Shown here piece by piece: positions 1 to 64,000 of a stretch of DNA of 64,000 nt. The notes under the pieces are model-generated. The model was not told the origin of the DNA, searched no databases, and was given only the letters and a program-made list of their open reading frames with translations. Source of the DNA: Bdellovibrio bacteriovorus (GTDB taxonomy: Bacteria; Bdellovibrionota; Bdellovibrionia; Bdellovibrionales; Bdellovibrionaceae); the NCBI RefSeq assembly GCF_001592745.1, contig NZ_LUKD01000006.1:62001-126000 (forward strand), read 5' to 3'. Within the stretch, counting starts at the first letter, position 1, and the number at the start of each line of letters is the position of its first letter. The position numbers were made by a program, and so were the translations under genes.

Positions 1-668
1 TTTAAAGAATCCGCATAGGCATTTATACCTGAAACAAAAATAGAACCGTCTTGTGTATCAAAAGACTCGCGAATCATCGCGAAACTTTTTTCTAAAGAGC
101 TGGCATCAAAAGTTTTTAAATTCTTCAGATGCTCGTGGGTGGCGACTTTATTTCCGGTGTGCAGAAGGTGGATTTCCAAATCTTCAAACGGCCAGCTCTT
201 GACCGAGATCAGACCTTTGCGCTTTTCAAAGAAAGTTAAAGCGCCTTTGAGCTGTCCCACAAGATCAGCACCACTAGGACGCTGTCCTTCACCATTCCAT
301 GCGACTTCGTAATAGGCTTCTAAAAGATGTTTAAAATCCAGAAGCTTTTCCATGTCCTGTTGAGGAGCCTCTTTATAAAGCCACAAAGCATAGACACCTA
401 AAAACTGCGCCGTAGAAGCACCAAAGCCGCCCTTACCCGCGTAAGGATCTTTAAAACCAAGATCAAATTGAGAGAAATAGTCTTGATGCTTACGAATATA
501 AAGACCGGCTGGAGACTCCGGATGAATCGACCCCAGGTTGCCACTTCCCTTATGGGCTTCAAGTTCAAAACAAGGCTGCGACAAAAGGACCAGGGTCGGT
601 CCTTCTTGCAATGCGAGGTATTCACCCGCGATAAAAGTTTTGCCGGGAACGGAGAAGACCAGGGACAT
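1..668 (-). CDS. GHMP-family kinase (mevalonate-pathway kinase, probably phosphomevalonate kinase), 3' end outside window
   Basis: The reading frame opens at an ATG (666-668) and stays open for 222 codons to the window edge, so the C-terminus is missing. The N-terminus (MSLVFSVPGKTFIAGEY) matches the first GHMP kinase motif, and GKGGFGASTAQF around residue 78 is the glycine-rich ATP-binding loop (family consensus PxGxGLGSSAA). It would phosphorylate mevalonate or phosphomevalonate in the cytoplasm. It starts only 8 bases after the stop of the HMG-CoA reductase gene on the same strand, which supports a mevalonate-pathway role. Which of the kinases it is cannot be settled without the missing part. 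The family call is firm; the exact substrate is inference. Confidence 0.8.
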   Translation of the reverse strand, partial: MSLVFSVPGKTFIAGEYLALQEGPTLVLLSQPCFELEAHKGSGNLGSIHPESPAGLYIRKHQDYFSQFDLGFKDPYAGKGGFGASTAQFLGVYALWLYKEAPQQDMEKLLDFKHLLEAYYEVAWNGEGQRPSGADLVGQLKGALTFFEKRKGLISVKSWPFEDLEIHLLHTGNKVATHEHLKNLKTFDASSLEKSFAMIRESFDTQDGSIFVSGINAYADSL

Positions 669-676
669 GGCCTCTC

Positions 677-1993
677 CTAGCTGTGAGTGTGTGTTGTCGT
701 CGTCGCTCTTTGCGAAGAACGAAGTTCTTTAAGCACGTCAATCGCATTGCTTAAAGAGATGCGTTTACGAACTGCTAAGATTTCTTCAAGCTTCTTTTGT
801 ACAAGAGGAATTTCTTTTTCTTCCGCACCCGCACCCAAAGCCAAATTCTTCGTGTGAAGTTTCATATGACCTTCGATGATACCGACAGTAGTTAGGGCTT
901 TTAAAGCCCCTAGATTTTGCACCAATCCAACTGCGGCAATAACTCGCGAAAGTTCGTTTGCCGATGTCGTTCCCAACATCTTCATACACATCATCGCTGT
1001 CGGATGAAGAGTTGTTACGCCACCGACGGTGCCCACGATCAAAGGAGCTTCAAAGATACCTTTAAGTCCACCCTCTCCATCACGGAACCAACGAGTGATC
1101 GAACGGTATTGTCCATCACGTGAAGCATAGGCATGGATACCCGCCTCTACCGCGCGCCAGTCATTTCCCGTCGCGATAAGAACCGGGTCAATCCCGTTAA
1201 GAACGCCTTTATTGTTCGTCGCTGCACGATAAGGGTCTTGCTGAGCGAACAAAGAAGCTTCTTCGATTTTTTCAGCAAGTTCAGGGTCGATGTCTTTGAT
1301 GTGAACCGTAGCGCGAGTGACTTTCGAATCCACAAGATTCGAAAGAATACACATCGTCACTTTTTCACCAGTAAACTGTTCGATCGGTTCTTTAAGGAAC
1401 TCACAAACTTGGTTCATGATGTTGGCACCCATGGCATCGCATGGATCCATCAACACATGAACAACGGCCATGTCCGTTCCGTCACCACGAGGTACACGGC
1501 GAACTTGGATATCACGGACACCACCGCCACGGCGAACAAGACCGAACGCCACTTCACGGTTTGAAATTTCAATTAAGAAGTTTTTCTGAGACAGGATTTG
1601 CTTTTCAAATTTCGCAAAGTCTTGAATCTTTGCACACTGGATTTGACCGATGATATCGTTCCCCACAACTTCCGTTGTGATGGAACCTGATTCACGAATC
1701 CATTTCGCCGATTTACAGACTGCCGCCACGATAGAAGTTTCTTCTACCGCCATAGGAATGACGTAGTCTTTGCCATCGATATTGAAGTTTGTTGCTACTC
1801 CCAAAGGTAACTGGAAATAGCCGATGACGTTTTCAATAAACTTTTCGCCCAAAGAAGTGTCGCGCAATCCGCCCTTAGACAGATACTCCACATCGGAATC
1901 ATGAAGAACGCCAACGTCCATCAACGCTTTCAATCTTTCCTCGCGAGAAAGTTTTGAGAAACCTTTAAAGATGTCTAGAAGCTGCTTTTTCAT
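677..1993 (-). CDS. mvaA: Hydroxymethylglutaryl-CoA reductase, class II type
   Basis: 438 residues, close to class II (soluble, bacterial) HMG-CoA reductases of about 430. The enzyme interconverts HMG-CoA and mevalonate. Motifs seen in order: the EETSIVAA segment with the catalytic Glu near 84-85, DAMGAN at 186-191, NKGVLNG at 261-267 with the catalytic Lys, GTVGG at 321-325, and GHMKLH near 375-380 with the catalytic His. There is no membrane anchor. The C-terminus is a Thr/His tail (RATTTTHTHS). Its start overlaps the fni stop by 4 bases (ATGA type), indicating translational coupling. With fni and a GHMP kinase beside it, the biosynthetic direction (to mevalonate) is the likely role. Confidence 0.95.
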   Translation of the reverse strand: MKKQLLDIFKGFSKLSREERLKALMDVGVLHDSDVEYLSKGGLRDTSLGEKFIENVIGYFQLPLGVATNFNIDGKDYVIPMAVEETSIVAAVCKSAKWIRESGSITTEVVGNDIIGQIQCAKIQDFAKFEKQILSQKNFLIEISNREVAFGLVRRGGGVRDIQVRRVPRGDGTDMAVVHVLMDPCDAMGANIMNQVCEFLKEPIEQFTGEKVTMCILSNLVDSKVTRATVHIKDIDPELAEKIEEASLFAQQDPYRAATNNKGVLNGIDPVLIATGNDWRAVEAGIHAYASRDGQYRSITRWFRDGEGGLKGIFEAPLIVGTVGGVTTLHPTAMMCMKMLGTTSANELSRVIAAVGLVQNLGALKALTTVGIIEGHMKLHTKNLALGAGAEEKEIPLVQKKLEEILAVRKRISLSNAIDVLKELRSSQRATTTTHTHS

Positions 1994-3045
1994 CGAATCA
2001 CCCTCTTTGTTTGAAGGTCTTTAAGATTTTTTGAACCTGTACAGAACAAAGCAATCTTAAGTTCAGTTTCTAATTTATTTATAAGCTCTTCCAAGGCCTC
2101 ATCGCCTTTCAGAGCCGCTTCCAAAAAGGGTTTTGCGAGCCCTACTTTGGTAGCACCTAAAGCGCAAAGTTTTGCGACTTCAAGTCCGTTTCTGACGCCA
2201 CCCGAAGCCCAGATTTCATAACTCACGCGGGCTTCTTTGGCATTCAAAACGGATTGTACTGTACTAATACCCCAATTTGCGAAAGTTTGCGCGACTTTAT
2301 ACAGTAAATCATTCTCTTGCGAACGGTATCCTTCGACCCGGCCCCAATGAGTTCCACCTTTACCCGCAACGTCGACGGCGTAAATTCCTATATTTTCGAG
2401 GCGTTTGAGGGTTTCAACGGAAAACCCACAGCCCACTTCTTTCACTACTATGGGAACCCCTGCAATTTTCACCAGATTTTCTAGAGCTTCTATTCCATGT
2501 CGAAAATCACGAGTGCCCTCTGGCTGAAGAGCTTCCTGAAGAGGATTCACATGCACGAAAAGCGCAATAGCCTCTGTGGACTCAATCAGACGTTGGACTT
2601 TATCGATCGGACTTTTGATCAGTTGAGCGATTCCAATATTTCCCAAAAGCAGAGCCTTCGGTGCCTGACGACGCACGCGGTTCCACTCTTCAGCGGCATT
2701 AGAATCTTCCAACTCTCTTCTTTGCGAACCTACGCCCATAAGAATCTGGCGACGGTCACTCAAACGAGCCAAAGCCTCGTTGATTTCACGTCCTTGCTCA
2801 TGGCCGGCAGTCATCGAAGAAATAAAAATAGGAGAAGAGAGAGAAATAGAATCTTTAGTGACAGGATCTTTTAAAAAGAAAGAGGTCGAAATATCGACCT
2901 CTTTAAAATCCAAATTAGGCAAAGCCTCATGAATTAATTCGATCGAGTCTAAACCATTTTGTCCCTCAGTCTGTGACCTTGGATCCAGCGCGATTTTGAT
3001 GTGATCGCGCTTTCTTTGTTCAAATTGGCTATTAGACTCTTCCAT
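1990..3045 (-). CDS. fni: Type 2 isopentenyl-diphosphate delta-isomerase (FMN-dependent)
   Basis: 351 residues, the usual length of type 2 IPP isomerases, which use FMN to interconvert IPP and DMAPP. The N-terminal QRKRDHIKIAL segment, the PIFISSMTAGH segment, NPLQEALQPEG and the glycine-rich DVAGKGGTHWG flavin/phosphate region are all family hallmarks on a TIM-barrel. It begins 17 bases after the rplT stop and ends overlapping mvaA by 4 bases, so it joins the ribosomal-protein pair to the mevalonate genes on one strand. The Shine-Dalgarno in front of the start is poor, so expression may depend on translation of rplT. Function is confident; the operon link to rplT is inferred from spacing. 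Confidence 0.94.
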   Translation of the reverse strand: MEESNSQFEQRKRDHIKIALDPRSQTEGQNGLDSIELIHEALPNLDFKEVDISTSFFLKDPVTKDSISLSSPIFISSMTAGHEQGREINEALARLSDRRQILMGVGSQRRELEDSNAAEEWNRVRRQAPKALLLGNIGIAQLIKSPIDKVQRLIESTEAIALFVHVNPLQEALQPEGTRDFRHGIEALENLVKIAGVPIVVKEVGCGFSVETLKRLENIGIYAVDVAGKGGTHWGRVEGYRSQENDLLYKVAQTFANWGISTVQSVLNAKEARVSYEIWASGGVRNGLEVAKLCALGATKVGLAKPFLEAALKGDEALEELINKLETELKIALFCTGSKNLKDLQTKRVIR

Positions 3046-3062
3046 GGGTTGCTATTGCAGAC

Positions 3063-3410
3063 CTACGCCAAAGCGTGTTTGCAAAGAGCAGTGAATGCTG
3101 CTGCATCGTTGATAGCAAGGTCAGCCAAGATCTTACGGTCCACTTGGATGCCAGCTTTAATCAAGCCACCGATCAAACGAGAATATGTAGTTCCGTTCAA
3201 ACGAGCTGCTGCATTGATACGTTGATTCCACAATGTGCGGAAGTTACGTTTTTTAGCTTTACGGTCGCGGTAAGCATACGCCATACCACGGTCATTTTTC
3301 TCTACCGCGTGGATGTACGCGCGAGAACCAGCTGAATAGTAACCTTTTGCTCTTTTAAGAACCTTTTTGTGACGAGCACGATTTGTTTTACCACTTTTTA
3401 CACGAGCCAT
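3063..3410 (-). CDS. rplT: 50S ribosomal protein L20
   Basis: 115 residues, basic, with the standard L20 opening [25 protein letters not shown] and the conserved [18 protein letters not shown] segment near the C-terminus. L20 binds 23S rRNA and is needed early in 50S assembly; in several bacteria it also represses its own operon. A GAGGT Shine-Dalgarno precedes the ATG. It follows rpmI with 83 bases between and is followed 17 bases later by fni. The usual upstream partner infC is not adjacent: it lies near 23 kb on the same strand. Confidence 0.98.
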
Positions 3411-3493
3411 TTTCTACCTCAAATTTACTGTACATCTTCGAACTTCGTCGAAGTTACGTACGGAAAAGACATTTAAAATTTTTAGATTAATTC

Positions 3494-3685
3494 CTAGAAC
3501 ACCAAGCAACGACGAACTTGTAACATGTTCGCGTCTTCTACGTATGATGTCTTACCTAGTTGTCTTTTCGTTTTTGAGCTCATGTGTGAGTTCAAGTGAC
3601 GCATGCGAGTGCTTTTTTTCTTAACTTTACCGCTTGAAAGAACTTTCAAACGTTTTTTAGCGCCTGAGTGAGTGCGCATTTTCAT
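3494..3685 (-). CDS. rpmI: 50S ribosomal protein L35
   Basis: 63 residues, very basic, with the L35 pattern MKMRTHSGAKKRLKVLSSGKV followed by HLNSHMSSKTKRQLG. It is a structural component of the large subunit. A GGAAGG Shine-Dalgarno sits about 8 bases before the ATG. It is the first gene of the rpmI-rplT(-fni-mvaA) series. Because infC is elsewhere, rpmI must have its own promoter in the 305-base gap upstream. Confidence 0.97.
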   Translation of the reverse strand: MKMRTHSGAKKRLKVLSSGKVKKKSTRMRHLNSHMSSKTKRQLGKTSYVEDANMLQVRRCLVF

Positions 3686-3990
3686 AATGTTTACCTTCCA
3701 CCGATAAGGCGTCTCTCCCGTTGGGGACAGCTCTTAACCATTGCCTTAGACAGTCATAATTATGGACTCATGGTTTTATGTCGCATGTCGGGTAAAAGCA
3801 AGCTTTTTTGAGGGGTTAGCTGGAATTAAAGGCCGGCCTGCGGAAAAGCCAAGTTATTTAATTTTCCCCATAATTTCAATAATTTAAGACAAATTTCGGA
3901 AAATTTTAAAGAGTTCCAAACCATTCTTTGATACAAGATTTTTGCTTAAAAATAAGGCGATAAACCCACTTACTCAAAGAGGATCTTTGT
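3686..3990. other. Divergent intergenic region (rpmI leader and promoter of a secreted-protein gene)
   Basis: 305 bases without a gene between divergently read rpmI and the secreted-protein gene. The half next to rpmI is of ordinary composition and must carry the rpmI-rplT promoter and leader; an AT-rich stretch (3850-3960) lies before the plus-strand gene. GGCGATAA at about 3956 resembles a sigma-28 -10 box but no TAAA box lies at the right distance. No clear L20-leader fold could be recognised by eye. Nothing else is seen. Confidence 0.5.
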
Positions 3991-4545
3991 ATGAACCAAC
4001 TTGTTTCAGCTATCGTATTGCTCGTATCCCTTTCTTTATCCGCTCACGCGATCGAACCTAAGAAAATCTTAAAGACCAGCGCTAATAGCGCCACCGTACG
4101 CATCGAAACAGAAGAAAAAGAAGGAACTCAGGTCGCCGCCTACATTGATGCCTCTGAAATGCCTGAATTCATCCAGATCATGCTGAACGATCCCACTTCC
4201 GAACTGAGCAAGATTAAACACGAGCTTGAGATGGAAAACTGCCAAGAAACTAGCACCACTCCCGACGGTTACATCCCTCAGTGTGGGGCTGTCGAATGGA
4301 CAGACTTAGTACAAACATCTTTTGGTCGCGGTGGCTGGATGTCGGCGGGCGCGGCTTACACTTTGTTTGTCGGCTTTCGCTTTGATGGAACAGGTCGCTT
4401 TTTTGAATCTACACACATGGTGGTCTTAAGCGAATCGGCCGAAGCCGTAGTCGACAGTGACATGAATTACACAGGATTTATCACGAAAGACCTGCGTTTG
4501 GAAAAAGCCGAACGTCTGCCCCTTTCACACCACGATAAGCATTGA
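3991..4545 (+). CDS. Secreted protein of unknown function
   Basis: 184 residues with a clear Sec signal peptide (MNQLVSAIVLLVSLSLSAHA, cleavage after AHA). The mature part has two cysteines (ENCQET and PQCGAV) that could form one disulfide, and a segment rich in small and aromatic residues (GRGGWMSAGAAYTLFVGFRF) suggesting beta structure. A GAGGA Shine-Dalgarno precedes the start. I do not recognise the family. It is followed 31 bases later by an esterase gene on the same strand, but no functional link can be shown. Confidence 0.75.
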   Translation: MNQLVSAIVLLVSLSLSAHAIEPKKILKTSANSATVRIETEEKEGTQVAAYIDASEMPEFIQIMLNDPTSELSKIKHELEMENCQETSTTPDGYIPQCGAVEWTDLVQTSFGRGGWMSAGAAYTLFVGFRFDGTGRFFESTHMVVLSESAEAVVDSDMNYTGFITKDLRLEKAERLPLSHHDKH

Positions 4546-4576
4546 TTGAAGTTTCGGAAGGTGACAGACTTTTTTC

Positions 4577-5608
4577 ATGATCACCTCTGAAGTTTTAAAA
4601 AATTATCGCGCTTACGAAGTACAGCACTTTCAAGTTGAAACTCTTAAAATTGAAAGTGCTGCGCTTAAGGGCAATCCTCTCAAAGATCCAGCGACACGCT
4701 TTAATCCTCTTCTTCTCCCCCGCCATGAAGGCCCTTGGCCGGTCATCATGGTTTTAGGTGGATTTACTGGTAACTCCCCTTTTTATTTCAATCCTAAGTT
4801 TAATGAACAAAATGCCGTACAGGTGATTGATCAGGCCGTCGAGCGTGGTGAGGCCCCTGAAGCTTTGTATGTGTTTATCGACGCTTTGACTTCTTGGGGT
4901 GGTTCTCAGTTTATAAATTCTGCGGCCACAGGAAACTACGAAGATTATATTGTAAAAGAAATCATCCCCGCATTAAAAGAACACTTCCCTGTCTCCCATA
5001 ACGCCCAAGACTGGTGCGTGATGGGAGGATCTAGCGGAGGCTATGGCGCCCTTCATTTAGGATCAAAGTATCCAGAGATCTTCAGTTATGTCGCGGCGAT
5101 TGCACCGGATTGTTTTTTTGAAGCCAGCCTCTTACCGGAACTTTATCAGGCCCATCCTTTTTGGGAAAAATATAAAGAGTCTGCCACTCGAGCCCTTGAA
5201 GAACTAAGAAATAAGAAATTGATGAAGGCTAAGAACTGGCATTCTGTCGTCAATGCTTTTGGAATGGCCTCTTGCTATTCGGCGAACGGCGTTGGCGTAG
5301 AATTTAATTGGCCTTTGGATATTCGCACGGCCGAAAAAATTCCGGCTCTCTGGGAGCAATGGCTCAAACACGACCCTGTCCATTTTTTGCCCAAACGGCT
5401 TTCTCACTTAAAAAAACTGTCTGGAATTTATCTGGATGTCGGGAGCAAAGACAACTTCCATCTCCAGTACGGAAGCCGACAAATATCAAAGTTCCTGAAT
5501 GAAAGTGGCATTGCTCACGAGTATGTGGAGTTCGACGGAAATCATTTCGATATCGGGGAACGCAGAGTCGAAGTATGGAAATGGCTTTCCTCCCTATGGA
5601 GAGCGTGA
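4577..5608 (+). CDS. Alpha/beta-hydrolase esterase (putative esterase family)
   Basis: 343 residues, no signal peptide. The nucleophile elbow GSSGG (residues 151-155, Ser153) lies in MGGSSGGYGALHLGSKYPEIF, typical of the esterase D / enterochelin-esterase-like family. Asp292 (GSKDNF) and His323 (DGNHFD) are in the right order to complete a Ser-Asp-His triad, and VLGGFTG near 60 could supply the oxyanion hole. The substrate is unknown. The stop codon overlaps the ATG of the next gene (TGATG), so the two are probably translated together. No obvious Shine-Dalgarno precedes this start. Confidence 0.8.
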   Translation: MITSEVLKNYRAYEVQHFQVETLKIESAALKGNPLKDPATRFNPLLLPRHEGPWPVIMVLGGFTGNSPFYFNPKFNEQNAVQVIDQAVERGEAPEALYVFIDALTSWGGSQFINSAATGNYEDYIVKEIIPALKEHFPVSHNAQDWCVMGGSSGGYGALHLGSKYPEIFSYVAAIAPDCFFEASLLPELYQAHPFWEKYKESATRALEELRNKKLMKAKNWHSVVNAFGMASCYSANGVGVEFNWPLDIRTAEKIPALWEQWLKHDPVHFLPKRLSHLKKLSGIYLDVGSKDNFHLQYGSRQISKFLNESGIAHEYVEFDGNHFDIGERRVEVWKWLSSLWRA

Positions 5609-6648
5609 TGAAGTGCCTTCTTCCCCTAGTCATCCTTTTAACTTCCTCCTTCGCTGTCGCTCAAACTCCTTCTGAAGAATTGACGAACCAGGAGTTTGAA
5701 GATTGGAGTTGGACACCGCAATCGAAGGACACTTTGAAAGTGAAATTCGGAGTGGCTGTTCCTCGCTACAATTTCACGATACTAGCTCCTTCGGGTCTTA
5801 CGGATGCGAAGTTCTTACCGAACTCGCCGTCGAAATCCAGTCTTGGTTTTTCTTACCGCAATCTGGGCTTTACGGCTTCGGTACAAAACCCAGTTGAAAC
5901 GGAAGATAAGGAAAAATACGGTTCTTCCTCAGCGGTGGATTTTCAACTGCGCTTTTTTGGAAAGCGCACCTATGAATTCTTTCTGCAAGCTTATGATGGT
6001 TACTACATTGAGAACTCAGCGGAACTAGATCCCTCTTTTGCGAACTCATCAAAGAAAATCTTTCGCGATGATATTAAGACACGCAATTTTGGTTTTAACT
6101 TCTATTGGAATCTCGATGAAGAAAACTTTTCGCAAGCCATGGCTTTTGACCAAGCGGGTTTTCAAAAAGAAAGTGACTGGGGCCTGTCCGCTTATTTTCA
6201 TGCAAGTCGAAATTCCATTGCCGCTAAAGAAGCTTTTATCCCTGCAGCCTCAGCTTCGCAATTTGGATCCTTAAGTGACCTTGATGGAATGCAAAGAGAT
6301 ACGGCGGGGCCTGGCATTGCCATCGGAGGCATTGCTGTTTACCAAAATTTTTATGCCACCGCTTTTGTGGGCTTGGGCTTAGGCTATCAAAGGGTGAATT
6401 TGGAATACGTGGTGAAGGATGATGAGACCAGCGAATCCCTTGGCAGCTTTAGTACGGGGCGCTTGGGCCTTGGATACAATGGACAAAGACATTCTGCTGG
6501 ATTCCAGGTCATCTCTGATGCTGTCAGCACGACGATTGAAGATGGCAATATCGAATCCAGCAATATCGAGCTTATGGTGTTTTATTCCTATCGTTTTGAA
6601 GGCATCAACATTCCTCCTGCCAACGAAGTTTCAAGCTGGTTTGATTAG
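5608..6648 (+). CDS. Outer-membrane-type protein resembling the DUF4421 family
   Basis: The ATG at 5608, sharing a base with the esterase stop, gives 346 residues beginning MKCLLPLVILLTSSFAVAQ, a good signal peptide; an in-frame ATG at 5575 would place a non-signal extension before it. The mature protein has many alternating hydrophobic/polar strands with aromatic ends (LGFSYRNLGFTASVQNP, LGLGYQRVNLEYVV, LGLGYNGQRHSAGFQV, IELMVFYSYRFEG), the pattern of a beta-barrel. The KSSLGFSYRNLGFT part recalls DUF4421 proteins. Function is unknown; translational coupling to the esterase suggests a shared envelope task. Confidence 0.75.
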   Translation: MKCLLPLVILLTSSFAVAQTPSEELTNQEFEDWSWTPQSKDTLKVKFGVAVPRYNFTILAPSGLTDAKFLPNSPSKSSLGFSYRNLGFTASVQNPVETEDKEKYGSSSAVDFQLRFFGKRTYEFFLQAYDGYYIENSAELDPSFANSSKKIFRDDIKTRNFGFNFYWNLDEENFSQAMAFDQAGFQKESDWGLSAYFHASRNSIAAKEAFIPAASASQFGSLSDLDGMQRDTAGPGIAIGGIAVYQNFYATAFVGLGLGYQRVNLEYVVKDDETSESLGSFSTGRLGLGYNGQRHSAGFQVISDAVSTTIEDGNIESSNIELMVFYSYRFEGINIPPANEVSSWFD

Positions 6649-6726
6649 CTCCTTGTGTAGAGCAACACAGAGTTGCGGTCGTAGGTTCACTTTGACCTAA
6701 GATTTTGAATTGAATAAAGTGAAGCC

Positions 6727-8028
6727 ATGACAGACCTGATGGCTGCCCGCTCAACGATGGCTTTTTCTTTAGGGTTTCACATAATCTTTGCTGCGGTTGG
6801 CATGACGATGCCTTTTTTTATGTCGGCCGCTCACTATCTTTTTTTGAAGAAGAAAAATCCTGAATATCTCGAGCTCACTAAAATGTGGATGAAAGGTGTC
6901 GCGATTTTATTCGCTGTCGGCGCTGTCTCGGGAACAGTTTTGTCGTTCGAGTTAGGACTCTTGTGGCCCGGCTTTATGAAATACGCCGGCCCCATCATAG
7001 GAATGCCTTTTTCCTGGGAAGGCACCGCTTTCTTTTTAGAAGCCATTGCTATTGGTCTTTTTCTTTATGGATGGAAGAAGATGCGACCGTGGGTTCACTG
7101 GGGCACGGGTTTAATGGTGGGTATTAGCGGCTTTGCTTCTGGCGTTTTCGTCGTCGCGGCGAATGGTTGGATGAATTCACCTGCCGGTTTTGATTGGGTG
7201 AATGGCGAAGCGATGAATATTGATCCTGTGGCCGCGATGTTTAATAAGGCCTGGCTTCATCAAACCTTGCACATGCAGTTTGCGGCTTTGCAAGCCGTGG
7301 GCTTCGCCGTCGCAGGTATTCATGCGTTTTTATATCTTCGCGGTCGTGCACAGGAACTTCATCTGAAGGCTTTTAAGATTGCGATGTGTTTTGGTGCCGC
7401 CGCTTCTATTGCTCAACCTTTCATTGGACACTTCGCTGCTCAGCGTGTCGCGGTTTTGCAACCCGTGAAACTCGCCGCGATGGAAGGTCACTTTAAAACC
7501 GAGCGACAAGCGCCGTTGCACATCGGGGGCATTCCCAATGCCGAAACCCAAACCATGGACTATAGCATCCCCCTTCCCGGCATGCTCAGCTTCTTGGCGT
7601 TTAACGATTTTGATGCCGAGGTGATGGGTTTAGATCAAGTCCCTCGGGAGCTGTGGCCTCCACTGGTGATCACTCATATCAGTTTTCAGATCATGGTGGC
7701 CATTGGGACCGCGATGGCTCTGATCGCCGTGCTATTTTTCGTCTATCAACGGAAAAATTTTTTCCCATCTTGGCTTTTAAAAACCATCATCGCCTTTTCA
7801 CCTTTGGGATTTGTGGCGATGGAAGCTGGCTGGATCGTCACTGAAGTGGGGCGACAACCTTGGATCATTTACGGGATTTTAAAAACACGCGATGCGGTCA
7901 CACCCGTGCCAGGAATGAAATATCATTTCTTTTTATTCTTAGCACTGTATCTCTTCTTAAGCTTCGTCACTGTCTGGCTGCTGAAACGACAAGTTGTTGC
8001 GGCACAAAGAAAGTTTGAGGTTCGATGA
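6727..8028 (+). CDS. cydA: Cytochrome bd ubiquinol oxidase subunit I
   Basis: 433 residues with about nine membrane segments. It oxidises quinol and, with CydB, reduces oxygen to water at haem b558/b595/d. Visible hallmarks are the N-terminal ARSTMAFSLGFHIIFAAVGM with a haem-ligand His, the GTVLSFELGLLWPGFM segment, and GWIVTEVGRQPWIIYG near the C-terminus. The short length means a short Q-loop, as in the cyanide-insensitive/short-loop class rather than the ~520-residue E. coli form. Its stop overlaps the cydB start by 4 bases. No cydX or cydDC is seen nearby. Confidence 0.95.
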   Translation: MTDLMAARSTMAFSLGFHIIFAAVGMTMPFFMSAAHYLFLKKKNPEYLELTKMWMKGVAILFAVGAVSGTVLSFELGLLWPGFMKYAGPIIGMPFSWEGTAFFLEAIAIGLFLYGWKKMRPWVHWGTGLMVGISGFASGVFVVAANGWMNSPAGFDWVNGEAMNIDPVAAMFNKAWLHQTLHMQFAALQAVGFAVAGIHAFLYLRGRAQELHLKAFKIAMCFGAAASIAQPFIGHFAAQRVAVLQPVKLAAMEGHFKTERQAPLHIGGIPNAETQTMDYSIPLPGMLSFLAFNDFDAEVMGLDQVPRELWPPLVITHISFQIMVAIGTAMALIAVLFFVYQRKNFFPSWLLKTIIAFSPLGFVAMEAGWIVTEVGRQPWIIYGILKTRDAVTPVPGMKYHFFLFLALYLFLSFVTVWLLKRQVVAAQRKFEVR

Positions 8029-9038
8029 TTGAAATTCTTCTTTTCTTTATTGGAGCTTCGCTTTTACTTTACGTTCTATTTGGTGGCGCCGATTATGGTG
8101 CCGGTATTTTAGAGCTTCTTCCAGCAGGCGATTTACGAGATTCACAGAAAAAAGTTATCAACGATGCGATGGGGCCCGTGTGGGAGGCCAATCACATGTG
8201 GCTGATCTTAGTTGTCGTGATACTTTTCATGGGATTTCCTGCGATCTTCACGCTTCTTATGACCTCGCTACATATTCCGATGGTGGCTCTGCTTTTCGGC
8301 ATTGTTGTTCGTGGGTGTGCTTTCACTTTTAGGCATTACGATGCCGTTCAAGCACCGCAATCACAAAACGTGTACACTGTTCTATTTGGAACTTCGAGCC
8401 TTTGGACGGCGATGTGGCTAGGTATCATTGCCGGAAGTTTGAACCGAGGCTTGATTGATCCTTTAAGCACCGACTTTCACGAAGCCTATATAGCTCCCTG
8501 GTGGGGAATTTATCCTTTCTGCATGGGAATTTTTGTAGTTTGCATCTTTGCCTTTTTAGCCAGCGTCTATTTGATCGGCGAAACTGAAAATCTGGACCTT
8601 AAAAAGATGTTCATCAAGCGCGCTTTTATTCTTAATTACTTAGTCGTCCTTTCGGGCGCCTTTGTTTTCGCGGCTTCCGCTGATGAGCGCACGCCTTTGT
8701 TTGCTGATTTCTTTGAAAGCAAGATCACTATGGCAATTATGCTTGCGGCAACGATCCTGTTCATCGCGCTTTGGTTTTTTATTCGGAAAAGACAAACTCT
8801 GTTAACTCGCACGGTGGCAGCCGGACAAATCACTTTGATCTTGGCTGGATGGTATGTGCTCAATGCACCGAACGCCCTTTTGACAGTGCAAGGACCGATC
8901 AGTTTTTACGAAGCAGCAGCTCCTTTAGCAACACTGTGGCAGTTAGTGATAGCACTTTTAGTGGGGAGCCTTTTTATCTTTCCAAGTTTGTTCTATTTGA
9001 TGAAAGTCTTTAAGACCGGAACGACAGAGGAAATGTAA
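8025..9038 (+). CDS. cydB: Cytochrome bd ubiquinol oxidase subunit II
   Basis: 337 residues with about eight hydrophobic segments. The N-terminal LLYVLFGGADYGAGILELL and GPVWEANHMWLILVVVILFMGFPAIF match CydB. It pairs with CydA in the inner membrane to form the bd oxidase. The ATG overlaps the cydA stop (ATGA), so the subunits are co-translated. The pair gives the cell a high-affinity quinol oxidase independent of the Alternative Complex III route encoded at 30-37 kb. Confidence 0.94.
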   Translation: MIEILLFFIGASLLLYVLFGGADYGAGILELLPAGDLRDSQKKVINDAMGPVWEANHMWLILVVVILFMGFPAIFTLLMTSLHIPMVALLFGIVVRGCAFTFRHYDAVQAPQSQNVYTVLFGTSSLWTAMWLGIIAGSLNRGLIDPLSTDFHEAYIAPWWGIYPFCMGIFVVCIFAFLASVYLIGETENLDLKKMFIKRAFILNYLVVLSGAFVFAASADERTPLFADFFESKITMAIMLAATILFIALWFFIRKRQTLLTRTVAAGQITLILAGWYVLNAPNALLTVQGPISFYEAAAPLATLWQLVIALLVGSLFIFPSLFYLMKVFKTGTTEEM

Positions 9039-9040
9039 CG

Positions 9041-9070
9041 GCAAGGATTGACCGTCCATGGTCAATTTGC
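9041..9070. other. Hairpin after cydB (possible weak terminator)
   Basis: GCAA-gg-ATTGACC, a 6-base loop, then GGTCAAT-TTGC form an 11-bp stem with a two-base bulge directly after the cydB stop. There is no T-run on the plus side, so a canonical intrinsic terminator is not supported. The rest of 9071-9298 shows a short TCACC-GTC-GGTGA hairpin and no gene. Confidence 0.4.
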
Positions 9071-9298
9071 CTCCCCCAAGGCTCACCGTCGGTGACTGAT
9101 TGCTTATCCAACAATCTTCCCTCGAAGTGAAACGGGCGAAACTCTTTAGAGCTGCCCACAAATAGGATTGAAAAATTCGCGCGAAGCCTCAATCAAATTT
9201 TCTGTGTTCAGGATAAAGAACATGAAGTAGCTGCATAGACATGCTTTACGGCACTAAGTCCAGTGATCTCATAAGCACAATCTTCCGATAAGAGATGT

Positions 9299-10120
9299 AT
9301 GCTTTTGAGACTCTTAGGTTCGTTTTTCATTCTGGTGATATTTCTTTTGAGTGCGCAGGCCAATGCACAGACGTCAGTCTCTCCTGAAAAAGCTCAGGCT
9401 CTGTTCACAAAAACGAAAAGTCTGTTTGAGCCCATCGCGAAAGCTCGAGGAGAAGAGTTCTTCTTAGAAATCCATTGGGATCGGAACACAGTTTCCGCAC
9501 AAGCCGTGCGCAACGAAATGAAAAAGTATGGAATTGGGGTCGATGTCGGAATGCTGACCTCTTCGCGTGTAAACGAAGATGCACTTGCCTTAACGCTTTG
9601 TCATGAAGCGGGACATCTTTTTGGAGGTCGACCTTTAAGAAGCCTTCCCGCAGAATGGGAAGGCCCTTCTGATGAAACCGGCAAAAGTCTTTTAACTTCT
9701 GAAGGACAAGCTGATTACTATTCGACAGCGGCCTGCTTTAGGAAAATGGTTGAAGGCGAAGACCATCGATCCGCGCTCAGTGGAAAAGAAATCCCTCAGC
9801 GCGTAACCACTCTGTGTGACTTGGCCTGGGGTTCACGCACTTCGGACTCCTATCTCTGTCAAAGAGCGGCTTTGGCCGGATTTAGTTTCCTGACGATGGT
9901 GATGGATTTTCCTATTTCTTTTAACACTCCCGATAAGAGTGTGGTCGATACCACTATCGCTGACAGCTACCCTTCCCGACAATGTCGACTGGACACTCTT
10001 CTTGCCGGAGCTCTTTGCAAAGATGTTTTGCCCTTGGATTATGCACGAAAAGACATGCTTCTTAAATCGTGTGCCCTCGGTGTTTCAGCACGGCCTGCCT
10101 GCTGGTTTAAAACTCCTTAA
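9299..10120 (+). CDS. Secreted metallopeptidase-like protein (HEAGH)
   Basis: 273 residues with a signal peptide (residues 1-23, ending ANAQ). HEAGH at 102-106 is a zinc-binding HExxH motif, and EGQADYYS at 135-142 supplies a plausible third ligand (Glu135), so the protein is likely a gluzincin-type peptidase acting in or beyond the periplasm. Six or more cysteines in the C-terminal half (LCDLAW, YLCQRA, RQCRL, ALCKD, KSCALG, PACWF) suggest disulfides. The MEROPS family is not recognised. It stands alone between cydAB and the sigma-54 operon. A weak AAGAGA Shine-Dalgarno precedes the ATG. Confidence 0.75.
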   Translation: MLLRLLGSFFILVIFLLSAQANAQTSVSPEKAQALFTKTKSLFEPIAKARGEEFFLEIHWDRNTVSAQAVRNEMKKYGIGVDVGMLTSSRVNEDALALTLCHEAGHLFGGRPLRSLPAEWEGPSDETGKSLLTSEGQADYYSTAACFRKMVEGEDHRSALSGKEIPQRVTTLCDLAWGSRTSDSYLCQRAALAGFSFLTMVMDFPISFNTPDKSVVDTTIADSYPSRQCRLDTLLAGALCKDVLPLDYARKDMLLKSCALGVSARPACWFKTP

Positions 10121-10296
10121 GCACCTCAGCTTGCGCCAATTTGCGGCTCTGGTGTGAACTAAGTATAATTTCTTTCCCCGTCTGGAAACCTGAATTCCTG
10201 CTGGCAAAATCATTAAGGAATGATTTAGGAAATTCCTCCGCCCTCTTTTTTGTGTGATCTCAAAACTAATGCTTCCCGCTGTTCCATGAGCCTTAT

Positions 10297-10321
10297 TTTG
10301 TCACTTTTTAGAAGTGTCAAA
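10297..10321. promoter_or_regulatory. Imperfect palindrome upstream of the sigma-54 promoter
   Basis: TTTGTCACTT, a 5-base spacer, then AAGTGTCAAA form a 25-bp inverted repeat with one mismatch. It lies 18 bases before the -24 element. It could be an operator or an activator half-site; enhancer-binding sites are usually farther upstream, so its role is uncertain. Confidence 0.4.
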
Positions 10322-10338
10322 AACTTCGACGCCACTTC

Positions 10339-10354
10339 TGGCACCCTAGTTGCT
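10339..10354 (+). promoter_or_regulatory. Sigma-54 (RpoN) promoter of the Agl/Glt-like operon
   Basis: TGGCACCCTAGTTGCT has the -24 GG and -12 GC dinucleotides exactly 10 bases apart and matches the TGGCAC-N5-TTGCW consensus. It lies 38 bases before the first ATG of the TolQ-like gene, leaving a short leader with the GTGGAGGAT Shine-Dalgarno. Transcription would need a bacterial enhancer-binding protein; none is encoded in the window. Confidence 0.85.
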
Positions 10355-10392
10355 CTTAAGGCTTCAGAATTTACCGTGGAGGATAAATTATT

Positions 10393-11082
10393 ATGGAATT
10401 CTTATTATCATTAGGTCGTGGCTTTACATCAGCAGATGCAATTTGGATGTGGGCTATCTTGGCAGCACAAATCGTTTCTATCGCGATCATCGCGGAAAGA
10501 GCTTTTGCCCTTTTCGGTGCTCGTAAAACAAATCAAAAAGAACTTTCCAAGGTTTTGGCGGAAGATATTCGCTCTGGAAACTTAGAAAAAGCTCTGCGCC
10601 GCTCACTGCAAATGGGCACAAAAGAACCATTGGGTGTTGTTGCAGCAGCGGGTATTCAAGCAGCGATGGATATGGGCGGAAAAGAAGAAATCCAACTTAA
10701 AATGGATGAAGTTCTTCTTGAGGAAAACTCTCGCGTAGAAAAACGCATTGGTTTCTTGGCTATGTTTGCGAACGTAGCAACTCTTTTAGGTCTTTTAGGT
10801 ACAATCACAGGTTTGATCCACTCTTTCGCGGGTATCTCTAACGCAAACCCAGCGGAAAAAGCGACAATCCTTTCTCAAGGTATTTCTTTGGCGATGAATA
10901 CGACAGCTTACGGTTTGATCGTGGCAGTTCCTGCTTTGATCATGTATGCGGTCTTGCAAAACCGTGCGTCTCGTTTGACGGATGATTTGAATAAAGGCGC
11001 TTTGAACCTTTTCATCCAGTTAGGTTTCCACTACGAGCCGGTTTCTACTACTAAAGAAGTTCCTGCTAACTCTGGGAGATAG
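10393..11082 (+). CDS. MotA/TolQ/ExbB proton-channel protein (AglR-like)
   Basis: 229 residues. A first membrane segment near 15-35 is followed by a cytoplasmic region, then the conserved pair of helices (IGFLAMFANVATLLGLLGTITGLIHSF and ISLAMNTTAYGLIVAVPALIMY) typical of TolQ/ExbB/MotA proteins. With the two ExbD-like proteins encoded next it would form an inner-membrane proton-driven motor. In Myxococcus the AglRQS motor of this family powers the Glt gliding machinery, and the downstream genes here are of the same kind. It is the first gene behind the sigma-54 promoter; a GGAGG Shine-Dalgarno is present. Assignment to AglR rather than another TolQ is from context. Confidence 0.88.
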   Translation: MEFLLSLGRGFTSADAIWMWAILAAQIVSIAIIAERAFALFGARKTNQKELSKVLAEDIRSGNLEKALRRSLQMGTKEPLGVVAAAGIQAAMDMGGKEEIQLKMDEVLLEENSRVEKRIGFLAMFANVATLLGLLGTITGLIHSFAGISNANPAEKATILSQGISLAMNTTAYGLIVAVPALIMYAVLQNRASRLTDDLNKGALNLFIQLGFHYEPVSTTKEVPANSGR

Positions 11083-11084
11083 TT

Positions 11085-11552
11085 ATGAGCATGATGGGCG
11101 GATCGGGCGACGACAAAGATTTGAACTTTGAACTTAATATTTTACCGATCTTGGACATTTTATCGGTTCTTATCTGCTTCCTTCTTCTAACAGCGGTTTG
11201 GATTCAGATTGGAACAATCGATACGCGCCAAGCGATCGGTGATAACTCTGTGGCTGGAGCAAAGAATCCTCCATCCCTTTGGATCACGGTAAACACACAG
11301 GGTGCAGTTCAACTGTCCTTGCGCGATTTGCCCAATGCTAAAACTCACGAAGAGCAAATTCAGGCTTCAGGTCGCAGTGTGAACTGGGCCGTGCTTGAAC
11401 AAAAACTTCAAGCGCTTCGTGCAAAATGGCCTGATCTAAAAACAGGCGTAGTGCGTCCCGAAGCACAAGCCTCTTATGGTGATGTGATTCGTATTATGGA
11501 CAAACTGAAACAGAATCAATTTGAAGGTGTGGGTTTATCCCCACTTGGGTAG
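11085..11552 (+). CDS. ExbD/TolR-like motor protein 1 (AglQ/AglS-like)
   Basis: 155 residues: short cytoplasmic N-terminus, one membrane helix (LNILPILDILSVLICFLLLTAVW) containing the conserved Asp of ExbD/TolR proton channels, and a periplasmic domain. It starts 2 bases after the TolQ-like gene. Together they should make the stator-type channel. The periplasmic part ends VIRIMDKLKQNQFEGVGLSPLG, like the ExbD C-terminal fold in which a residue-tracking segment precedes the end. Confidence 0.85.
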   Translation: MSMMGGSGDDKDLNFELNILPILDILSVLICFLLLTAVWIQIGTIDTRQAIGDNSVAGAKNPPSLWITVNTQGAVQLSLRDLPNAKTHEEQIQASGRSVNWAVLEQKLQALRAKWPDLKTGVVRPEAQASYGDVIRIMDKLKQNQFEGVGLSPLG

Positions 11553-11557
11553 GACTT

Positions 11558-12052
11558 ATGAAAACATCGTCCTTTGCTAACGTTGGTAAAAAAAGGTCTC
11601 CTTTAGGTGACTTACAAAACCTAAAGCCGGGAATGAAGAAAAAGAAAGGTGCAGCAAGCAATCTAGCTTTGGCACTTCCCTTAACTTCTTTGATCGACGC
11701 TTTTTCAATCATCGTGATCTATCTTCTGATCGGAACTCAAAACAGCGGTATTGAGTCGACAGTTCCAGCGAAGATGTCCTTGCCGATGGCCGAGCACAGT
11801 GTCGGTATCGACAAGGAAACGCCTATTTTGACAATTCAAAAAGGTGTTTACCGCCTGAATGACGAAGTCGTTCCAGTGCGCGCTTTAGGTCAGAAGCTGA
11901 CGGAGCTTAAAGCGAAATCAGAGGAAAAGTTGGTTGAACTTTTAGTTCAGGCAGACCAAGAGATGAAGTACGAAGATTTGGATCCTTTGTTAAGAGCAAG
12001 TTCCGAATCGGGTTTTGAGAAAATGAAATTTGCGGTGGTACCAGCACGATGA
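11558..12052 (+). CDS. ExbD/TolR-like motor protein 2 (AglQ/AglS-like)
   Basis: 164 residues. A Lys-rich cytoplasmic N-terminus (KPGMKKKKG) precedes a single helix, LALPLTSLIDAFSIIVIYLLIGTQ, with the conserved Asp. The periplasmic domain has the ExbD order (VYRLNDEVVPVRALGQKLTEL, then ELLVQADQEMKYEDLDPLLR). Having two different ExbD-type subunits with one TolQ type is the arrangement of the Myxococcus AglR-Q-S motor. It overlaps the next gene by 4 bases. Confidence 0.85.
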   Translation: MKTSSFANVGKKRSPLGDLQNLKPGMKKKKGAASNLALALPLTSLIDAFSIIVIYLLIGTQNSGIESTVPAKMSLPMAEHSVGIDKETPILTIQKGVYRLNDEVVPVRALGQKLTELKAKSEEKLVELLVQADQEMKYEDLDPLLRASSESGFEKMKFAVVPAR

Positions 12053-15009
12053 AAACACTTAACGATATCCTAGTTCTTGGAGCATTTTTAGGCGGTATTT
12101 TGAGTACTCCTCCGGCATTTGCCGAAAAAATGGCGGCAGGTACTCAGGATCTCGTTATCAAAAAAATGGAGCGTGTCTTATCGGCTTTAGATAAGTCTGA
12201 TCCGGCATGGCTTGCAAGCCAGCAGCGTCTGGCGGATCTTCTTTCTGAGCGCGCCCGCACTCGCTTTATGCTGGAAGTGGAAGCCAACTGTGAAGGCTGC
12301 AAAGGTTCTAAAGACGATCGCCAGAAAGCCATTCGTATTTATGAAATGCTTCTGCAAGAAGTAAAACTGAATGAACACGGGCCTATTCTTTTCCAACTGG
12401 CCCATCTTTATGAGATGGCTGGCCAAGTTGATAAAGCCATTGCTCTTTATGAAAACATCATCAAAGACGCAAAAAAGAAAAATATCAATCAAGACATCGT
12501 GGTTCGTTCCCACGTGGGCTTAGGCGACCTTCTTTTCCAGAAAGGTCGTTTTGTTGAAGCCAAACAAAATTATCAAATCGCTCTTAAAGATAAGAATCTG
12601 GAAAACCGTTATTTAACGATCTACAATGTCGCTTGGTGTGACTTTAACACAGATAATTTGAAATCAGCGATTGCGACTCTTGAGGATCTTTTGAAAGACC
12701 CTTCGGCAATCACACGTCAAACGGAAGAGGGTTCCAAGTACGACGCCCCTTTCCACACTGACGTTCTACGTGATCTGGCGATGTTCTATACTAAGCAAGA
12801 TGTAACTTCTCGTGAAATCGCTAAATTTGAATCGTTAACTCCCGAAGAAAAACGTAAAGATCTTCTTTTGCACTTCGCAAAAGAAACAGATCGTATCGGT
12901 CAGAAGAAAGCAGCTCAAGAAATCATGAGCCGTTATTTGGCTCACAGTGCGCTATCTAAAGAAGAGCGTATCGAAGCTTCGATTCAGTTGGCGCAAATCA
13001 ACTATGATCGTGGCCAAACAACAGAGTCTGTGGCGGAGTTTTCCAAGGCAGCTTTGGCTTTACAAAAATCCGGCTGCTCGAGTGATAAGTGTGAGGAACT
13101 CCAAAAGTCGATGAAACGTTATGTAACAGAACTTCATCGTTCAAAAAAATTAAAACCTGACCAAGATTTGATGAACGCTTACATTACCTATAACAGAACC
13201 TTCCCGTCTGATATGGAGATGACTCAACGTGGGGCTTCCGTGGCGATGGAGCTTAACAACTTCCCTATTGCTGTAGCTCTTTACCGTACCGTAAGTGAAA
13301 GTCGTCAGTTTTCTCAAAAAGAGCGCAACGAGGCTCTTTTAAATGAAGTGTCTGCTGCGGAAAAATCTAAAAATCCACAGTTGCAACGTGAAGCTTATCT
13401 GCACTATTTGAAGTACGCCCCTCGCGATGCGAAGTCATTTGAAGTGAAATATCAATTGGCTTACTTAAGTTACACGCAAAAGAAATTCGCGGATGCAGCA
13501 GAGTCTTTTGAAGATTTGGCTAAGGATAAATCGGGAACTGCTGACCTTCGCAAGAAATCTGCGGATCTTTCTTTAGATGCCTTGGCGCAACTTAAAAATG
13601 AAAAAGTTCTTGAAGACCTTGCTTGGGATTATTCCGAGATCTTCCCGTCTAATCGCGTGGAGTTTGAAGGAATCGCGCGTAAGTCTTTGATGAATCGCGT
13701 AGCACGTGTCGCAAACGACCCTAAATCCAGCTCTTCGGATTTGAAAAAGGCTTTAAACAGCCTTGATACAGATAAAGTTAAAAATGCGAGCAACCAGGAA
13801 AAGATCCTGTTCTTTAATAACCAGGCTGTTTTAGCCAAAAAACTAGATGAAGAAAAAACTTATGTTAGCGCACTTTCTTCGTTGATGGCCGTTCCGGGTT
13901 TAACAGCCGCCCAACGTGAATCTGCTTTAGAGCAATTGACAGGCTACTACGAGAAGAAATTGGACTTCAGAAATGCCTATGCGACGGCACTTCGTATGGA
14001 GCAATCTAAGATTTCTGAAAAAGAAAAAGAATTCCGTCTTGGAACATTGGCGGACTTGGCTGGTTTAAACGCCTCTAAACACTACCGCCAATCTTTGGAT
14101 GCGGGTCTGCGTGGTGAAAGATCATTGATCATTCGTTCGCGTTTGGTACTGACTTCTGAAAACCCGGTTAAAGAATTGAAAGCGCAAGCGCCTGAGCTTA
14201 AACAAAGACCGGCTCTTTTAAATGAAACGGCTTTATTGGTTTACGCCAAAACAGAAAACGCTTCTGCGATAAAGTCGGTTCTTGAAATGAAAGAGCTTCG
14301 TAAACAATCAGCACCTGTTTTCGTGAAGAAACAAGATTTTTACGAAAAGGTTCTGCAAGCAAAGGCATCTATTTCATCGCACCAGTTGAATTCGAGCAAG
14401 GACCGTCTCTTACAAAAGACCATCGCGGAGCGCGTGTCATTGCTTAAAAAGGCAGATAAGTTATTGGCTGAAAGTTTGACATTGAAAGATGTAACAGCAC
14501 AGATGATGTCTTTGAACCTTGTGTCTTCGGAAAATGAGCGCATGGTTCGTGATTTAGCGGGACTACCACTCCCTGCGAATCTGACTCCGCAAGAGCAAAA
14601 TCAGTATATTTCTTTGTTGAAAGCTCAGTCTAAGCCGTTCTTGTATAAGGCCCGCGTGGCTCAGCAAAAACAACAGGAAATCTGGAATAAATCCTCGGCT
14701 TTGGCGCAAACTATCAAGGACTACAGAACGGCTCGTGCTGAACTTCGTCCTTTGCTAGCGCGTGAATTGACATTACTCAACCAGATCCCGGGTAAAGGCG
14801 CTATGAAGTCGGCTTTAGAAGACGCTATGGACGAGAGACCATTTTCGTCACGTGATTTAGTGTCTGCCCGCCAATCTGTTGCAGATGACCCAGCAAACAT
14901 CCGTGAAATTGAAAATTTGAAACTGATCGAGACGAAAATTGGCCATCCCCTTATGCCTTCTTACTTGGAAGCGCGTATAAGCCATCTTCAGAAGGGAAAA
15001 AGCTTATGA
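12049..15009 (+). CDS. Large periplasmic TPR protein of the Agl/Glt-like operon
   Basis: 986 residues with a signal peptide (MKTLNDILVLGAFLGGILSTPPAFA). Much of the length is helical tetratricopeptide-like repeats (GPILFQLAHLYEMAGQVDKAIALYENI, VGLGDLLFQKGRFVEAKQNYQIAL, YQLAYLSYTQKKFADAAESFEDLA). This kind of protein is a scaffold; large TPR proteins occur among the Glt proteins of Myxococcus, but a one-to-one match cannot be made by eye. The start overlaps the second exbD-like gene by 4 bases and the stop overlaps the next ORF by 4 bases, so it is part of one translationally coupled series. Confidence 0.8.
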   Translation: MKTLNDILVLGAFLGGILSTPPAFAEKMAAGTQDLVIKKMERVLSALDKSDPAWLASQQRLADLLSERARTRFMLEVEANCEGCKGSKDDRQKAIRIYEMLLQEVKLNEHGPILFQLAHLYEMAGQVDKAIALYENIIKDAKKKNINQDIVVRSHVGLGDLLFQKGRFVEAKQNYQIALKDKNLENRYLTIYNVAWCDFNTDNLKSAIATLEDLLKDPSAITRQTEEGSKYDAPFHTDVLRDLAMFYTKQDVTSREIAKFESLTPEEKRKDLLLHFAKETDRIGQKKAAQEIMSRYLAHSALSKEERIEASIQLAQINYDRGQTTESVAEFSKAALALQKSGCSSDKCEELQKSMKRYVTELHRSKKLKPDQDLMNAYITYNRTFPSDMEMTQRGASVAMELNNFPIAVALYRTVSESRQFSQKERNEALLNEVSAAEKSKNPQLQREAYLHYLKYAPRDAKSFEVKYQLAYLSYTQKKFADAAESFEDLAKDKSGTADLRKKSADLSLDALAQLKNEKVLEDLAWDYSEIFPSNRVEFEGIARKSLMNRVARVANDPKSSSSDLKKALNSLDTDKVKNASNQEKILFFNNQAVLAKKLDEEKTYVSALSSLMAVPGLTAAQRESALEQLTGYYEKKLDFRNAYATALRMEQSKISEKEKEFRLGTLADLAGLNASKHYRQSLDAGLRGERSLIIRSRLVLTSENPVKELKAQAPELKQRPALLNETALLVYAKTENASAIKSVLEMKELRKQSAPVFVKKQDFYEKVLQAKASISSHQLNSSKDRLLQKTIAERVSLLKKADKLLAESLTLKDVTAQMMSLNLVSSENERMVRDLAGLPLPANLTPQEQNQYISLLKAQSKPFLYKARVAQQKQQEIWNKSSALAQTIKDYRTARAELRPLLARELTLLNQIPGKGAMKSALEDAMDERPFSSRDLVSARQSVADDPANIREIENLKLIETKIGHPLMPSYLEARISHLQKGKSL

Positions 15010-15281
15010 AATCAGTAATTTCTTTGGCCCTGGTTTTGCTATCTCTGTTAACGACCGAAGTGTCCGTGGCAGCGGGAAAAGATGGAAAATCTGTGAAGCC
15101 CGCAGCTAAAAAATCTCAGCTAGGAACCTCGTTTAGATTTAACGGTTCTACCCTGAGAGGTAAGTACCAAAGTTCAATGGGTACGGCAGCTACGGTCGAA
15201 AACGACAAACTGTTAGAAGATCTTTTGAAAGGACGAACGCACTTTAACGATCGTCAGGCAAAAGAAACTGAACGTAACTAG
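15006..15281 (+). CDS. Small secreted protein of the Agl/Glt-like operon
   Basis: 91 residues with a signal peptide (MKSVISLALVLLSLLTTEVSVAA) and a short, Lys-rich mature part ending EDLLKGRTHFNDRQAKETERN. No family is recognised. It is real on context: its ATG overlaps the stop of the TPR gene by 4 bases, it ends 15 bases before the TonB-like gene, and no other frame explains the stretch. GTSFRFNGSTLRGKYQSSMG looks like a short peptide-interaction segment. It may be an assembly partner of the motor complex; that is inference. Confidence 0.7.
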   Translation: MKSVISLALVLLSLLTTEVSVAAGKDGKSVKPAAKKSQLGTSFRFNGSTLRGKYQSSMGTAATVENDKLLEDLLKGRTHFNDRQAKETERN

Positions 15282-15296
15282 AAGGCAGAAAGACAT

Positions 15297-16523
15297 ATGA
15301 GCGCAGCGAAACTTCTGATTCTTGAAAACACAATGGGGCAAAAGGTTCGCACTTTCGCGGTACAAGCGACTACGATGAATCTTGTGTACCTGAAAGAAAG
15401 TCGCCGTATCGAAGCGTTTGCCGACCTTCAAGCTCTTGATGACAACAAGATCGCTTACACTCTTTTAAAACAAATTGATATCTCGGAACTTTCTGAAGAA
15501 GGTTTCGAGTTGCAAGGTTTAGGGCGCCTGAGAGCGTTTCCAAACGCGGCAGTAAAAAACAGCCCGACACACACACTTCCTGAAGAAAAAGACGAAGAAC
15601 AGCTTAAGACTATTCTTCAAAAAACGACGGCAGGCCATTTAGCCGCCATCTTCTTGTTACTTGTTGGGTCTTGGATCTACACAAACTACTTCATGAAAAC
15701 TCAAGAGCCACCTCTTGTGACAATCATGCTTCCAAAAGAAGAAATCGTGAAACCAGAGCCAAAAGCTCGTCCGACAGTGAAGGTTTCTAAAACGAAAATT
15801 CAAAAGAGCAACAAGATCTATCGCCCGGTTGCTCAAAAATTGAAAACAAAGCCCTACAAAGTCAACACGGCTAAAGCACGTGACGTTCGCCGTGTTGGCG
15901 CCTTAGCTGCCTTGGGTGGCTTGAAAACCGGCCACAAAGGTGCTGAAGGTTTAGATATGCAATCTCTTAAAAACATTCGCGCTGCTGGCACAGGTGCTGG
16001 TGGCGGCGGTATCGGTAACGCCGGCCGTGGTGGTGCTCGTGGATATATGACTGGTAACGGTCTTATCGCGGGCTCTGCAGGTGAAGGCGCTCGCGCTCAA
16101 GGTGCGGGCGGTTACGGAACTCGTGGATCTGGTGGCGGTCGTGCTGGTTACGGAAAGATTTCCTTGGTTGGCGGGACTTCTGCTGTCAGCTTGCCGCTAG
16201 ACGAAGAAGTTTCTGTTGAAGGCGGTTTGGATCAAGACCAAATCATCGCCGTTATCAACCGTAACAAAGGTCAAATTACTTATTGCTACGAAAAAGGCTT
16301 GCAAGCGCAACCTTCTATCGGTGGTCGCGTGGCCGTGAGCTTCGTGATCGGCGCTTCCGGTCGCATCACAACAGCTAAAGTTGCGGAATCCTCTTTAGGT
16401 TCGCGCATGGTTGAAAGCTGCATGCTGCAAAGAATGAAAACATGGCAATTCCCTCGTCCTGTAGGACAAGTTAACGTCGACGTGCTTTACCCATTTGAAT
16501 TGACTCGCGTGAGCGCTCGATAA
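15297..16523 (+). CDS. TonB-like protein with AgmX/PglI C-terminal domain (GltG/GltJ-like)
   Basis: 408 residues. An N-terminal cytoplasmic beta-rich domain (1-100) is followed by one membrane helix (GHLAAIFLLLVGSWIYTNYFM, about 115-135), a Lys/Pro-rich stretch, a glycine-rich spacer (200-285) and a C-terminal domain with a conserved Cys pair (ITYCYEKGLQ, VESCMLQRMKTWQFPRP). That last domain is the TonB-like AgmX/PglI tail found in Myxococcus gliding proteins GltG/GltJ. It would carry force from the ExbB/ExbD-type motor across the periplasm. A GAAGG Shine-Dalgarno precedes the ATG. Confidence 0.85.
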   Translation: MSAAKLLILENTMGQKVRTFAVQATTMNLVYLKESRRIEAFADLQALDDNKIAYTLLKQIDISELSEEGFELQGLGRLRAFPNAAVKNSPTHTLPEEKDEEQLKTILQKTTAGHLAAIFLLLVGSWIYTNYFMKTQEPPLVTIMLPKEEIVKPEPKARPTVKVSKTKIQKSNKIYRPVAQKLKTKPYKVNTAKARDVRRVGALAALGGLKTGHKGAEGLDMQSLKNIRAAGTGAGGGGIGNAGRGGARGYMTGNGLIAGSAGEGARAQGAGGYGTRGSGGGRAGYGKISLVGGTSAVSLPLDEEVSVEGGLDQDQIIAVINRNKGQITYCYEKGLQAQPSIGGRVAVSFVIGASGRITTAKVAESSLGSRMVESCMLQRMKTWQFPRPVGQVNVDVLYPFELTRVSAR

Positions 16524-16535
16524 GAGGAGATGACA

Positions 16536-17903
16536 ATGAAACACATGCCTACCCTAATCCCCGTTATCGCACTAAGCCTCTTCACAGCTGCTTGTGGCGA
16601 ATATCAAAAAGACCCGGCTCCAGGTCTTGCGGCTATGCGCGAGAACGCAAAAGTTCAAACTCAGCAAGGCCCTGACAAACCTCGTGAGATCACAAAAACC
16701 GTTGTGGTTGAAAAACCAGTATTGGTTGTTAAAGAAGAATCGACGATCGACGAAAAATTCATCGTGATTACTCCCGATGCGCAAATGACTTTCAACGAAG
16801 GTCAGCAAGCTCAGTTTAAAATCCGCGCACGTGTCCTTGTGCCAGGTATCGAGATTAAACTAACTGCGCAAGGCCTGCCTGAAGGCGCACGTTTAGAGAA
16901 ATCCACTCAAGAAAAAGATCTTTATATCTTAACTTGGAACCCAGCTCTTTACACAGTTCCTGCTAACGCGGCTATGAAAAGCTACACTGCTAAAGTTGTC
17001 GCGGAAGTTTCAAAAGCCAACTCTCAAGCCGAGGCCGACAAACTCAAAGGCCTGGTTCGCGAAAAAGAATTTAACATCTTCTTGTTCCGCAATCAGGAAG
17101 CTCCATCAGGTTTGACTGTGACGGGTTTGAATTCAGAAGTGAATGAAGGAACTTTAGTTCCATTTACTGTAACAGTGAAAATTCCAGGTATCGATAATAA
17201 GGCGGCTCAAAAGCCACGTTTGGTTGTGAGTTATGACGGCGTAAGCTACACGGCTGGTAACAGTTTCCTTGAACTGGATGGGGCTCGTTATGTCGTAGCT
17301 GACTTGAATAAAAAAGACGCTGAATATCTTGGTGACTCTAACTGGAAGTTCACTCTGATCTTTGATACCAAAAACATCTCTGTTCAACCCCAGCTTGCTA
17401 AAGATGGCGCGATCATGGCGTCTGCGGATGGCACGCGTGTGCGTTTGAGCTTTAAAGTCTACAGCCCCTACGGTCTTTCGACACCTGAATCTTTGACTCA
17501 GGTTAAAGTTCGCTACACAAAAGCCATCCAAGCTCCCCGCTTTGACCTTTCTGGCTTGGGCCAACAAGGTTTGGTAGTCAGCCCAGGTCAATCAGTGAAT
17601 TTAAAGTTCGCGGTGTCTTCTGCTGATAACCAAGCTTTGGTGAAGGTGGAATCTGCAGCCTCAACTTTGCCTGGTTCTCCGGCGGTTGAATGTAAGAATT
17701 CAGCTACGACGGCGGCTAAACAGGAATGCTCTTTAACGTGGAATGTTCCGTGTGACGCTAAGTCTGAGCAATTGAACGGCGAGATCACAATGAATGCTCA
17801 AGCCGTTATCAACGGAAGAAATTCGGATGTTACCCCATATAAGCTTAAAGTAGTGGCTTCGACTGAAGACAAAAAACTTTGCGCTACGGAGGCTGCACAA
17901 TGA
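16536..17903 (+). CDS. Lipoprotein of the Agl/Glt-like operon
   Basis: 455 residues from the ATG at 16536, chosen because GAGGAG lies 6 bases ahead; an ATG at 16530 is too close to it. The signal ends in a lipobox (SLFTAAC), so Cys is expected to be acylated. The mature part is predicted to be beta-rich, with repeated Ig/cadherin-like stretches (DAQMTFNEGQQAQFKIRARV, NSEVNEGTLVPFTVTVKIPG, GLVVSPGQSVNLKFAVS), suggesting tandem beta-sandwich domains. No enzyme motif is seen. It overlaps the next gene by 4 bases. Role: probably a structural part of the envelope machine. Confidence 0.78.
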   Translation: MKHMPTLIPVIALSLFTAACGEYQKDPAPGLAAMRENAKVQTQQGPDKPREITKTVVVEKPVLVVKEESTIDEKFIVITPDAQMTFNEGQQAQFKIRARVLVPGIEIKLTAQGLPEGARLEKSTQEKDLYILTWNPALYTVPANAAMKSYTAKVVAEVSKANSQAEADKLKGLVREKEFNIFLFRNQEAPSGLTVTGLNSEVNEGTLVPFTVTVKIPGIDNKAAQKPRLVVSYDGVSYTAGNSFLELDGARYVVADLNKKDAEYLGDSNWKFTLIFDTKNISVQPQLAKDGAIMASADGTRVRLSFKVYSPYGLSTPESLTQVKVRYTKAIQAPRFDLSGLGQQGLVVSPGQSVNLKFAVSSADNQALVKVESAASTLPGSPAVECKNSATTAAKQECSLTWNVPCDAKSEQLNGEITMNAQAVINGRNSDVTPYKLKVVASTEDKKLCATEAAQ

Positions 17904-18643
17904 AAACTATGAATTTACTAACAATCGCTTTCCTTGCGATTTCTTTGACGGCGACTTCAACTTTCGCAGCTTCTACGAAGTCTTCAGCAAAACAAATCAA
18001 TGCCAATGAGGACATCGATACTTTAGGTGGCAACAGAGAATTGATGGAGATGGCTGAAAAAGTTAAATCCACGAGCCGTTCTCGTATCGTTCAAGAGCGT
18101 ATCGTAGATCGCCGCAACACTTTAGAGTTCGGACTTTCTTACGGTTCTGTTTTTGGTGGTGATGCTTACGTTAAAACTCAAGCTTTGGGTGCTCAAGTAG
18201 ACTACCACATCACTCCCCGCTGGTCTTTGGGTATCCGTTATTATGATTTCGGCAACAGTTTGACGTCAGAAGGTCAACGTATTTATGACGATGCTAAAGC
18301 AGCTGAACAAGCTGGTGGTCGTGCTCTTCCTGTGGATATCGACTATCCATTGAACTCTACTATTGCGGTTGTGAACTGGTACCCTGTTTACGGTAAGACA
18401 AGCTTCTATGATATGGGTGTGACTCAGTTTGACCTTTATCTTTTAGCCGGTGGCGGTTCGATCACTCTTTCTAGCGGTTCGACATCGGTTATGACTGGTG
18501 GTTTGGGTTTAGGTGCTTGGATCACAAAACACGTTTCTGCTCGTGCGGAAATTCGTTACCAAACTTATGAAGATCAAATTGCAACTGGAGCTCGCAAGTT
18601 GGATGTTGTGACTGGTTCTCTTGGCCTTGGATGGATCTTATGA
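17900..18643 (+). CDS. Outer-membrane beta-barrel protein of the Agl/Glt-like operon
   Basis: 247 residues from the ATG at 17900, which overlaps the previous stop (ATGA) and has GGAGG ahead. Signal peptide MKTMNLLTIAFLAISLTATSTFA. The mature part has barrel-type strands (NTLEFGLSYGSVFGGDAYVKTQALGAQVDYHITPRWSLGIRYYDF, LLAGGGSITL, HVSARAEIRYQTYED, VVTGSLGLGWIL), as in the myxobacterial-type outer-membrane barrel family. A barrel of this kind would be the outer-membrane end of the machine. The family call is by pattern only. Confidence 0.8.
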   Translation: MKTMNLLTIAFLAISLTATSTFAASTKSSAKQINANEDIDTLGGNRELMEMAEKVKSTSRSRIVQERIVDRRNTLEFGLSYGSVFGGDAYVKTQALGAQVDYHITPRWSLGIRYYDFGNSLTSEGQRIYDDAKAAEQAGGRALPVDIDYPLNSTIAVVNWYPVYGKTSFYDMGVTQFDLYLLAGGGSITLSSGSTSVMTGGLGLGAWITKHVSARAEIRYQTYEDQIATGARKLDVVTGSLGLGWIL

Positions 18644-19677
18644 TGAAGTCTTTCGTCGCTCTTAGCACAATGGCTTTTCTAAGCCTGGGCTTGTCGACGC
18701 AAGCTCTTGCTCAGGATCGCGTGTCGGTTAAAGACTGGGCTCAGTCCTGGTCCGACAAAGCTGCTAAAAAGAATATCGCGTTTAGCACCTCGGACCTCGA
18801 GAAAAAAGCTTTAGGCACTTGCAGTGATTGCGAAAACAAAAAATCGCTGAGTGAAGGCCGTAAGCTTTTCACAAAAGGCCAATTTGAACAAGCCATTCGC
18901 ACTTACAATGAAATTCCTCGCGGAAATACTTACTGGTTGTCAGCGGTGGAGGAAAAAGGTTGGGCATACTTCCGTCAGGAAGATTATGAAAAGACTTTGG
19001 CGCAAACTAAGACTTTGTTGGCTCCCCAGTTCGCTGAGATTTCCAATTCAGAGGCCTTCTTACTTCAGTCTTTAACTCAATTGAAGATCTGCGATTACAA
19101 AGGCGTTTTTGAAACTCACCAGATTTTCAAAGAGAAACAGAAGAACCGTATCATGGAAGTTCAGCAGTTGGCTAAAACTGGTTGGAATGAAGCTTTGACA
19201 CAAGTTTTGAAAAAAGCTGATAAGTTTCCACTCACTTTGGACGATATGGGCGATGCGGTCCAACGCCTGCCTTTATTAATTTATAAAGACGTGGAATTCC
19301 AGAAGCAGGCTTTGCGTTTTAAAGCTTCGGAAAGAGCCATTGCTTTGGCAGATTCTGTTCGTGCTAAGGATCAATTGGAAAAAGCCAATACTCAAAGTTT
19401 CCTTGCACTGAAAAAACGTGTTCAAGAATTGGCTCAAGAAGAAACGAACGAAAACTTCAATGTCATTCAAAAACTCAACCTGGTTGAGGTCGAGGCCATC
19501 CAACGTGTTCACACGGATATGGAACTGGCTGACAGCATGTATAAGAAAAACAACTTTGAAAAAGTTGGCGACGACAAGCTGGTTTTTATGGATGACGGCA
19601 GACCTTGGATCGACGAACTAGATAAGTTCGAAGTGGCGGCAAAAACTTGCGCCAAAGGGATCAGGAGGAAAATGTGA
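18640..19677 (+). CDS. Periplasmic TPR protein (GltE/AglT-like by position)
   Basis: About 345 residues; the ATG at 18640 overlaps the previous stop, and a second ATG at 18643 follows at once. Signal peptide MKSFVALSTMAFLSLGLSTQALAQ. CSDCENKKSLSEGRKLFTKGQFEQAIRTYNEIP and WLSAVEEKGWAYFRQEDYEKTLAQTKTLLAPQF are TPR-type helix pairs, followed by a long helical region. The CSDC pair is notable because the big TPR protein of this operon has a similar CEGC. A TPR protein (AglT/GltE) also belongs to the Myxococcus cluster; the equivalence is by context. Confidence 0.78.
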   Translation: MMKSFVALSTMAFLSLGLSTQALAQDRVSVKDWAQSWSDKAAKKNIAFSTSDLEKKALGTCSDCENKKSLSEGRKLFTKGQFEQAIRTYNEIPRGNTYWLSAVEEKGWAYFRQEDYEKTLAQTKTLLAPQFAEISNSEAFLLQSLTQLKICDYKGVFETHQIFKEKQKNRIMEVQQLAKTGWNEALTQVLKKADKFPLTLDDMGDAVQRLPLLIYKDVEFQKQALRFKASERAIALADSVRAKDQLEKANTQSFLALKKRVQELAQEETNENFNVIQKLNLVEVEAIQRVHTDMELADSMYKKNNFEKVGDDKLVFMDDGRPWIDELDKFEVAAKTCAKGIRRKM

Positions 19678-20921
19678 GAAACCTCGTTATCGTAGCAATT
19701 TACTTTACAGCATTTATGTTGGTCTCTGCCTGCAGTCCAGAGTCTGCGACTTTAAAAGTTGAAAGACCTTTGGTTGAAGAGCAAGTTCAAATCCCTCAGT
19801 ACGAGCAAATCCCTGCTCAAACTTTTGAGTGGATCACTGAAGATGGCGGTCAAAGCCAATTTGACTTCAATCCTGAAGTGGACATTCTTTTTGTGACGGA
19901 CAACTCCGACAGTATGAAAACCGCGCAAGACAATCTGTTGCGCAATATTGATCGTTTTACTGCGGGTATTTTGAAAAATAAAATGATCGACTACCACATC
20001 GGCGTAATCTCTGTATGGGATAGTTCAGATCGTTATGCGCAGACTAAGAAAGACATCTACCAAATTGGTGATCTTCGTCACATCAAGAATCCTCAAGGTC
20101 AGACATCGCAAAGCCGTCGTTTCGTAGCGAAGTCTGACAACAACAGCAAGTTGATCGCTTCTACTTTGAATATCGGTGTGACTCCTTATGCTCAAGGCGG
20201 ACCTGAGTTTGAAGAGCTGTTCTCTCCTTTGGCGGCCGCTTTAGAAAAAACAGGTCGTGGTGCTTCTAACGAAGGTTTCTTTCGTAAAGATGCGCAACTT
20301 GTAGTGATTCTTTTGACGGACGCTGATGACTCTTCAAAAAATTTAAACCCGGAAGAGATGGCGCAAAAACTGATCGACTTTAAAGGTGGTCGCACTGAAA
20401 AAGTCGCAGTCTATGGTGTTCTTGTGCGCCCTCAAGATCCTGACACGTACAAAGACTGGGATTTGCGTATTCATCCGAAGTACCACCCAGAGTGCTTTGA
20501 TATGAATCAGAAAACGCCGAAGAACAACGGCAAATGTACGGGTTTTGGTCCTGCACGTTTAGAGCAATTGATCGTGGCGGCAAATCCAAACGAAGGAACT
20601 CCGGAACAAATCCGCGCAAAACACATTATGAGTATCGTGAGCCCTAAGTTTGGTGACGAGTTAGCTCAAATCGGTTCCGACATCACGGTGAAGACTTTAT
20701 CGAAAGAGATCTTCTTAAGCCAACGTCCTCGCGCAGATAAGAATGGTCAGTTGATGGTGCGTGTTCGTTACGGCAAACAAGTCATTCCGCAAAAGGCAAA
20801 GGGTGGCTGGTTGTACAATCCCGAAGACAACTCGATCGTTCTTTCTGGCGACATCGACTATCAATACGTCGAAGGTGCTAGATTCTCGGTTGACCTTGTT
20901 CCTTTGACTTTAAAAAATTAG
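19674..20921 (+). CDS. VWA-domain lipoprotein
   Basis: 415 residues from a GTG at 19674 that overlaps the previous stop (GTGA) and follows AGGAGG. The signal ends in a lipobox (LVSAC). A von Willebrand A domain begins at VDILFVTDNSDSM, where DNSDS is the MIDAS metal site (consensus DxSxS); VVILLTDADDSS is the later acidic motif. Such proteins bind ligands in a metal-dependent way. A GFGPARLEQLIVAANPNEGTP segment and a beta-rich C-terminus follow. It is the last gene of the operon, before an intrinsic terminator. Myxococcus gliding clusters are not known to me to include a VWA lipoprotein. Confidence 0.82.
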   Translation: MRNLVIVAIYFTAFMLVSACSPESATLKVERPLVEEQVQIPQYEQIPAQTFEWITEDGGQSQFDFNPEVDILFVTDNSDSMKTAQDNLLRNIDRFTAGILKNKMIDYHIGVISVWDSSDRYAQTKKDIYQIGDLRHIKNPQGQTSQSRRFVAKSDNNSKLIASTLNIGVTPYAQGGPEFEELFSPLAAALEKTGRGASNEGFFRKDAQLVVILLTDADDSSKNLNPEEMAQKLIDFKGGRTEKVAVYGVLVRPQDPDTYKDWDLRIHPKYHPECFDMNQKTPKNNGKCTGFGPARLEQLIVAANPNEGTPEQIRAKHIMSIVSPKFGDELAQIGSDITVKTLSKEIFLSQRPRADKNGQLMVRVRYGKQVIPQKAKGGWLYNPEDNSIVLSGDIDYQYVEGARFSVDLVPLTLKN

Positions 20922-20942
20922 TTTCTTTGCATAGATCGAAAT

Positions 20943-20970
20943 AAAAAAGCCGCTATCAAGCGGCTTTTTT
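20943..20970. terminator. Intrinsic terminator ending the Agl/Glt-like operon
   Basis: AAAAAAGCCGC, loop TATCAA, GCGGCTTTTTT: an 11-bp stem including the A/T tracts, 22 bases after the VWA gene stop. Symmetric A and T runs make it bidirectional, so it can also stop transcription of dtd from the minus strand. Confidence 0.9.
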
Positions 20971-21012
20971 CATTATGGGGACTTTCCATCACGTCGTCTT
21001 AGTTTTGCCTTC

Positions 21013-21450
21013 TTAAACTTCAAGAAGCAAAGTCACCGGACCATCATTGACCAAACTAACTTTCATATCGCCACCAAAGACGCCGCCGTGAGTGGGTACT
21101 CCTTGCGCTCGACTGAGCTCGAGAGCTTTTTCATACAGGGCGTTTGCTATTTCAGGCGCCTCCGCATTGATAAAGCTGGGACGATTCCCTTTTGAGGCAT
21201 CACCTAACAAGGTGAATTGCGAAACGATCAGATGCTGGCCACCGACGTCTTTTAATGACAAATTCATTTTGCCGTTTTCATCTGGGAACACACGTAGTGC
21301 GATGATTTTGTTGATGAGCTTTTGCAGTTGCTCTTCGGTATCGCCTTTTGCCACACCTAACAATGTAAGAAAGCCTTTGTCGATGGAAGAAATCAACTTT
21401 CCATCCACCGTGACTGATGCATTCAAAACTCTTTGCACGACTGCTTTCAT
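21013..21450 (-). CDS. dtd: D-aminoacyl-tRNA deacylase
   Basis: 145 residues, the standard length. It hydrolyses D-aminoacyl-tRNAs (and Gly-tRNA-Ala), proofreading chirality. Visible motifs: [15 protein letters not shown] at the start, [17 protein letters not shown] in the middle with the SQxTL active-site motif, and [11 protein letters not shown] at the end with the cross-subunit GP motif. Its ATG shares one base with the arsC-like stop (TAATG), so the two are coupled. Confidence 0.95.
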
Positions 21451-21809
21451 TATTTGCCCGCTCTTTTAATTTCGGCTTCGATATTTTCAAGCGGACGACC
21501 GATGACAGCCGCATTGGGAGTTAATAACAAAGGACGCTCCAGCAATTTTGGCTGCTGGAGGATCTTTTGAATCACGACTTCTTCAGACTGAACATCAAAA
21601 GGAGCCGATTGAAACTCTTCTTCTTTCGTACGAACAAGCGCCGAAAGAGGACCTTGAAGTTTTGCGACGATCGCACGCAGATCTTTTTCGCTAGGAGGAT
21701 TTTTAAGATACTCAACGACTTCAAAAGCCGCCGATTGAGATTGCAAAAGAGTTAAAGCCTCGCGACTTTTACTGCACTTCGGGTTGTGATAAAGAATCCA
21801 TTTTTCCAT
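21450..21809 (-). CDS. arsC: Arsenate reductase (glutaredoxin-type) family protein
   Basis: 119 residues. [13 protein letters not shown] is the ArsC active-site loop with the catalytic Cys, followed by [22 protein letters not shown], the conserved RP segment. Family members reduce arsenate with glutathione/glutaredoxin, although many genomic copies (YffB/Spx-like) have other roles. No ars regulator or efflux gene is nearby, and pairing with dtd is not typical of an arsenic operon, so arsenate reduction is possible but unproven. Confidence 0.85.
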
Positions 21810-21900
21810 CCCTCATAAATAAGACGGAACCCCATAAGGTGCTAGAAGATTTTTGCCGAAATTCAACCAAAAATCCCTGGCACTTTTGGGCTTTTCTTGA

Positions 21901-22317
21901 CTATTCTGCGTCCATGTATTGAGGATCGGCCTCGTGAGACATCGGAGGAGTCGGCGTTGTATGCCAATTGAAGCTCTGATCAATCCACGCGTAGCTTGGA
22001 AGTTGAATTTGCGTGCCGTTGTCACCAATTGTTCTGCCACTGCAATCCGCGTTTTCTTTCACTTCACCACGAACGTAGTAAGGGACAAGGACCACGTAGT
22101 TTCCACTCCACCAAGTACGCTGACTTCGCGCTGGTAGACAACCCCAGTCGAGCTGCTGGTGCGTCACCAGACTGTAAACAGTGATCCAAACAGATCTGTT
22201 AGAAAGGTTCGCGGTCGGCAAAGGCAGAATGTCGGCTTTTGCCGGCTTCGCTGCGAAAGTCACTGCGCCAAGGATTCCAAGAAGTGCCAGAGTTAAAATT
22301 TTAGATTTGATTTTCAT
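21901..22317 (-). CDS. Small secreted protein of unknown function
   Basis: 138 residues from the ATG at 22317, supported by AAAGGGGAC just upstream; a longer frame to 22518 lacks a signal sequence and is low complexity. Signal peptide MKIKSKILTLALLGILGAVTFA. The mature part has two cysteines (DWGCLPAR, NADCSGR), many aromatic residues (SQRTWWSGNYVVLVPYYVRG, YAWIDQSFNWH), and a Pro/acidic end. It looks like a compact beta-rich domain. No family is recognised. It sits between arsC-like and infC on the same strand and is flanked by related short repeats. Confidence 0.7.
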   Translation of the reverse strand: MKIKSKILTLALLGILGAVTFAAKPAKADILPLPTANLSNRSVWITVYSLVTHQQLDWGCLPARSQRTWWSGNYVVLVPYYVRGEVKENADCSGRTIGDNGTQIQLPSYAWIDQSFNWHTTPTPPMSHEADPQYMDAE

Positions 22318-22650
22318 AATGTCCCCTTTTGTTGTTTTGTCGAACTCACACCAAAAGAAGATTGCACCGGCTGTGCCGTCGGAAATAAGGGCCAAATCGA
22401 ATAAAACAGCAGCTGAACCTAGCCCTGACGAGGATTCGACAGCCTCAACTGCCGCCAATTCACCCGCTGCTGAAAATCCGGCAGAGGTAAAAACGAAAGA
22501 TGCCAGGGATATTTTCAACCAAATGGCGTTGATTGCGCGGCGGTTGGAAAATATCTCCTGGCATTTTTTTGGAAAAAATCGAAATTATGCGGTGGATTAC
22601 AGAAAAGAAGCAGGCACCTCAAAAAAAAGGAGCCTTGTGGGCTCCTTTTT
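22318..22650. other. Intergenic region with two hairpins, no gene
   Basis: 333 bases between infC and the small secreted-protein gene. It holds a long stem-loop (22500-22570), a GAAGCAGGCACCT motif (22607-22619) and the infC terminator. A plus-strand open frame across it (22181-22654) is rich in Ala/Ser/Lys with no signal, family motif or Shine-Dalgarno, and is not accepted as a gene. Confidence 0.6.
22500..22570 (+). terminator. Long stem-loop followed by T-run
   Basis: ATGCCAGGGATATTTTCAACC (left arm 22500-22520; two one-base bulges) pairs with 22542-22564, separated by 21 bases and followed by seven Ts to 22570. It has the form of a plus-strand intrinsic terminator, but no plus-strand gene lies upstream. 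It may be a second barrier, a structured RNA or a mobile hairpin. Confidence 0.55.
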
Positions 22651-22652
22651 TT
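22622..22652 (-). terminator. Intrinsic terminator of thrS-infC
   Basis: GGAGCC, loop of 5, GGCTCC with A and T tracts of seven on either side. Read on the minus strand it directly follows and overlaps the infC stop codon. It explains why infC is not followed by rpmI-rplT in the same transcript. Confidence 0.88.
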
Positions 22653-23322
22653 AGTCTTCGTCTTCTTCTTCGACTTCTTCTAGGTCGGCAAGTTCTTTGG
22701 TGTCTTGCTTCGACTTATTAGGGTGAAGTTTTTGGTATTCTTTGATCTTAAGTGGGTCTGGGCCCAACATTAAGAACATGTTCTTACCTTCCATTTTCGG
22801 TTGAGACTCTACCATCGCAAGATCGTTTACGAAGGCGATACATTTCTGCATCACTTCCATACCCAACTCTTGATGGGCCATCTCACGACCCATGAAACGC
22901 AATGAAACTTTCACTTTGTCGCCGTCCAAAAGGAAACGACGAGCGTGGTTCATCTTAGTTTCAAAGTCATGTTGATCCGTGCGTGGACGCATTTGGATCT
23001 CTTTGATTGTCACGACAGTTTGTTTTTTACGAGCGGCCGTGGCCTTCTTTTTATTTTCGTACTTCCACTTGCCGTAATCCATGATTTTACAAGTAGGAGG
23101 AGATGCCGTTGGAGCAATCTCTAGAAGATCGAGGCCTCTATCTTCCGCAATACGTAACGCCTCAGGAACAGTCATCACACCCAACATGTTACCTTCGTCG
23201 TCGATAACACGAATTTGTTGAGCGCGAATCTCACGGTTTACTCTTAAAGAGTCTTTAGAGTCTTTCTTGTTGCGATCAAAACGACCACCGCCACCTCTAA
23301 AATTACCTTCGAACTTGCTAAT
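22651..23322 (-). CDS. infC: Translation initiation factor IF-3, with an AUU start codon
   Basis: IF-3 fits the ribosomal P site region of the 30S subunit and checks start-codon fidelity. From the first ATG (23187) the protein would lack the conserved N-terminal RVNREIRAQQIRVIDDEG; the frame continues upstream to an ATT at 23320-23322, preceded by GGGAGG about 6 bases away, giving 223 residues. The extra N-terminus is ISKFEGNFRGGGGRFDRNKK, glycine and lysine rich, then the IF-3 fold. The C-terminal domain has MGREMAHQELGMEVM and GRxxxM-like segments, with an acidic tail. It starts 14 bases after the thrS stop. AUU starts allow IF-3 to repress its own translation in E. coli. Confidence 0.93.
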   Translation of the reverse strand: MSKFEGNFRGGGGRFDRNKKDSKDSLRVNREIRAQQIRVIDDEGNMLGVMTVPEALRIAEDRGLDLLEIAPTASPPTCKIMDYGKWKYENKKKATAARKKQTVVTIKEIQMRPRTDQHDFETKMNHARRFLLDGDKVKVSLRFMGREMAHQELGMEVMQKCIAFVNDLAMVESQPKMEGKNMFLMLGPDPLKIKEYQKLHPNKSKQDTKELADLEEVEEEDED

Positions 23323-23336
23323 GGGAACCTCCCAGC

Positions 23337-25313
23337 CTATGGCTGACTTTCAGTTACAGTCGCAGCCTTCGCAAGTGAAGATTGCAACTTTCTTGTACTA
23401 ATATCGTCTAAAATTGTTTTCATTAACTGATCCACAGTCAAACCTTTGTGTTCAGAGCCATCTCTTAAACGCAAAGACACGGTCTTAGTCTCGGCTTCTT
23501 TATCCCCGACAATAACCATGTATGGAACTTTCTGCATCTGAGCTTCGCGGATCTTGTAATTAAGCTTCTCATTACGGCGGTCAAATTCAACACGAACTTT
23601 ATGCTCTTTAAGAAGTTTCATTAAATCTTCACAGAACGTATTCACACGGTCTGTAACGTTTAAAATCGCCACTTGAGTCGGGCACAACCATGGAGGCAAA
23701 TGTCCGGCCGTGTGCTCGATATAAACGCCGATAAAGCGCTCTAAAGAACCCAAAATCGCCCGGTGAAGCATGATCGGACGGTGTTCTTTGTTGTCTTCGC
23801 CCGTGTATTTCAAATTGAAAGCCTCGGGAAGATTCGGGTCCACTTGAAGTGTCCCCAACTGCCAAGGGCGGTTCAAAGCATCGACGAACATGATATCCAG
23901 TTTCGGACCGTAGAAGGCGCCGTCGCCGGGATTGATCGTGAATGGCAAATTCAAAGTTTTAAGGGCTTCCGCCAAAGCACCCTCGGCCATATCCCAGTAC
24001 TCTTCACTGCCCATGCGATTGTCGGGACGAGTGGAAAGATAGATCTTGTAGTTGTTCATTCCCAGCTTATCGTAAACACGATTTAGCAAGTGCATGAACT
24101 TCGCGATCTCGTCTTGCAACTGATCCATGCGGCAGAAGATGTGTGCGTCGTCCTGACAGAACGTACGAACACGAGTCAAACCGTGCATAGCGCCCGATTT
24201 TTCAAAGCGGTGCAAACGTCCAAAGTCCGCCATTTTGATTGGCAGATCACGATAAGAGTACTTTTCAGAGTTGAAAAGCAAACAGTGCGAAGGACAGTTC
24301 ATTGGTTTTGAAGCAAAATCGCGCTCATCCACTTTCGTGAAGAACATGTTCTCTTTATAGTTTTGATAGTGACCTGATGTATGGAACAGGTTCACGTCAA
24401 AAATTTGCGGAGTGATAACTTCTTGGTAACCCGTTTCGAAATAAAGTTCGCGCAAGTAAGTTTGCAGTTCTGTGTAAACAACCGCACCCTTGCCTGTGAA
24501 GAACGGAGAACCTGGAGCCCACTCGTGGAAATGGAAAAGACCTAGCTCTTTACCCAATTTACGGTGATCGCGTTTTTTCGCTTCTTCGATATTGTGAAGA
24601 TATTGATCCAGCTCTTTTTTATCGCCAAACGCTGTCGCGTACACACGCTGAAGCATGGCATTCTTTTCATCGCCTCTCCAGTAAGCTCCCGCTACGGAAA
24701 GAAGTTTGAAGGCTTTGATTTGTCCAGTGCTTTGAATGTGCGGACCACGGCACAGGTCAAACCAAGCATCGCCATTGTGGTAGATACCGACAACAGTTTC
24801 GCCTTTTTTCGCCAGGTCTTCGATCAACTCGACTTTGAAGCGCTCGCCCATGCCTTTGAAAGTTTCAATAGCTTTAGCAATCGGCCAGTTTTCACGAGTG
24901 ATAGGAAGATCTTTATTCACGATCTCGGTCATCTTCTTTTCGATTTTCTCGAAATGCTCTTCGGTGAAGGCAAACGGAGAATCGAAGTCGTAATAGAAAC
25001 CATTCTCGATCACCGGACCGATGGTTACTTTCACTTCCGGCCAAATATCTTGAACCGCTTGAGCCATGATATGCGCGCAAGAGTGACGAATCACTTCCAC
25101 CGCTTCTGGGCTTTTCGTGGTGATCAGGGCGATTTTAGTTTGATCTTTAAGTGGGGTTCTAAGATCCGAGATCTCTTTAGAACCATTGAGTTGTACACCA
25201 AGGGTTTCTTTAGCCAAACGAGGACCGATGGACTGCGCCACTTCCAGCGCTGTCGGTTCGTGGTCAAAAACCTTCGTCGAGTTATCCGGCAGAATAATAG
25301 TAGTTTGTGACAT
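23337..25313 (-). CDS. thrS: Threonine-tRNA ligase
   Basis: 658 residues in the family's full arrangement: TGS domain (1-65), an editing domain with HSCAHIMAQAV near residue 78, then the class II catalytic core with the motif-1 region, the zinc-ligand MNCPSHC near 335, motif 2 (FGRLHRFEKSGAMHGLTRVR) and motif 3 (LHRAILGSLERFIGVYIEH), and an anticodon-binding domain ending in a short Ala-rich tail. It charges tRNA-Thr and removes misacylated serine. It is followed by infC after 14 bases. No strong Shine-Dalgarno is seen; two hairpins lie in the leader. Confidence 0.97.
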   Translation of the reverse strand: MSQTTIILPDNSTKVFDHEPTALEVAQSIGPRLAKETLGVQLNGSKEISDLRTPLKDQTKIALITTKSPEAVEVIRHSCAHIMAQAVQDIWPEVKVTIGPVIENGFYYDFDSPFAFTEEHFEKIEKKMTEIVNKDLPITRENWPIAKAIETFKGMGERFKVELIEDLAKKGETVVGIYHNGDAWFDLCRGPHIQSTGQIKAFKLLSVAGAYWRGDEKNAMLQRVYATAFGDKKELDQYLHNIEEAKKRDHRKLGKELGLFHFHEWAPGSPFFTGKGAVVYTELQTYLRELYFETGYQEVITPQIFDVNLFHTSGHYQNYKENMFFTKVDERDFASKPMNCPSHCLLFNSEKYSYRDLPIKMADFGRLHRFEKSGAMHGLTRVRTFCQDDAHIFCRMDQLQDEIAKFMHLLNRVYDKLGMNNYKIYLSTRPDNRMGSEEYWDMAEGALAEALKTLNLPFTINPGDGAFYGPKLDIMFVDALNRPWQLGTLQVDPNLPEAFNLKYTGEDNKEHRPIMLHRAILGSLERFIGVYIEHTAGHLPPWLCPTQVAILNVTDRVNTFCEDLMKLLKEHKVRVEFDRRNEKLNYKIREAQMQKVPYMVIVGDKEAETKTVSLRLRDGSEHKGLTVDQLMKTILDDISTRKLQSSLAKAATVTESQP

Positions 25314-25324
25314 TACGATAGAGT

Positions 25325-25388
25325 GGTCGTCGCGAAACGACCTGAGATTGTTAGAGAATGTGATGAAGAAATATGCATTTGCATCACA
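25325..25388 (-). promoter_or_regulatory. Two hairpins in the thrS leader
   Basis: GGTCGT-loop of 6-ACGACC (25325-25342) lies about 12 bases before the thrS ATG, and TGTGATG ... CATCACA (25359-25388, 16-base loop) lies upstream of it. A stem next to the start codon could affect ribosome access; thrS is autoregulated through leader hairpins in E. coli. The sequence shows the stems; the regulation is inference. Confidence 0.4.
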
Positions 25389-25416
25389 TCATTAGTAATC
25401 CCCTAGCCACGAAGGG

Positions 25417-26130
25417 TCAAGCACTCACAGCGAGAAATTGCACACCTATAATTTGCTCCCCCGGTGCGGTCGACACAACCCAGCGAACTTGGGACTCCAC
25501 AGAGACCCAACGGCCGTGGCGGTTCTTGTACATCAGGCTGATAAAGTCCTTCACGCTGATCTCGCCCTCTTCCACGGTGATTTGGGCTCCCCCTTGGGAG
25601 AAGTCCTGCATGTGACCCTCTTTCAGGAACTGCACAGACGCCCCCGTTGGCGAGGCTTCGGCCGTCACTGACTTCTTAAGCATCACTTCGGACTGCACGC
25701 GCATGCGCTCTTGCTTACGGCTTTTCACGGGCTTTCCCTGGAGGCGACGAGTCACAATCTCACTAATACGCAGGCCCTCTGATTCGTAAAGAAAGAGAGC
25801 TTGGGGAAAGGTGTGCGACAACTGAAATGCCGCCTTTTCAATAGTTTGCGCGATAAAGATAAAGCTCACTTTAACTTTTGTTTTCGTCCAAGCTAAGAAG
25901 GCTTCGGCGACTTTGGTGGATAATGACTTTGAGTGAACAATCACGAATAGCTCCCCAAGTTGCGACTTTAAGAAATCCTTTAAGAGTTCAGGCGGCGGAG
26001 CCAAGTGCCAGCGCACGCCTTGAATCCCTTGCAGATAAGCCGGAATTGACGCCAATCCGGGAACAGTACTTTGACTCGAACTGAGATAGATCAGGTCTTT
26101 CACGGGCTTTTTCTGCATGGATGAATGCAT
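25417..26130 (-). CDS. PilZ-domain protein
   Basis: About 237 residues from the ATG at 26130; a TTG at 26148 and an ATG at 26118 are alternatives and none has a good Shine-Dalgarno. The C-terminal half is a PilZ domain: RKQER (RxxxR) about 40 residues before DFSQGGA (DxSxxG), the two motifs that bind cyclic di-GMP. The N-terminal ~130 residues are an alpha/beta region (LGELFVIVHSKSLSTKVAEAFLAWTKTKVKVSFIFIAQTIEKAAFQL) that resembles a degenerate receiver-like fold, though no phosphorylation Asp is clear. A cyclic di-GMP effector is the likely role; target unknown. Confidence 0.8.
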   Translation of the reverse strand: MHSSMQKKPVKDLIYLSSSQSTVPGLASIPAYLQGIQGVRWHLAPPPELLKDFLKSQLGELFVIVHSKSLSTKVAEAFLAWTKTKVKVSFIFIAQTIEKAAFQLSHTFPQALFLYESEGLRISEIVTRRLQGKPVKSRKQERMRVQSEVMLKKSVTAEASPTGASVQFLKEGHMQDFSQGGAQITVEEGEISVKDFISLMYKNRHGRWVSVESQVRWVVSTAPGEQIIGVQFLAVSA

Positions 26131-26291
26131 TGCAATCTTGAAGCCCAAGCTCAGATCAAAATGATCCGTCTTTCACCGTCTACGCTGTGGACAGGTGAAA
26201 AGAAAGCTTTAAACAACATTGTTAAATTACTGATTTACCAAAACAAAAAGTCCCCACACGATAAAACATGTAAACAACCAAAGGAGAAAAC

Positions 26292-26588
26292 ATGAAAACT
26301 ATTTTTGCCGTTTTGGTCGCAGTCTTTATGACAGGCTCTGTGGTTCATGCGGAAGAAACTGTGGGCCAGAAAATGGACAACGCTGCGGAGTCGACGAAAG
26401 ACACCACAAAAAAAGCGGGCCGCAAAGTGAAGTCTTCCGCGAAGAAAGCCGGCAACCGCGTTGAAGAAGCGGTGTGCATGGAAGGCGATGTGAAGTGCGC
26501 TGCTAAAAAAGCAGGCAATCGTGTTGAGGAAGGCGCTGACGCTGTCGGTGATGGCGTAAAGAACACGAAAGACAAAGTTTCTGAATAG
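26292..26588 (+). CDS. Small exported Lys/Ala-rich repeat protein
   Basis: 98 residues with a signal peptide (MKTIFAVLVAVFMTGSVVHA) and a good AAAGGAG Shine-Dalgarno. The mature part is a charged, helix-forming sequence in which KKAGNRVEE occurs twice, separated by a stretch with two cysteines (VCMEGDVKC). The pattern of T/A/K/E-rich 11-residue-like periodicity recalls LEA- or apolipoprotein-like amphipathic helices. Function is unknown; a stress or envelope-associated role would be a guess. It is monocistronic, ending before a terminator. Confidence 0.75.
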   Translation: MKTIFAVLVAVFMTGSVVHAEETVGQKMDNAAESTKDTTKKAGRKVKSSAKKAGNRVEEAVCMEGDVKCAAKKAGNRVEEGADAVGDGVKNTKDKVSE

Positions 26589-26595
26589 CTGGATC

Positions 26596-26628
26596 AAAGT
26601 ACGAAAGGCCTTCGGCTTTTCGTACTTT
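26596..26628. terminator. Bidirectional terminator between convergent genes
   Basis: AAAGTACGAAAGGCC, loop TTC, GGCTTTTCGTACTTT: a 15-bp stem with one wobble. It separates the convergent small repeat protein and the Cys-repeat protein gene, whose stop is 4 bases away. Confidence 0.8.
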
Positions 26629-26631
26629 CCC

Positions 26632-27174
26632 TTAACGACATTGTTGCGCTATTTCGCGAATCTCTGAAAGCTCGTCGCAATCAAAGCGTGAAACACGTGA
26701 GCAGACATACTCAATACAAGATGAATCATAAAGTCCTCGGCACATTGATGTGACTTCAAAGAGCTCTAACTTCTCATCACAAGCAAAACGACTGACCTTT
26801 CCGCAGACCGTGCGAATGCAATCTCCGTTTACGTTATGGCAGGCCCGCGCGACCTCGAGCATATCTTGACGGTCATCACACTCAAAGCGACTCATCTGAT
26901 TGCAAACGGCCTCAATACAGTCACTAGGAAAGCCCCCGGGAGGAGGACAATTCGGTGGCCGATTTGGCGGAGGATTGGGCTTTGTCGGCGGAGCAGGTTG
27001 AGAAGGCTCATCAGGAAGTGGACGCGGTCGTGGCGCGTTTAACATCACTGCCCAAAGAGCCTTTTCAGAATGATATTGATCGACAAGCTGTTGAGTTTTC
27101 TGAGATGTCGCGGCCACACTTTCAATAGTCAGTAAGACTGATAAAATAAAGAAAACAGACAACGCTATACGCAT
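26632..27174 (-). CDS. Secreted protein with Pro-rich linker and three Cys repeats
   Basis: 180 residues from the ATG at 27174, preceded by AGGGGGG; the longer frame to 27222 adds non-signal sequence. Signal peptide MRIALSVFFILSVLLTIESVAA, a Pro-rich linker (about 50-75, PRPRPLPDEPSQPAPPTKPNPPPNRPP in part), then three ~38-residue repeats of the form CIxxVCxxxSRFxCDxxxxxxEVxxxCR. The even cysteine pattern points to disulfide-stabilised modules displayed outside the cytoplasm. No known domain is recognised. The start codon choice and repeats are seen directly; the display role is inference. Confidence 0.78.
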   Translation of the reverse strand: MRIALSVFFILSVLLTIESVAATSQKTQQLVDQYHSEKALWAVMLNAPRPRPLPDEPSQPAPPTKPNPPPNRPPNCPPPGGFPSDCIEAVCNQMSRFECDDRQDMLEVARACHNVNGDCIRTVCGKVSRFACDEKLELFEVTSMCRGLYDSSCIEYVCSRVSRFDCDELSEIREIAQQCR

Positions 27175-27272
27175 GATCCCCCCTGCTCTTTCATGGTCGT
27201 TGATGACGACGGGCGGTTTCAAGAGTCAGAGATTTCTTAGGGAAAAATACAGCAGTCTAGTCGGAAAACGAC

Positions 27273-27297
27273 AAAAGCCTCTGTGGAAGAGGCTTTT
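27273..27297 (-). terminator. Intrinsic terminator of the secreted coiled-coil protein 1
   Basis: AAAAGCCTCT, loop of 5, AGAGGCTTTT: a 10-bp stem, 25 bases after the stop of the minus-strand gene at 27322. Confidence 0.8.
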
Positions 27298-27321
27298 GGA
27301 AGAATGAATAAAGCGTAATTA

Positions 27322-27864
27322 TTAAAATGTTTCGCAGCGAACAGAGGCCATGCAGTACACGGGGTTCACAGAGTTTCCACAGGTTTTACGTGCATTGTAT
27401 TCTGCTTCCACTGGAGAACGCCCTTCTCCACGGAAGATTTTGTTATACCCAGTATCTGTAAGAACACAAAGAGCCCCTTGAGTCAGACGATCTTGAGCCG
27501 GGTCGCTGCACTTCACAGAGCCATTGCAGTAAACGGCATTCACTGAATTGCCACAAGACTCTTTAGCTTTCGCTTCGGCCTCAAGCTTCGTGCGCCCCTT
27601 CCCCAGAAATACTTTGTTGTAACCAGTGTCCGTCGTCATACAAGCCACTTCTACAATCGGAGGTGGCGGCGGCGGCATCGGAGGCGTCTGATATTCCAAA
27701 TTAGAAACACGTTGGTTCAAATTATAGATAAGTCCTTCGAGCTGACTCACCTTCGTCTCAAGAATACGAATGCGCTCGGCCTCGCGACTTTGCGCGTGAG
27801 CAGAAACACCCAGCAAAAGACAACAACCTAAAACCAAAACCAGTGATTTTCTAAGTACAGACAT
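27322..27864 (-). CDS. Secreted coiled-coil protein with two Cys repeats (paralogue 1)
   Basis: 180 residues from the ATG at 27864 (TTGGGGGAT upstream); the frame to 27915 adds a non-signal extension. Signal peptide MSVLRKSLVLVLGCCLLLGVSAHAQ; a coiled coil with Leu/Ile heptads (ILETKVSQLEGLIYNLNQRVSNLEY); a Pro-only linker; then two homologous ~48-residue units, each starting CxxTDTGYNKxFxGxGRxxxEAE and ending GNSVNxVYC. Four to five cysteines per unit suggest disulfides. A trimeric or dimeric stalk carrying paired head domains is a reasonable model. No family is recognised. Its closest relative is the next gene upstream, so the pair arose by tandem duplication. Confidence 0.78.
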   Translation of the reverse strand: MSVLRKSLVLVLGCCLLLGVSAHAQSREAERIRILETKVSQLEGLIYNLNQRVSNLEYQTPPMPPPPPPIVEVACMTTDTGYNKVFLGKGRTKLEAEAKAKESCGNSVNAVYCNGSVKCSDPAQDRLTQGALCVLTDTGYNKIFRGEGRSPVEAEYNARKTCGNSVNPVYCMASVRCETF

Positions 27865-27994
27865 CGCGATCCCCCAAGAACAGTGGTTACCAAACTTCAC
27901 CAAGAAGTAAGACAAAATCCCTTAAAGCAATAACAAAGCCAAGTACGAAAGAGTCAAAAATACACCGGCGTTTACCAGTTCATGTGGGAAATAA

Positions 27995-28027
27995 AAAAGC
28001 CCCACCGTTCGATTCGGTGAGGCTTTT
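27995..28027 (-). terminator. Intrinsic terminator of the secreted coiled-coil protein 2
   Basis: AAAAGCCCCACCG, loop TTCGATT, CGGTGAGGCTTTT: a 13-bp stem with one mismatch, 23 bases after the stop of the minus-strand gene at 28051. Confidence 0.8.
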
Positions 28028-28050
28028 GAAGAAGAGAATTTCGACGAAAA

Positions 28051-28608
28051 TTAGAAAGTATCGCAACGAGCATTCGTGTTGCAGTAAGTAGCATGAACCG
28101 CGTTGTTACAAGCCTTACGAGCATTGTACTCAGCTTCAAGAACGCTCTTAGCTTCACCTTTGAACGTCTTACCGTAACCAGAATCGGTAACAACACAGAT
28201 AGCGCCTTGGATAACGCGATCTTGTACCGGATCACTGCACTTCAAAGTATTGTTGCAGTAAGTAGCATGCACGTTAGCTCCGCACACTTCCTTAGCTTTA
28301 GCTTCCGCCTCAAGCTTCGTGCGTCCCTTACCCAAGAAAACCTTGCCATAACCACTATCCGTAATCATACAAGCCACTTCAGAAACCGGCACCGGCGGAG
28401 GAGGCAAAGTCGGTGTCCCACGATACTCAAGATTAGAAACACGCTGATTCAAATTATAAATCAGGCTTTCAAGCTGCTGAACCTTCGACTCAAGAATACG
28501 AACACGCTCGGACTCACGATCCCCACGGTTCTGCGCTTGAGCAGACACTCCAAGGAAAAGACAACAACCTAGCACCAAAACAACGGCTTTTCTAAAACCA
28601 GTAATCAT
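28051..28608 (-). CDS. Secreted coiled-coil protein with two Cys repeats (paralogue 2)
   Basis: 185 residues, ATG at 28608 with GGGAG upstream. Same layout as its neighbour: signal peptide with GCCLFLGVSAQAQ, coiled coil (ILESKVQQLESLIYNLNQRVSNLEY), short Pro linker, two Cys-rich units (CMITDSGYGKVFLGKGRTKLEAE, CVVTDSGYGKTFKGEAKSVLEAE). The coiled-coil NLNQRVSNLEY is nearly identical in both, whereas the head units differ at exposed positions (TGYNK versus SGYGK, AVYC versus ATYC). Each gene has its own terminator, so they are separately transcribed paralogues. Function unknown. Confidence 0.78.
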   Translation of the reverse strand: MITGFRKAVVLVLGCCLFLGVSAQAQNRGDRESERVRILESKVQQLESLIYNLNQRVSNLEYRGTPTLPPPPVPVSEVACMITDSGYGKVFLGKGRTKLEAEAKAKEVCGANVHATYCNNTLKCSDPVQDRVIQGAICVVTDSGYGKTFKGEAKSVLEAEYNARKACNNAVHATYCNTNARCDTF

Positions 28609-28960
28609 AAACGCTCCCTAGTAAAGAATTGGTTAACGACCTAAAAAAATAATCCGGAACCCCAAGGAGCAATAAAGAGGCCACAACGAAACCCGAAAAA
28701 ATAAACCTCACAATCAATAGAAGCTATCTGGGACTTCGCCCCCAAACCCTCAACCGAAAACAAGTTAGACACCTACGAAAAAGCGACAGCCGTCTCTGAG
28801 CGAACGAGGGGAAAGTTAACTTACAAAGGGGACGTAATAGCTATTGAACTCGGCACTTTCCCAATGAGAAGAGTCGGTACTTTTGTATATCCGAAAGCGC
28901 ATTCATCTCCGATGAGGAGAAGTTAGTAACCACCACGATTCAAGTGAGGAACGAATATCG

Positions 28961-29043
28961 ACTCGGTCCAACTATGACGATACGAACAGTTTTTTAAAGA
29001 GAGACAGTTACCGCCACCGTGGCGGTAAGCAAATGCGTTAAGA
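28961..29043. repeat. Direct repeat unit A (partner 29282-29367)
   Basis: Starts ACTCGGTCCAAC, continues TGACGATACGAA, and ends with the palindrome and GCAAATGCGTTAAG. The other copy reads ACTCGCTCCAAC, TGACGATACGAA, GCACATGCGTCAAG in the same order, with a few indels. This is clear homology over about 85 bases. Confidence 0.8.
29008..29028. repeat. 21-bp palindrome P1
   Basis: Arm TTACCGCCAC, single central base, then the exact complement. Perfect 10-bp arms. Confidence 0.85.
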
Positions 29044-29157
29044 CGGATTGAGAAGACCTTCTTGATGCTAAATTGAAGAGTCGAGCGCCATTTGTTCAGG
29101 TAAGTGCCTATTAAATACGAATCAAAAACACGCCCTTTCGAGACAAGAAGCGATAGC

Positions 29158-29178
29158 TTACTTCCATCGTCCAAGTCA
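29158..29178. repeat. Degenerate palindrome P2
   Basis: Left arm TTACTTCCAT intact, right arm decayed (GTCCAAGTCA instead of the complement). Preceded by AGACAAGAAGCGATAGC, similar to the sequence before other copies. Confidence 0.6.
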
Positions 29179-29281
29179 GAGCGATAGCAGAGTTATCTTC
29201 AAAGAAAACAAGCACCTTCTAAAGAAAAAGGAACCTGGTACATTTTCATTACTAAGGGAAGCAGGTACCTTTGAGTACCGT

Positions 29282-29367
29282 ACTCGCTCCAACCGCTGAC
29301 GATACGAAGCGGGTCTCTCCAGAGAAGAAACTTACTGCCATCGTGGCAGTAAGCACATGCGTCAAGG
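29282..29367. repeat. Direct repeat unit B (partner 28961-29043)
   Basis: Second copy of the ~85-bp unit, including palindrome P3 and preceded by GGAAGCAGGTACCTTTGAGT at 29258-29277. Confidence 0.8.
29332..29352. repeat. 21-bp palindrome P3
   Basis: Arms TTACTGCCAT and GTGGCAGTAA around one base; one position is a T-G wobble. Paired changes relative to P1 (CCGCC/GGCGG to CTGCC/GGCAG) keep the stem. Confidence 0.85.
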
Positions 29368-29459
29368 ATAGAAGTGCTTTTAAGCGCCATACACTCAAGC
29401 CGTTCCGCCATTAGACATTGGCAAATACAAATGGGAAATCCAGAAAGAAACGCAGAAAG

Positions 29460-29480
29460 TTACTTCCATGATGGAAGTAA
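29460..29480. repeat. 21-bp palindrome P4
   Basis: Arm TTACTTCCAT, central base, exact complement, followed by an A-run (AAAAAA). Confidence 0.85.
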
Positions 29481-29639
29481 AAAAATCAATCTACCATCTT
29501 CAAACAATAGGAAAGCACTTATCTTTTAATTGAAAAGAACTGAGTACCGTTAGCACGCAAAAAAAGCCGGTTTCATCTCTAGAAAGAGACTGTGACACCC
29601 TTCGAACGAGCACAAAGGGAAGCAACTTTTTTAGAAAGT

Positions 29640-29660
29640 TTACTTCCACGGTGGAAGTAA
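29640..29660. repeat. 21-bp palindrome P5
   Basis: Arm TTACTTCCAC, central base, exact complement, followed by an A-run. Preceded by TTTTTTAGAAAG, like the TTTTTTAAAGAGAG before P1. Confidence 0.85.
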
Positions 29661-29817
29661 AAAAAGATTACCAGCACCCTTTCAAAACAAAAGGAAGCAG
29701 GTACCTTTACCCGCCGACCCCACATACGCGCGAAAGCGCATCTGCACGAAGCCTCTACCCTCCGAAAAGCCCACTAAAACCCCTCGAAGAAAAAACAACG
29801 CAAAAGCCCCGGGAACA

Positions 29818-29982
29818 GGCTTGGGCAGAGGCTTTCTGCTTTGAAGCCCAAGTTCCGCAGCGCCCGAAAATCCAAACTAGCAATCAGAAAACAAAAGAAA
29901 AAAGAAAAGGGAGCCACAAAGAGCTCCCTTCGCGCGAGGATGTGTCCGAAGGGCTTCAAAGCAGAAAGCCTCTGCCCAAGCC
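29818..29982. repeat. Inverted repeat (two 32-bp arms) flanking the ACIII terminator
   Basis: 29818-29849 and 29951-29982 are exact reverse complements over 32 bases, 101 bases apart. Each arm can also fold on itself (GGGCTT with AAGCCC, inner GCAGA with TCTGC), so it looks like two inverted copies of a palindromic element, in the manner of paired REP sequences. Confidence 0.85.
29893..29930 (-). terminator. Intrinsic terminator of the actABCDEF operon
   Basis: AAGGGAGC (29907-29914) pairs with GCTCCCTT (29923-29930). Read on the minus strand the stem is followed by a T-rich tract (TTTTCTTTTTTCTTTTG). It lies 66 bases past the actF stop, inside the loop of the large inverted repeat. Confidence 0.8.
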
Positions 29983-29995
29983 CGTCCCGAGTCGC

Positions 29996-31201
29996 TTAGT
30001 ACGCGACGTGGTGGTTGATCGCCTCATGAATTCTAGGATCCTTCAAAGGAACCAAACTATGCTTACTCCAGAAAGACATAACAGTCAGAATAAACAAGCC
30101 TGCGAATCCAGCAAAGATACCGATCTCCCAGAAACCGAAAGTCACATGACCATCGAAGAAGTTCGGATACACCATCCAGTAGATGTCTACGTATTGCATG
30201 ATAAGAACAATTGTTGATACCAGGATCACGTGGTTGCCATTGCGTTTAGCTCCGCGAGGAAGCAATGCCAAGAATGGAACTACGAAACGGAAGATCAAAA
30301 GAGCCAAGGAAACACCCATCCATCCGCCTTGAGAGCGCATGATGTAGTACTCAGTTTCTTCCGGCAAGTTTGCGTACCAAATCAACATGAATTGAGAGAA
30401 CGCAATGTAGGCCCAGAAGATTGAGAAGCCTTTAAGATACTTCACAACGTCGTGCTGGTGCTCATCTGTGACATAGCCTTTAACAAAACCATGACGTCTC
30501 ATAAGAACAATCACGATCGCCAAGAAAGCCATTCCCGCTTGGAACATACCAGAGAACGTGTAGATACCGAAGATCGTTGAGTACCAAGTTGGCAACAACG
30601 ACATCAATAGATCCACGCTGAAGAAAGAGAACGCCAAAGCGAAGAAAACAATGAACGCCACTGCTGGAGAAACGTTCTTATTCGTCAGATTTTCGTCACC
30701 TGTTTGGTCTTGCTTCAATGAATTTCCAACGATGATGTAGCGGAAAAGCATGCAACCCAAAGCGAAGATGAAAAGACGTACTACGAAGAAGCCGGTGTTT
30801 AGGTAAGCCGTTTTTGCAGCTACTACCGGGCTTGCATCAAGCACTTCTTGGTTCGCCCAAGGATAAAGAGTTTTGAAACCCACCAACAACACCAAGCCAC
30901 CGATCAAGATCGCTGGAATGAAGGAAGTTGTTGCTTCAGCAAAACGACGGATAGTGACAGACCAGCCAGCTTTAGCTACGTTATTGATAGCCACCCAGAA
31001 AAGTCCGCTCACCGCCATAGATGCGAAGAAGAAGAAAGCCACTAGGTACGAAGTCCAAAGTCTTTCTTGGTTTTTCATCAAGCCAACAACGAAAGTCAAA
31101 AGACCGATCGCGATCAGCGCGAAGCTCAACGTTTTCAATTTCGCGGGAGCTTCGAATTTAGACACATGAAGGTTTACGTGATTATGTTCGCCCATCTTCA
31201 A
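29996..31201 (-). CDS. actF: Alternative Complex III subunit ActF (NrfD-like)
   Basis: 401 residues with about ten membrane segments and long hydrophobic helices (FALIAIGLLTFVVGLMKN, VRLFIFALGCMLFRYIIVG, ILLVSTIVLIMQYVDIYWMVYPNFF). It matches the ActF/NrfD-like quinol subunit of Alternative Complex III, a quinol:electron-acceptor oxidoreductase that replaces complex III. Last gene of the operon, 2 bases after actE. In Rhodothermus and Flavobacterium complexes ActF pairs with ActC in the membrane. Confidence 0.92.
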   Translation of the reverse strand: MKMGEHNHVNLHVSKFEAPAKLKTLSFALIAIGLLTFVVGLMKNQERLWTSYLVAFFFFASMAVSGLFWVAINNVAKAGWSVTIRRFAEATTSFIPAILIGGLVLLVGFKTLYPWANQEVLDASPVVAAKTAYLNTGFFVVRLFIFALGCMLFRYIIVGNSLKQDQTGDENLTNKNVSPAVAFIVFFALAFSFFSVDLLMSLLPTWYSTIFGIYTFSGMFQAGMAFLAIVIVLMRRHGFVKGYVTDEHQHDVVKYLKGFSIFWAYIAFSQFMLIWYANLPEETEYYIMRSQGGWMGVSLALLIFRFVVPFLALLPRGAKRNGNHVILVSTIVLIMQYVDIYWMVYPNFFDGHVTFGFWEIGIFAGFAGLFILTVMSFWSKHSLVPLKDPRIHEAINHHVAY

Positions 31202-31203
31202 CC

Positions 31204-31782
31204 CTACTTAGATTGCTTCTCTAGGAAGCGAATGTAGTTAACAACTTGCCAACGGTATTTTTGCGGGATGTGAGCCGCGTAAGGACCCATCACACCTTGG
31301 CCCATCGTGATGACGTGGTAAAGATGTCCATCTGGCCATGCTTTCACTTTATCACTGACAACCGCTGGTGGTTTCAAAGCCATTTTTTCAGAAACTGAAG
31401 ATTTCGCAGCAACGCCGCCTTCACCTTTAAAGCCGTGGCAGATCGCACAGTTCGTCTCGTAGTATTTTTGTCCTACAAGCAAAGTCGTCTCATCCATTTG
31501 GCCCGCAAGTGGGTTCTTCAAATTCTTAGATGCACCTTCAACATCGGTCGCGTAACGGTACGGTTCAAAACCTACCGGAGCAGTTCCTTCAGGAGGAACA
31601 CGCATACCGCTGTGATGAGGAGATGTTTCGTCGTACTCCTGAGCTTTGATTGCCGGAGATTCCATCATATCTTGGATCAGTTCTACGTTGGCTTTGTTGC
31701 CACGAGGACCACAGCTAGACAGGGCTAATGCTGCCAAGCCTGCTGCTGCTACACCCATTGATAAATTCACGAGGCTTCTCAT
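31204..31782 (-). CDS. actE: Alternative Complex III monohaem cytochrome c subunit ActE
   Basis: 192 residues: lipoprotein signal (AALALSSC), a spacer, then one CxxCH haem motif (CAICHGFKGEGGVAA) and the later Met-ligand region (MGQGVMGPYAAHIPQKYRWQVVNYIRFLEKQ) typical of class I cytochrome c. It would carry electrons from the complex to a terminal oxidase. It follows actD by 2 bases. Confidence 0.93.
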   Translation of the reverse strand: MRSLVNLSMGVAAAGLAALALSSCGPRGNKANVELIQDMMESPAIKAQEYDETSPHHSGMRVPPEGTAPVGFEPYRYATDVEGASKNLKNPLAGQMDETTLLVGQKYYETNCAICHGFKGEGGVAAKSSVSEKMALKPPAVVSDKVKAWPDGHLYHVITMGQGVMGPYAAHIPQKYRWQVVNYIRFLEKQSK

Positions 31783-31784
31783 TA

Positions 31785-32309
31785 TTAGTACTCCGTCTTC
31801 TTAACTTCAGTTGCGCCCAGTTCTTTGAACATTCTCTCGATCTTCGTTTCATCGTAGCCAATGTCATTGTGCGGGATGAAAATCGCGAATTTATGAGAGC
31901 TCAAATCAGGGTCAATGCTTGGTGGATCGATGCGTGGGATTTTGCACGCATAGAACAAAGCGCCCACTGAACAAAGAGCTGCAAACAAGATTGTTAATTC
32001 GAACATGATAGGAATGAAGGCTGGCAATGAGAAGAACGGTTTACCGCCCACGTTCACTGCCCAGTCCACTGCTGACGTCCAATACGTCAATGCAAGACCT
32101 GCCAAAAGACCCACGCAACCTGCGGTGAAAGTCACATAAGGAATCCAAGATCTCTTAATTCCACAAGCTTCTTCCATACCATGAACAGGATAAGCAGAGA
32201 TGGCTTCGAACTTTGTGAAGCCCGCTTCGCGAGTTTTGCGAGCGGCCTTCAAGATCAAATGTTCTTCTTCCCAGATACCAGCGATACCTTTTGTATAATT
32301 ATTAGCCAT
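31785..32309 (-). CDS. actD: Alternative Complex III subunit ActD (DUF3341)
   Basis: 174 residues with two membrane helices (VTFTAGCVGLLAGLALTYW and PIMFELTILFAALCSVGALFYAC) after a cytoplasmic domain. The order FEAISAYPVHGMEEACGIKRSWIPYVTF is typical of the DUF3341 ActD subunit. It shares its first base with the last base of actC. Needed for complex assembly; no cofactor. Confidence 0.92.
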   Translation of the reverse strand: MANNYTKGIAGIWEEEHLILKAARKTREAGFTKFEAISAYPVHGMEEACGIKRSWIPYVTFTAGCVGLLAGLALTYWTSAVDWAVNVGGKPFFSLPAFIPIMFELTILFAALCSVGALFYACKIPRIDPPSIDPDLSSHKFAIFIPHNDIGYDETKIERMFKELGATEVKKTEY

Positions 32310-33670
32310 TAGTGGTGCCCTCCTTTTTCATCGTAACCAACATGGAGTACAGGCTTCACTTCCGCGATAGAAACCGCAGGGAACAAACGTAGATACAACA
32401 AGAACAAGGTCAGGAACATACCGAACGATCCAACAAGGACACCCGTATCGAACCAAGACCATGCGTACATGCCCCAGCTTGAAGGCAAGAAATCGCGGTG
32501 CAAAGAAGTTACCGTGATTACGAAACGCTCAAACCACATACCGATGTTTACGAAGATAGAAACAACGAACATCACCGGGATTGAACGACGCATTGACTTG
32601 AACCAGAACAACTGAGGGATCAACACGTTACAAGATACCATCACCCAGTAAGACCAACCGTAAGGACCGAAAGCACGGTTGACGAATACGAAACGCTCGT
32701 ATTGGTTGCCAGAGTACCACGCGATGAAGAACTCAGAAGCGTACGCGTAACCAACTAGCATACCTGTCGTCATGATGATTTTATTCATGACTTCCATATG
32801 ATCTAGAGTGACGTAGTTTTTGAATTCAGGGAATCCGATACGCACCAAAGTCATCAACGTCACAACCATCGCGAAACCAGAGAAGATCGCTCCGGCAACG
32901 AAGTATGGAGGGAAGATCGTTGTATGCCAACCTGGCAAGTTAGAAACCGCGAAGTCGAAGGATACGATCGTATGTACGGAAAGAACTAGCGGAGTCGAAA
33001 GACCTGCAAGGATCAAGTACACCATTTCATAGTGTGACCAGTTCTTCGCAGTTCCACGCCATCCCAAAGAAAGCGCGCCGTAAACGGTACGACGAAGTTT
33101 GTTCTTCGCACGGTCTTTGATAGTTGCAAAGTCAGGAACCAAACCGATGTACCAGAACACCATCGACACCGTCGCGTATGTAGATACGGCGAAAACGTCC
33201 CAAAGAAGTGGCGAACGGAAATTCACCCACAATGGACCACGTTGGTTCGGATATGGGAACAACCAGTAATCAAGCCAAGGACGACCTGTGTGAAGCAACG
33301 GGAAAAGACCCGCTGTCATAACGGCGAAGACCGTCATCGCTTCCGCAGTACGCGCAACCGATGTTCTCCATTTTTGACGGAACAAGAAAAGAACCGCAGA
33401 AATCAGAGTGCCGGCGTGACCGATACCGATCCAGAATACGAACGTAACGATCATCGTACCCCAGAATACCGGGCTGTTTACACCCAGCAAACCGATACCA
33501 ACACCCACAACGCTCGCCAAGATCGCGATGTAGAATAGTAACAACGTCTTCGCGCCCAGGAACATTCCCACCCAACCTTTGGATGGGAATCTTTCCACCG
33601 GTGCACAGATGTCGTCTGTAACGTCTTTTAAAGTCTTATTGCCAAGGACTAATGGGCTACGCTTCATCAT
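32309..33670 (-). CDS. actC: Alternative Complex III subunit ActC (NrfD-like)
   Basis: 453 residues with ten or so membrane helices ([65 protein letters not shown]). NrfD/PsrC-like subunit carrying the quinol site. Its start overlaps the actB stop by 4 bases (ATGA). It is the membrane partner of the ActB iron-sulphur arm. Confidence 0.94.
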
Positions 33671-36600
33671 GAGTGCTCACCTTGTTTTGCAGTACCGTGA
33701 CCTTTGTGGCCACCAGTTGATTCTTTATCATTGTTACGGATCTTAGAAAGGTAGCGCACAGCAGGTGCTGCATGCCATTCTTCAAGAAGAGCGTAAGCAC
33801 GTTCTTCTGATTTAAAGATCTTCGCCACTTGTGAATTCGGATCATTCAAGTCACCGAATACGATACCACCTGCAGGACATGCAGTTTGGCAGGCTACTTT
33901 AACATCTCCGTCTTTCAACTGACGTTTTTCATTGCGAGCCACTGTCTTCGCGTCTTGGATTCTTTGCACGCAGAACGTACATTTTTCCATAACCCCGCGA
34001 GTACGAACGCCCACTGAAGGGTTCAAAGCCATGTGAAGTGGCTTTTCGATGTGTTTCGCATAGTTGAACCAGTTGAAACGACGAACTTTATAAGGACAGT
34101 TATTCGCGCAGTAACGAGTTCCTACGCAGCGGTTGTAAACCATGTCATTGAGACCTTCATCAGAGTGAACAGTCGCAAGAACCGGACACACCGTTTCGCA
34201 CGGAGCATTGTCACAGTGTTGACACATAACTGGTTGGAAAACCGCTTCAGCTTCCGCAGGATTGCCCGTGTAATAACGGTCAATACGGATCCAGTGCATT
34301 TCACGACCTTCAAGAACGTACTTTTTACCTACTACAGGAACGTTGTTCTCGGATTGACATGCAATCACGCAAGAAGAACAGCCCGTGCAAGTGTGAAGAT
34401 CTACAGCCATACCCCATTTGTGGCCGCTGTATTCGTGACCTGACCAGATAGACCAAGTGTGATGTCTGTGGATGCCCGCTGACTTGCTCTTCGCATAGTC
34501 TTTGTTCGTTGCTTCCGCAACGATGTTACGGCCTTCCATAGAGTGGTGACCTTGCGTACAAGCAAGTTCATATTTTTTATTTGTTTTTGTGAAAGTCGCT
34601 GTTTGACCAGCAAAGATCATTTGGCCGGCTTTTGCTGTCGCCAACTCAAATGCATTCTTACCGATACCGTTACCAACTTTACCTACGCGTGTACGTCCGA
34701 AACCAACGGCTACTGCAAGAACTTCGTCATGCAAACCTGGCTGGATGTGAACTGGAAGTTCCAGTTTCTTTCCACCCACTGTCAATTCAACGACAGAAGC
34801 TTGTTTCAAACCGTGTTTCTCAGCCGCAGCCAAAGAAACCATCACGTAGTTATCCCAAACAATTTTAGTTACAGGATCTGGAAGTTCGTGCAACCAAGAA
34901 ACGTTGTTCAAGGAGCCGTCACCCATTTGTGGAGTTGAATAAAGAACTAATTCAAAACCAGATTGTGCATTCGCTGGCTTAATAGCCGTGAAAGCATCTG
35001 TTTTGAAAGAACGAGCCGAAGAACCCGAGCTCAATTGACCCGCGTAACCTTTTTGCAAAGTTTCTTGCCAGAAATCTTCAAAGTCACCCTTGCCCACTTT
35101 AGGCATGATGTCTGATTTCCAGAAAACTCTGAGGTAGTCATAGAACGTCTCATAATCACGAAGACGTGATGGGCCTTGGTTCGCGATGTACGCCCAAGTC
35201 ATCAATGACAATTGGAAAGAGCGAGTGTCATACATTGGACGGATCGCTGGTTGGCAGATAGAGTAAACTCCAGCTGTCAATTCCATGTCATTCCAAGATT
35301 CCAACGCGTGGTTGTCTGGAGTGATGTAATCCGCGAAAACACCTGTTTCGTCGATACGGTCACCTGTGTAGATAACCATTTCCACTTTTTTCACGGCATC
35401 TGCAAAGCCCATTTCCGCAGGCAATACAAATCCAGGGTTCACACCGTGGATGATCAAAGTCTTAACTTTGCCATCTTTCATGTCTTTAATAAGAGCGGAC
35501 AAATCAGCGTAAGAACCTTTTAATGCCGGATTTCCACCGCGCGCTTCAACGGTCTTACCTTCGTTACCCAAGACAGTGTTCAAGAAGTTCACTGCAATTT
35601 GAAGTTCACGAGATTTTTCAGTCCAAGTTTGGATACCACCAGCAACAACCAAAGACTCGCCTTGGTTTGCCAATAGATCTGCAGCTACTTTTGCGAAAGC
35701 TTCTGGATCAAAACCCAATTTTTTCGCTGTATCTGCAAATGGAGCTAAAGCTGATTTTACAGACGCATTGCCTGCGTAACCAGTGGCACCTTTTTTAACG
35801 ATGATTTCGTGAAGAAGACCCATCACAACATCAAGTTGTTGCGAAGGTTTGATTCTGAAACGAATATCCGCATTTGCACCCGTCAATGAATAGTTGGAGT
35901 CAAAAGACACCATACGATTCATATTTTTGATATCTTTACGGCCATTCACGAACTGGTTCGTGAATGCTGTTGGAGAAATCCAAGTGCCCAAGAAGTCCGC
36001 GTCAATAGACACGATCATCTTCGCTTTATCAAAACGGAAAGCTGGAACGACGTCATCGCCGTAAGAAGCTTTTTGGCCTTCACGCACGTCTTCGTTTGAG
36101 AATGCATCCCACACTACGTGGTTGGCTTTGAAACCTTGAGCAAAATCACCAATCACCGCGCGAGTTGCCGGAGAAGCGATAGGCGCCGTCAAAACAGTCA
36201 CGCCACCTTTTTGAAGTTGCTCAACAACTTTCTTATCCAACTCTTCCCATTTTACGTCGATAACTTGGCTATTGGATTTCTTTTCATTGAAAAGATTGCG
36301 TTGCGGACCTTTCAATCTTTCTGGATCGTAAAGGTGCAAAACAGAAGCTTGAGAACGAATGCTCAAACCACTTTGGCTGAAAGGGTGACCTTCGTTCGGC
36401 TCAATCTTGATAGGACGGCCTTCACGAGTTTTTACCAACATACCCAAAGCATCGTTACCGTCGAAGTAAGCCGATGAGTAGTAGTTCGCAATACCCAAAG
36501 TTACTTCTTCAGGTTGTTTGTTGTAAGGAACGATTTTTTGCACAGGACGACGGATACAACCCGCTGACGCCATAGCAATAGAAGCACCCATCAATTTCAA

Positions 36601-36804
36601 GAATTCACGACGGGCCCAACCGTCTTCCCCGTCTTTTTCGCGAAGAGGTGAAGACATAAACTCAGTTTCAGCAGCTTTGTTGAACTCAGGATCATTGCTC
36701 CATTGTTCAAGACTTTGCCAATACTTGTTGTCGCGCTCGATTTTAGGACGAAGCGCTTTTTTCATTTCTAATTCATTATCATGGTCATGATGCATTTCAG
36801 ACAT
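33667..36804 (-). CDS. actB: Alternative Complex III subunit ActB (molybdopterin-oxidoreductase-like with Fe-S domain)
   Basis: 1045 residues. A twin-arginine-type region ([19 protein letters not shown], about residue 63) precedes a large molybdopterin-oxidoreductase-like domain, followed in the C-terminal third by a ferredoxin-like domain with four cysteine groups: [37 protein letters not shown] and CTFCVQRI...CQTACPAGG, enough for up to four clusters. In ActB proteins the first domain lacks the Mo cofactor. The ORF begins at a Met/Asp/His-rich start ([14 protein letters not shown]). It is fused as one gene, as in other ACIII operons. Confidence 0.95.
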
Positions 36805-36820
36805 GGTACCTTCCGAAACC

Positions 36821-37345
36821 TTAGTAGTGACAAGTTGAACAGTTGATCGGCGCTTTGTTTTCAGGCTGACGGTGGCAGTTCACACACCATCCCATTGAAA
36901 GGTCTGAAAACTGCTCTACCTTTTTCATTGTCTCGATAGGACCGTGACATGTTTGGCAGTTCACACCTTTAGCAATGTGCGCGTTATGATTGAAGTGAAC
37001 AAAGTCAGGAAGCATGTGAACGCGAACCCACTCTACAGAGCCGCCGCTATCATAAGCTTCACGAAGTTTTTGAATGCTTGGTTTGTCAGTTGCAACTTGA
37101 AGATGGCAATTCATACAAGTTGAAAGAGCCGGAATATTCGAATGCTTCGTTCTTTCCACTTGGTTGTGGCAGTACTGACATTGAATTTTGTGAGTTCCCA
37201 CGTGCAGAGAGTGATCGAAAGGAATCGGCTGTTCTGGAGCATATCCTTTATTGTAACCAAACCCAGGCTGGAATTTACAACCCGTGAGAAGTGTTGAAAT
37301 CATGAGCGCGCTTAACAACGCGACTATATTGAAACCTCGATGCAT
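36821..37345 (-). CDS. actA: Alternative Complex III pentahaem cytochrome c subunit ActA
   Basis: 174 residues from the ATG at 37345 (AAGGA 5 bases before); upstream in-frame codons to 37492 are not a signal sequence. Signal with possible lipobox (ISTLLTGC). Five CxxCH motifs: CQYCH, CMNCH, CQTCH, CVNCH and CSTCH. It is the first act gene; the ccsA/resB haem-attachment genes lie immediately upstream on the same strand, which fits its high haem load. 37346-37535 between ccsA and actA holds no gene and probably the act promoter. Confidence 0.93.
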   Translation of the reverse strand: MHRGFNIVALLSALMISTLLTGCKFQPGFGYNKGYAPEQPIPFDHSLHVGTHKIQCQYCHNQVERTKHSNIPALSTCMNCHLQVATDKPSIQKLREAYDSGGSVEWVRVHMLPDFVHFNHNAHIAKGVNCQTCHGPIETMKKVEQFSDLSMGWCVNCHRQPENKAPINCSTCHY

Positions 37346-37535
37346 AATCATCCTTCGCTTCTTGTTGCCAAAGACAAACGAATGCTGTCCTAATTTTAGT
37401 TTGCTCTTATTTAATGGTGGAAAAGTCCAGTTGTCCATATTCTTTTTGCAAGCATATTGAAAAAGAGGGAGACTTCGAACTTTTCCGCTCAATCCTTAAG
37501 CACCCGCCTCAACCGAAGTTTCAGCGGTCACCAAC

Positions 37536-39173
37536 TTAGTTTGTTGTTTGTGTTGTCTGTTTTCCTCGACGTACTATGCCTACATAGATGACGAGGAGTA
37601 TGTGTGCTGCTACGAATGCCGAGACATATTCGACTCCGCCTGCACCAAAGCCGTACGAATGAAGCCCTGCGCCAAGGACAAAATTCACTCCGTACCATGC
37701 CATGATAACAAGCGAGAACGTGATCACCGCCGTAACAACCATACCGAAATTTTTGATGAATCCCGCATAGCGAGCATGCAGGACCGCTAGATAACCTAGC
37801 AAAGCAATCAAAGCCCACGTCTCTTTAGGGTCCCAGCCCCAGAAACGGCCCCAAGAATAGTCCGCCCAAATACCACCCAAGATAATTCCTGGCGCCAAGA
37901 ACGCCACCCCGATTTGCATCGAACGATAGATTCCTGAAACAATCGCGCGAATTTCCTTTTGGAATTTTTCTTCGCCACGCAAGTAATAGATAAGACCGAT
38001 GTCGGCTAAACCAAACGCTAAGAAAAACGCGGCGTAACTGATAGTGATAGTCATCACGTGGATCGTCAGCCAGTAGTTGCTGCGCAAAACAGGCTCTAGC
38101 GGCTGAAGCGTTGGATCAAGAACTGCCGGCGCAAAATCCGCGATCACCAATCCAAAAGTCCCGACCAAAGTTCCCGCGACAAGGATTAAACGAAACTTGT
38201 AAATGATTTCCAATATCGCCGCAAACAGAACGGTCCCCCAGGCGACCCACACAACGGTTTCATACATGTTCGTCACCGGCGCACGATCCATGATGTACAT
38301 GCGAAGTACGAATCCATAAGTATTTAAGATGAAACCCAAACCGATAAAGACCCAGGCCGCTTTCATCAAAGATTCTTTTTTCAATGTCCAAACTAAAAGC
38401 AGAACAATAAAGCCTAAGAAATAGAAGATGTAAGCCCAGCGAAACGGATGAAAACTGTTGTAGTGAACTTCCGCTTTGATTTTTGTAGCGTGATCATAAA
38501 GCGCGGGATTATTGGCTTTCGCTGCTTCCTCAAAGGCAGCTACTTTCGCATCCAACTCTTTTCCGGTAGCACTTGTATCCGAGGCCGCAGCTACAGCTCC
38601 AATATGGTTCACAAAGGCCTTTGTGAACTCCATGAACTTTTCCTGCATCGGTGCATCCATGTCAGCAACTGAAACCCAAGCGTCCCCTTCTTTTGGCGGA
38701 ACGATTTTCAACATGCGACCGGCGGCAATTTCCTGAAACACGAAGTACTGGTTTTCCAAACGTTGCAAGGCTTGGAAATACGGATTTAGCTTTTCCTTTG
38801 TATCGCGTTTTGCTTGCAACTCTTGGCGAAGAAGATTGAAACGATCACCGGCAAAAAGCTCTTCGCCAGAAAAGTAACGCTGATCTTTTGGAAGATTCAT
38901 CGAAGTCAAAACTTGGTGATTACGAACTTCGAAAATCTTCTTATCTTGCCACGCTTGCGGAGAAAGCATCCACGTCATCACGATTTCAGTCGCCGCACGA
39001 CCTTCATACTTCGTTTTTCCGTAAACGATTTCCAACATCTCGCGAGAGAAGCTGTCATACGGTTTAATACGTCCACCATCTTGAACTGGCAGATACTTCA
39101 AGGCATCGCCATCTTTGGCGAAAACCGAAACCGCCATGAATAAAGTCATGGCCACTAATAAGATCTTCTTCAT
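37536..39173 (-). CDS. ccsA: Cytochrome c biogenesis protein CcsA (System II)
   Basis: 545 residues: a signal-like N-terminus (MKKILLVAMTLFMAVSVFAKD), a ~230-residue soluble domain, then about eight membrane helices with the haem-binding WWD motif WGRFWGWDPKETWALIALLGYLAVLHARYAG. CcsA and ResB together move haem to the outside and attach it to apocytochromes. The long N-terminal soluble part is not in the short CcsA of chloroplasts but is seen in several Proteobacterial/Bacteroidota-type proteins. It overlaps resB by 4 bases. Confidence 0.9.
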   Translation of the reverse strand: MKKILLVAMTLFMAVSVFAKDGDALKYLPVQDGGRIKPYDSFSREMLEIVYGKTKYEGRAATEIVMTWMLSPQAWQDKKIFEVRNHQVLTSMNLPKDQRYFSGEELFAGDRFNLLRQELQAKRDTKEKLNPYFQALQRLENQYFVFQEIAAGRMLKIVPPKEGDAWVSVADMDAPMQEKFMEFTKAFVNHIGAVAAASDTSATGKELDAKVAAFEEAAKANNPALYDHATKIKAEVHYNSFHPFRWAYIFYFLGFIVLLLVWTLKKESLMKAAWVFIGLGFILNTYGFVLRMYIMDRAPVTNMYETVVWVAWGTVLFAAILEIIYKFRLILVAGTLVGTFGLVIADFAPAVLDPTLQPLEPVLRSNYWLTIHVMTITISYAAFFLAFGLADIGLIYYLRGEEKFQKEIRAIVSGIYRSMQIGVAFLAPGIILGGIWADYSWGRFWGWDPKETWALIALLGYLAVLHARYAGFIKNFGMVVTAVITFSLVIMAWYGVNFVLGAGLHSYGFGAGGVEYVSAFVAAHILLVIYVGIVRRGKQTTQTTN

Positions 39174-40591
39174 GAATTCACCCCGTCGTCATTCTTTTGG
39201 GATTTGCGCGCAATTTTAAAATCCAGATGCTTAAACCACATAAGTAAAATAGTTCCCAAACTCAAAATCAAAGACCCTAGGTACTTTAAGAAACGACCAG
39301 GATCATGATTGACAGAAAACACAGAGGCCACCGGTTGACCGTTGTCCTCTTGGAAGCTGGCTTGATAAATCGTAAGGCCTTTGTACTTTAACGGTTCGTT
39401 CATTGAAATCACATGCTCGCCGATGTCTGGAACCTGTACTAAACTTTCGTACGCCATCGCACGCATGGTGCCCTGATAGTGACTCACTTGAAACTTGTTC
39501 AACTTAAGCGGAAAACCGATATCGATGCGACGGTTTCCATATGTCAAAAGATAGACAGAGTTCGTGGTGAAAAGCTTCACCATATCGTTCAAAAGAACCC
39601 AGTTCTCTTTACCGTCAAAGATGATTTTAATTGCCGCTGTCGTCATTGGCGTGGGTCTTTCCAGAGTTTGAATATCCCAATCCTCTTTCGCCGTTGGAAG
39701 ATAGCGCAGAACACGGAAGGACAAAGCCATCTTAAAGCCGGGATCAAAGACGTCCCCTTCTTTGACAAAACCTTTTTTCAAAGGCTTGTCAGAGTCTTTC
39801 TGGAAAACCACATAACGAAGACCGTCTTTTTCAGGAGTTAAAAAGATTTCGTTGGCACCACGCGGTTTTTCAGGCGCGGGACCTAAGTGAATTTGCGCGG
39901 GACCAAAATTATGCGTCGTCAGATTGTTTGGTTTTTTCTGCACCAACCACTCGATCACATTCACGTTGGGATTTTGCAGTTGGAAGCGCAAACCCGCTCC
40001 GTTTTTACCCTCATCGCCTGGCAAAACTTTTTTTGAAGGAATCACATATTTTTTGTAGTCGACGATACGAATTTCACCTTCGTAAGCCGGAATCACGTAG
40101 GGCTTTTTTTCAGAAGGAGGATTTCTGAAAAAATCCACTTCTTGTTCTAACGTTTTTGAATAGCGGTCTCCGTCAAAAGACGTATACACGACTAAATCCG
40201 TCTCGGAAGTTTGCACGAAGTTGTTGGTTTCACCAATCCCCACGCGCATCGATCCATCAAGACCGAACTCCATGGTTAAATAGGCTCCAGCTAAAAGGAT
40301 GATAATACCGATGTGCGCAAGCACGAAGGCCGCGTGACGTTTTCTCCAAGGAAAACGATCTAACATCACCGCAATCAGGTTGATCACCAAAAGACCCATG
40401 ATCGTGTACATAAACCAGGTGTCGTACACAAGTTTGCGGGCCGCATACGCATCGTATTTGGCTTCAACAAAAGTTCCGACCGCCGTGATCACAGCAATTG
40501 AAAGAATGATGAAAACGGCCAGCTTCAAAGAAGCCAACGGACGGTTGTACTTTTTTATTGTCGACAGCAGTGATGAGTCCGCTTTTTTCAA
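39170..40591 (-). CDS. resB: Cytochrome c biogenesis protein ResB-like (System II)
   Basis: About 473 residues from a TTG at 40591, chosen because TAAGGA lies 7 bases upstream; a longer TTG start at 40639 has none. Membrane helices near the start (LKLAVFIILSIAVITAVGTFVE, TIMGLLVINLIAVMLDRF, AAFVLAHIGIIILLAGAYLTMEFG) and one at the end (YLGSLILSLGTILLMWFKHLDF) flank a large periplasmic domain (SVNHDPG and IYQASFQEDNGQ near its end). This is the ResB partner of CcsA. It is the first gene of the resB-ccsA-act series. Confidence 0.88.
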   Translation of the reverse strand: MKKADSSLLSTIKKYNRPLASLKLAVFIILSIAVITAVGTFVEAKYDAYAARKLVYDTWFMYTIMGLLVINLIAVMLDRFPWRKRHAAFVLAHIGIIILLAGAYLTMEFGLDGSMRVGIGETNNFVQTSETDLVVYTSFDGDRYSKTLEQEVDFFRNPPSEKKPYVIPAYEGEIRIVDYKKYVIPSKKVLPGDEGKNGAGLRFQLQNPNVNVIEWLVQKKPNNLTTHNFGPAQIHLGPAPEKPRGANEIFLTPEKDGLRYVVFQKDSDKPLKKGFVKEGDVFDPGFKMALSFRVLRYLPTAKEDWDIQTLERPTPMTTAAIKIIFDGKENWVLLNDMVKLFTTNSVYLLTYGNRRIDIGFPLKLNKFQVSHYQGTMRAMAYESLVQVPDIGEHVISMNEPLKYKGLTIYQASFQEDNGQPVASVFSVNHDPGRFLKYLGSLILSLGTILLMWFKHLDFKIARKSQKNDDGVNS

Positions 40592-40685
40592 AGAGAAAAT
40601 CCTTATTGAAAGCCAGTAGTATTTCTTCACTGCTATCAATAATTTAAGTCGGCTTTGGTGACTACGCCTTTTTCCGTTCGACGCC

Positions 40686-41498
40686 CTACATTATGTGCAT
40701 CAGATTGTTGCGGATGTAGCTCAAAGCAAACAGAACTTTCTCCTGAACTTTCTTCGCTTCTTCGGGTTTGAGCTTTTTGGTTTTTTCATCCATGTAAAGG
40801 GCGCGGTTCATCTCCACCTGCAGCGTATGCTGATCGCGACGAGGATCACCATACTGCTCTGTGACACGTCCACCAAAATACGGCCAGTTGTAGCCGACTT
40901 TGAATCCAGCCGTCACATAAGCGGCAATGACCAAGTCTTTGAATCGCGGATCACAGCTTTTTCCCTTGCTATCACTGACGACGATGTCGGCGCGAAGCTC
41001 TCCTGGGTCACGATGCTCACTCGTGCCCACTGAAGGCATGCTGTGCGCATCAATATGAAAGGTCTTTTTGAATCCTTTGGCATGAAGATCTTGATAAAGC
41101 TGACGAACACCGGCATGGAACGGTTCGTAAACAAGTTTCACAAGCTCATTATGAGTTTCAACACTCATCGGTTCTTTCATCAAAGCATGTTTGTAGGTTG
41201 TAATAACCCAGTGAAAGCCGCGATTGTGCATTCCTGCAGCATTGGCATGGCCCACCACCGACGACGCATCCACATCGTCAGGAATGCGGTTTAAATCCGC
41301 CGCATAACGATGCCACTCCGTTTTCACCAAAGGAATGTGAAGCTTGTGCAAAGCGGGTTCATATAGAAAATCGACGTAACGATCCACATCGCACATCAGG
41401 ATTTCTTCCGGCAATGAATTCAGCCATGGCGTTTGCGGTGGCACTTTTTCACCTGAGTGCGGAATCGTCACGATCAAAGGAACTTCATTTTCAGCCAT
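40686..41498 (-). CDS. N-formylglutamate amidohydrolase family protein
   Basis: 270 residues, no signal peptide. LIVTIPHSGEKVP near the start, RYAADLNR, THFIDAHSMPS-type HIDAHSMPSVG and DPGELRADIVVSD, then HTLQVEMNRALYMDE are the FGase family blocks with Asp/His/Glu metal ligands. Family enzymes hydrolyse N-formyl-L-glutamate in histidine degradation, but no hut genes are nearby, so the substrate is uncertain. AAGGAG precedes the ATG. Confidence 0.88.
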   Translation of the reverse strand: MAENEVPLIVTIPHSGEKVPPQTPWLNSLPEEILMCDVDRYVDFLYEPALHKLHIPLVKTEWHRYAADLNRIPDDVDASSVVGHANAAGMHNRGFHWVITTYKHALMKEPMSVETHNELVKLVYEPFHAGVRQLYQDLHAKGFKKTFHIDAHSMPSVGTSEHRDPGELRADIVVSDSKGKSCDPRFKDLVIAAYVTAGFKVGYNWPYFGGRVTEQYGDPRRDQHTLQVEMNRALYMDEKTKKLKPEEAKKVQEKVLFALSYIRNNLMHIM

Positions 41499-41565
41499 GC
41501 TTTACTCCTTGTGCTTCCACCTTGACCTCTTTGCAGGCATAGGCAAAACTTTAATAGAGGTTATT

Positions 41566-42141
41566 ATGACGGACGCTCCGAAAGCAAAGATTTATACACG
41601 GACTGGTGACAAAGGAACGACAAGGCTTGTCGATGGCTCCTGCGTCGAAAAATTCAATCCTCGTGTTGAAGCTTACGGAACCGTAGACGAGCTCAATAGC
41701 TTCATTGGCGTCGTTCGGTCTGCCATGACTTCGGCACCCGAAGTGCATTCGTTGGATCAAACTCTAGAAAAAATCCAGAACGAGCTTTTCAATATTGGAA
41801 GCCTTCTGGCAACGGAAAAAGATGAAGTTTTTAAAATGCTCCCACCTATCACCGAAGAACAGATCCGCCATTTAGAAAAACAAATTGACGCCTTGACCGT
41901 GGAACTTCCAGAGTTGCGCAATTTTATTTTGCCCGCAGGTCATATCGTCGCATCTCACCTCCATGTGGCGCGCACAAGTTGCCGTCGCAGTGAGCGACGT
42001 TCGGCCGAAATTGCGGTGAAAGATGAGCGCTATGCTTCGGCTTTGCAGTATCTGAACCGTTTGAGTGATTATCTTTTCGTTGCCGCTCGCTGGGTGAATT
42101 TGAAAACGGGTCATCACGATGTCCTTTGGAAGAAAACTTAA
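41566..42141 (+). CDS. Cob(I)yrinic acid a,c-diamide / cobalamin adenosyltransferase, PduO type
   Basis: 191 residues from the ATG at 41566 with GAGG upstream. YTRTGDKGTTRLVDG is the ATP-binding N-terminus of PduO-type ATP:corrinoid adenosyltransferases and RTSCRRSERRSAE is the conserved Arg-rich loop (RxxxRRxER). It attaches adenosine to cobalamin. No B12 biosynthesis gene or riboswitch is seen; it probably serves corrinoid salvage. Its stop shares a base with the next ATG (TAATG). Confidence 0.92.
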   Translation: MTDAPKAKIYTRTGDKGTTRLVDGSCVEKFNPRVEAYGTVDELNSFIGVVRSAMTSAPEVHSLDQTLEKIQNELFNIGSLLATEKDEVFKMLPPITEEQIRHLEKQIDALTVELPELRNFILPAGHIVASHLHVARTSCRRSERRSAEIAVKDERYASALQYLNRLSDYLFVAARWVNLKTGHHDVLWKKT

Positions 42142-43268
42142 TGAAGTTAGAGATCGCTAAGCCCGAAGACGCGGCTGCCCTAGCAGAATTCTATAAAACT
42201 TTTCCAACACGCGGTTTGCTTGAAATGAAGACCGATCGTGGTCAGGATTTTTTTGCGCCCTACGCGGTTCAGTCCGATCAGTATTTGACCTATCAACTCA
42301 AAGAAGAAGATAAAATCGAAGGTATCGCAAGTTTCGTAGTGCGAGATGTTTTATTGGACAATAAGGTTCGACCGGTGGCTTTTGGTCGTGACTTGCGTAT
42401 TTCTTCCAATCGCCGTGCAATCTTAGAATGGTCTCAACACTTTTTACCAGTGATGGAAGAGGTCTTTCACACATTTGGATGTAAGCATCTGATTTCAGTT
42501 TTAAGCCTGAGTGATGCTCAAGCTTTAAACGCCTTTGTACGACCGCGCACGATGAAGCGCCCCCTGCCGCATTACTATCTTTATCGCCGCTTCAACATGG
42601 TGTCGGTGCATGGAAAACTGCCTTGGGCCTCGGTTCCACTTCCCCACTTGCGTATTCGTCGAGGAAGCGCGGCAAATGTAGACGCTTTAATCTATTACAT
42701 TATCCAAAAATCTCGCCAAAGAGATCTCGCCACCGTATGGGACTCGCAAAGCTTTCACGATAAATTGGAACGCTGGAAAGGTTTAAAACTTGAAGACTTC
42801 CTGATCGCCTTTGATAAGGATGAAAATATCGTCGGCTGCGCGGCACCTTGGTCTGCCGGCGGAATGCAAGAATTTATTCCGATGTCCTATTCGCTACGCG
42901 CGCACAACTTCCGCCAGTTTTTAAAGTTCGGCAAAACTTTGGGATGGACGCGCACTTTGACGAAACCCTACTCGCGTCTGAAAGTCGAAGCGGGGCTCAA
43001 TTTCAAATATCTTAATTTTCTTTTTGCCGATAACGGCGATATTTTTGAAAGTCTTTTATGGCGGGCTTACGATGAAGCACACGAAAACGAATTTATCGTT
43101 TACAATCAAAGCCGCTCGGAATTTATCTATCGCCGCCCGCGCAACTGGATATCGGCGAAGATGCCTTTTGGTGTTTACGTCTTGTTAATGCCCGATCAAG
43201 AGCCACCAGAATTCCTGCACCCTACCAATGAAAAATCTATTGAAATGGAGCCGTTCTTCGCCCTTTAA
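42141..43268 (+). CDS. GNAT-like acetyltransferase family protein
   Basis: 375 residues from the ATG at 42141, overlapping the previous stop. The N-terminal part (KLEIAKPEDAAALAEFYKTFPT) and FVVRDVLLDNKVRPVAFGRDLRISSNRRAILEW have the layout of an N-acetyltransferase fold, including a possible V-G-R/DLRI acetyl-CoA loop; the second half (LRIRRGSAANVDALIYYIIQKS) could be a second degenerate copy. The substrate is unknown. Translational coupling to the adenosyltransferase suggests co-expression, not necessarily a shared pathway. Confidence 0.65.
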   Translation: MKLEIAKPEDAAALAEFYKTFPTRGLLEMKTDRGQDFFAPYAVQSDQYLTYQLKEEDKIEGIASFVVRDVLLDNKVRPVAFGRDLRISSNRRAILEWSQHFLPVMEEVFHTFGCKHLISVLSLSDAQALNAFVRPRTMKRPLPHYYLYRRFNMVSVHGKLPWASVPLPHLRIRRGSAANVDALIYYIIQKSRQRDLATVWDSQSFHDKLERWKGLKLEDFLIAFDKDENIVGCAAPWSAGGMQEFIPMSYSLRAHNFRQFLKFGKTLGWTRTLTKPYSRLKVEAGLNFKYLNFLFADNGDIFESLLWRAYDEAHENEFIVYNQSRSEFIYRRPRNWISAKMPFGVYVLLMPDQEPPEFLHPTNEKSIEMEPFFAL

Positions 43269-43834
43269 TCGTCAAGGGCCCGAAGACGTTTCTTTTCTAG
43301 GTAAGTACGTAGAAAATACACCTGACCGAAGTTAAATATAATCAAGGTGAACTTAACAAGAAACGAGAAGATCTGTCGAGAGACGGTCGTATCCTGGTAA
43401 TTTAAAAGCTCACTGCAAATCAATAAAACCATGCACCCAGCGAAATTCAAAAAGATCACGGTGTGATCCATTTCCTCAAGCAAGAAGAGCGGAAATAAAA
43501 CCACCAACGCCAAGAAGATATTGATCTCTTTGCCAATCTCAGGAAAGAAAAAGACCTGCGCACTGCAAATCTGCGTAAGAACGCATATCACAATGACCGC
43601 CAGATAGTTTTTTTGCTTAAAGAAAAGATAGGCCGAACCCAATTGACCTGCAGAACACACGATAATGGCTAAGACCACAGCCCACAAATCAATCCCCATG
43701 GTCAGGTAATATGAACAAAACATTGTCGATACGATCCATTGTACGATGGCGAAATAAAAGCCAATCCTGTTTTGTGCGGCCATAGCCGTGGATTTAACGG
43801 TATTTTCTTTGTCATTAGCCGATGTAAAGTACAT
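43265..43834 (-). CDS. Polytopic membrane protein, unknown function
   Basis: 189 residues with about five or six hydrophobic helices (FYFAIVQWIVSTMFCSYYLTMG, LWAVVLAIIVCSAGQLGSAYLFF, YLAVIVICVLTQICSAQVFFF, NIFLALVVLFPLFLLEEM, FLNFAGCMVLLICSEL, IFSFLVKFTLIIFNFGQVYFL), ending in LEKKRLRALDD. The layout resembles the membrane sensor part (MASE/7TM type) of signalling proteins without the output domain. Its stop overlaps the end of the convergent GNAT-like gene by 4 bases. Confidence 0.65.
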   Translation of the reverse strand: MYFTSANDKENTVKSTAMAAQNRIGFYFAIVQWIVSTMFCSYYLTMGIDLWAVVLAIIVCSAGQLGSAYLFFKQKNYLAVIVICVLTQICSAQVFFFPEIGKEINIFLALVVLFPLFLLEEMDHTVIFLNFAGCMVLLICSELLNYQDTTVSRQIFSFLVKFTLIIFNFGQVYFLRTYLEKKRLRALDD

Positions 43835-44000
43835 AAAACTGACTTAAAGCCCCTCTTAAAAAAACATCATTCAATCATAGGGGGAAAGACTGCGCAGTAG
43901 TGTTTCGTTTATGCAATCTTCAAAAGCACTGGCTAATTTTTGGCACCCTGACCAAAGTTTCCTCTGTCATAGAGATCTTAAGCGCAATGAGGTCGGCCTC

Positions 44001-45512
44001 ATGTTTGCTCTTTTCGATGATATGTTTTCAATGTTTTTAGACTGTCTCATTTTGAAACGTTCGGCGCGAGCTTGGCTGCTTGCAACTCTGCTATTTTCCG
44101 GAACCGCGTTCGCTCAAGATGCAGTTCAGATCGATCCGGGAAACCAGAAACTTTCGTCTGCGGATCGCATTGCTAATATTCTTATTAATTCACTTCCTGA
44201 ATCCGGCGTAAAAAAGGGCTTGCAGCGCTACTATGAAATCATCAATCCCAGCGCCTATGAGGCGGATGCCGAAGTCGCTTTTAGCAACTCAGGTTTAAGC
44301 CTGTACTTTGCCCGTCAGTTCAAGGGAAACGCCTGCTTTGCTGAAAAAACCCTGCGCTTTTATCACGACATCAGATCAACTACGAAAAACACTCAAAAGA
44401 CCGATCCTCAAATGCAACGTCACAGCCGCACCTCTTTAGGAGACACTGCCGGCGGCACGCGCAAAGATTTACCAGCGGGATGGCTTTTCCAAAAGGCTTT
44501 GACCTTTACAAAGGGAAATCCCAACGCCGCTTTAAGCCTGATAGGAATCTGTGGGCATGATGATATCGCCCAGGGAACGGCCTTTAATCAAGAAGCTGAA
44601 GACAAGCTGCTGGCGCAAGGCTATAAGTGGGAAGATCTCTATTTAGACCCCGATACGACAGGCGAAGAAGAAACTTTCTGCCCACCGCGCGAATCAGATT
44701 TCTATATTGCACGATCTTTATCGAAAAAATCCGACATCAGTGACAGCTTAAAACGCCGTATTTTAGAAGTTCAATATCCAGGAAAAAAAGCAGAACAGAT
44801 TGCCTCTAAGAACTATCACGTTTTAGGTGCTGCTTTTATGACCTGCCAAATGATCGAAGCAGGTTTAAATCCTTACTTGGCTATTCAAGTGGAAACAACG
44901 GCCGCAAATCTCTATCGAGGCATCCGTTTGTGTCAAAATATCGAAGCTCCGGCTAGTTTATTCTGGAAACTTCAAAAAATGCCTGAGCTTTTACGCCGCC
45001 CCCATTCCTATACTTTTGAACAAGCCGTGGTTCGCAAGGCTTTAGATCGCGGGACTAATAAAGAATGTACGATGAAGAAAATTGAAACAGATCCTTTGTG
45101 TGAATTGCTTTACAAAGTCGGTTCGGGATTTGACTTAACATCTCCTCGCGCGGCAGCTCGTGCAGAAGAACAGCTTAATAAGTATCTAGATATGATGATT
45201 CCCAGCGGAGTCTACACGTCTTGGAATATCACGGGAAAAGTAGCTGGCATTAGCATCCCATGCACACGCGATCAGCTCTTTGGCCCCCACCCTTTTATGA
45301 AATGGTTGGTGGGACAAGGTCACTTACCATTGAATATTTGCGGAAAAGGATTGTCTTTAGAAAGCTGTCGCAAGGCTCTAAACACCTTGCGCACTTGGGA
45401 AGTGGATTTTGATTGGACGGTATCCCAACACTTAGCAGGAGCACAGTTTGCTGCGGGCGTCTGTAAGCCCCTGCCACAGGGAACGTCTTCGTTTCAACAC
45501 TTCTGCGACTAA
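44001..45512 (+). CDS. Secreted protein of unknown function
   Basis: About 503 residues from the ATG at 44001 (GAGGTC 7 bases ahead); a frame from 43911 and a TTG nearer the signal are alternatives. A signal sequence ([14 protein letters not shown]) precedes a mature part with many cysteines ([66 protein letters not shown]), suggesting several disulfides. No enzyme motif is recognised. It ends overlapping the convergent MCP gene by 4 bases. Confidence 0.65.
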
Positions 45513-46987
45513 GCGGATTTCTTTAGTCCCGTCAAAGTTTCTAAATGCACGATGGTTTCCGTTAAACCTTCTGTTGACTCATTCAAGCTAGATGCCGCCT
45601 GAGAAATGGTTTCTGAAGAAGCGGCGTTCGTTTGCGTTGCTTGATCCAATTGATTCATGGCTTGAGTGATTTGACCGACTCCCGTGCTTTGCTCCACACT
45701 GGCTGTCGCGATTTCGTCATTCAACGCCGCCACTTTATTTACGGAGTCTACGATGCGTTTTAAAACTTCGTGACTGGAGTCTGCCACCTTCTGCCCGTTT
45801 TCAACTTGCGCCACACTTTCCGAAATCAGATCCGAGATCTCTTTTGCTGAAGTTGCACTTCTTTGCGCCAAAGCACGAACAGCATCGGCAACAACCGCAA
45901 ACCCCTTCCCTTGCTCGCCAGCACGAGCGGCTTCAACGGCGGCGTTTAGCGCCAATAAGTTTGTTTGAAAGGCGATGTCGTCAATCACATTGATAATATC
46001 TTCGATTTTCTTTGAAGACGTCGCAATTTCATTCATGGAGGTCATCAAAGAGGCGATCTCGCGCGAGCCTTCTTCCGCGGAACGTTTTGACGTTTGCGAA
46101 AGCTCTGATGCAGACTTGGCATTGTCAGCATTAAGCTTGATCATGCTCGATAATTCTTCTAAGGATGCAACGGTCTCTTCTAATGACGCTGCGGACTCTG
46201 TCGATGCCGCCGAAAGATCGGAACTTGAAGAAGACAGATTTGAAACCAGATCTCGAATCTTTCCATAGGCTTTTGACAAAGCTTCTGTCTGCAAGCGAAT
46301 CCCTTGCTTTAAGGCGTGCGAAGACATGAACATCGAAAAAGAAAGACCGATAATCATCAAAGCCACACTGGCCATACCAACTTGAGCAAAACGCAGTGCT
46401 TTGTCCACAGCGCCATCGGTGCGTGCTTGAAGTTCTTTTTCGAACTGATTGATAGGCTCCCCGATGGTCACTAGAAACTTATGATAAGCTTCATCATGCA
46501 TCAGCTTTCGCGCCATCTCTAAATCGGGAGTTTTTTGCACCGTGAATTTCCCAGATGCATCCTGGAAAAGACCTTTTGCTGCATTCATAGCGATGGTCTC
46601 GGTCACCACCAGATCGTTAGAGCGCTTTTGCGCCTCTGCCAGTAAGGCAAATTCTTTATCTGTGAATCCCGCTTCTTTCATCAGCTCCGTTGAAGACACT
46701 TTTCTGCCGTCGGGACGCGCTTTTTCACCATTACGAACGGCGATGATGTCGAAATATTCTTTTTCGTATTTTTCATCTCCGGTCACGACAAAGGTGCGTG
46801 CCGTGCGAGTGAGGTTGGCTGAATCATCACGCATCTTTTGTGCTAATTGAATCGAAACGAATTTAGACGTGTGAGCAGTATCAAGTTCTTTTTGATAGTA
46901 GTAAGCGCTGCCAATACAGATATAAAGAGCGATTACCAAACCAAAAGACAGGAAGTTAAAGAAACGTACCCTTGCGAAGACATTCAT
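45509..46987 (-). CDS. Methyl-accepting chemotaxis protein
   Basis: 492 residues: membrane helix near 12-30, a ~170-residue periplasmic domain (includes [20 protein letters not shown]), second helix near 205-225, then the signalling domain with the conserved tip [41 protein letters not shown]. It lacks a C-terminal NWETF-type pentapeptide. A HAMP segment is not obvious between the second helix and the coiled coil. It would pass a periplasmic signal to CheA/CheW. Confidence 0.92.
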
Positions 46988-47073
46988 TGAGCGGACCTCT
47001 TGTGAGAATTATTTGAGAAACCTATTCGGATCCCAAACATTTCCCTAAAGCAGTCGCTTTTGTTTACTCGCGT

Positions 47074-47643
47074 TTAGATAAGAGGCATTTCGCCGCTGGT
47101 CACTGCTTCGCGCACTTGCGGCCAGAACCAGTCAAGCTGTGGATCCGATGCAATAACATCCTTAATCAGGACTTTGATATCGCTTCGGTTTGAGATTTCT
47201 CGGCGCAACCAGATTTCGATCTCGTCGTATCCAGGGCCGATGATGGTGATTTCAACATGACTTAGGAAATGAAGCAGATGAAGGTCTTGTGTCGCCACGT
47301 CTTGGCCTGCGGACTTCGCACGAATGAAATTAAGGACCTCATTTTTGATGTCCGAAAAATTGCGATGATTGATACGGCGAAGAATTAAGTCTGCACGATG
47401 ATCGCGATTGATCCATCGCTGATGCAGGCCTCTTTGTACTAGATTTATAAGGAAGTTGCGCAATACAGAAGACACCTGACGAAAATCTTCGTCCGGTAAC
47501 CCCATCACCTGCATCAAATCTACGTAGCGAGCCTGTTCCTGGCCGCGACGAAGAGAGGTGAGGACTTCAGGAATTCGTAAAACCGATTCGCGAATACCCT
47601 GAAGATCAATTCCTGCTCCATCCGTGAAGTAGAGAATTCTCAT
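47074..47643 (-). CDS. Conserved-looking protein of unknown function
   Basis: 189 residues from the ATG at 47643; the open frame runs upstream to 47976 but that part lies antisense to gspC and the intergenic region and has no family content. MRILYFTDGAGIDLQGIRESVLRIPEVLTSLRRGQEQARYVDLMQVMGLPDEDFRQVSSVLRNF in part is a helical protein; LHLLHFLSHVEITIIGPGYDEIEIWLRREISNRSDIKVLI follows. The N-terminal RILYFTDG recalls a nucleotide-binding strand. No family is recognised. It is divergent from the gsp operon. Confidence 0.6.
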   Translation of the reverse strand: MRILYFTDGAGIDLQGIRESVLRIPEVLTSLRRGQEQARYVDLMQVMGLPDEDFRQVSSVLRNFLINLVQRGLHQRWINRDHRADLILRRINHRNFSDIKNEVLNFIRAKSAGQDVATQDLHLLHFLSHVEITIIGPGYDEIEIWLRREISNRSDIKVLIKDVIASDPQLDWFWPQVREAVTSGEMPLI

Positions 47644-47816
47644 ATCCTTATCATGACCTATCTTTTCGAAATGTGTGTAGGTTTTTAAGCATTCAAGACC
47701 ATGGTCCAGCTTGTATTTTTTCGTGCAGACCCCCCGCCTTTTTGATAGGATAGATCGAGGCCCAAGGACTAGGTCTCGGCAAATTATGCCGGTATAAAAC
47801 AAAGGATTGTGCAACT

Positions 47817-48731
47817 GTGATTTCACGTAACCCGAAGAATCAACGCCCCCCTTTTGAAAGATTATATTCCTATATTCTTTTTGCGTTTGTGGGTTATTGC
47901 ATCGCGGACCTTGCCATTTTGGCTTATCGCGACCGCATGTTGCCTCAATCCGCCCCTGCGGCTCGCCCCAAACCACCGGCAGCTGACATGTCTGTCAGTC
48001 GCGGCGCTTACAACACTATTACGACACGCAATATGTTTGCCTCCAACGGACAAATTCCTGAGCCCTTGGTGGATAAGTCCAAAGGTGCCGAAGCGCAGAA
48101 AGAAGCCGATCCGGTTCCATCACAATTGCCTCTGACTTTGATTGGCACTTTGGTGCATTCAAATCCGGATAAATCCCTGGCCGCTATTGATGTTCGTGGA
48201 AAAAACCAAGTTGTCTCTTACAGTCCTGGAAAAGAAATTGAAGGCATGGCCTCTATTATTCGTGTAGAGCGCCAAAAAGTTATTTTCCGCAATCTCAATT
48301 CCAACCGTTTGGAATATATTGAGATGAAAAAAGACGCTGGCAAAGTGGCCTTCGGTGCGGGTCGTCCTGCGGCCGCTGGTGGCAAAGAAGTTCAATCCGT
48401 GGGCAATAACAACTTCGTTATCAAACGTGCAGATTTATTGAAATATACGAATGATCTTTCCAGCATCTTGATGCAAGCGCGTGCGGTTCCTAATCGCGAA
48501 CCCGGCACTGGCGCCATCAATGGCTTCCGTCTTTTAGACATGCAACCAGGAAGTATTTATGAGCAGCTTGGCTTGCAACGCATGGACGTGATTAAATCTG
48601 TTGACGGAACTCCTGTCGATAGCCCGGCAAAAGCCATGGAACTCTATAATACATTGAAAAATTCACCGAAAGTGTCTTTGCAAATTGAGCGCAACGGTAA
48701 AACGGAGACGATGACTTACAATATTCAATAA
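47817..48731 (+). CDS. gspC: Type II secretion system protein GspC
   Basis: 304 residues from a GTG at 47817 (AAAGGA 10 bases ahead). A cytoplasmic N-terminus, one membrane helix (YILFAFVGYCIADLAILAY), a Pro-rich linker, the homology region (TRNMFASNGQIP ... LPLTLIGTLVHSNPDKSLAAIDVRGKNQVV in part) and a C-terminal PDZ domain (GFRLLDMQPGSIYEQLGLQRMDVIKSVDGTPV in part). GspC links the inner-membrane platform to the secretin GspD. First gene of the gsp series. Confidence 0.9.
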   Translation: MISRNPKNQRPPFERLYSYILFAFVGYCIADLAILAYRDRMLPQSAPAARPKPPAADMSVSRGAYNTITTRNMFASNGQIPEPLVDKSKGAEAQKEADPVPSQLPLTLIGTLVHSNPDKSLAAIDVRGKNQVVSYSPGKEIEGMASIIRVERQKVIFRNLNSNRLEYIEMKKDAGKVAFGAGRPAAAGGKEVQSVGNNNFVIKRADLLKYTNDLSSILMQARAVPNREPGTGAINGFRLLDMQPGSIYEQLGLQRMDVIKSVDGTPVDSPAKAMELYNTLKNSPKVSLQIERNGKTETMTYNIQ

Positions 48732-48786
48732 GATCTCCGCGAAAGATTTAGCAACTGGATTTTACAACTCCTCAAGGAGAGGATAT

Positions 48787-51120
48787 ATGAAAAAGACTGT
48801 CAGCATAGGACTTGCTTCACTGATGACCGCACAGCTCGTCGGCCCTGCCGCGAATGCGCAGTTTGAGGACTTCCCGCCTCCACCACCGCCTCCGTCTTCG
48901 GATTTTGGTGATGATTCAGGCTTTCCTCCTCCACCAGCTAATAATGATGCTTTTTCAGCTCCTTCACTTCCCAGCAGCGGCCCGAGTGCGGGCGGTTCTC
49001 GTGGCGGCGGAAATGCCGCGGGCGGAATGGATGTTCTTAGCAAGAATGCTCGTGATAAATTTGCTAAAGCTCCGATTGAAGATATCAACAGTCAAAATTT
49101 TCCTGAGACGATTGAGTCTTTCGATTTTCCGAATGTGGAAATCACAGATCTGATCAAGGCCATCGGCGAATTGACAGGTAAGAACTTTATCATCGATCCA
49201 GGCGTTCGCGGAAAAATCACGATCACGGCTCCAAGTAAAATCACCGTGGCAGAAGCTTATAAGGCTTTCTTGTCAGCCCTTGCAATCAATGGTTTTACAG
49301 TGGTTCCTTCAGGCAGCTTCTTGAAAGTAAAATCCGCAAGAAATGCGCAACGTGATAATATCGAGACATTCTCTGGCGCTTACTATCCGAACAGCGATCA
49401 GATGATCACTCGTATCATCCACTTGAAACACATTTCAGCCGCTCAAGTAAATAGAGACCTTCGTATCCTTCCATCTAAAGATGGTGAGATGAATATTTAC
49501 GAGCCGACAAACTCGATCATCATTTCGGACTACGGTTCTAACATTGATCGCGTGATGAAAATCATCAGTCAGTTGGACGTTCCGGGATTTGAAGAACAAC
49601 TTGAAGTTATTCCTATTAAGTACGCAAAAGCGAAAGACTTGGCAGACTTGGTAGATAAGATCGTCAATAAAGGGAATAAAACTCAAGGTTCAGCTCCAGG
49701 GACATTCTCCGCGGGCGTTCCAAGATTCTCTCGTTCCGCGGGAGCTTCTAGCCAACAAGGTGCGAGTTTCTTTATGGCGATTCCAGATGATCGCACAAAC
49801 TCGATCATCGTCGTCGGCAATAAATCAGGCATCGTTCGTATTAAAAAATTGATCTCTCAGCTTGATTTCAAAATCCGTCCTGAAGAATCTGGCGGCGTTT
49901 ACGTATACCACGTGAAAAACGGTGATGCGGAAAAATTGGCGCAAACTCTTCAAGGTGTGACGAAGGATGCAGCTCCAAAACCTCAAACAGGTGGCAGCTT
50001 GTTATCTCCTATCGGCGCTGGCGGTCAAATGCAGGCTCCGCAAGAGATCTTCGGTGGCGATGTTAAAATCGTCGGCGATAAAACAACAAACAGCCTTATT
50101 ATCACAGCGAGCAAGCAAGACTACGAAGTGGTTCTAAGTCTTTTGAACAAAATCGACACTCCTCGTGACCAAGTTTTCGTTGAAGCCATCATCATGGAGA
50201 TGAGCGCGAACGACGGTAATACTTGGGGCGTGGGTTACTATAAGTACGGTGATACAGGTTATGGTAAAGTCGGCTTCAACGGCGGTCTGGATATCAACAG
50301 CTTGCTAAGCCCCACAGGTGGAGCGGGTGCCGTGATCGGCTTCGGTCAAGGTGATGTGGTTGAAGTGACAGATCCTGTTTCTAAATCCACGATCAAGATT
50401 CCGAACTTGGTTGGATTCATCAACTTCTTAAAAACGACGAAAAAAGCCAACATCCTTTCAACTCCAACTTTGATGACTTTGGACAATCAAGAGGGTGAAC
50501 TAGAAGTCGGTGATAAAGTCGTGACAGGCTCAACAACAACGACACCAACAAATGGCTCTCCGATCACAACGCCAACGTTTGAAGATGCGACGATCAAATT
50601 GACGCTAAAGCCTTATATCAGCCCAGCGACAAATCAGATCCGCATGGAGATCAAACAACAAGTGTCCCAGCTTTCTACGGCAAGTACTCCGAAGGCGTTC
50701 CAAGATTCAACTCAGCCTTTGGCGAAGCGCTCGATCAAAACTGTGATCAACGTAAATAACGGTGACACAGCGATTCTGGGTGGCTTGATGAAAGAACAAG
50801 ACATTGAATCTATCAGCAAGGTTCCTCTTCTCGGCGACATCCCTATTTTGGGTTGGTTGTTCAAGTCCCGCACGATTTCGAAAGATAAAACGAATATGGT
50901 TGTGTTCTTGACTCCGAAAATTGTGAAAAACTCTGCAGATACGAATGCGATTACAAATAGAACGCTGGATGAACGTATTGATTTTATCAAAGCTCAGGGC
51001 GGAGTCGATCCTTATGGTAAAAAGATGGATGCGATTCATCAGAAGGCACGTGCGGGCCTCAATGGCAGTAATAACGCCGTCCCTGCTGAAACGTCCCAAC
51101 CTGTAATTGAAGAGGAATAA
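48787..51120 (+). CDS. gspD: Type II secretion secretin GspD
   Basis: 777 residues, AAGGAG upstream. Signal peptide MKKTVSIGLASLMTAQLVGPAANAQ, then an unusual Pro/Gly-rich segment (about 28-75), the N0-N3 domains (ITDLIKAIGELTGKNFIIDPGVRG in part; NSIIVVGNKSGIVRIKKLISQLD in part) and a C-terminal secretin domain (VEAIIMEMSANDGNTWGVGYY, DTAILGGLMKEQDIESISKVPLLGDIPILGWLF in part). It forms the outer-membrane pore. The acidic Gln/Pro tail may bind a pilotin; no pilotin gene is seen. Confidence 0.95.
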   Translation: MKKTVSIGLASLMTAQLVGPAANAQFEDFPPPPPPPSSDFGDDSGFPPPPANNDAFSAPSLPSSGPSAGGSRGGGNAAGGMDVLSKNARDKFAKAPIEDINSQNFPETIESFDFPNVEITDLIKAIGELTGKNFIIDPGVRGKITITAPSKITVAEAYKAFLSALAINGFTVVPSGSFLKVKSARNAQRDNIETFSGAYYPNSDQMITRIIHLKHISAAQVNRDLRILPSKDGEMNIYEPTNSIIISDYGSNIDRVMKIISQLDVPGFEEQLEVIPIKYAKAKDLADLVDKIVNKGNKTQGSAPGTFSAGVPRFSRSAGASSQQGASFFMAIPDDRTNSIIVVGNKSGIVRIKKLISQLDFKIRPEESGGVYVYHVKNGDAEKLAQTLQGVTKDAAPKPQTGGSLLSPIGAGGQMQAPQEIFGGDVKIVGDKTTNSLIITASKQDYEVVLSLLNKIDTPRDQVFVEAIIMEMSANDGNTWGVGYYKYGDTGYGKVGFNGGLDINSLLSPTGGAGAVIGFGQGDVVEVTDPVSKSTIKIPNLVGFINFLKTTKKANILSTPTLMTLDNQEGELEVGDKVVTGSTTTTPTNGSPITTPTFEDATIKLTLKPYISPATNQIRMEIKQQVSQLSTASTPKAFQDSTQPLAKRSIKTVINVNNGDTAILGGLMKEQDIESISKVPLLGDIPILGWLFKSRTISKDKTNMVVFLTPKIVKNSADTNAITNRTLDERIDFIKAQGGVDPYGKKMDAIHQKARAGLNGSNNAVPAETSQPVIEEE

Positions 51121-51126
51121 GAAAAC

Positions 51127-52818
51127 ATGGCCTCCGTGGATATTCAAACGATACTGTCTAAAGCGACCTCCCTGTCACAGGACCAAATCCGTTCTGTGCT
51201 TAACAATCCCTCGGTGGTGAGACCCGTCACCGTGGGCGAGGCTTTGGCAGCGAAAGAATTTTCCACGGCGGATGAAGTGGTCGCCGATTTGTGTAAGGAA
51301 TTGGGCTTGGATTTTATCCGCGACATTCCTGTCAGTGATATCGCCGTCGACTTGATCCGTGATCTTCCTATCAACTACGCAAAACAACACAATGTTCTTC
51401 CTTACAAGGAAGAGTCCGAGACACTGATTGCTTTGACTAGCAATCCAGTGAATTTAAAAGCACTTGATGATCTGAAGGTTCTTTTCGGTAAACGCGTTCG
51501 TCCGCTTGTGACGACGACAAGCCGTATTCAAGATGCGATCAATAAAGTTTACGAAAAAAGCACGGCAAATCTTTCGGGCCTTGATGAAATCGAAGAAGAA
51601 GATTACGACCTTGATGATCCTATCGTCGACCTTCTAGAGGCAGGCGAAGATGATGCGCCCGTGATCAAGATGGTGAACAGCCTTCTGTTCCGTGCCGTGA
51701 AAGAAAAAGCTTCTGATATCCATATCGAACCTTATGAAAAAGACATGGTCGTGCGCTTTCGCATGGACGGTATTTTGTTCGACGTCTTTAAACCACCTAA
51801 GAAACTTCAAAACGCGATCACGTCCCGTATCAAAGTTATGGCGAACTTGAACATCGCGGAAAAGCGTCTGCCGCAAGATGGCCGTATTCCTTTGAAAGTC
51901 GGCGGTAAAGATATCGACATCCGTCTTTCAACGGTGCCGACGGCTCACGGCGAGCGTCTGGTGATGCGTATTCAAGATAGATCCAGCATCGTTCTAGAAC
52001 TTCAACAACTCGGTTTTTCGACAGAGAACTTAGATCGTTTGGATGATCTTTTAGCGCGCTCATACGGAATCTTTCTTGTAACCGGTCCTACGGGTTCCGG
52101 TAAGTCGACAACTTTGTATGGCGCTCTTTCAAAATTAAATAAACCTGATGTGAACATCCTGACCGTCGAAGACCCAGTGGAGCAACGTATCCACGGGATT
52201 GGCCAGGTGCAAGTGAACTCTAAGATCGGATTAACATTCGCCGCGGGATTAAGATCCTTCCTTCGTCAAGACCCTGACATCATCATGGTCGGTGAGATTC
52301 GTGACTTGGAAACTGCCGAACTTGCAATTCAAGCATCGTTAACTGGTCACTTGGTTTTATCTACTTTGCATACGAATGACTCTGCCGGTGCCTTTCCTCG
52401 TTTGATCGATTTCGGCGTTGAGCCTTTCTTGATCGCGACCTCCATTCAAGGTGTTGTCGCGCAACGTCTGGTGCGTGTTCTTTGCCCGCACTGTAAAGCA
52501 CCTTATGAGCCCTCTGACTTTGAATTGCAAACAATCGGCGTCACTCGTGAGGAAGCTAAAAACTCACACATCTGCCGCGCGATGGGTTGTAATCACTGTG
52601 GTCAAAAAGGTTACTCAGGCCGTACGACGATCAGTGAGCTTTTGATTGTCACTGACGACGTTCGCTCTTTGATCATGCAACGTAAAGACGGTAACTCGAT
52701 TAAGAAGCAAGCTGTCGCCAATGGTATGAAAACCTTCCGCGATCACGGGGTCCAAAAGGTCCTTGCGGGAATTACGACTATTGAAGAACTTGCTTCCAAC
52801 ACGCAATTGGATATTTAA
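51127..52818 (+). CDS. gspE: Type II secretion ATPase GspE
   Basis: 563 residues, 6 bases after gspD. N-terminal N1E/N2E domains (to about 175), then the AAA-like ATPase with Walker A GPTGSGKST at 320-328, Walker B region DPDIIMVGEIRD near 387-398, His-box SLTGHLVLSTLHTND, and a tetracysteine zinc site (LCPHCKAP ... CRAMGCNHCGQ) typical of GspE/PilB. It powers pseudopilus assembly from the cytoplasm. Confidence 0.96.
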   Translation: MASVDIQTILSKATSLSQDQIRSVLNNPSVVRPVTVGEALAAKEFSTADEVVADLCKELGLDFIRDIPVSDIAVDLIRDLPINYAKQHNVLPYKEESETLIALTSNPVNLKALDDLKVLFGKRVRPLVTTTSRIQDAINKVYEKSTANLSGLDEIEEEDYDLDDPIVDLLEAGEDDAPVIKMVNSLLFRAVKEKASDIHIEPYEKDMVVRFRMDGILFDVFKPPKKLQNAITSRIKVMANLNIAEKRLPQDGRIPLKVGGKDIDIRLSTVPTAHGERLVMRIQDRSSIVLELQQLGFSTENLDRLDDLLARSYGIFLVTGPTGSGKSTTLYGALSKLNKPDVNILTVEDPVEQRIHGIGQVQVNSKIGLTFAAGLRSFLRQDPDIIMVGEIRDLETAELAIQASLTGHLVLSTLHTNDSAGAFPRLIDFGVEPFLIATSIQGVVAQRLVRVLCPHCKAPYEPSDFELQTIGVTREEAKNSHICRAMGCNHCGQKGYSGRTTISELLIVTDDVRSLIMQRKDGNSIKKQAVANGMKTFRDHGVQKVLAGITTIEELASNTQLDI

Positions 52819-52937
52819 GTCGGCGGCAGCTGGCAGAGCCGAAGCGCCTTCGGGCGCGCAGGCTAAAGCAGGGCCGCGAGACCGCGAGCGCAGCGCCAGA
52901 GGCGCGAAACTGAAGCAGCATTTTTTAGGATAAGCAA
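52819..52937 (+). other. GC-rich structured spacer between gspE and gspF
   Basis: 119 bases between gspE and gspF, clearly richer in GC than the genes beside it, with CCGAAG-CGC-CTTCGG and other GCG-rich inverted segments (CCGCGAGACCGCGAG). No open frame. It ends in ATTTTTTAGGATAAGCAA, which supplies the gspF Shine-Dalgarno. Confidence 0.7.
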
Positions 52938-54155
52938 ATGCCGATTTTTGAATACAAAGGTCTGTCCCGAGACGGAAAAAACGTAAAAGGTGTCGTTGAC
53001 GCAGAAAATCTGCGTGCGGCGCGCACGAAGCTTAAAAAAGACAATATTTACGTCGTCGATATCCGCGACAAAAAGAAAGTCGATCCTAAAAAGAAATCAG
53101 GCGCGAGATCCAGCGCGAAAGTGGGCGTTAAAGAACTGGCGCTTATGACTCGTCAGTTAGCGACGTTAATCAAAGCCAATATTCCTCTCGTGGATGCTCT
53201 GACTGCCGTTTCCGAGCAAGTTGAAAATGCGGCTCTATCTGAAGCCATTGCAGATTGCAAAAACATGGTGAATGAAGGCTCCCCGTTTCACAAAGCCTTG
53301 GCAAAATATCCCAACATCTTCACAAATATTTATATTTCAATGGTTGAAGCCGGCGAAATGTCAGGAAGTTTGGATGTTATCTTAATGCGTCTTGCGGAAT
53401 TCACCGAAGCGCAAGCTGATTTGCGTGCGAAAGTCAGTAGTGCCATGACCTACCCGATCATCATGATGGTCGTGACTTTGGGTCTATTGGGCTTCCTTTT
53501 TGTGTTCTTGATTCCAAAAATGGTGACTGTCTTTGAATCCGCGCCGAATCTGCAACTTCCTTGGTACACGGTCACTTTGATTGATGCCAGTCAGTTTGTT
53601 GTAAACTACTGGTACCTCCTCGTCGGAAGTGCCTTGATTTTGTATCTTCTATTCAAAAACTGGAAAAACACGCCAGCAGGACGCAATCAATGGGATGCGA
53701 TCTCGTTGAAGCTTCCGATTGTAGGCCCCACTGTTCGCATGGTGGCTGTTTCTCGTTTTACGAGAACTTTGGCGACACTTTTAACCGGTGGCGTTCCAAT
53801 GCTAGCAGCTTTAGACATCGTTCGTAACGTTGTGAATAACCACGTATTGGCGCAGGCGATTGACGAAGCCCGCTCTAACATTTCTGAGGGTGAATCCATC
53901 GCGGGTCCTTTGAAAAAATCGGGTCAATTTCCACCGATCGTAATTCACATGGTGAACATTGGTGAAAAGACCGGTGAACTAGAAAACATGTTGTCACAAG
54001 TATCCGACGCCTATGACTTCCAAGTGAAAACAAAGTTGGAAGGCTTAACAAGTCTGATGGGCCCCGTTGTCATCGTTATGATGGGTTTTGCCATCGGCAT
54101 GATCGTAGTTGCTGTGATGGTGCCTATGTTTGAAATGGCAAACATCGCCGGATAA
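52938..54155 (+). CDS. gspF: Type II secretion inner-membrane platform protein GspF
   Basis: 405 residues with two homologous cytoplasmic halves and three membrane helices (AMTYPIIMMVVTLGLLGFLFVFLIPKM; YWYLLVGSALILYLLF; PVVIVMMGFAIGMIVVAVMVPMFEM). The phrase LTRQLATLIKANIPLVDALTAVSEQ near 70-95 and VSRFTRTLATLLTGGVPMLAALDIV near 270-295 are the family's duplicated boxes. It anchors GspE and the pseudopilus base. Confidence 0.95.
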   Translation: MPIFEYKGLSRDGKNVKGVVDAENLRAARTKLKKDNIYVVDIRDKKKVDPKKKSGARSSAKVGVKELALMTRQLATLIKANIPLVDALTAVSEQVENAALSEAIADCKNMVNEGSPFHKALAKYPNIFTNIYISMVEAGEMSGSLDVILMRLAEFTEAQADLRAKVSSAMTYPIIMMVVTLGLLGFLFVFLIPKMVTVFESAPNLQLPWYTVTLIDASQFVVNYWYLLVGSALILYLLFKNWKNTPAGRNQWDAISLKLPIVGPTVRMVAVSRFTRTLATLLTGGVPMLAALDIVRNVVNNHVLAQAIDEARSNISEGESIAGPLKKSGQFPPIVIHMVNIGEKTGELENMLSQVSDAYDFQVKTKLEGLTSLMGPVVIVMMGFAIGMIVVAVMVPMFEMANIAG

Positions 54156-54240
54156 ACTTAAAGTACAACATCAACTAAAGTCTGTATCTCTTCTTAAGTC
54201 GGGTCCAAAATATTTTAGATCACTGTCAGATCTCATTCTG

Positions 54241-54265
54241 GGTAAAGCCGCATGTGTGCTTTACC
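54241..54265 (+). promoter_or_regulatory. Hairpin in the gspF-gspG gap
   Basis: GGTAAAG, 11-base loop, CTTTACC: a 7-bp stem in the 162-base gap before gspG. No T-run follows. Such stems can mark an RNA processing or stabilising site that raises expression of the major pseudopilin; that is inference. Confidence 0.4.
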
Positions 54266-54317
54266 TGGGATAGGACCTCTGCTATCCTCAACATCTGTTA
54301 AACATAAGGAGTAAGTA

Positions 54318-54728
54318 ATGTCTCTTCTCAAAAACCGCAAGGGTATGACGTTGATCGAAATCATGATCGTCCTTGCGATCATCGGTAGTATCGCAGCTCT
54401 TCTTCTTCCTAACATCACAGGACAGCTTGATAAGTCCAAAGTGAAAGAAGCTAAAATTCAGCTGACTCAAGTTGTGAACGCTCTTTCTATGTACTACACA
54501 GATTGTGGTCACTACCCTCAATCTTTGGAAGGTTTGGCGAAGGCCGATCCAGATTGTTCAAACTGGGGTCCTGAGCCTTACTACAAAAAAGATCTTAAAG
54601 ATCCATTTGGAAATGAACTGGTTTATGAGCGCGAAGGTTCTGAATACACCTTGAAATCTTTGGGTAAAGACCGCCGTGAAGGTGGTTCTGGTAACGACAA
54701 AGACATCACTTTAGAGGATGTTCAGTAA
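54318..54728 (+). CDS. gspG: Major pseudopilin GspG
   Basis: 136 residues. Prepilin signal with cleavage in NRKG-MTLIEIMIVLAIIGS and Glu at position 5 of the mature chain, then the globular domain with the calcium-site/WGPEPYYKKDLKDPFGNELVYERE region. It forms the pseudopilus shaft after processing by a prepilin peptidase (gspO, not in the window). Overlaps gspH by 11 bases if gspH starts at 54718. Confidence 0.95.
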   Translation: MSLLKNRKGMTLIEIMIVLAIIGSIAALLLPNITGQLDKSKVKEAKIQLTQVVNALSMYYTDCGHYPQSLEGLAKADPDCSNWGPEPYYKKDLKDPFGNELVYEREGSEYTLKSLGKDRREGGSGNDKDITLEDVQ

Positions 54729-55323
54729 TTTCATGCGTTCGCAAAAGGGCTTCACGCTAATTGAAATCATGATCGTGCTAGCAATTCTTGGCGCGGTCGT
54801 AGCGTTGGTAGCCCCCCGTTTCGTTAAAAGAGATGGAAACATCAAAGCCGTGGCTCGGAGCTTCATTGTTCTGAGCAAGGAAATCCGCAACAAAGCCCGC
54901 CTTACAAATTCCACGTATCGCTTAGTTATCAATATGGACACGCAAGATGAAGCTTATTGGGTCGAAAGAGCCAATGGTCCTCAACCTGTTGATCCTAAGA
55001 TGTACGAAGAGGCTTTAAAGAAAGACTCCGAAAAGAAAGAGGACGCCCCACCGCCCCTTTTTCAGATGGATAAATCCCTCACAAAATCAGAAAAAAAACT
55101 TCCCAGCGGCCTGCGTTTTGGCTCTGTGGAAACTATCAATATGAAGTCTCCGATTACTTCGGGGCTCGCGTATATTCACTTCTTCCCTGAAGGCTTTGTG
55201 GAAGCCGCCGCCGTGCAAATCACGAACGGAAATAATTTAACTTGGACTCTTGTTTTTAATCCTTTAACGGGTCAAGCTGATATTATAGAAAAAGCTTCTT
55301 CGTTAAAGGATGTCCAACGGTGA
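54718..55323 (+). CDS. gspH: Minor pseudopilin GspH
   Basis: About 201 residues. Prepilin signal SQKG-FTLIEIMIVLAILGA with Glu at position 5. Two starts are possible, ATG 54718 and ATG 54733; neither has an ideal Shine-Dalgarno. Overlaps gspI by 4 bases at the end. GspH is part of the pseudopilus tip complex. Confidence 0.88.
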   Translation: MFSNFMRSQKGFTLIEIMIVLAILGAVVALVAPRFVKRDGNIKAVARSFIVLSKEIRNKARLTNSTYRLVINMDTQDEAYWVERANGPQPVDPKMYEEALKKDSEKKEDAPPPLFQMDKSLTKSEKKLPSGLRFGSVETINMKSPITSGLAYIHFFPEGFVEAAAVQITNGNNLTWTLVFNPLTGQADIIEKASSLKDVQR

Positions 55324-55829
55324 GAAATAAACGAGGTTTTACGCTTATTGAAACGGTGATGGCGTTAGTCATCCTGTCTTCAGGTTTGCTTTTGCTAGCA
55401 AATTCTTGGAGCGGCAGTTTCATGCGTGTTCGTAAAACCCAGCTTTCCACGGAAGTTTCAGCCCTCCTTGAACGCAAAATGGTTGAAGTGGAGATGGAAT
55501 ATCAAGGTAAGCCCTTAGACTCCATCCCGGAAGAAAAAGAAGACGACTTCGGTTCCGAATATCCGCAGTACTCTTGGCGCATGACTTCAAAAGAATTTGA
55601 AGTACCGGATTTTTCCGCAACTCTGACGGCGCAATCTGGCGGCGCAGACGAGCTGACATTGACGATCATGAAAACTTTGGCCGAGCACTTAGGAAAATCC
55701 ATCAAAGAAGTCAAAGTCACCGTGATCTACAAAGGCGCGAAGAAGCCTTTAGAATTTTCTGCCACTCAATATTTCGTCGATTACGATAAACAATTGCCAC
55801 TTCCTTCCATCCCGGGTGCCGGAGGCTAG
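55320..55829 (+). CDS. gspI: Minor pseudopilin GspI
   Basis: 169 residues from a GTG at 55320 overlapping the gspH stop. Prepilin signal NKRG-FTLIETVMALVILSS with Glu at position 5. Tip-complex pseudopilin. The remaining ~120 residues form the globular domain with a Pro-rich C-terminus (LPLPSIPGAGG). Confidence 0.88.
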   Translation: MRNKRGFTLIETVMALVILSSGLLLLANSWSGSFMRVRKTQLSTEVSALLERKMVEVEMEYQGKPLDSIPEEKEDDFGSEYPQYSWRMTSKEFEVPDFSATLTAQSGGADELTLTIMKTLAEHLGKSIKEVKVTVIYKGAKKPLEFSATQYFVDYDKQLPLPSIPGAGG

Positions 55830-55831
55830 TC

Positions 55832-56686
55832 ATGAGAAACAATAAAGGTTTCACCATGATTGAGCTGATGATCACGGTTGCAATTCTTGCAACCCTCACC
55901 GTCTTAACGGCGCAGTCGATCACTCAGGCCATCAAAGCCAAAGGTAAGCTGCAAGATCAAATCGACGATGTGTCCCGCATGCGCGATGCTATGCGCTTGG
56001 TGGAAAGAGATATCAATTTAGCTTATCACTATCGCGATCTTGAAAAAGAGATGGAGCAGATCTTAAAGAAGAAAAACTCCACGAATGCTAATGGCGGTGG
56101 CAACGGTGGGATGGACCCGTCTGTGATTCCCGATCCTAACCAAGATCCCAACAACCGCCGTGAAGTCCCTCGCCGCGATCCCGCAACTCACTTTGTCGGC
56201 AACGGCGAAAGTTTAAATCTAGTGACGATGAACAATGCGCGCACCACTCGCAATACCGCCCAAGCCGATTTTCTTGAAGTCGGTTATTCCGTGAAAGACT
56301 GCAAAAACTTGCGCAATGATTCCACGTCATCAAAATGTTTGTGGAGACGAAGCACGCCCTATGTGGATCTTGATGTCACTAAAGGCGGCGACGAAGTCGT
56401 TCTTCTAGAAAACGTCTCTGAATTCAAACTTCGCTACATGGGTAAAGGCAAGCAAGACTGGGTCAGCGATTGGCGCACCGATGCCCAAGGTGACGGCGCA
56501 ACCAAAGGAAAGTTCCCGCAGGCCGTGGAAGTTTCTTTAACGGTTGAGAAAAAAGAAAAAGGCAAATCTAAAAAATACTCTATGCAAGCGATAGTCCCGA
56601 TCCACTTCCCTAACAATCCTGAGGAGGCAGCAAATGCGCAAGGAAATCAAGGTTCTTGGCCGCAATCTGGCGGCGCCACTCAGTAA
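55832..56686 (+). CDS. gspJ: Minor pseudopilin GspJ
   Basis: 284 residues. Prepilin signal NNKG-FTMIELMITVAILAT with Glu at position 5. It has a low-complexity Asn/Gly/Pro loop (NANGGGNGGMDPSVIPDPNQ in part) absent from most GspJ. The 3' end overlaps gspK by 53 bases, an unusually long overlap that may reflect a downstream gspK start. Confidence 0.88.
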   Translation: MRNNKGFTMIELMITVAILATLTVLTAQSITQAIKAKGKLQDQIDDVSRMRDAMRLVERDINLAYHYRDLEKEMEQILKKKNSTNANGGGNGGMDPSVIPDPNQDPNNRREVPRRDPATHFVGNGESLNLVTMNNARTTRNTAQADFLEVGYSVKDCKNLRNDSTSSKCLWRRSTPYVDLDVTKGGDEVVLLENVSEFKLRYMGKGKQDWVSDWRTDAQGDGATKGKFPQAVEVSLTVEKKEKGKSKKYSMQAIVPIHFPNNPEEAANAQGNQGSWPQSGGATQ

Positions 56687-57899
56687 TCAAAGGGGCGTGG
56701 CCATGATGGTGGCCGTCGCTTGTATTATGCTGATCATGTATTTCGCGATGGAAGTCTCTTATGACTCCAACGTGGAATATTTAGTGAACTCGCAAAGCTT
56801 GAATCGAGTAAAAGCCTATTACGCGGCAAAATCCGGAATGCAGTTAAGCCTTCTGCGCATCAAAATCTATCAGCAAGCACAAAGCAAATTCGGCGCGCAA
56901 TTAGGCAATAGCCCCATGCTAGATCAAATCTGGAAATTTCCTTTCGCCTGGCCGATGCCCATCCCTGATGAGTTGAACGCCGTCGACAAAGATAATTTCA
57001 AAAAAATCTTTAAAGAATCTGCGATGGATTCCAGCTACATCGTCACGATTGAAGACGAAGGTTCAAAAATCGACTTGAATGATTTGAACTCTCCTTCAAA
57101 GACCTTGCAGGACATGACTAAGAAGCAGCTCTTAAACATCTTTGAACAAAAGAAACAAGAAGACGAAGAGTTCGCCCGCGAATACAGCAACGTCCGCTTT
57201 GAAGAGTTGATCAACAACATCGCCGACTGGATGAGCCCAAAATCTCAATCCCTGAACGGCGGCGACAAAAGAGCCAACTACGCCGAACTCAATCAACTGT
57301 CCCAAACCGATTACTACCCACCGAACCGCGCCTTCCGCACGATTGCTGAACTGCACATGGTTCCAGGAATGAATGATACTTTTTTTGATCTTCTTCAACC
57401 CAGAATCACCATCTACGGAATGAAGGGCATCAATCCAAATTTAGCAACCAAAGAAGTTTTAAAATCTTTAGACCCCGCAATGACCGACGAAGTCGTAGCC
57501 GAAATTATCAAACGCCGCGAAACCGAAGAAGAAGGCGGCCCCTTTAAGTGCGACCAAAACGGCGGCAGCCAAGACTTCTGGAGCTTCGTACAACAAAAAG
57601 GCATCCGCATCATGGGTAACCCCGAAGACATCCCCATGACCTGCGACACCGTCATGAACTTCAAAATCAGAAGCACAGGCGAATTCGCCGGCGCCACAAG
57701 AGAAATCACAGCAATAGTGATGGACTTGAACCGCGCCGCTACGAAAATCAAATCCTTCGTAGACAAAGAAAAACAGGATCCCAATGCCCCGCCCGAGGAC
57801 CCTAACAAACCAAAAACTCCGACGGGCGGCAATAACAACGCCAACACCAATCAAGTCCAAAAAGGCCCTCCAAGAATAGTCTTCTGGCAAGAACGCTAA
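56634..57899 (+). CDS. gspK: Minor pseudopilin GspK
   Basis: 421 residues. Hydrophobic N-terminus after NQRG (VAMMVAVACIMLIMYFAMEV) without the Glu5 of other pseudopilins, as is known for GspK. A large globular part follows, with SKIDLNDLNSPSK and TIAELHMVPGM. It ends with a Pro-rich tail (DPNAPPEDPNKPKTPTGG in part). GspK caps the pseudopilus. The frame begins inside gspJ; a later in-frame start cannot be excluded. Confidence 0.9.
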   Translation: MRKEIKVLGRNLAAPLSNQRGVAMMVAVACIMLIMYFAMEVSYDSNVEYLVNSQSLNRVKAYYAAKSGMQLSLLRIKIYQQAQSKFGAQLGNSPMLDQIWKFPFAWPMPIPDELNAVDKDNFKKIFKESAMDSSYIVTIEDEGSKIDLNDLNSPSKTLQDMTKKQLLNIFEQKKQEDEEFAREYSNVRFEELINNIADWMSPKSQSLNGGDKRANYAELNQLSQTDYYPPNRAFRTIAELHMVPGMNDTFFDLLQPRITIYGMKGINPNLATKEVLKSLDPAMTDEVVAEIIKRRETEEEGGPFKCDQNGGSQDFWSFVQQKGIRIMGNPEDIPMTCDTVMNFKIRSTGEFAGATREITAIVMDLNRAATKIKSFVDKEKQDPNAPPEDPNKPKTPTGGNNNANTNQVQKGPPRIVFWQER

Positions 57900-58001
57900 T
57901 CACCTAGACCAACGTCCATTTTCCCTCTGAAAAATTCGCTCCCACGGCGCCGCCAAGGCGCCCAAAAAACACCGAGGACGCGACTCTTAGTTTATCGATT
58001 A

Positions 58002-58129
58002 GGCTTGGTGTATAGCATTTTAAATTAGCGGCCTTCGGTGGCGCCACGATGGCGCGAACCGAAGCGAAGCTTCGGCACCGACCGAGCCCGGAAGGCGTGC
58101 CGCTAACTTAAAATGCTATACACCAAGCC
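58002..58129 (+). repeat. 128-bp inverted repeat between gspK and gspL
   Basis: Arms 58002-58032 and 58099-58129 are 31 bases with one mismatch (GGCTTGGTGTATAGCATT and its complement at the outer ends). The GC-rich core includes a second partial pairing (GCCTTC/GAAGGC) and CCGAAGCGAAGCTTCGG, so the RNA could fold into one long branched stem. No open frame or transposase is inside. Confidence 0.85.
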
Positions 58130-58174
58130 GAACCTCGCATAAACTAAAGTCAAGGATTCATGGAGGAATTCACG

Positions 58175-59845
58175 GTGAAGTCAGTAGGCATAGACATAGG
58201 CTCTAGCAGTATCAAAATTGTCGAGATGACCAGCTCGTCCAAAGGCTTTCAGGTCACTCAATTCATTGAACATGCCTTGAATATCGCTCCAGGCGCAGAC
58301 CAAGAGCTTGAGGTCATCGAGTTTTTAAGAAACTTCACGGCGACTTACGATCCGAATCAAACGAAGTTTGTTTTAGCGCTTCGTCAAGATCGTGTGGCGA
58401 TTCGCAATAAGTTCTTCCCGTTCAATGATCGAATTAAAATTTCCAAAAGCTTGGCTTTTGAGTTGGAAGAAGATCTTCCTTTCTCTTCTGAAAACGCCGT
58501 GTTTGATGCGAAGATCGTTCGCACGGTCGGTGGCGGCGCTGAAGTTCTGGCCTGTGCGGCTCCGAAAGTTCACGTGCAAAATTGCATTCAACGTGGCCAA
58601 GATGCCGGCATTGATCCCGCGATTGTTTCGGCAGAAGGCACAGCACTTGCGAACGTTTTTGAAAAATGGAATGAAGCTCCTCCAGCTCTTCTTCCTCCGA
58701 CAATCGCTTTGAATGACGAAGACAACCGTCCCGTTCGTCATGTGCAATTGATTTTAAATATCGGTCACTCGCGCACTTTGGTCAGTGCGTTTGAAGGAAA
58801 CTCTCTGATCGCGGTGCGCTCGGTTCTTTGGGGTGGTAAAAATATTGCGGAAGCGATTTCAAAAAAATACGAAATCCCTTTCTTAGAATCCATCAAAGAA
58901 TTGCAGACAAAAGCTTTCATCTTAACAAACAAACAAGGTGCGACTTTTGATCAAGTCACGTTCTCAGACACGATTGCTAAAAGTGTTCGTGAGCTGGCCC
59001 GCGATCTTCAGCTTTCTATCCTGGAATTGAAGAGTGAGTTTAATGCTCAGATCGGCTCTATCGGATTAACTGGGGGTGTTTCGCAAATCCAGAACATCGG
59101 ACCATTTTTAACTCAAATTTTGGAAGTTCCGGTGAATCGTGCTTCCACTTTAGATCTTATTCCCAACGTCCTCTTTGAACGCTCGGCTTACAACGGCGCT
59201 AAGGCTGGCGTGGCTTTGGGCTTAGCTATTGAAGGCTTTAAAAAGCCAAGAAACCCTCCGGTGAATTTCCTTCGCGGTGAGTTCGCGAAAGAAAATCACC
59301 AGATGAAAATGTTCTGGGAAAAATGGGGCCACACTGCAAAAGTTTTAACTGCCGCCGTTCTAGTTCTTTTTGTCTACACGTCCTTGCGTGAAAGTTTCTC
59401 TGTCAGTTTGGCGGACCGCACTCAAGAAGTTTTAAAAGATCAAGCAAAGACGGTTGCCGGACTTCGTGGAAGAAACGCCTCTGAAAATGGCATCCGCAAG
59501 TACATTCGTGACAATAAAAAACGTGCCGCAGATTTAAAAACATTGGCCAGCGTGGCTAATATGAACTCTGCTTTGGATGTGATTAAAAAGGTGAATGATG
59601 CGACTCCAGCAAAGACCGCAGTGACTTTAGATGTGCAGCAGCTTTCGGTGACAGATGCTTTAGTGCAAATGCAAGGTTATGTAAATACACCGCAAGAGGC
59701 GTCTTTACTTCAGCAGTCTTTGACGAACATCACTTCCGATGGCCAAGTACGAACTCAACGCTCTACCTTAAAACCCATGAGCGGACGTACAGCTTTTTCA
59801 TTCAGCTTTAATGTCGATCGCGGAATCCAAAAGGTGACAAGATGA
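58175..59845 (+). CDS. gspL: Type II secretion protein GspL (PilM/PilN-like)
   Basis: 556 residues from a GTG at 58175, supported by GGAGG 8 bases ahead; an ATG at 58160 (AAGGA ahead) is also possible and adds 5 residues. The N-terminal two thirds is an actin-like/PilM cytoplasmic domain (VGIDIGSSSIKIVEM, LILNIGHSRTLVSAF, IGLTGGVSQIQNIGPFL). One membrane helix (TAKVLTAAVLVLFVYTSL) and a periplasmic PilN-like domain follow. It couples GspE to the platform. Overlaps gspM by 4 bases. Confidence 0.88.
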   Translation: MKSVGIDIGSSSIKIVEMTSSSKGFQVTQFIEHALNIAPGADQELEVIEFLRNFTATYDPNQTKFVLALRQDRVAIRNKFFPFNDRIKISKSLAFELEEDLPFSSENAVFDAKIVRTVGGGAEVLACAAPKVHVQNCIQRGQDAGIDPAIVSAEGTALANVFEKWNEAPPALLPPTIALNDEDNRPVRHVQLILNIGHSRTLVSAFEGNSLIAVRSVLWGGKNIAEAISKKYEIPFLESIKELQTKAFILTNKQGATFDQVTFSDTIAKSVRELARDLQLSILELKSEFNAQIGSIGLTGGVSQIQNIGPFLTQILEVPVNRASTLDLIPNVLFERSAYNGAKAGVALGLAIEGFKKPRNPPVNFLRGEFAKENHQMKMFWEKWGHTAKVLTAAVLVLFVYTSLRESFSVSLADRTQEVLKDQAKTVAGLRGRNASENGIRKYIRDNKKRAADLKTLASVANMNSALDVIKKVNDATPAKTAVTLDVQQLSVTDALVQMQGYVNTPQEASLLQQSLTNITSDGQVRTQRSTLKPMSGRTAFSFSFNVDRGIQKVTR

Positions 59846-60528
59846 ATTTAGACGATTTAAAGGACAGATTTATCAGTGATGCCCGTCAAACTTGGGAACG
59901 AGTCCAAGATAGCGCGGCTTACAACCAGTTGCGCGACCGTTATGAAAACATGACGCCTGTTACGCAAAAACTAACCGTCGTTGGCGTTGTCGCTTTAATC
60001 GCATTTATGATTCTTAGCATCCCCTATGGCGCCTTCAATCAGTCCCAAACTTATGTGGAAGAATTTGAAAGCAAACGCATGACGATTCGTGAACTTTTAA
60101 AAGTCAGTCGCGAATCTGCCGATGTTCCACAAATCCCGCAAGCCCCTAGCATGGATATGATTCGTAATAATATCCAAAACCAGCTCACTGCCGCAAATCT
60201 GTTGCCTGAGCAAATGAAAGGCACCGAAGTTTTGACGAATGATTCTAAAATCGTTCCGCAAAACCTGACAGAAGGCATGCTTCAGGTCAGCCTGGCGAAA
60301 TTGAATATCCGCCAAGCTTTGGATTTGGGACATCAGTTTCAAAGCATCAATGCAAGCGTGAAACTAAAAGACATGGCGATGACGGCGAACGCCGAAGATC
60401 CTCGCTATTTCGATGTGACTTACAAATTGATTGCTTTAGCGGTCCCTGCTCCACCAGAACCTCCCGCTGAAGCGCCGACTCGTCCAGGTTCTCGCAATCG
60501 TAACGCCCCACCGGCGGACGAGGAGTAA
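59842..60528 (+). CDS. gspM: Type II secretion protein GspM-like
   Basis: 228 residues: short cytoplasmic start, one helix (LTVVGVVALIAFMILSIPYG) and a periplasmic coiled-coil/ferredoxin-like domain ending in a Pro-rich tail. Identified mainly by position after gspL and by topology. It partners GspL in the inner-membrane platform. Confidence 0.8.
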   Translation: MNLDDLKDRFISDARQTWERVQDSAAYNQLRDRYENMTPVTQKLTVVGVVALIAFMILSIPYGAFNQSQTYVEEFESKRMTIRELLKVSRESADVPQIPQAPSMDMIRNNIQNQLTAANLLPEQMKGTEVLTNDSKIVPQNLTEGMLQVSLAKLNIRQALDLGHQFQSINASVKLKDMAMTANAEDPRYFDVTYKLIALAVPAPPEPPAEAPTRPGSRNRNAPPADEE

Positions 60529-60530
60529 TC

Positions 60531-61496
60531 ATGGAACAGTTCCGTCAGCTTCTGAAACTGATTCGCGAAAGCAAAGGCAAGATCGCCGTCATGGTGGTTT
60601 CAGCGTTTGTTTTCCTTTTCATGTTGTTTCCGTTTGATGACTTAAGTGATCTTATTTCTTCGCAAGTATCTCGTCTGACAAATAACTCTGTGTATTTGAC
60701 TTTTGAACGCTTGAAGATGAGTGTCTTTCCGCAACCGGGTGTGCAAATGGATCAAGTCTACATTGAATCTCTTCGCACCCCTGCTCTTTCTGCACAAGAA
60801 CTTGTGATCACTCCGTCAGTTTCTGGATTGATCGCGCAAAAACCTTACGGTCATGTTTCTGCCAAGGGCCTTTTAAAAGGCGATGTTGACTTGGTCGTGG
60901 GTAAAGGTGCGAAGTCTGACAACGGCATTGAAAGACAGAAGATTGAAGTGAAAGCGCAAAAAGTCTCTTTGCATGATTTGCGTGAGCTTGCAAACCTTCC
61001 CATTCTTTTAAAAGGTCAGTTGAACTTAGAGACGACAGCCCTTGCCGATCTTTCTTTTCAAGAACAACCGGATGTCGAGATCGACATGACGATCAGTAAG
61101 TTTGAGCTTCCTCCGTCGAATGTGAATACACCGATGGGTCCTTTGACGTTGCCGGATTTAAAACTGACTTCTGTGGAGCTTAAAGGTCGCTTGGCGGCGG
61201 GTCGCTTCGTGATCGAGACGGGAACTATTGGGAAGCCGGGCGATGAGCTTTACGGCACGATTAAAGGCAATATTGGTCTTAATATCGTGAACCGCGGAGG
61301 TTCTTTCGGTCAGCAAATTGGTGCTTATAATTTTGAAATCGATTTAAGAGCAAAGCGCAGCTTTCAAGATCGCGCCGCTTTATTCTTAGGCTTCATTGAT
61401 GGCTATAAAACGCCAACGCCAGAAGGCGCTCAGTATAAATTCAAGATTTCAGCGACAAATCCCATGATGCCGCCCAGCTTCGGCGCCGCGCGTTAG
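60531..61496 (+). CDS. gspN: Type II secretion protein GspN
   Basis: 321 residues with one N-terminal helix (GKIAVMVVSAFVFLFMLFPF) and a large AsmA-like periplasmic beta-rich part (LELGGKV-like LKGQLNLETTALADLSF, FVIETGTIGKPGDELYGTIKGNIGLNIVNRGG in part). GspN is present in a subset of T2SSs. It starts 2 bases after gspM and ends the gsp series. No gspO is seen here. Confidence 0.82.
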   Translation: MEQFRQLLKLIRESKGKIAVMVVSAFVFLFMLFPFDDLSDLISSQVSRLTNNSVYLTFERLKMSVFPQPGVQMDQVYIESLRTPALSAQELVITPSVSGLIAQKPYGHVSAKGLLKGDVDLVVGKGAKSDNGIERQKIEVKAQKVSLHDLRELANLPILLKGQLNLETTALADLSFQEQPDVEIDMTISKFELPPSNVNTPMGPLTLPDLKLTSVELKGRLAAGRFVIETGTIGKPGDELYGTIKGNIGLNIVNRGGSFGQQIGAYNFEIDLRAKRSFQDRAALFLGFIDGYKTPTPEGAQYKFKISATNPMMPPSFGAAR

Positions 61497-61518
61497 TCGA
61501 GATCCGTTCCCTTCAAGT

Positions 61519-61551
61519 GACCCCTGCTATATTTAAACTGAGCAAGGGGTC
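61519..61551 (+). other. Hairpin after gspN
   Basis: GACCCC-TGCT and AGC-A-AGGGGTC form a 10-bp stem with one bulge in the gap after gspN. No T-run follows, so at best it is a weak terminator. The ssb promoter must lie just downstream. Confidence 0.4.
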
Positions 61552-61654
61552 TGCCTAAGAATTGCTCACACTCCACAGCAAATAATAGAGAGCCGAAGTC
61601 CTTATTGACTTCACTCTTAATCTGACAAAAAACCAAGTGGTCATTGGAGGGAAA

Positions 61655-62098
61655 ATGTCTGGAGTAAATAAAGTTATTCTTGTAGGTCGTTTAGGTGCTG
61701 ATCCAGAAGTGAAAGCAATCGGAAGTGGGAGCACTGTCGCTCGCCTTAACATCGCAACAAGCGAATCATGGGTGAAAGACGGTCAAAGACAAGAACGTAC
61801 AGAGTGGCACCGTGTAACGGTATGGGGCAAACTTGCAGAAATCTGCGGTAAGCATCTTTCAAAAGGTCGCCAAGTTTACGTTGAAGGTAAATTGCAAACT
61901 CGTCAGTGGGAAGATCAACAAGGTCAAAAACGCTACACGACGGAGATCGTTGCTAGCACAGTTCAATTCTTGGGCTCTGCAGGTGCGGAAGCTGGCTCTG
62001 GCCGTTCTTCTTCATCTTCTGGTGGCGGTGATGATTACAATTTCCAAGATTTCGGACCAGAACCAAGTTTTGATTCGAACGACGAAATTCCGTTCTAA
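61655..62098 (+). CDS. ssb: Single-stranded DNA-binding protein
   Basis: 147 residues from the ATG at 61655, preceded by GGAGGG; a GTG at 61637 in frame would overlap that site. OB fold with [49 protein letters not shown] in part, a Ser/Gly-rich tail and the acidic DEIPF C-terminus that binds partner proteins. It coats single-stranded DNA in replication and repair. Monocistronic, with a terminator after it. Confidence 0.97.
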
Positions 62099-62122
62099 TT
62101 TTTTAAAAAATTATTGCAGGTC

Positions 62123-62151
62123 AAAAGCCCCGAAGAAATATCGGGGCTTTT
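62123..62151 (+). terminator. Intrinsic terminator of ssb
   Basis: AAAAGCCCCGA, loop of 7, TCGGGGCTTTT followed by T: an 11-bp stem 24 bases after the ssb stop. Confidence 0.88.
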
Positions 62152-62185
62152 TATTTAGTCCAGTCTCCCCTATAATTATAGATCT

Positions 62186-62578
62186 ATGAAGTGTGCTTTA
62201 TTTACTGCATTCATGGTTCTTACTTTAAGTGGTTGTACGATCTACCGTTCGGAAGGTCGTAAGCAATTTGAATCTGAAGCTCCCGGTAAAGTTTCTACCT
62301 CTTCCAACTTCGAACTTAAAAGCTGCAAAAAAGAAAGCCGCATTGAAACTTGGTTTCATGAAGAGTTTCCGTCATCCAATTACGAAATGGTCGTGATGGA
62401 AAATGATCTGGAAATCTGGCGCACGCACCGTGGTTCTAAAGTTGAAATCAAAGCCATTCAAAAATCAGAAACCTCTGTTCATTCTTGTATTTATGAATTC
62501 GCGAATGACATCGTCTGGAACCTTTATAAAGATTCTTTTATCCGCGAGCTTGAAGACAACGTGATGACTCTTGAATAG
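62186..62578 (+). CDS. Lipoprotein of unknown function
   Basis: 130 residues with a lipoprotein signal (MKCALFTAFMVLTLSGC) and a mostly charged mature part ending ELEDNVMTLE. Two cysteines in the mature region (KSCKKE, HSCIYE). No family is recognised. It lies between ssb and a barrel-like protein, 9 bases before the latter on the same strand, so the two may form a unit. Confidence 0.72.
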   Translation: MKCALFTAFMVLTLSGCTIYRSEGRKQFESEAPGKVSTSSNFELKSCKKESRIETWFHEEFPSSNYEMVVMENDLEIWRTHRGSKVEIKAIQKSETSVHSCIYEFANDIVWNLYKDSFIRELEDNVMTLE

Positions 62579-62587
62579 GAAGCGCTG

Positions 62588-63493
62588 ATGTTTGGAAGAA
62601 AGTTCTTTGCTGCACTTGTATTTTTACTAGGATGTTCTTCCGCGTTCGCCGCTTCGGTTTCCGCCGTCAAAGGACAAAAAGTTCTAATTACTCTGGACGG
62701 TGAATCCGTCATGGAAGGCGATGAGTTCTTTCTGGTAAACCCGGGCACGACAAAACGCACGGCCATCATTCGCGTCAAACAAGTTAAAGGCAATAAAGCC
62801 CTGGGCGAAATCTTAAAAGGACGTGCTGCTAGCGGATACACTCTGCAAGCCAAAGCGGCTTCGAAAATGAGTGCCGACGTCACGCCCACCGAAGAGAGCG
62901 AAGAGAACACTCCTCGTCCGACTACAAATATTTCTCGTGTATTAAAAGACTCTTACGGCATTCTCGGTGGCTATTTAATGAACTCTATGGATGCAGATGT
63001 CAGTTATAAAGATGGCTTTGGCATCACACAAAAAGCCGCCGTCAAAATGAGTGGTTCCGGTTTTGGCGTTGGTGGATTTTATGACTATGTTTTCAGCCCT
63101 TCTTTTGTGGGAAGAGGATACGCCGCCATTGAACAGTTCAATGTTGCGGGCACGGCTTCTTCTGCGGCCTGCTCTGGTTCAACAAACTGTGATGCTAAGA
63201 TCAACTATCTCTCTGTGTACGGCCTTGCGAAATGGTATCCCTACATCGGGAAGTACCGTCCTTGGATCGGCGGCGGAATGGGTTATTTGTTGGCAGTTTC
63301 AAAATCCAGCACAGCCTTAAATCAGTCTCAGATTTCGACCAACTCGGTAATTACAGCGGCCTTTGGAACTGATATCCAAATGGATCGCAAAACTTATATC
63401 CCTGTCAGTCTTGAATACAATATGTTTCCTGCTTCGAGCACTGTGAAAGCCAGTCAGATTTTACTTAAAGCAGGATGGGCCTGGAATCTCTAG
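62588..63493 (+). CDS. Outer-membrane beta-barrel-type protein
   Basis: 301 residues with a signal peptide (MFGRKFFAALVFLLGCSSAFAA). Residues 25-85 form a small beta domain (VLITLDGESVMEGDEFFLVNPGTTKRTAIIRVKQV in part) and 120-300 a barrel with aromatic strand ends (GFGVGGFYDYVFSPSFVGRGYAAIEQF in part; PWIGGGMGYLLAV; SLEYNMFPASSTVKASQILLKAGWAWNL in part), ending in a barrel-like strand. Function unknown. Its stop overlaps the convergent kinase gene by 4 bases. Confidence 0.75.
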   Translation: MFGRKFFAALVFLLGCSSAFAASVSAVKGQKVLITLDGESVMEGDEFFLVNPGTTKRTAIIRVKQVKGNKALGEILKGRAASGYTLQAKAASKMSADVTPTEESEENTPRPTTNISRVLKDSYGILGGYLMNSMDADVSYKDGFGITQKAAVKMSGSGFGVGGFYDYVFSPSFVGRGYAAIEQFNVAGTASSAACSGSTNCDAKINYLSVYGLAKWYPYIGKYRPWIGGGMGYLLAVSKSSTALNQSQISTNSVITAAFGTDIQMDRKTYIPVSLEYNMFPASSTVKASQILLKAGWAWNL

Positions 63494-64000
63494 GCCTTTT
63501 CTTGAGGCAACCAGATCACAAAACGTGTCTTGGTCGAATTATCGTCAAGATAGAATTTACCCCCGTGAGACTGCACAATTCCTTGCGAGATGCTCAATCC
63601 CAAACCTACGCCCTTACCGACTTCTTTCGTTGTGAAAAAAGGTTCCATGATTTTAGATCGCAGATGATAAGGTACACCCGGGCCGGTGTCGGAAACAGTG
63701 ATTTCAACACCACCGTTACGCAGGGACGCCTCTAAAGAGACCTTTTTTACCGGACTTACCGCCACGGCATCCATGGCATTATTCAATAAATTTAAAAGAA
63801 CTTGAGAAATCTGATAAGGACGACCACGGATTTTTAAGTCCGGCTGAATTTGCGCGGCCAGCTCAACGCCTTCAGATTTAAATTTCTCGTGACAGAATGC
63901 CAAAGTGTCATCAACCAAGGACTCCACGGCAATCACTTCTTCATTTGTCAGATCCGTTTCGTGAGCATAGCTGCGCATTCCGCGAATGATCTTAGCAATC
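63490..64000 (-). CDS. Sensor histidine kinase, C-terminal part (5' end outside window)
   Basis: The frame stays open to the window edge upstream, so only the C-terminal ~170 residues are seen. The HATPase domain is complete: N-box (LLNLLNNAMDAV), G1 (DTGPGVP), F-box (FFTTK) and G2 (GVGLGLSISQG), ending IWLPQEKA. The edge sequence IAKIIRGMRSYA is the end of a HisKA-type dimerisation helix. It phosphorylates a response regulator; the sensor input is not visible. Confidence 0.92.
   Translation of the reverse strand, partial: IAKIIRGMRSYAHETDLTNEEVIAVESLVDDTLAFCHEKFKSEGVELAAQIQPDLKIRGRPYQISQVLLNLLNNAMDAVAVSPVKKVSLEASLRNGGVEITVSDTGPGVPYHLRSKIMEPFFTTKEVGKGVGLGLSISQGIVQSHGGKFYLDDNSTKTRFVIWLPQEKA

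Follow-up and report, generated by a model that had tools for sequence, protein, structure and literature searches.

Short palindromes in a Bdellovibrio spacer as probable REP-like repeats linked to a DUF222-HNH endonuclease gene

What are the short palindromes that stand in a row in one spacer of Bdellovibrio bacteriovorus, and why are their arms so well matched? A preliminary description of the window (the whole stretch of 64,000 nucleotides analysed here) listed five 21-bp copies, took matched changes on the two arms to mean that the symmetry itself had been kept, and proposed either binding sites for a dimeric protein or a family of structured RNAs. Its coordinates and spacings hold, with successive copies 150, 174, 128 and 180 bp apart (Table 1). 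Four copies are perfect and match TTACNNCCANNNTGGNNGTAA exactly (29008, 29332, 29460 and 29640), but the one at 29158 is decayed, with a broken right arm, and has lost its folding (z -0.26). At up to three mismatches, the window contains nine matches, compared to 1.6 +/- 1.4 in dinucleotide shuffles, and none of 100 shuffles reaches nine. The homologous units described around two of the copies are real: TGACGATACGAA, the palindrome and a one-sided tail recur together at ~28975 and ~29297. These units are a local expansion of ~400 bp relative to the sister species (genome G001), making the window array longer than its counterpart there. The tail-less copies of the CTTCC type could be a separate subfamily.

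Table 1. Palindromes and tails of the window array, with in-frame palindromes from two enzyme genes of genome G032
Feature	Position	Strand	Remarks
Palindrome TTACCGCCACCGTGGCGGTAA, CCGCC type	29008..29028	+	Hairpin of -14.8 kcal/mol over 49 nt
One-sided tail GCAAATGCGTTA (GC-N4-GCGTYA)	29029..29040	+	Common to ~19 host and 25 sister-genome copies
Decayed palindrome TTACTTCCATCGTCCAAGTCA	29158..29178	+	Left arm intact; right arm broken, 3 mismatches
Palindrome TTACTGCCATCGTGGCAGTAA, CTGCC type	29332..29352	+	Sister-genome ortholog has a CCG centre
One-sided tail GCACATGCGTCA	29353..29364	+	Oriented as the tail at 29029
Palindrome TTACTTCCATGATGGAAGTAA, CTTCC type, no tail	29460..29480	+	Sister-genome ortholog differs in the centre only
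Palindrome TTACTTCCACGGTGGAAGTAA, CTTCC type, no tail	29640..29660	+	Pattern match, hairpin
In-frame palindromes in linkers of two G032 host enzymes	L396 (~1125), L405 (~1179)		

Other repeats share this neighbourhood. A second repeat, GGTACCTGCTTCC...AAGGAACCAGGT, occurs in the window at 29225-29272 and 29661-29708 and at loci L036 and L037; elsewhere in the genome, inverted copies of it stand on either side of a RAYT gene, and in G001 one copy appears to replace half of a CTTCC palindrome. At 29812-29988, a 38-nt inverted repeat with arms 101 nt apart surrounds the actF terminator; its arms differ in sequence in G001 and G007, with complementarity still apparent. Beside the array lie two tandem paralogous genes of unassigned family (27322-27915 and 28051-28608, ~70% DNA identity), which are absent at the corresponding place in G007. 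Finally, a multicopy element of ~130-170 nt is found in the window at ~57990-58140 and at L285-L300, L018:1240-1370 and L031:610-780. Its branched, conserved core (GGCCTTYGCCGGCGC..GCGCGAACCGCC..GGCGGCGRCGAGCC..GGCGTGCCGACCG) is enclosed by a long outer stem of 22-40 bp that pairs almost perfectly, is locus-specific in sequence and often ends GATTTG/CAAATC. The host genome has 17 copies, 20 of 24 genus genomes contain the element, and it has no Rfam match.

The palindromes of the window belong to a genome-wide family. The preliminary description had suggested searching for further copies with compensatory changes, and many are present: allowing changes and inspecting the loci, we counted ~40 in the host assembly (3.76 Mb, 12 contigs) and 44 in the sister species G001. 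The strict pattern TYACYKCCAYSRTGGMRGTRA has 25 matches in the host and 26 in G001, against 0 in each for a reversed control pattern, and at up to two mismatches the host has 51 matches against 21 for the reversed pattern. Remaining members of the genus have few copies or none, and a broad contig scan returned mostly chance-like matches in coding sequence together with a few Bdellovibrionota contigs. No viral link emerged among three IMG/VR contigs that match the right arm and tail, none of which contains the palindrome. An unclassified metagenome-assembled genome, FW305_bin.15 (L143, L152, L154, L162), has its own family, TTACCGCC-ANNNT-GGCGGTAA, set within a longer conserved repeat; the similarity of its arms to the window palindromes is possibly convergent. 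The matched arm types CCGCC/GGCGG, CTGCC/GGCAG and CTTCC/GGAAG are genuine, and across 84 copies the pair 6/16 is G-C in 52 and T-A in 28, with a mismatch in the other 4. Perfect symmetry is not usual, however, as only ~37% of copies genome-wide have all nine paired positions.

Screening the copies for conserved genes identified one gene type in the first survey. In three independent lineages (host, G001, G020 and G026), the palindrome lies inside genes encoding a DUF222 region followed by an HNH domain. We searched 27 genomes for DUF222, then inspected the loci, and found 25 distinct in-gene copies. All are in a single reading frame and encode TATVAV or a close variant; in the loci measured they lie 232-289 nt before the gene end, in the linker that joins the DUF222 region to the C-terminal HNH domain. 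A second palindrome is usually present upstream of the gene. Of the 55 palindromes outside the two expanded genomes, 15 are in a DUF222-HNH gene and another 7 are upstream of one at a distance below 1.5 kb (22/55), although there are only ~2-3 DUF222 genes per genome. The host gene (L304/L020; PF02720 E 1.3e-7, PF01844 E 2e-6) carries a palindrome and tail, GTTACTGCCACCGTGGCAGTAAGCAATCGCGTCA, exactly as in the window. Its upstream copy, 940 bp away, is inverted and has the same tail, so that the two tails point outwards. All four near-symmetric palindromes of G020 have the hybrid arms CTGCC/GGAAG; two are at nuclease genes, one is upstream and one is dispersed. Within the genus, 10 of 17 genomes with DUF222 have at least one palindrome, while six of seven genomes lacking a DUF222 match have none and the seventh has a single asymmetric, chance-like match.

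Genome G032 has at least 10 dispersed paralogous nuclease-gene units of ~1.05 kb, 80-87% alike, each with a palindrome. The units cease to be homologous close to where the gene ends; in several of them, homology also stops close to an upstream palindrome that has decayed. By Pfam, HNH is called in these paralogs and DUF222 is not; they match our local profile at E < 1e-100, a partly circular result because the profile was built partly from them. G032 also has intergenic palindromes. In addition, palindromes encoding STATVAV lie in frame in the flexible linkers of two further G032 proteins, methionyl-tRNA synthetase (MetG) and the E2 component of a 2-oxoacid dehydrogenase (dihydrolipoamide acyltransferase).

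Several observations bear on what is conserved within the nuclease genes. Among the 25 in-gene copies, the Thr and Ala codons pair through their third bases, the combinations being ACC-GCG in 10, ACT-GCA in 13, ACT-GCG in 2 and ACC-GCA in 0 (with GAA as the codon in two ACT-A cases), giving a Fisher p of 2e-5 that is optimistic because the copies are related. In one G032 paralog (L404), both codons have changed where most relatives retain ACT-GCA. At L351, both arms have changed with amino-acid replacements (TTDAVV to TSDAEV), and the palindrome is retained. We found DUF222-HNH genes and no strict palindrome of the window type in G004, G007, G011, G013-G015 and G018. Two of these genomes have other types: in G018, ACCACCG-NNN-CGGTGGT and related palindromes occupy the same gene position in 8 of 11 genes, and G004 has ATTGCCGATGCGGCAAT both in the DUF222-HNH gene and upstream of it. 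The other genomes in this group have no alternative type in the gene. Taken together, the codon pairing, the double change in L404, the G018 and G004 types and L351 indicate that the nucleic acid, and not the peptide alone, appears to be conserved; the synonymous covariation in the nuclease genes does point to a constraint on the nucleic acid. Further palindromes are shared among DUF222-HNH loci of G004 (L316, L385, L329), G020 (L324, L352, L386) and G019 (L325, L355): two of them, CCTCAAGCGCA-CGA-TGCGCTTGAGG and CCTGACGAGCA-TCG-TGCTCGTCAGG, precede the gene, and a third, ACACCCG-CTA-CGGGTGT, lies at its end.

About half of the host copies have GC-N4-GCGTYA on one side, and the tails of one array all point the same way. 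Tailed copies qualify the claim of matched arm changes further, as their departures from symmetry are mostly one-sided: almost every mismatch affects one of the outer two positions at the end away from the tail. The non-Watson-Crick pairs mostly place C opposite A on the strand with the tail 3' and therefore G-U (or G-T) on the other strand, with a bias of 13 vs 1 in the host and 16 vs 5 in G001. A role in transformation uptake is not supported, since arm plus tail is almost confined to full palindromes. The G-U bias, the stable hairpins that palindromes form on both strands and the location of 10 of 17 host loci between convergent genes by naive ORF calls are what might be expected if the copies were structured RNA elements or bidirectional terminators with stems kept by selection at the RNA level. 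We nevertheless give this little credence. Most copies lack a following U-tract, and canonical U-tract terminators stand beside several of them (L024, L035, L023 and L028), as does the actF terminator at 29906-29931 in the window. The palindromes are thus not needed for termination, and we reject a terminator role. In the nuclease genes, moreover, the G-U strand is the antisense strand, and Rfam has no family that matches the palindromes at gathering or relaxed thresholds.

The same asymmetry bears on the other proposal of the preliminary description, in which the palindromes are sites where a dimeric regulator, encoded by DUF222-HNH or another gene, controls genes without any mobility. A near-palindrome of 21 bp with a partly conserved centre suits such a site, and the upstream copy lies near the nuclease-gene promoter. 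Palindromes also show fewer differences than their flanks do (6.3% vs 13.8%), a comparison biased by the finding of copies by pattern. Against this, tailed copies vary mainly at one outer end, and their strand bias is unlike the expectation for a plain symmetric dimer site. Placement argues the same way: the palindromes are nearly all intergenic, in short arrays within spacers, and by naive ORF calls the 17 host loci are convergent in 10 cases, co-directional in 6 and divergent in 1, mostly away from promoters. Flanking genes compared between genera revealed none in common, and thus no shared regulon, and in-frame copies are also found in linkers of unrelated enzymes. We consider gene control through dimer binding improbable. 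Neither of the two original proposals named an element that is REP-like and linked to a nuclease, but a protein-bound site may still be part of the answer, with the DUF222-HNH nuclease as candidate.

Comparison with the sister species shows how arrays change. Orthologous copies exist in G001 for nearly all host loci; only L016 lacks a clear counterpart. Copy number varies: three palindromes at L031 correspond to one hybrid in G001 (L230), one at L024 to two (L226) and one at L017 to four (L087), and the end points of gain or loss fall inside palindromes for the first two pairs. In 4 of 15 orthologous pairs, the centre triplet is the exact reverse complement, although C-G swaps are otherwise rare (1.6% of G/C sites in surrounding DNA). 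At L034, a stem extension is altered on both sides relative to L227 (TAAAT/ATTTA vs TAATT/AATTA). The centre flips, array changes and two-sided stem change are footprints of template switching and recombination, and template switching in quasipalindromes is documented (PMC8794818, PMC7202029). As a result, covariation in the array is by itself no proof of selection, and it may owe as much to these processes as to selection. The earlier statement that the symmetry has been kept must therefore be divided: some of the symmetry in the arrays can come from recombination and template switching, while the synonymous covariation inside genes points to constraint. It is conceivable, if rather unlikely, that the symmetry is mainly a mutational by-product, with template switching and recombination between copies matching the arms without selection. 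The flipped centres, the end points inside palindromes, the change from one copy to four and the documented mechanism all fit. Such a by-product does not account for the tail, for the constant position of the palindrome in the nuclease gene, for signatures specific to individual genomes or for the persistence of mismatched hybrid arms in the G020 copies. It can also be compatible with an explanation based on DUF222-HNH.

A further candidate for the partner enzyme is the RAYT transposase, a Y1/HUH enzyme. Were the palindromes ordinary REPs mobilised by RAYT, the HNH genes would be mere insertion targets. The host has two RAYT-like genes, whose terminal repeats occur in the same spacer as the array (29225-29272 and 29661-29708), and placement between convergent or unidirectional genes matches the description of REPs (PMC3733652). 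However, the repeat flanking the host RAYT genes is a different one (GGTACCTGCTTCC...), with no 21-bp palindrome nearby, and the numbers do not track: G001 has 1 RAYT gene and 44 copies, G012 has 10 and 2, and G017 has none and 2. On these two grounds we reject RAYT as the partner enzyme. The GTAG tag is also absent beside the stem, and chance targeting cannot account for a fixed, in-frame site in many HNH genes holding lineage-specific palindromes. Mobilisation by RAYT is accordingly very improbable.

We conclude that the palindromes are probably dispersed, non-autonomous REP-like repeats of a DUF222-HNH endonuclease element of the Bdellovibrionaceae. This judgement applies to the linkage-based reading as a whole, and we are less confident of the cutting itself. 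The gene linkage is observed, and from it we infer recognition, cleavage and mobilisation by the protein. The parent locus would consist of a single gene that has a palindrome upstream of its start codon and another, in frame, in the stretch linking DUF222 to HNH. Its protein would recognise the palindrome (in the host lineage, palindrome plus tail) and nick or cut it; repair or copying would then disperse the site, in a manner similar to the action of RAYTs on REPs. Additional copies would settle in spacers, mostly between convergent genes. There, recombination between palindromes may multiply them or reduce their number, and template switching mediated by hairpins may invert centres and make arms more alike. 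The window array would be a nest of such non-autonomous copies. Several observations run against the DUF222-HNH element. The sister species already has copies at nearly all of the host loci, and no recent jump was seen. Several genomes have the gene without the palindrome. The host nuclease gene lacks the window's CTTCC arm type.

The closest known systems are the REP/BIME sequences and their RAYT enzymes. REP palindromes are common in bacteria, and the family described here agrees with their general definition, consisting of short, multicopy palindromes (~40 and 44) that are nearly all intergenic. It resembles the GTAG super-family in being extragenic (20-40 bp there), in its tens of clustered copies, its subfamilies with compensated stems, its convergent or unidirectional placement and its cognate enzyme gene with palindromes nearby. 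It differs in lacking a GTAG next to the stem, having GCN4GCGTYA on one side and A/T-rich sequence on the other, and in its arrays, which are head to tail here and head to head in REP/BIME. The linked enzyme is also a DUF222-HNH nuclease and not a Y1 transposase, and its gene contains one of the cognate copies, in frame. With the tag absent and host RAYT genes flanked by another repeat, the family falls outside the GTAG super-family. The CGTC-tagged REPs (PMC3733652, Di Nocera et al. 2013) are similar in having no RAYT, a stem of 8-9 bp and CGTY in the tail. Here, however, GC-N4-G intervenes, placing CGTY 7 nt from the stem, and the loop is 3 nt, whereas that super-family has an adjacent CGTC and 4-5 nt; clusters are common in our family, and the CCA tail was not seen.

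On the enzyme side, the linked host gene has the order of DUF222 then HNH that defines 13E12-like proteins. The REP13E12/13E12 family of mycobacteria likewise consists of DUF222 and HNH genes that are repetitive within one genome (PMC10589994), but the literature we found assigns these genes no function and describes no linked short palindrome family. Our literature search, which was incomplete, returned no link between DUF222 and REP-like palindromes. Rickettsia RPE, which are short palindromes inserted in frame into genes for host proteins (PMC3733652), parallel the MetG and E2 copies of G032, but a nuclease gene with the same palindrome is not described for RPE (PMC3733652). RAYT transposases are the only enzymes known to be linked to REPs, and none is known for the CGTC super-family (PMC3733652). 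The palindromes of Bdellovibrio therefore form a REP-like system without the GTAG tag, the RAYT link or a stem-adjacent CGTC, and with a candidate enzyme other than RAYT. More tentatively, and at somewhat less than even odds in our judgement, DUF222-HNH endonucleases form a second class of enzyme, distinct from RAYTs, that recognises short palindromic repeats, spreads them and evolves together with them, while keeping its own recognition palindrome in frame within the nuclease gene. If so, it could serve as a model for REP families without a known transposase. Through this linkage, REP-like repeats and DUF222-HNH proteins each gain a partner that can be tested, as the protein and the 21-bp site are both defined and occur in natural variants that change together.
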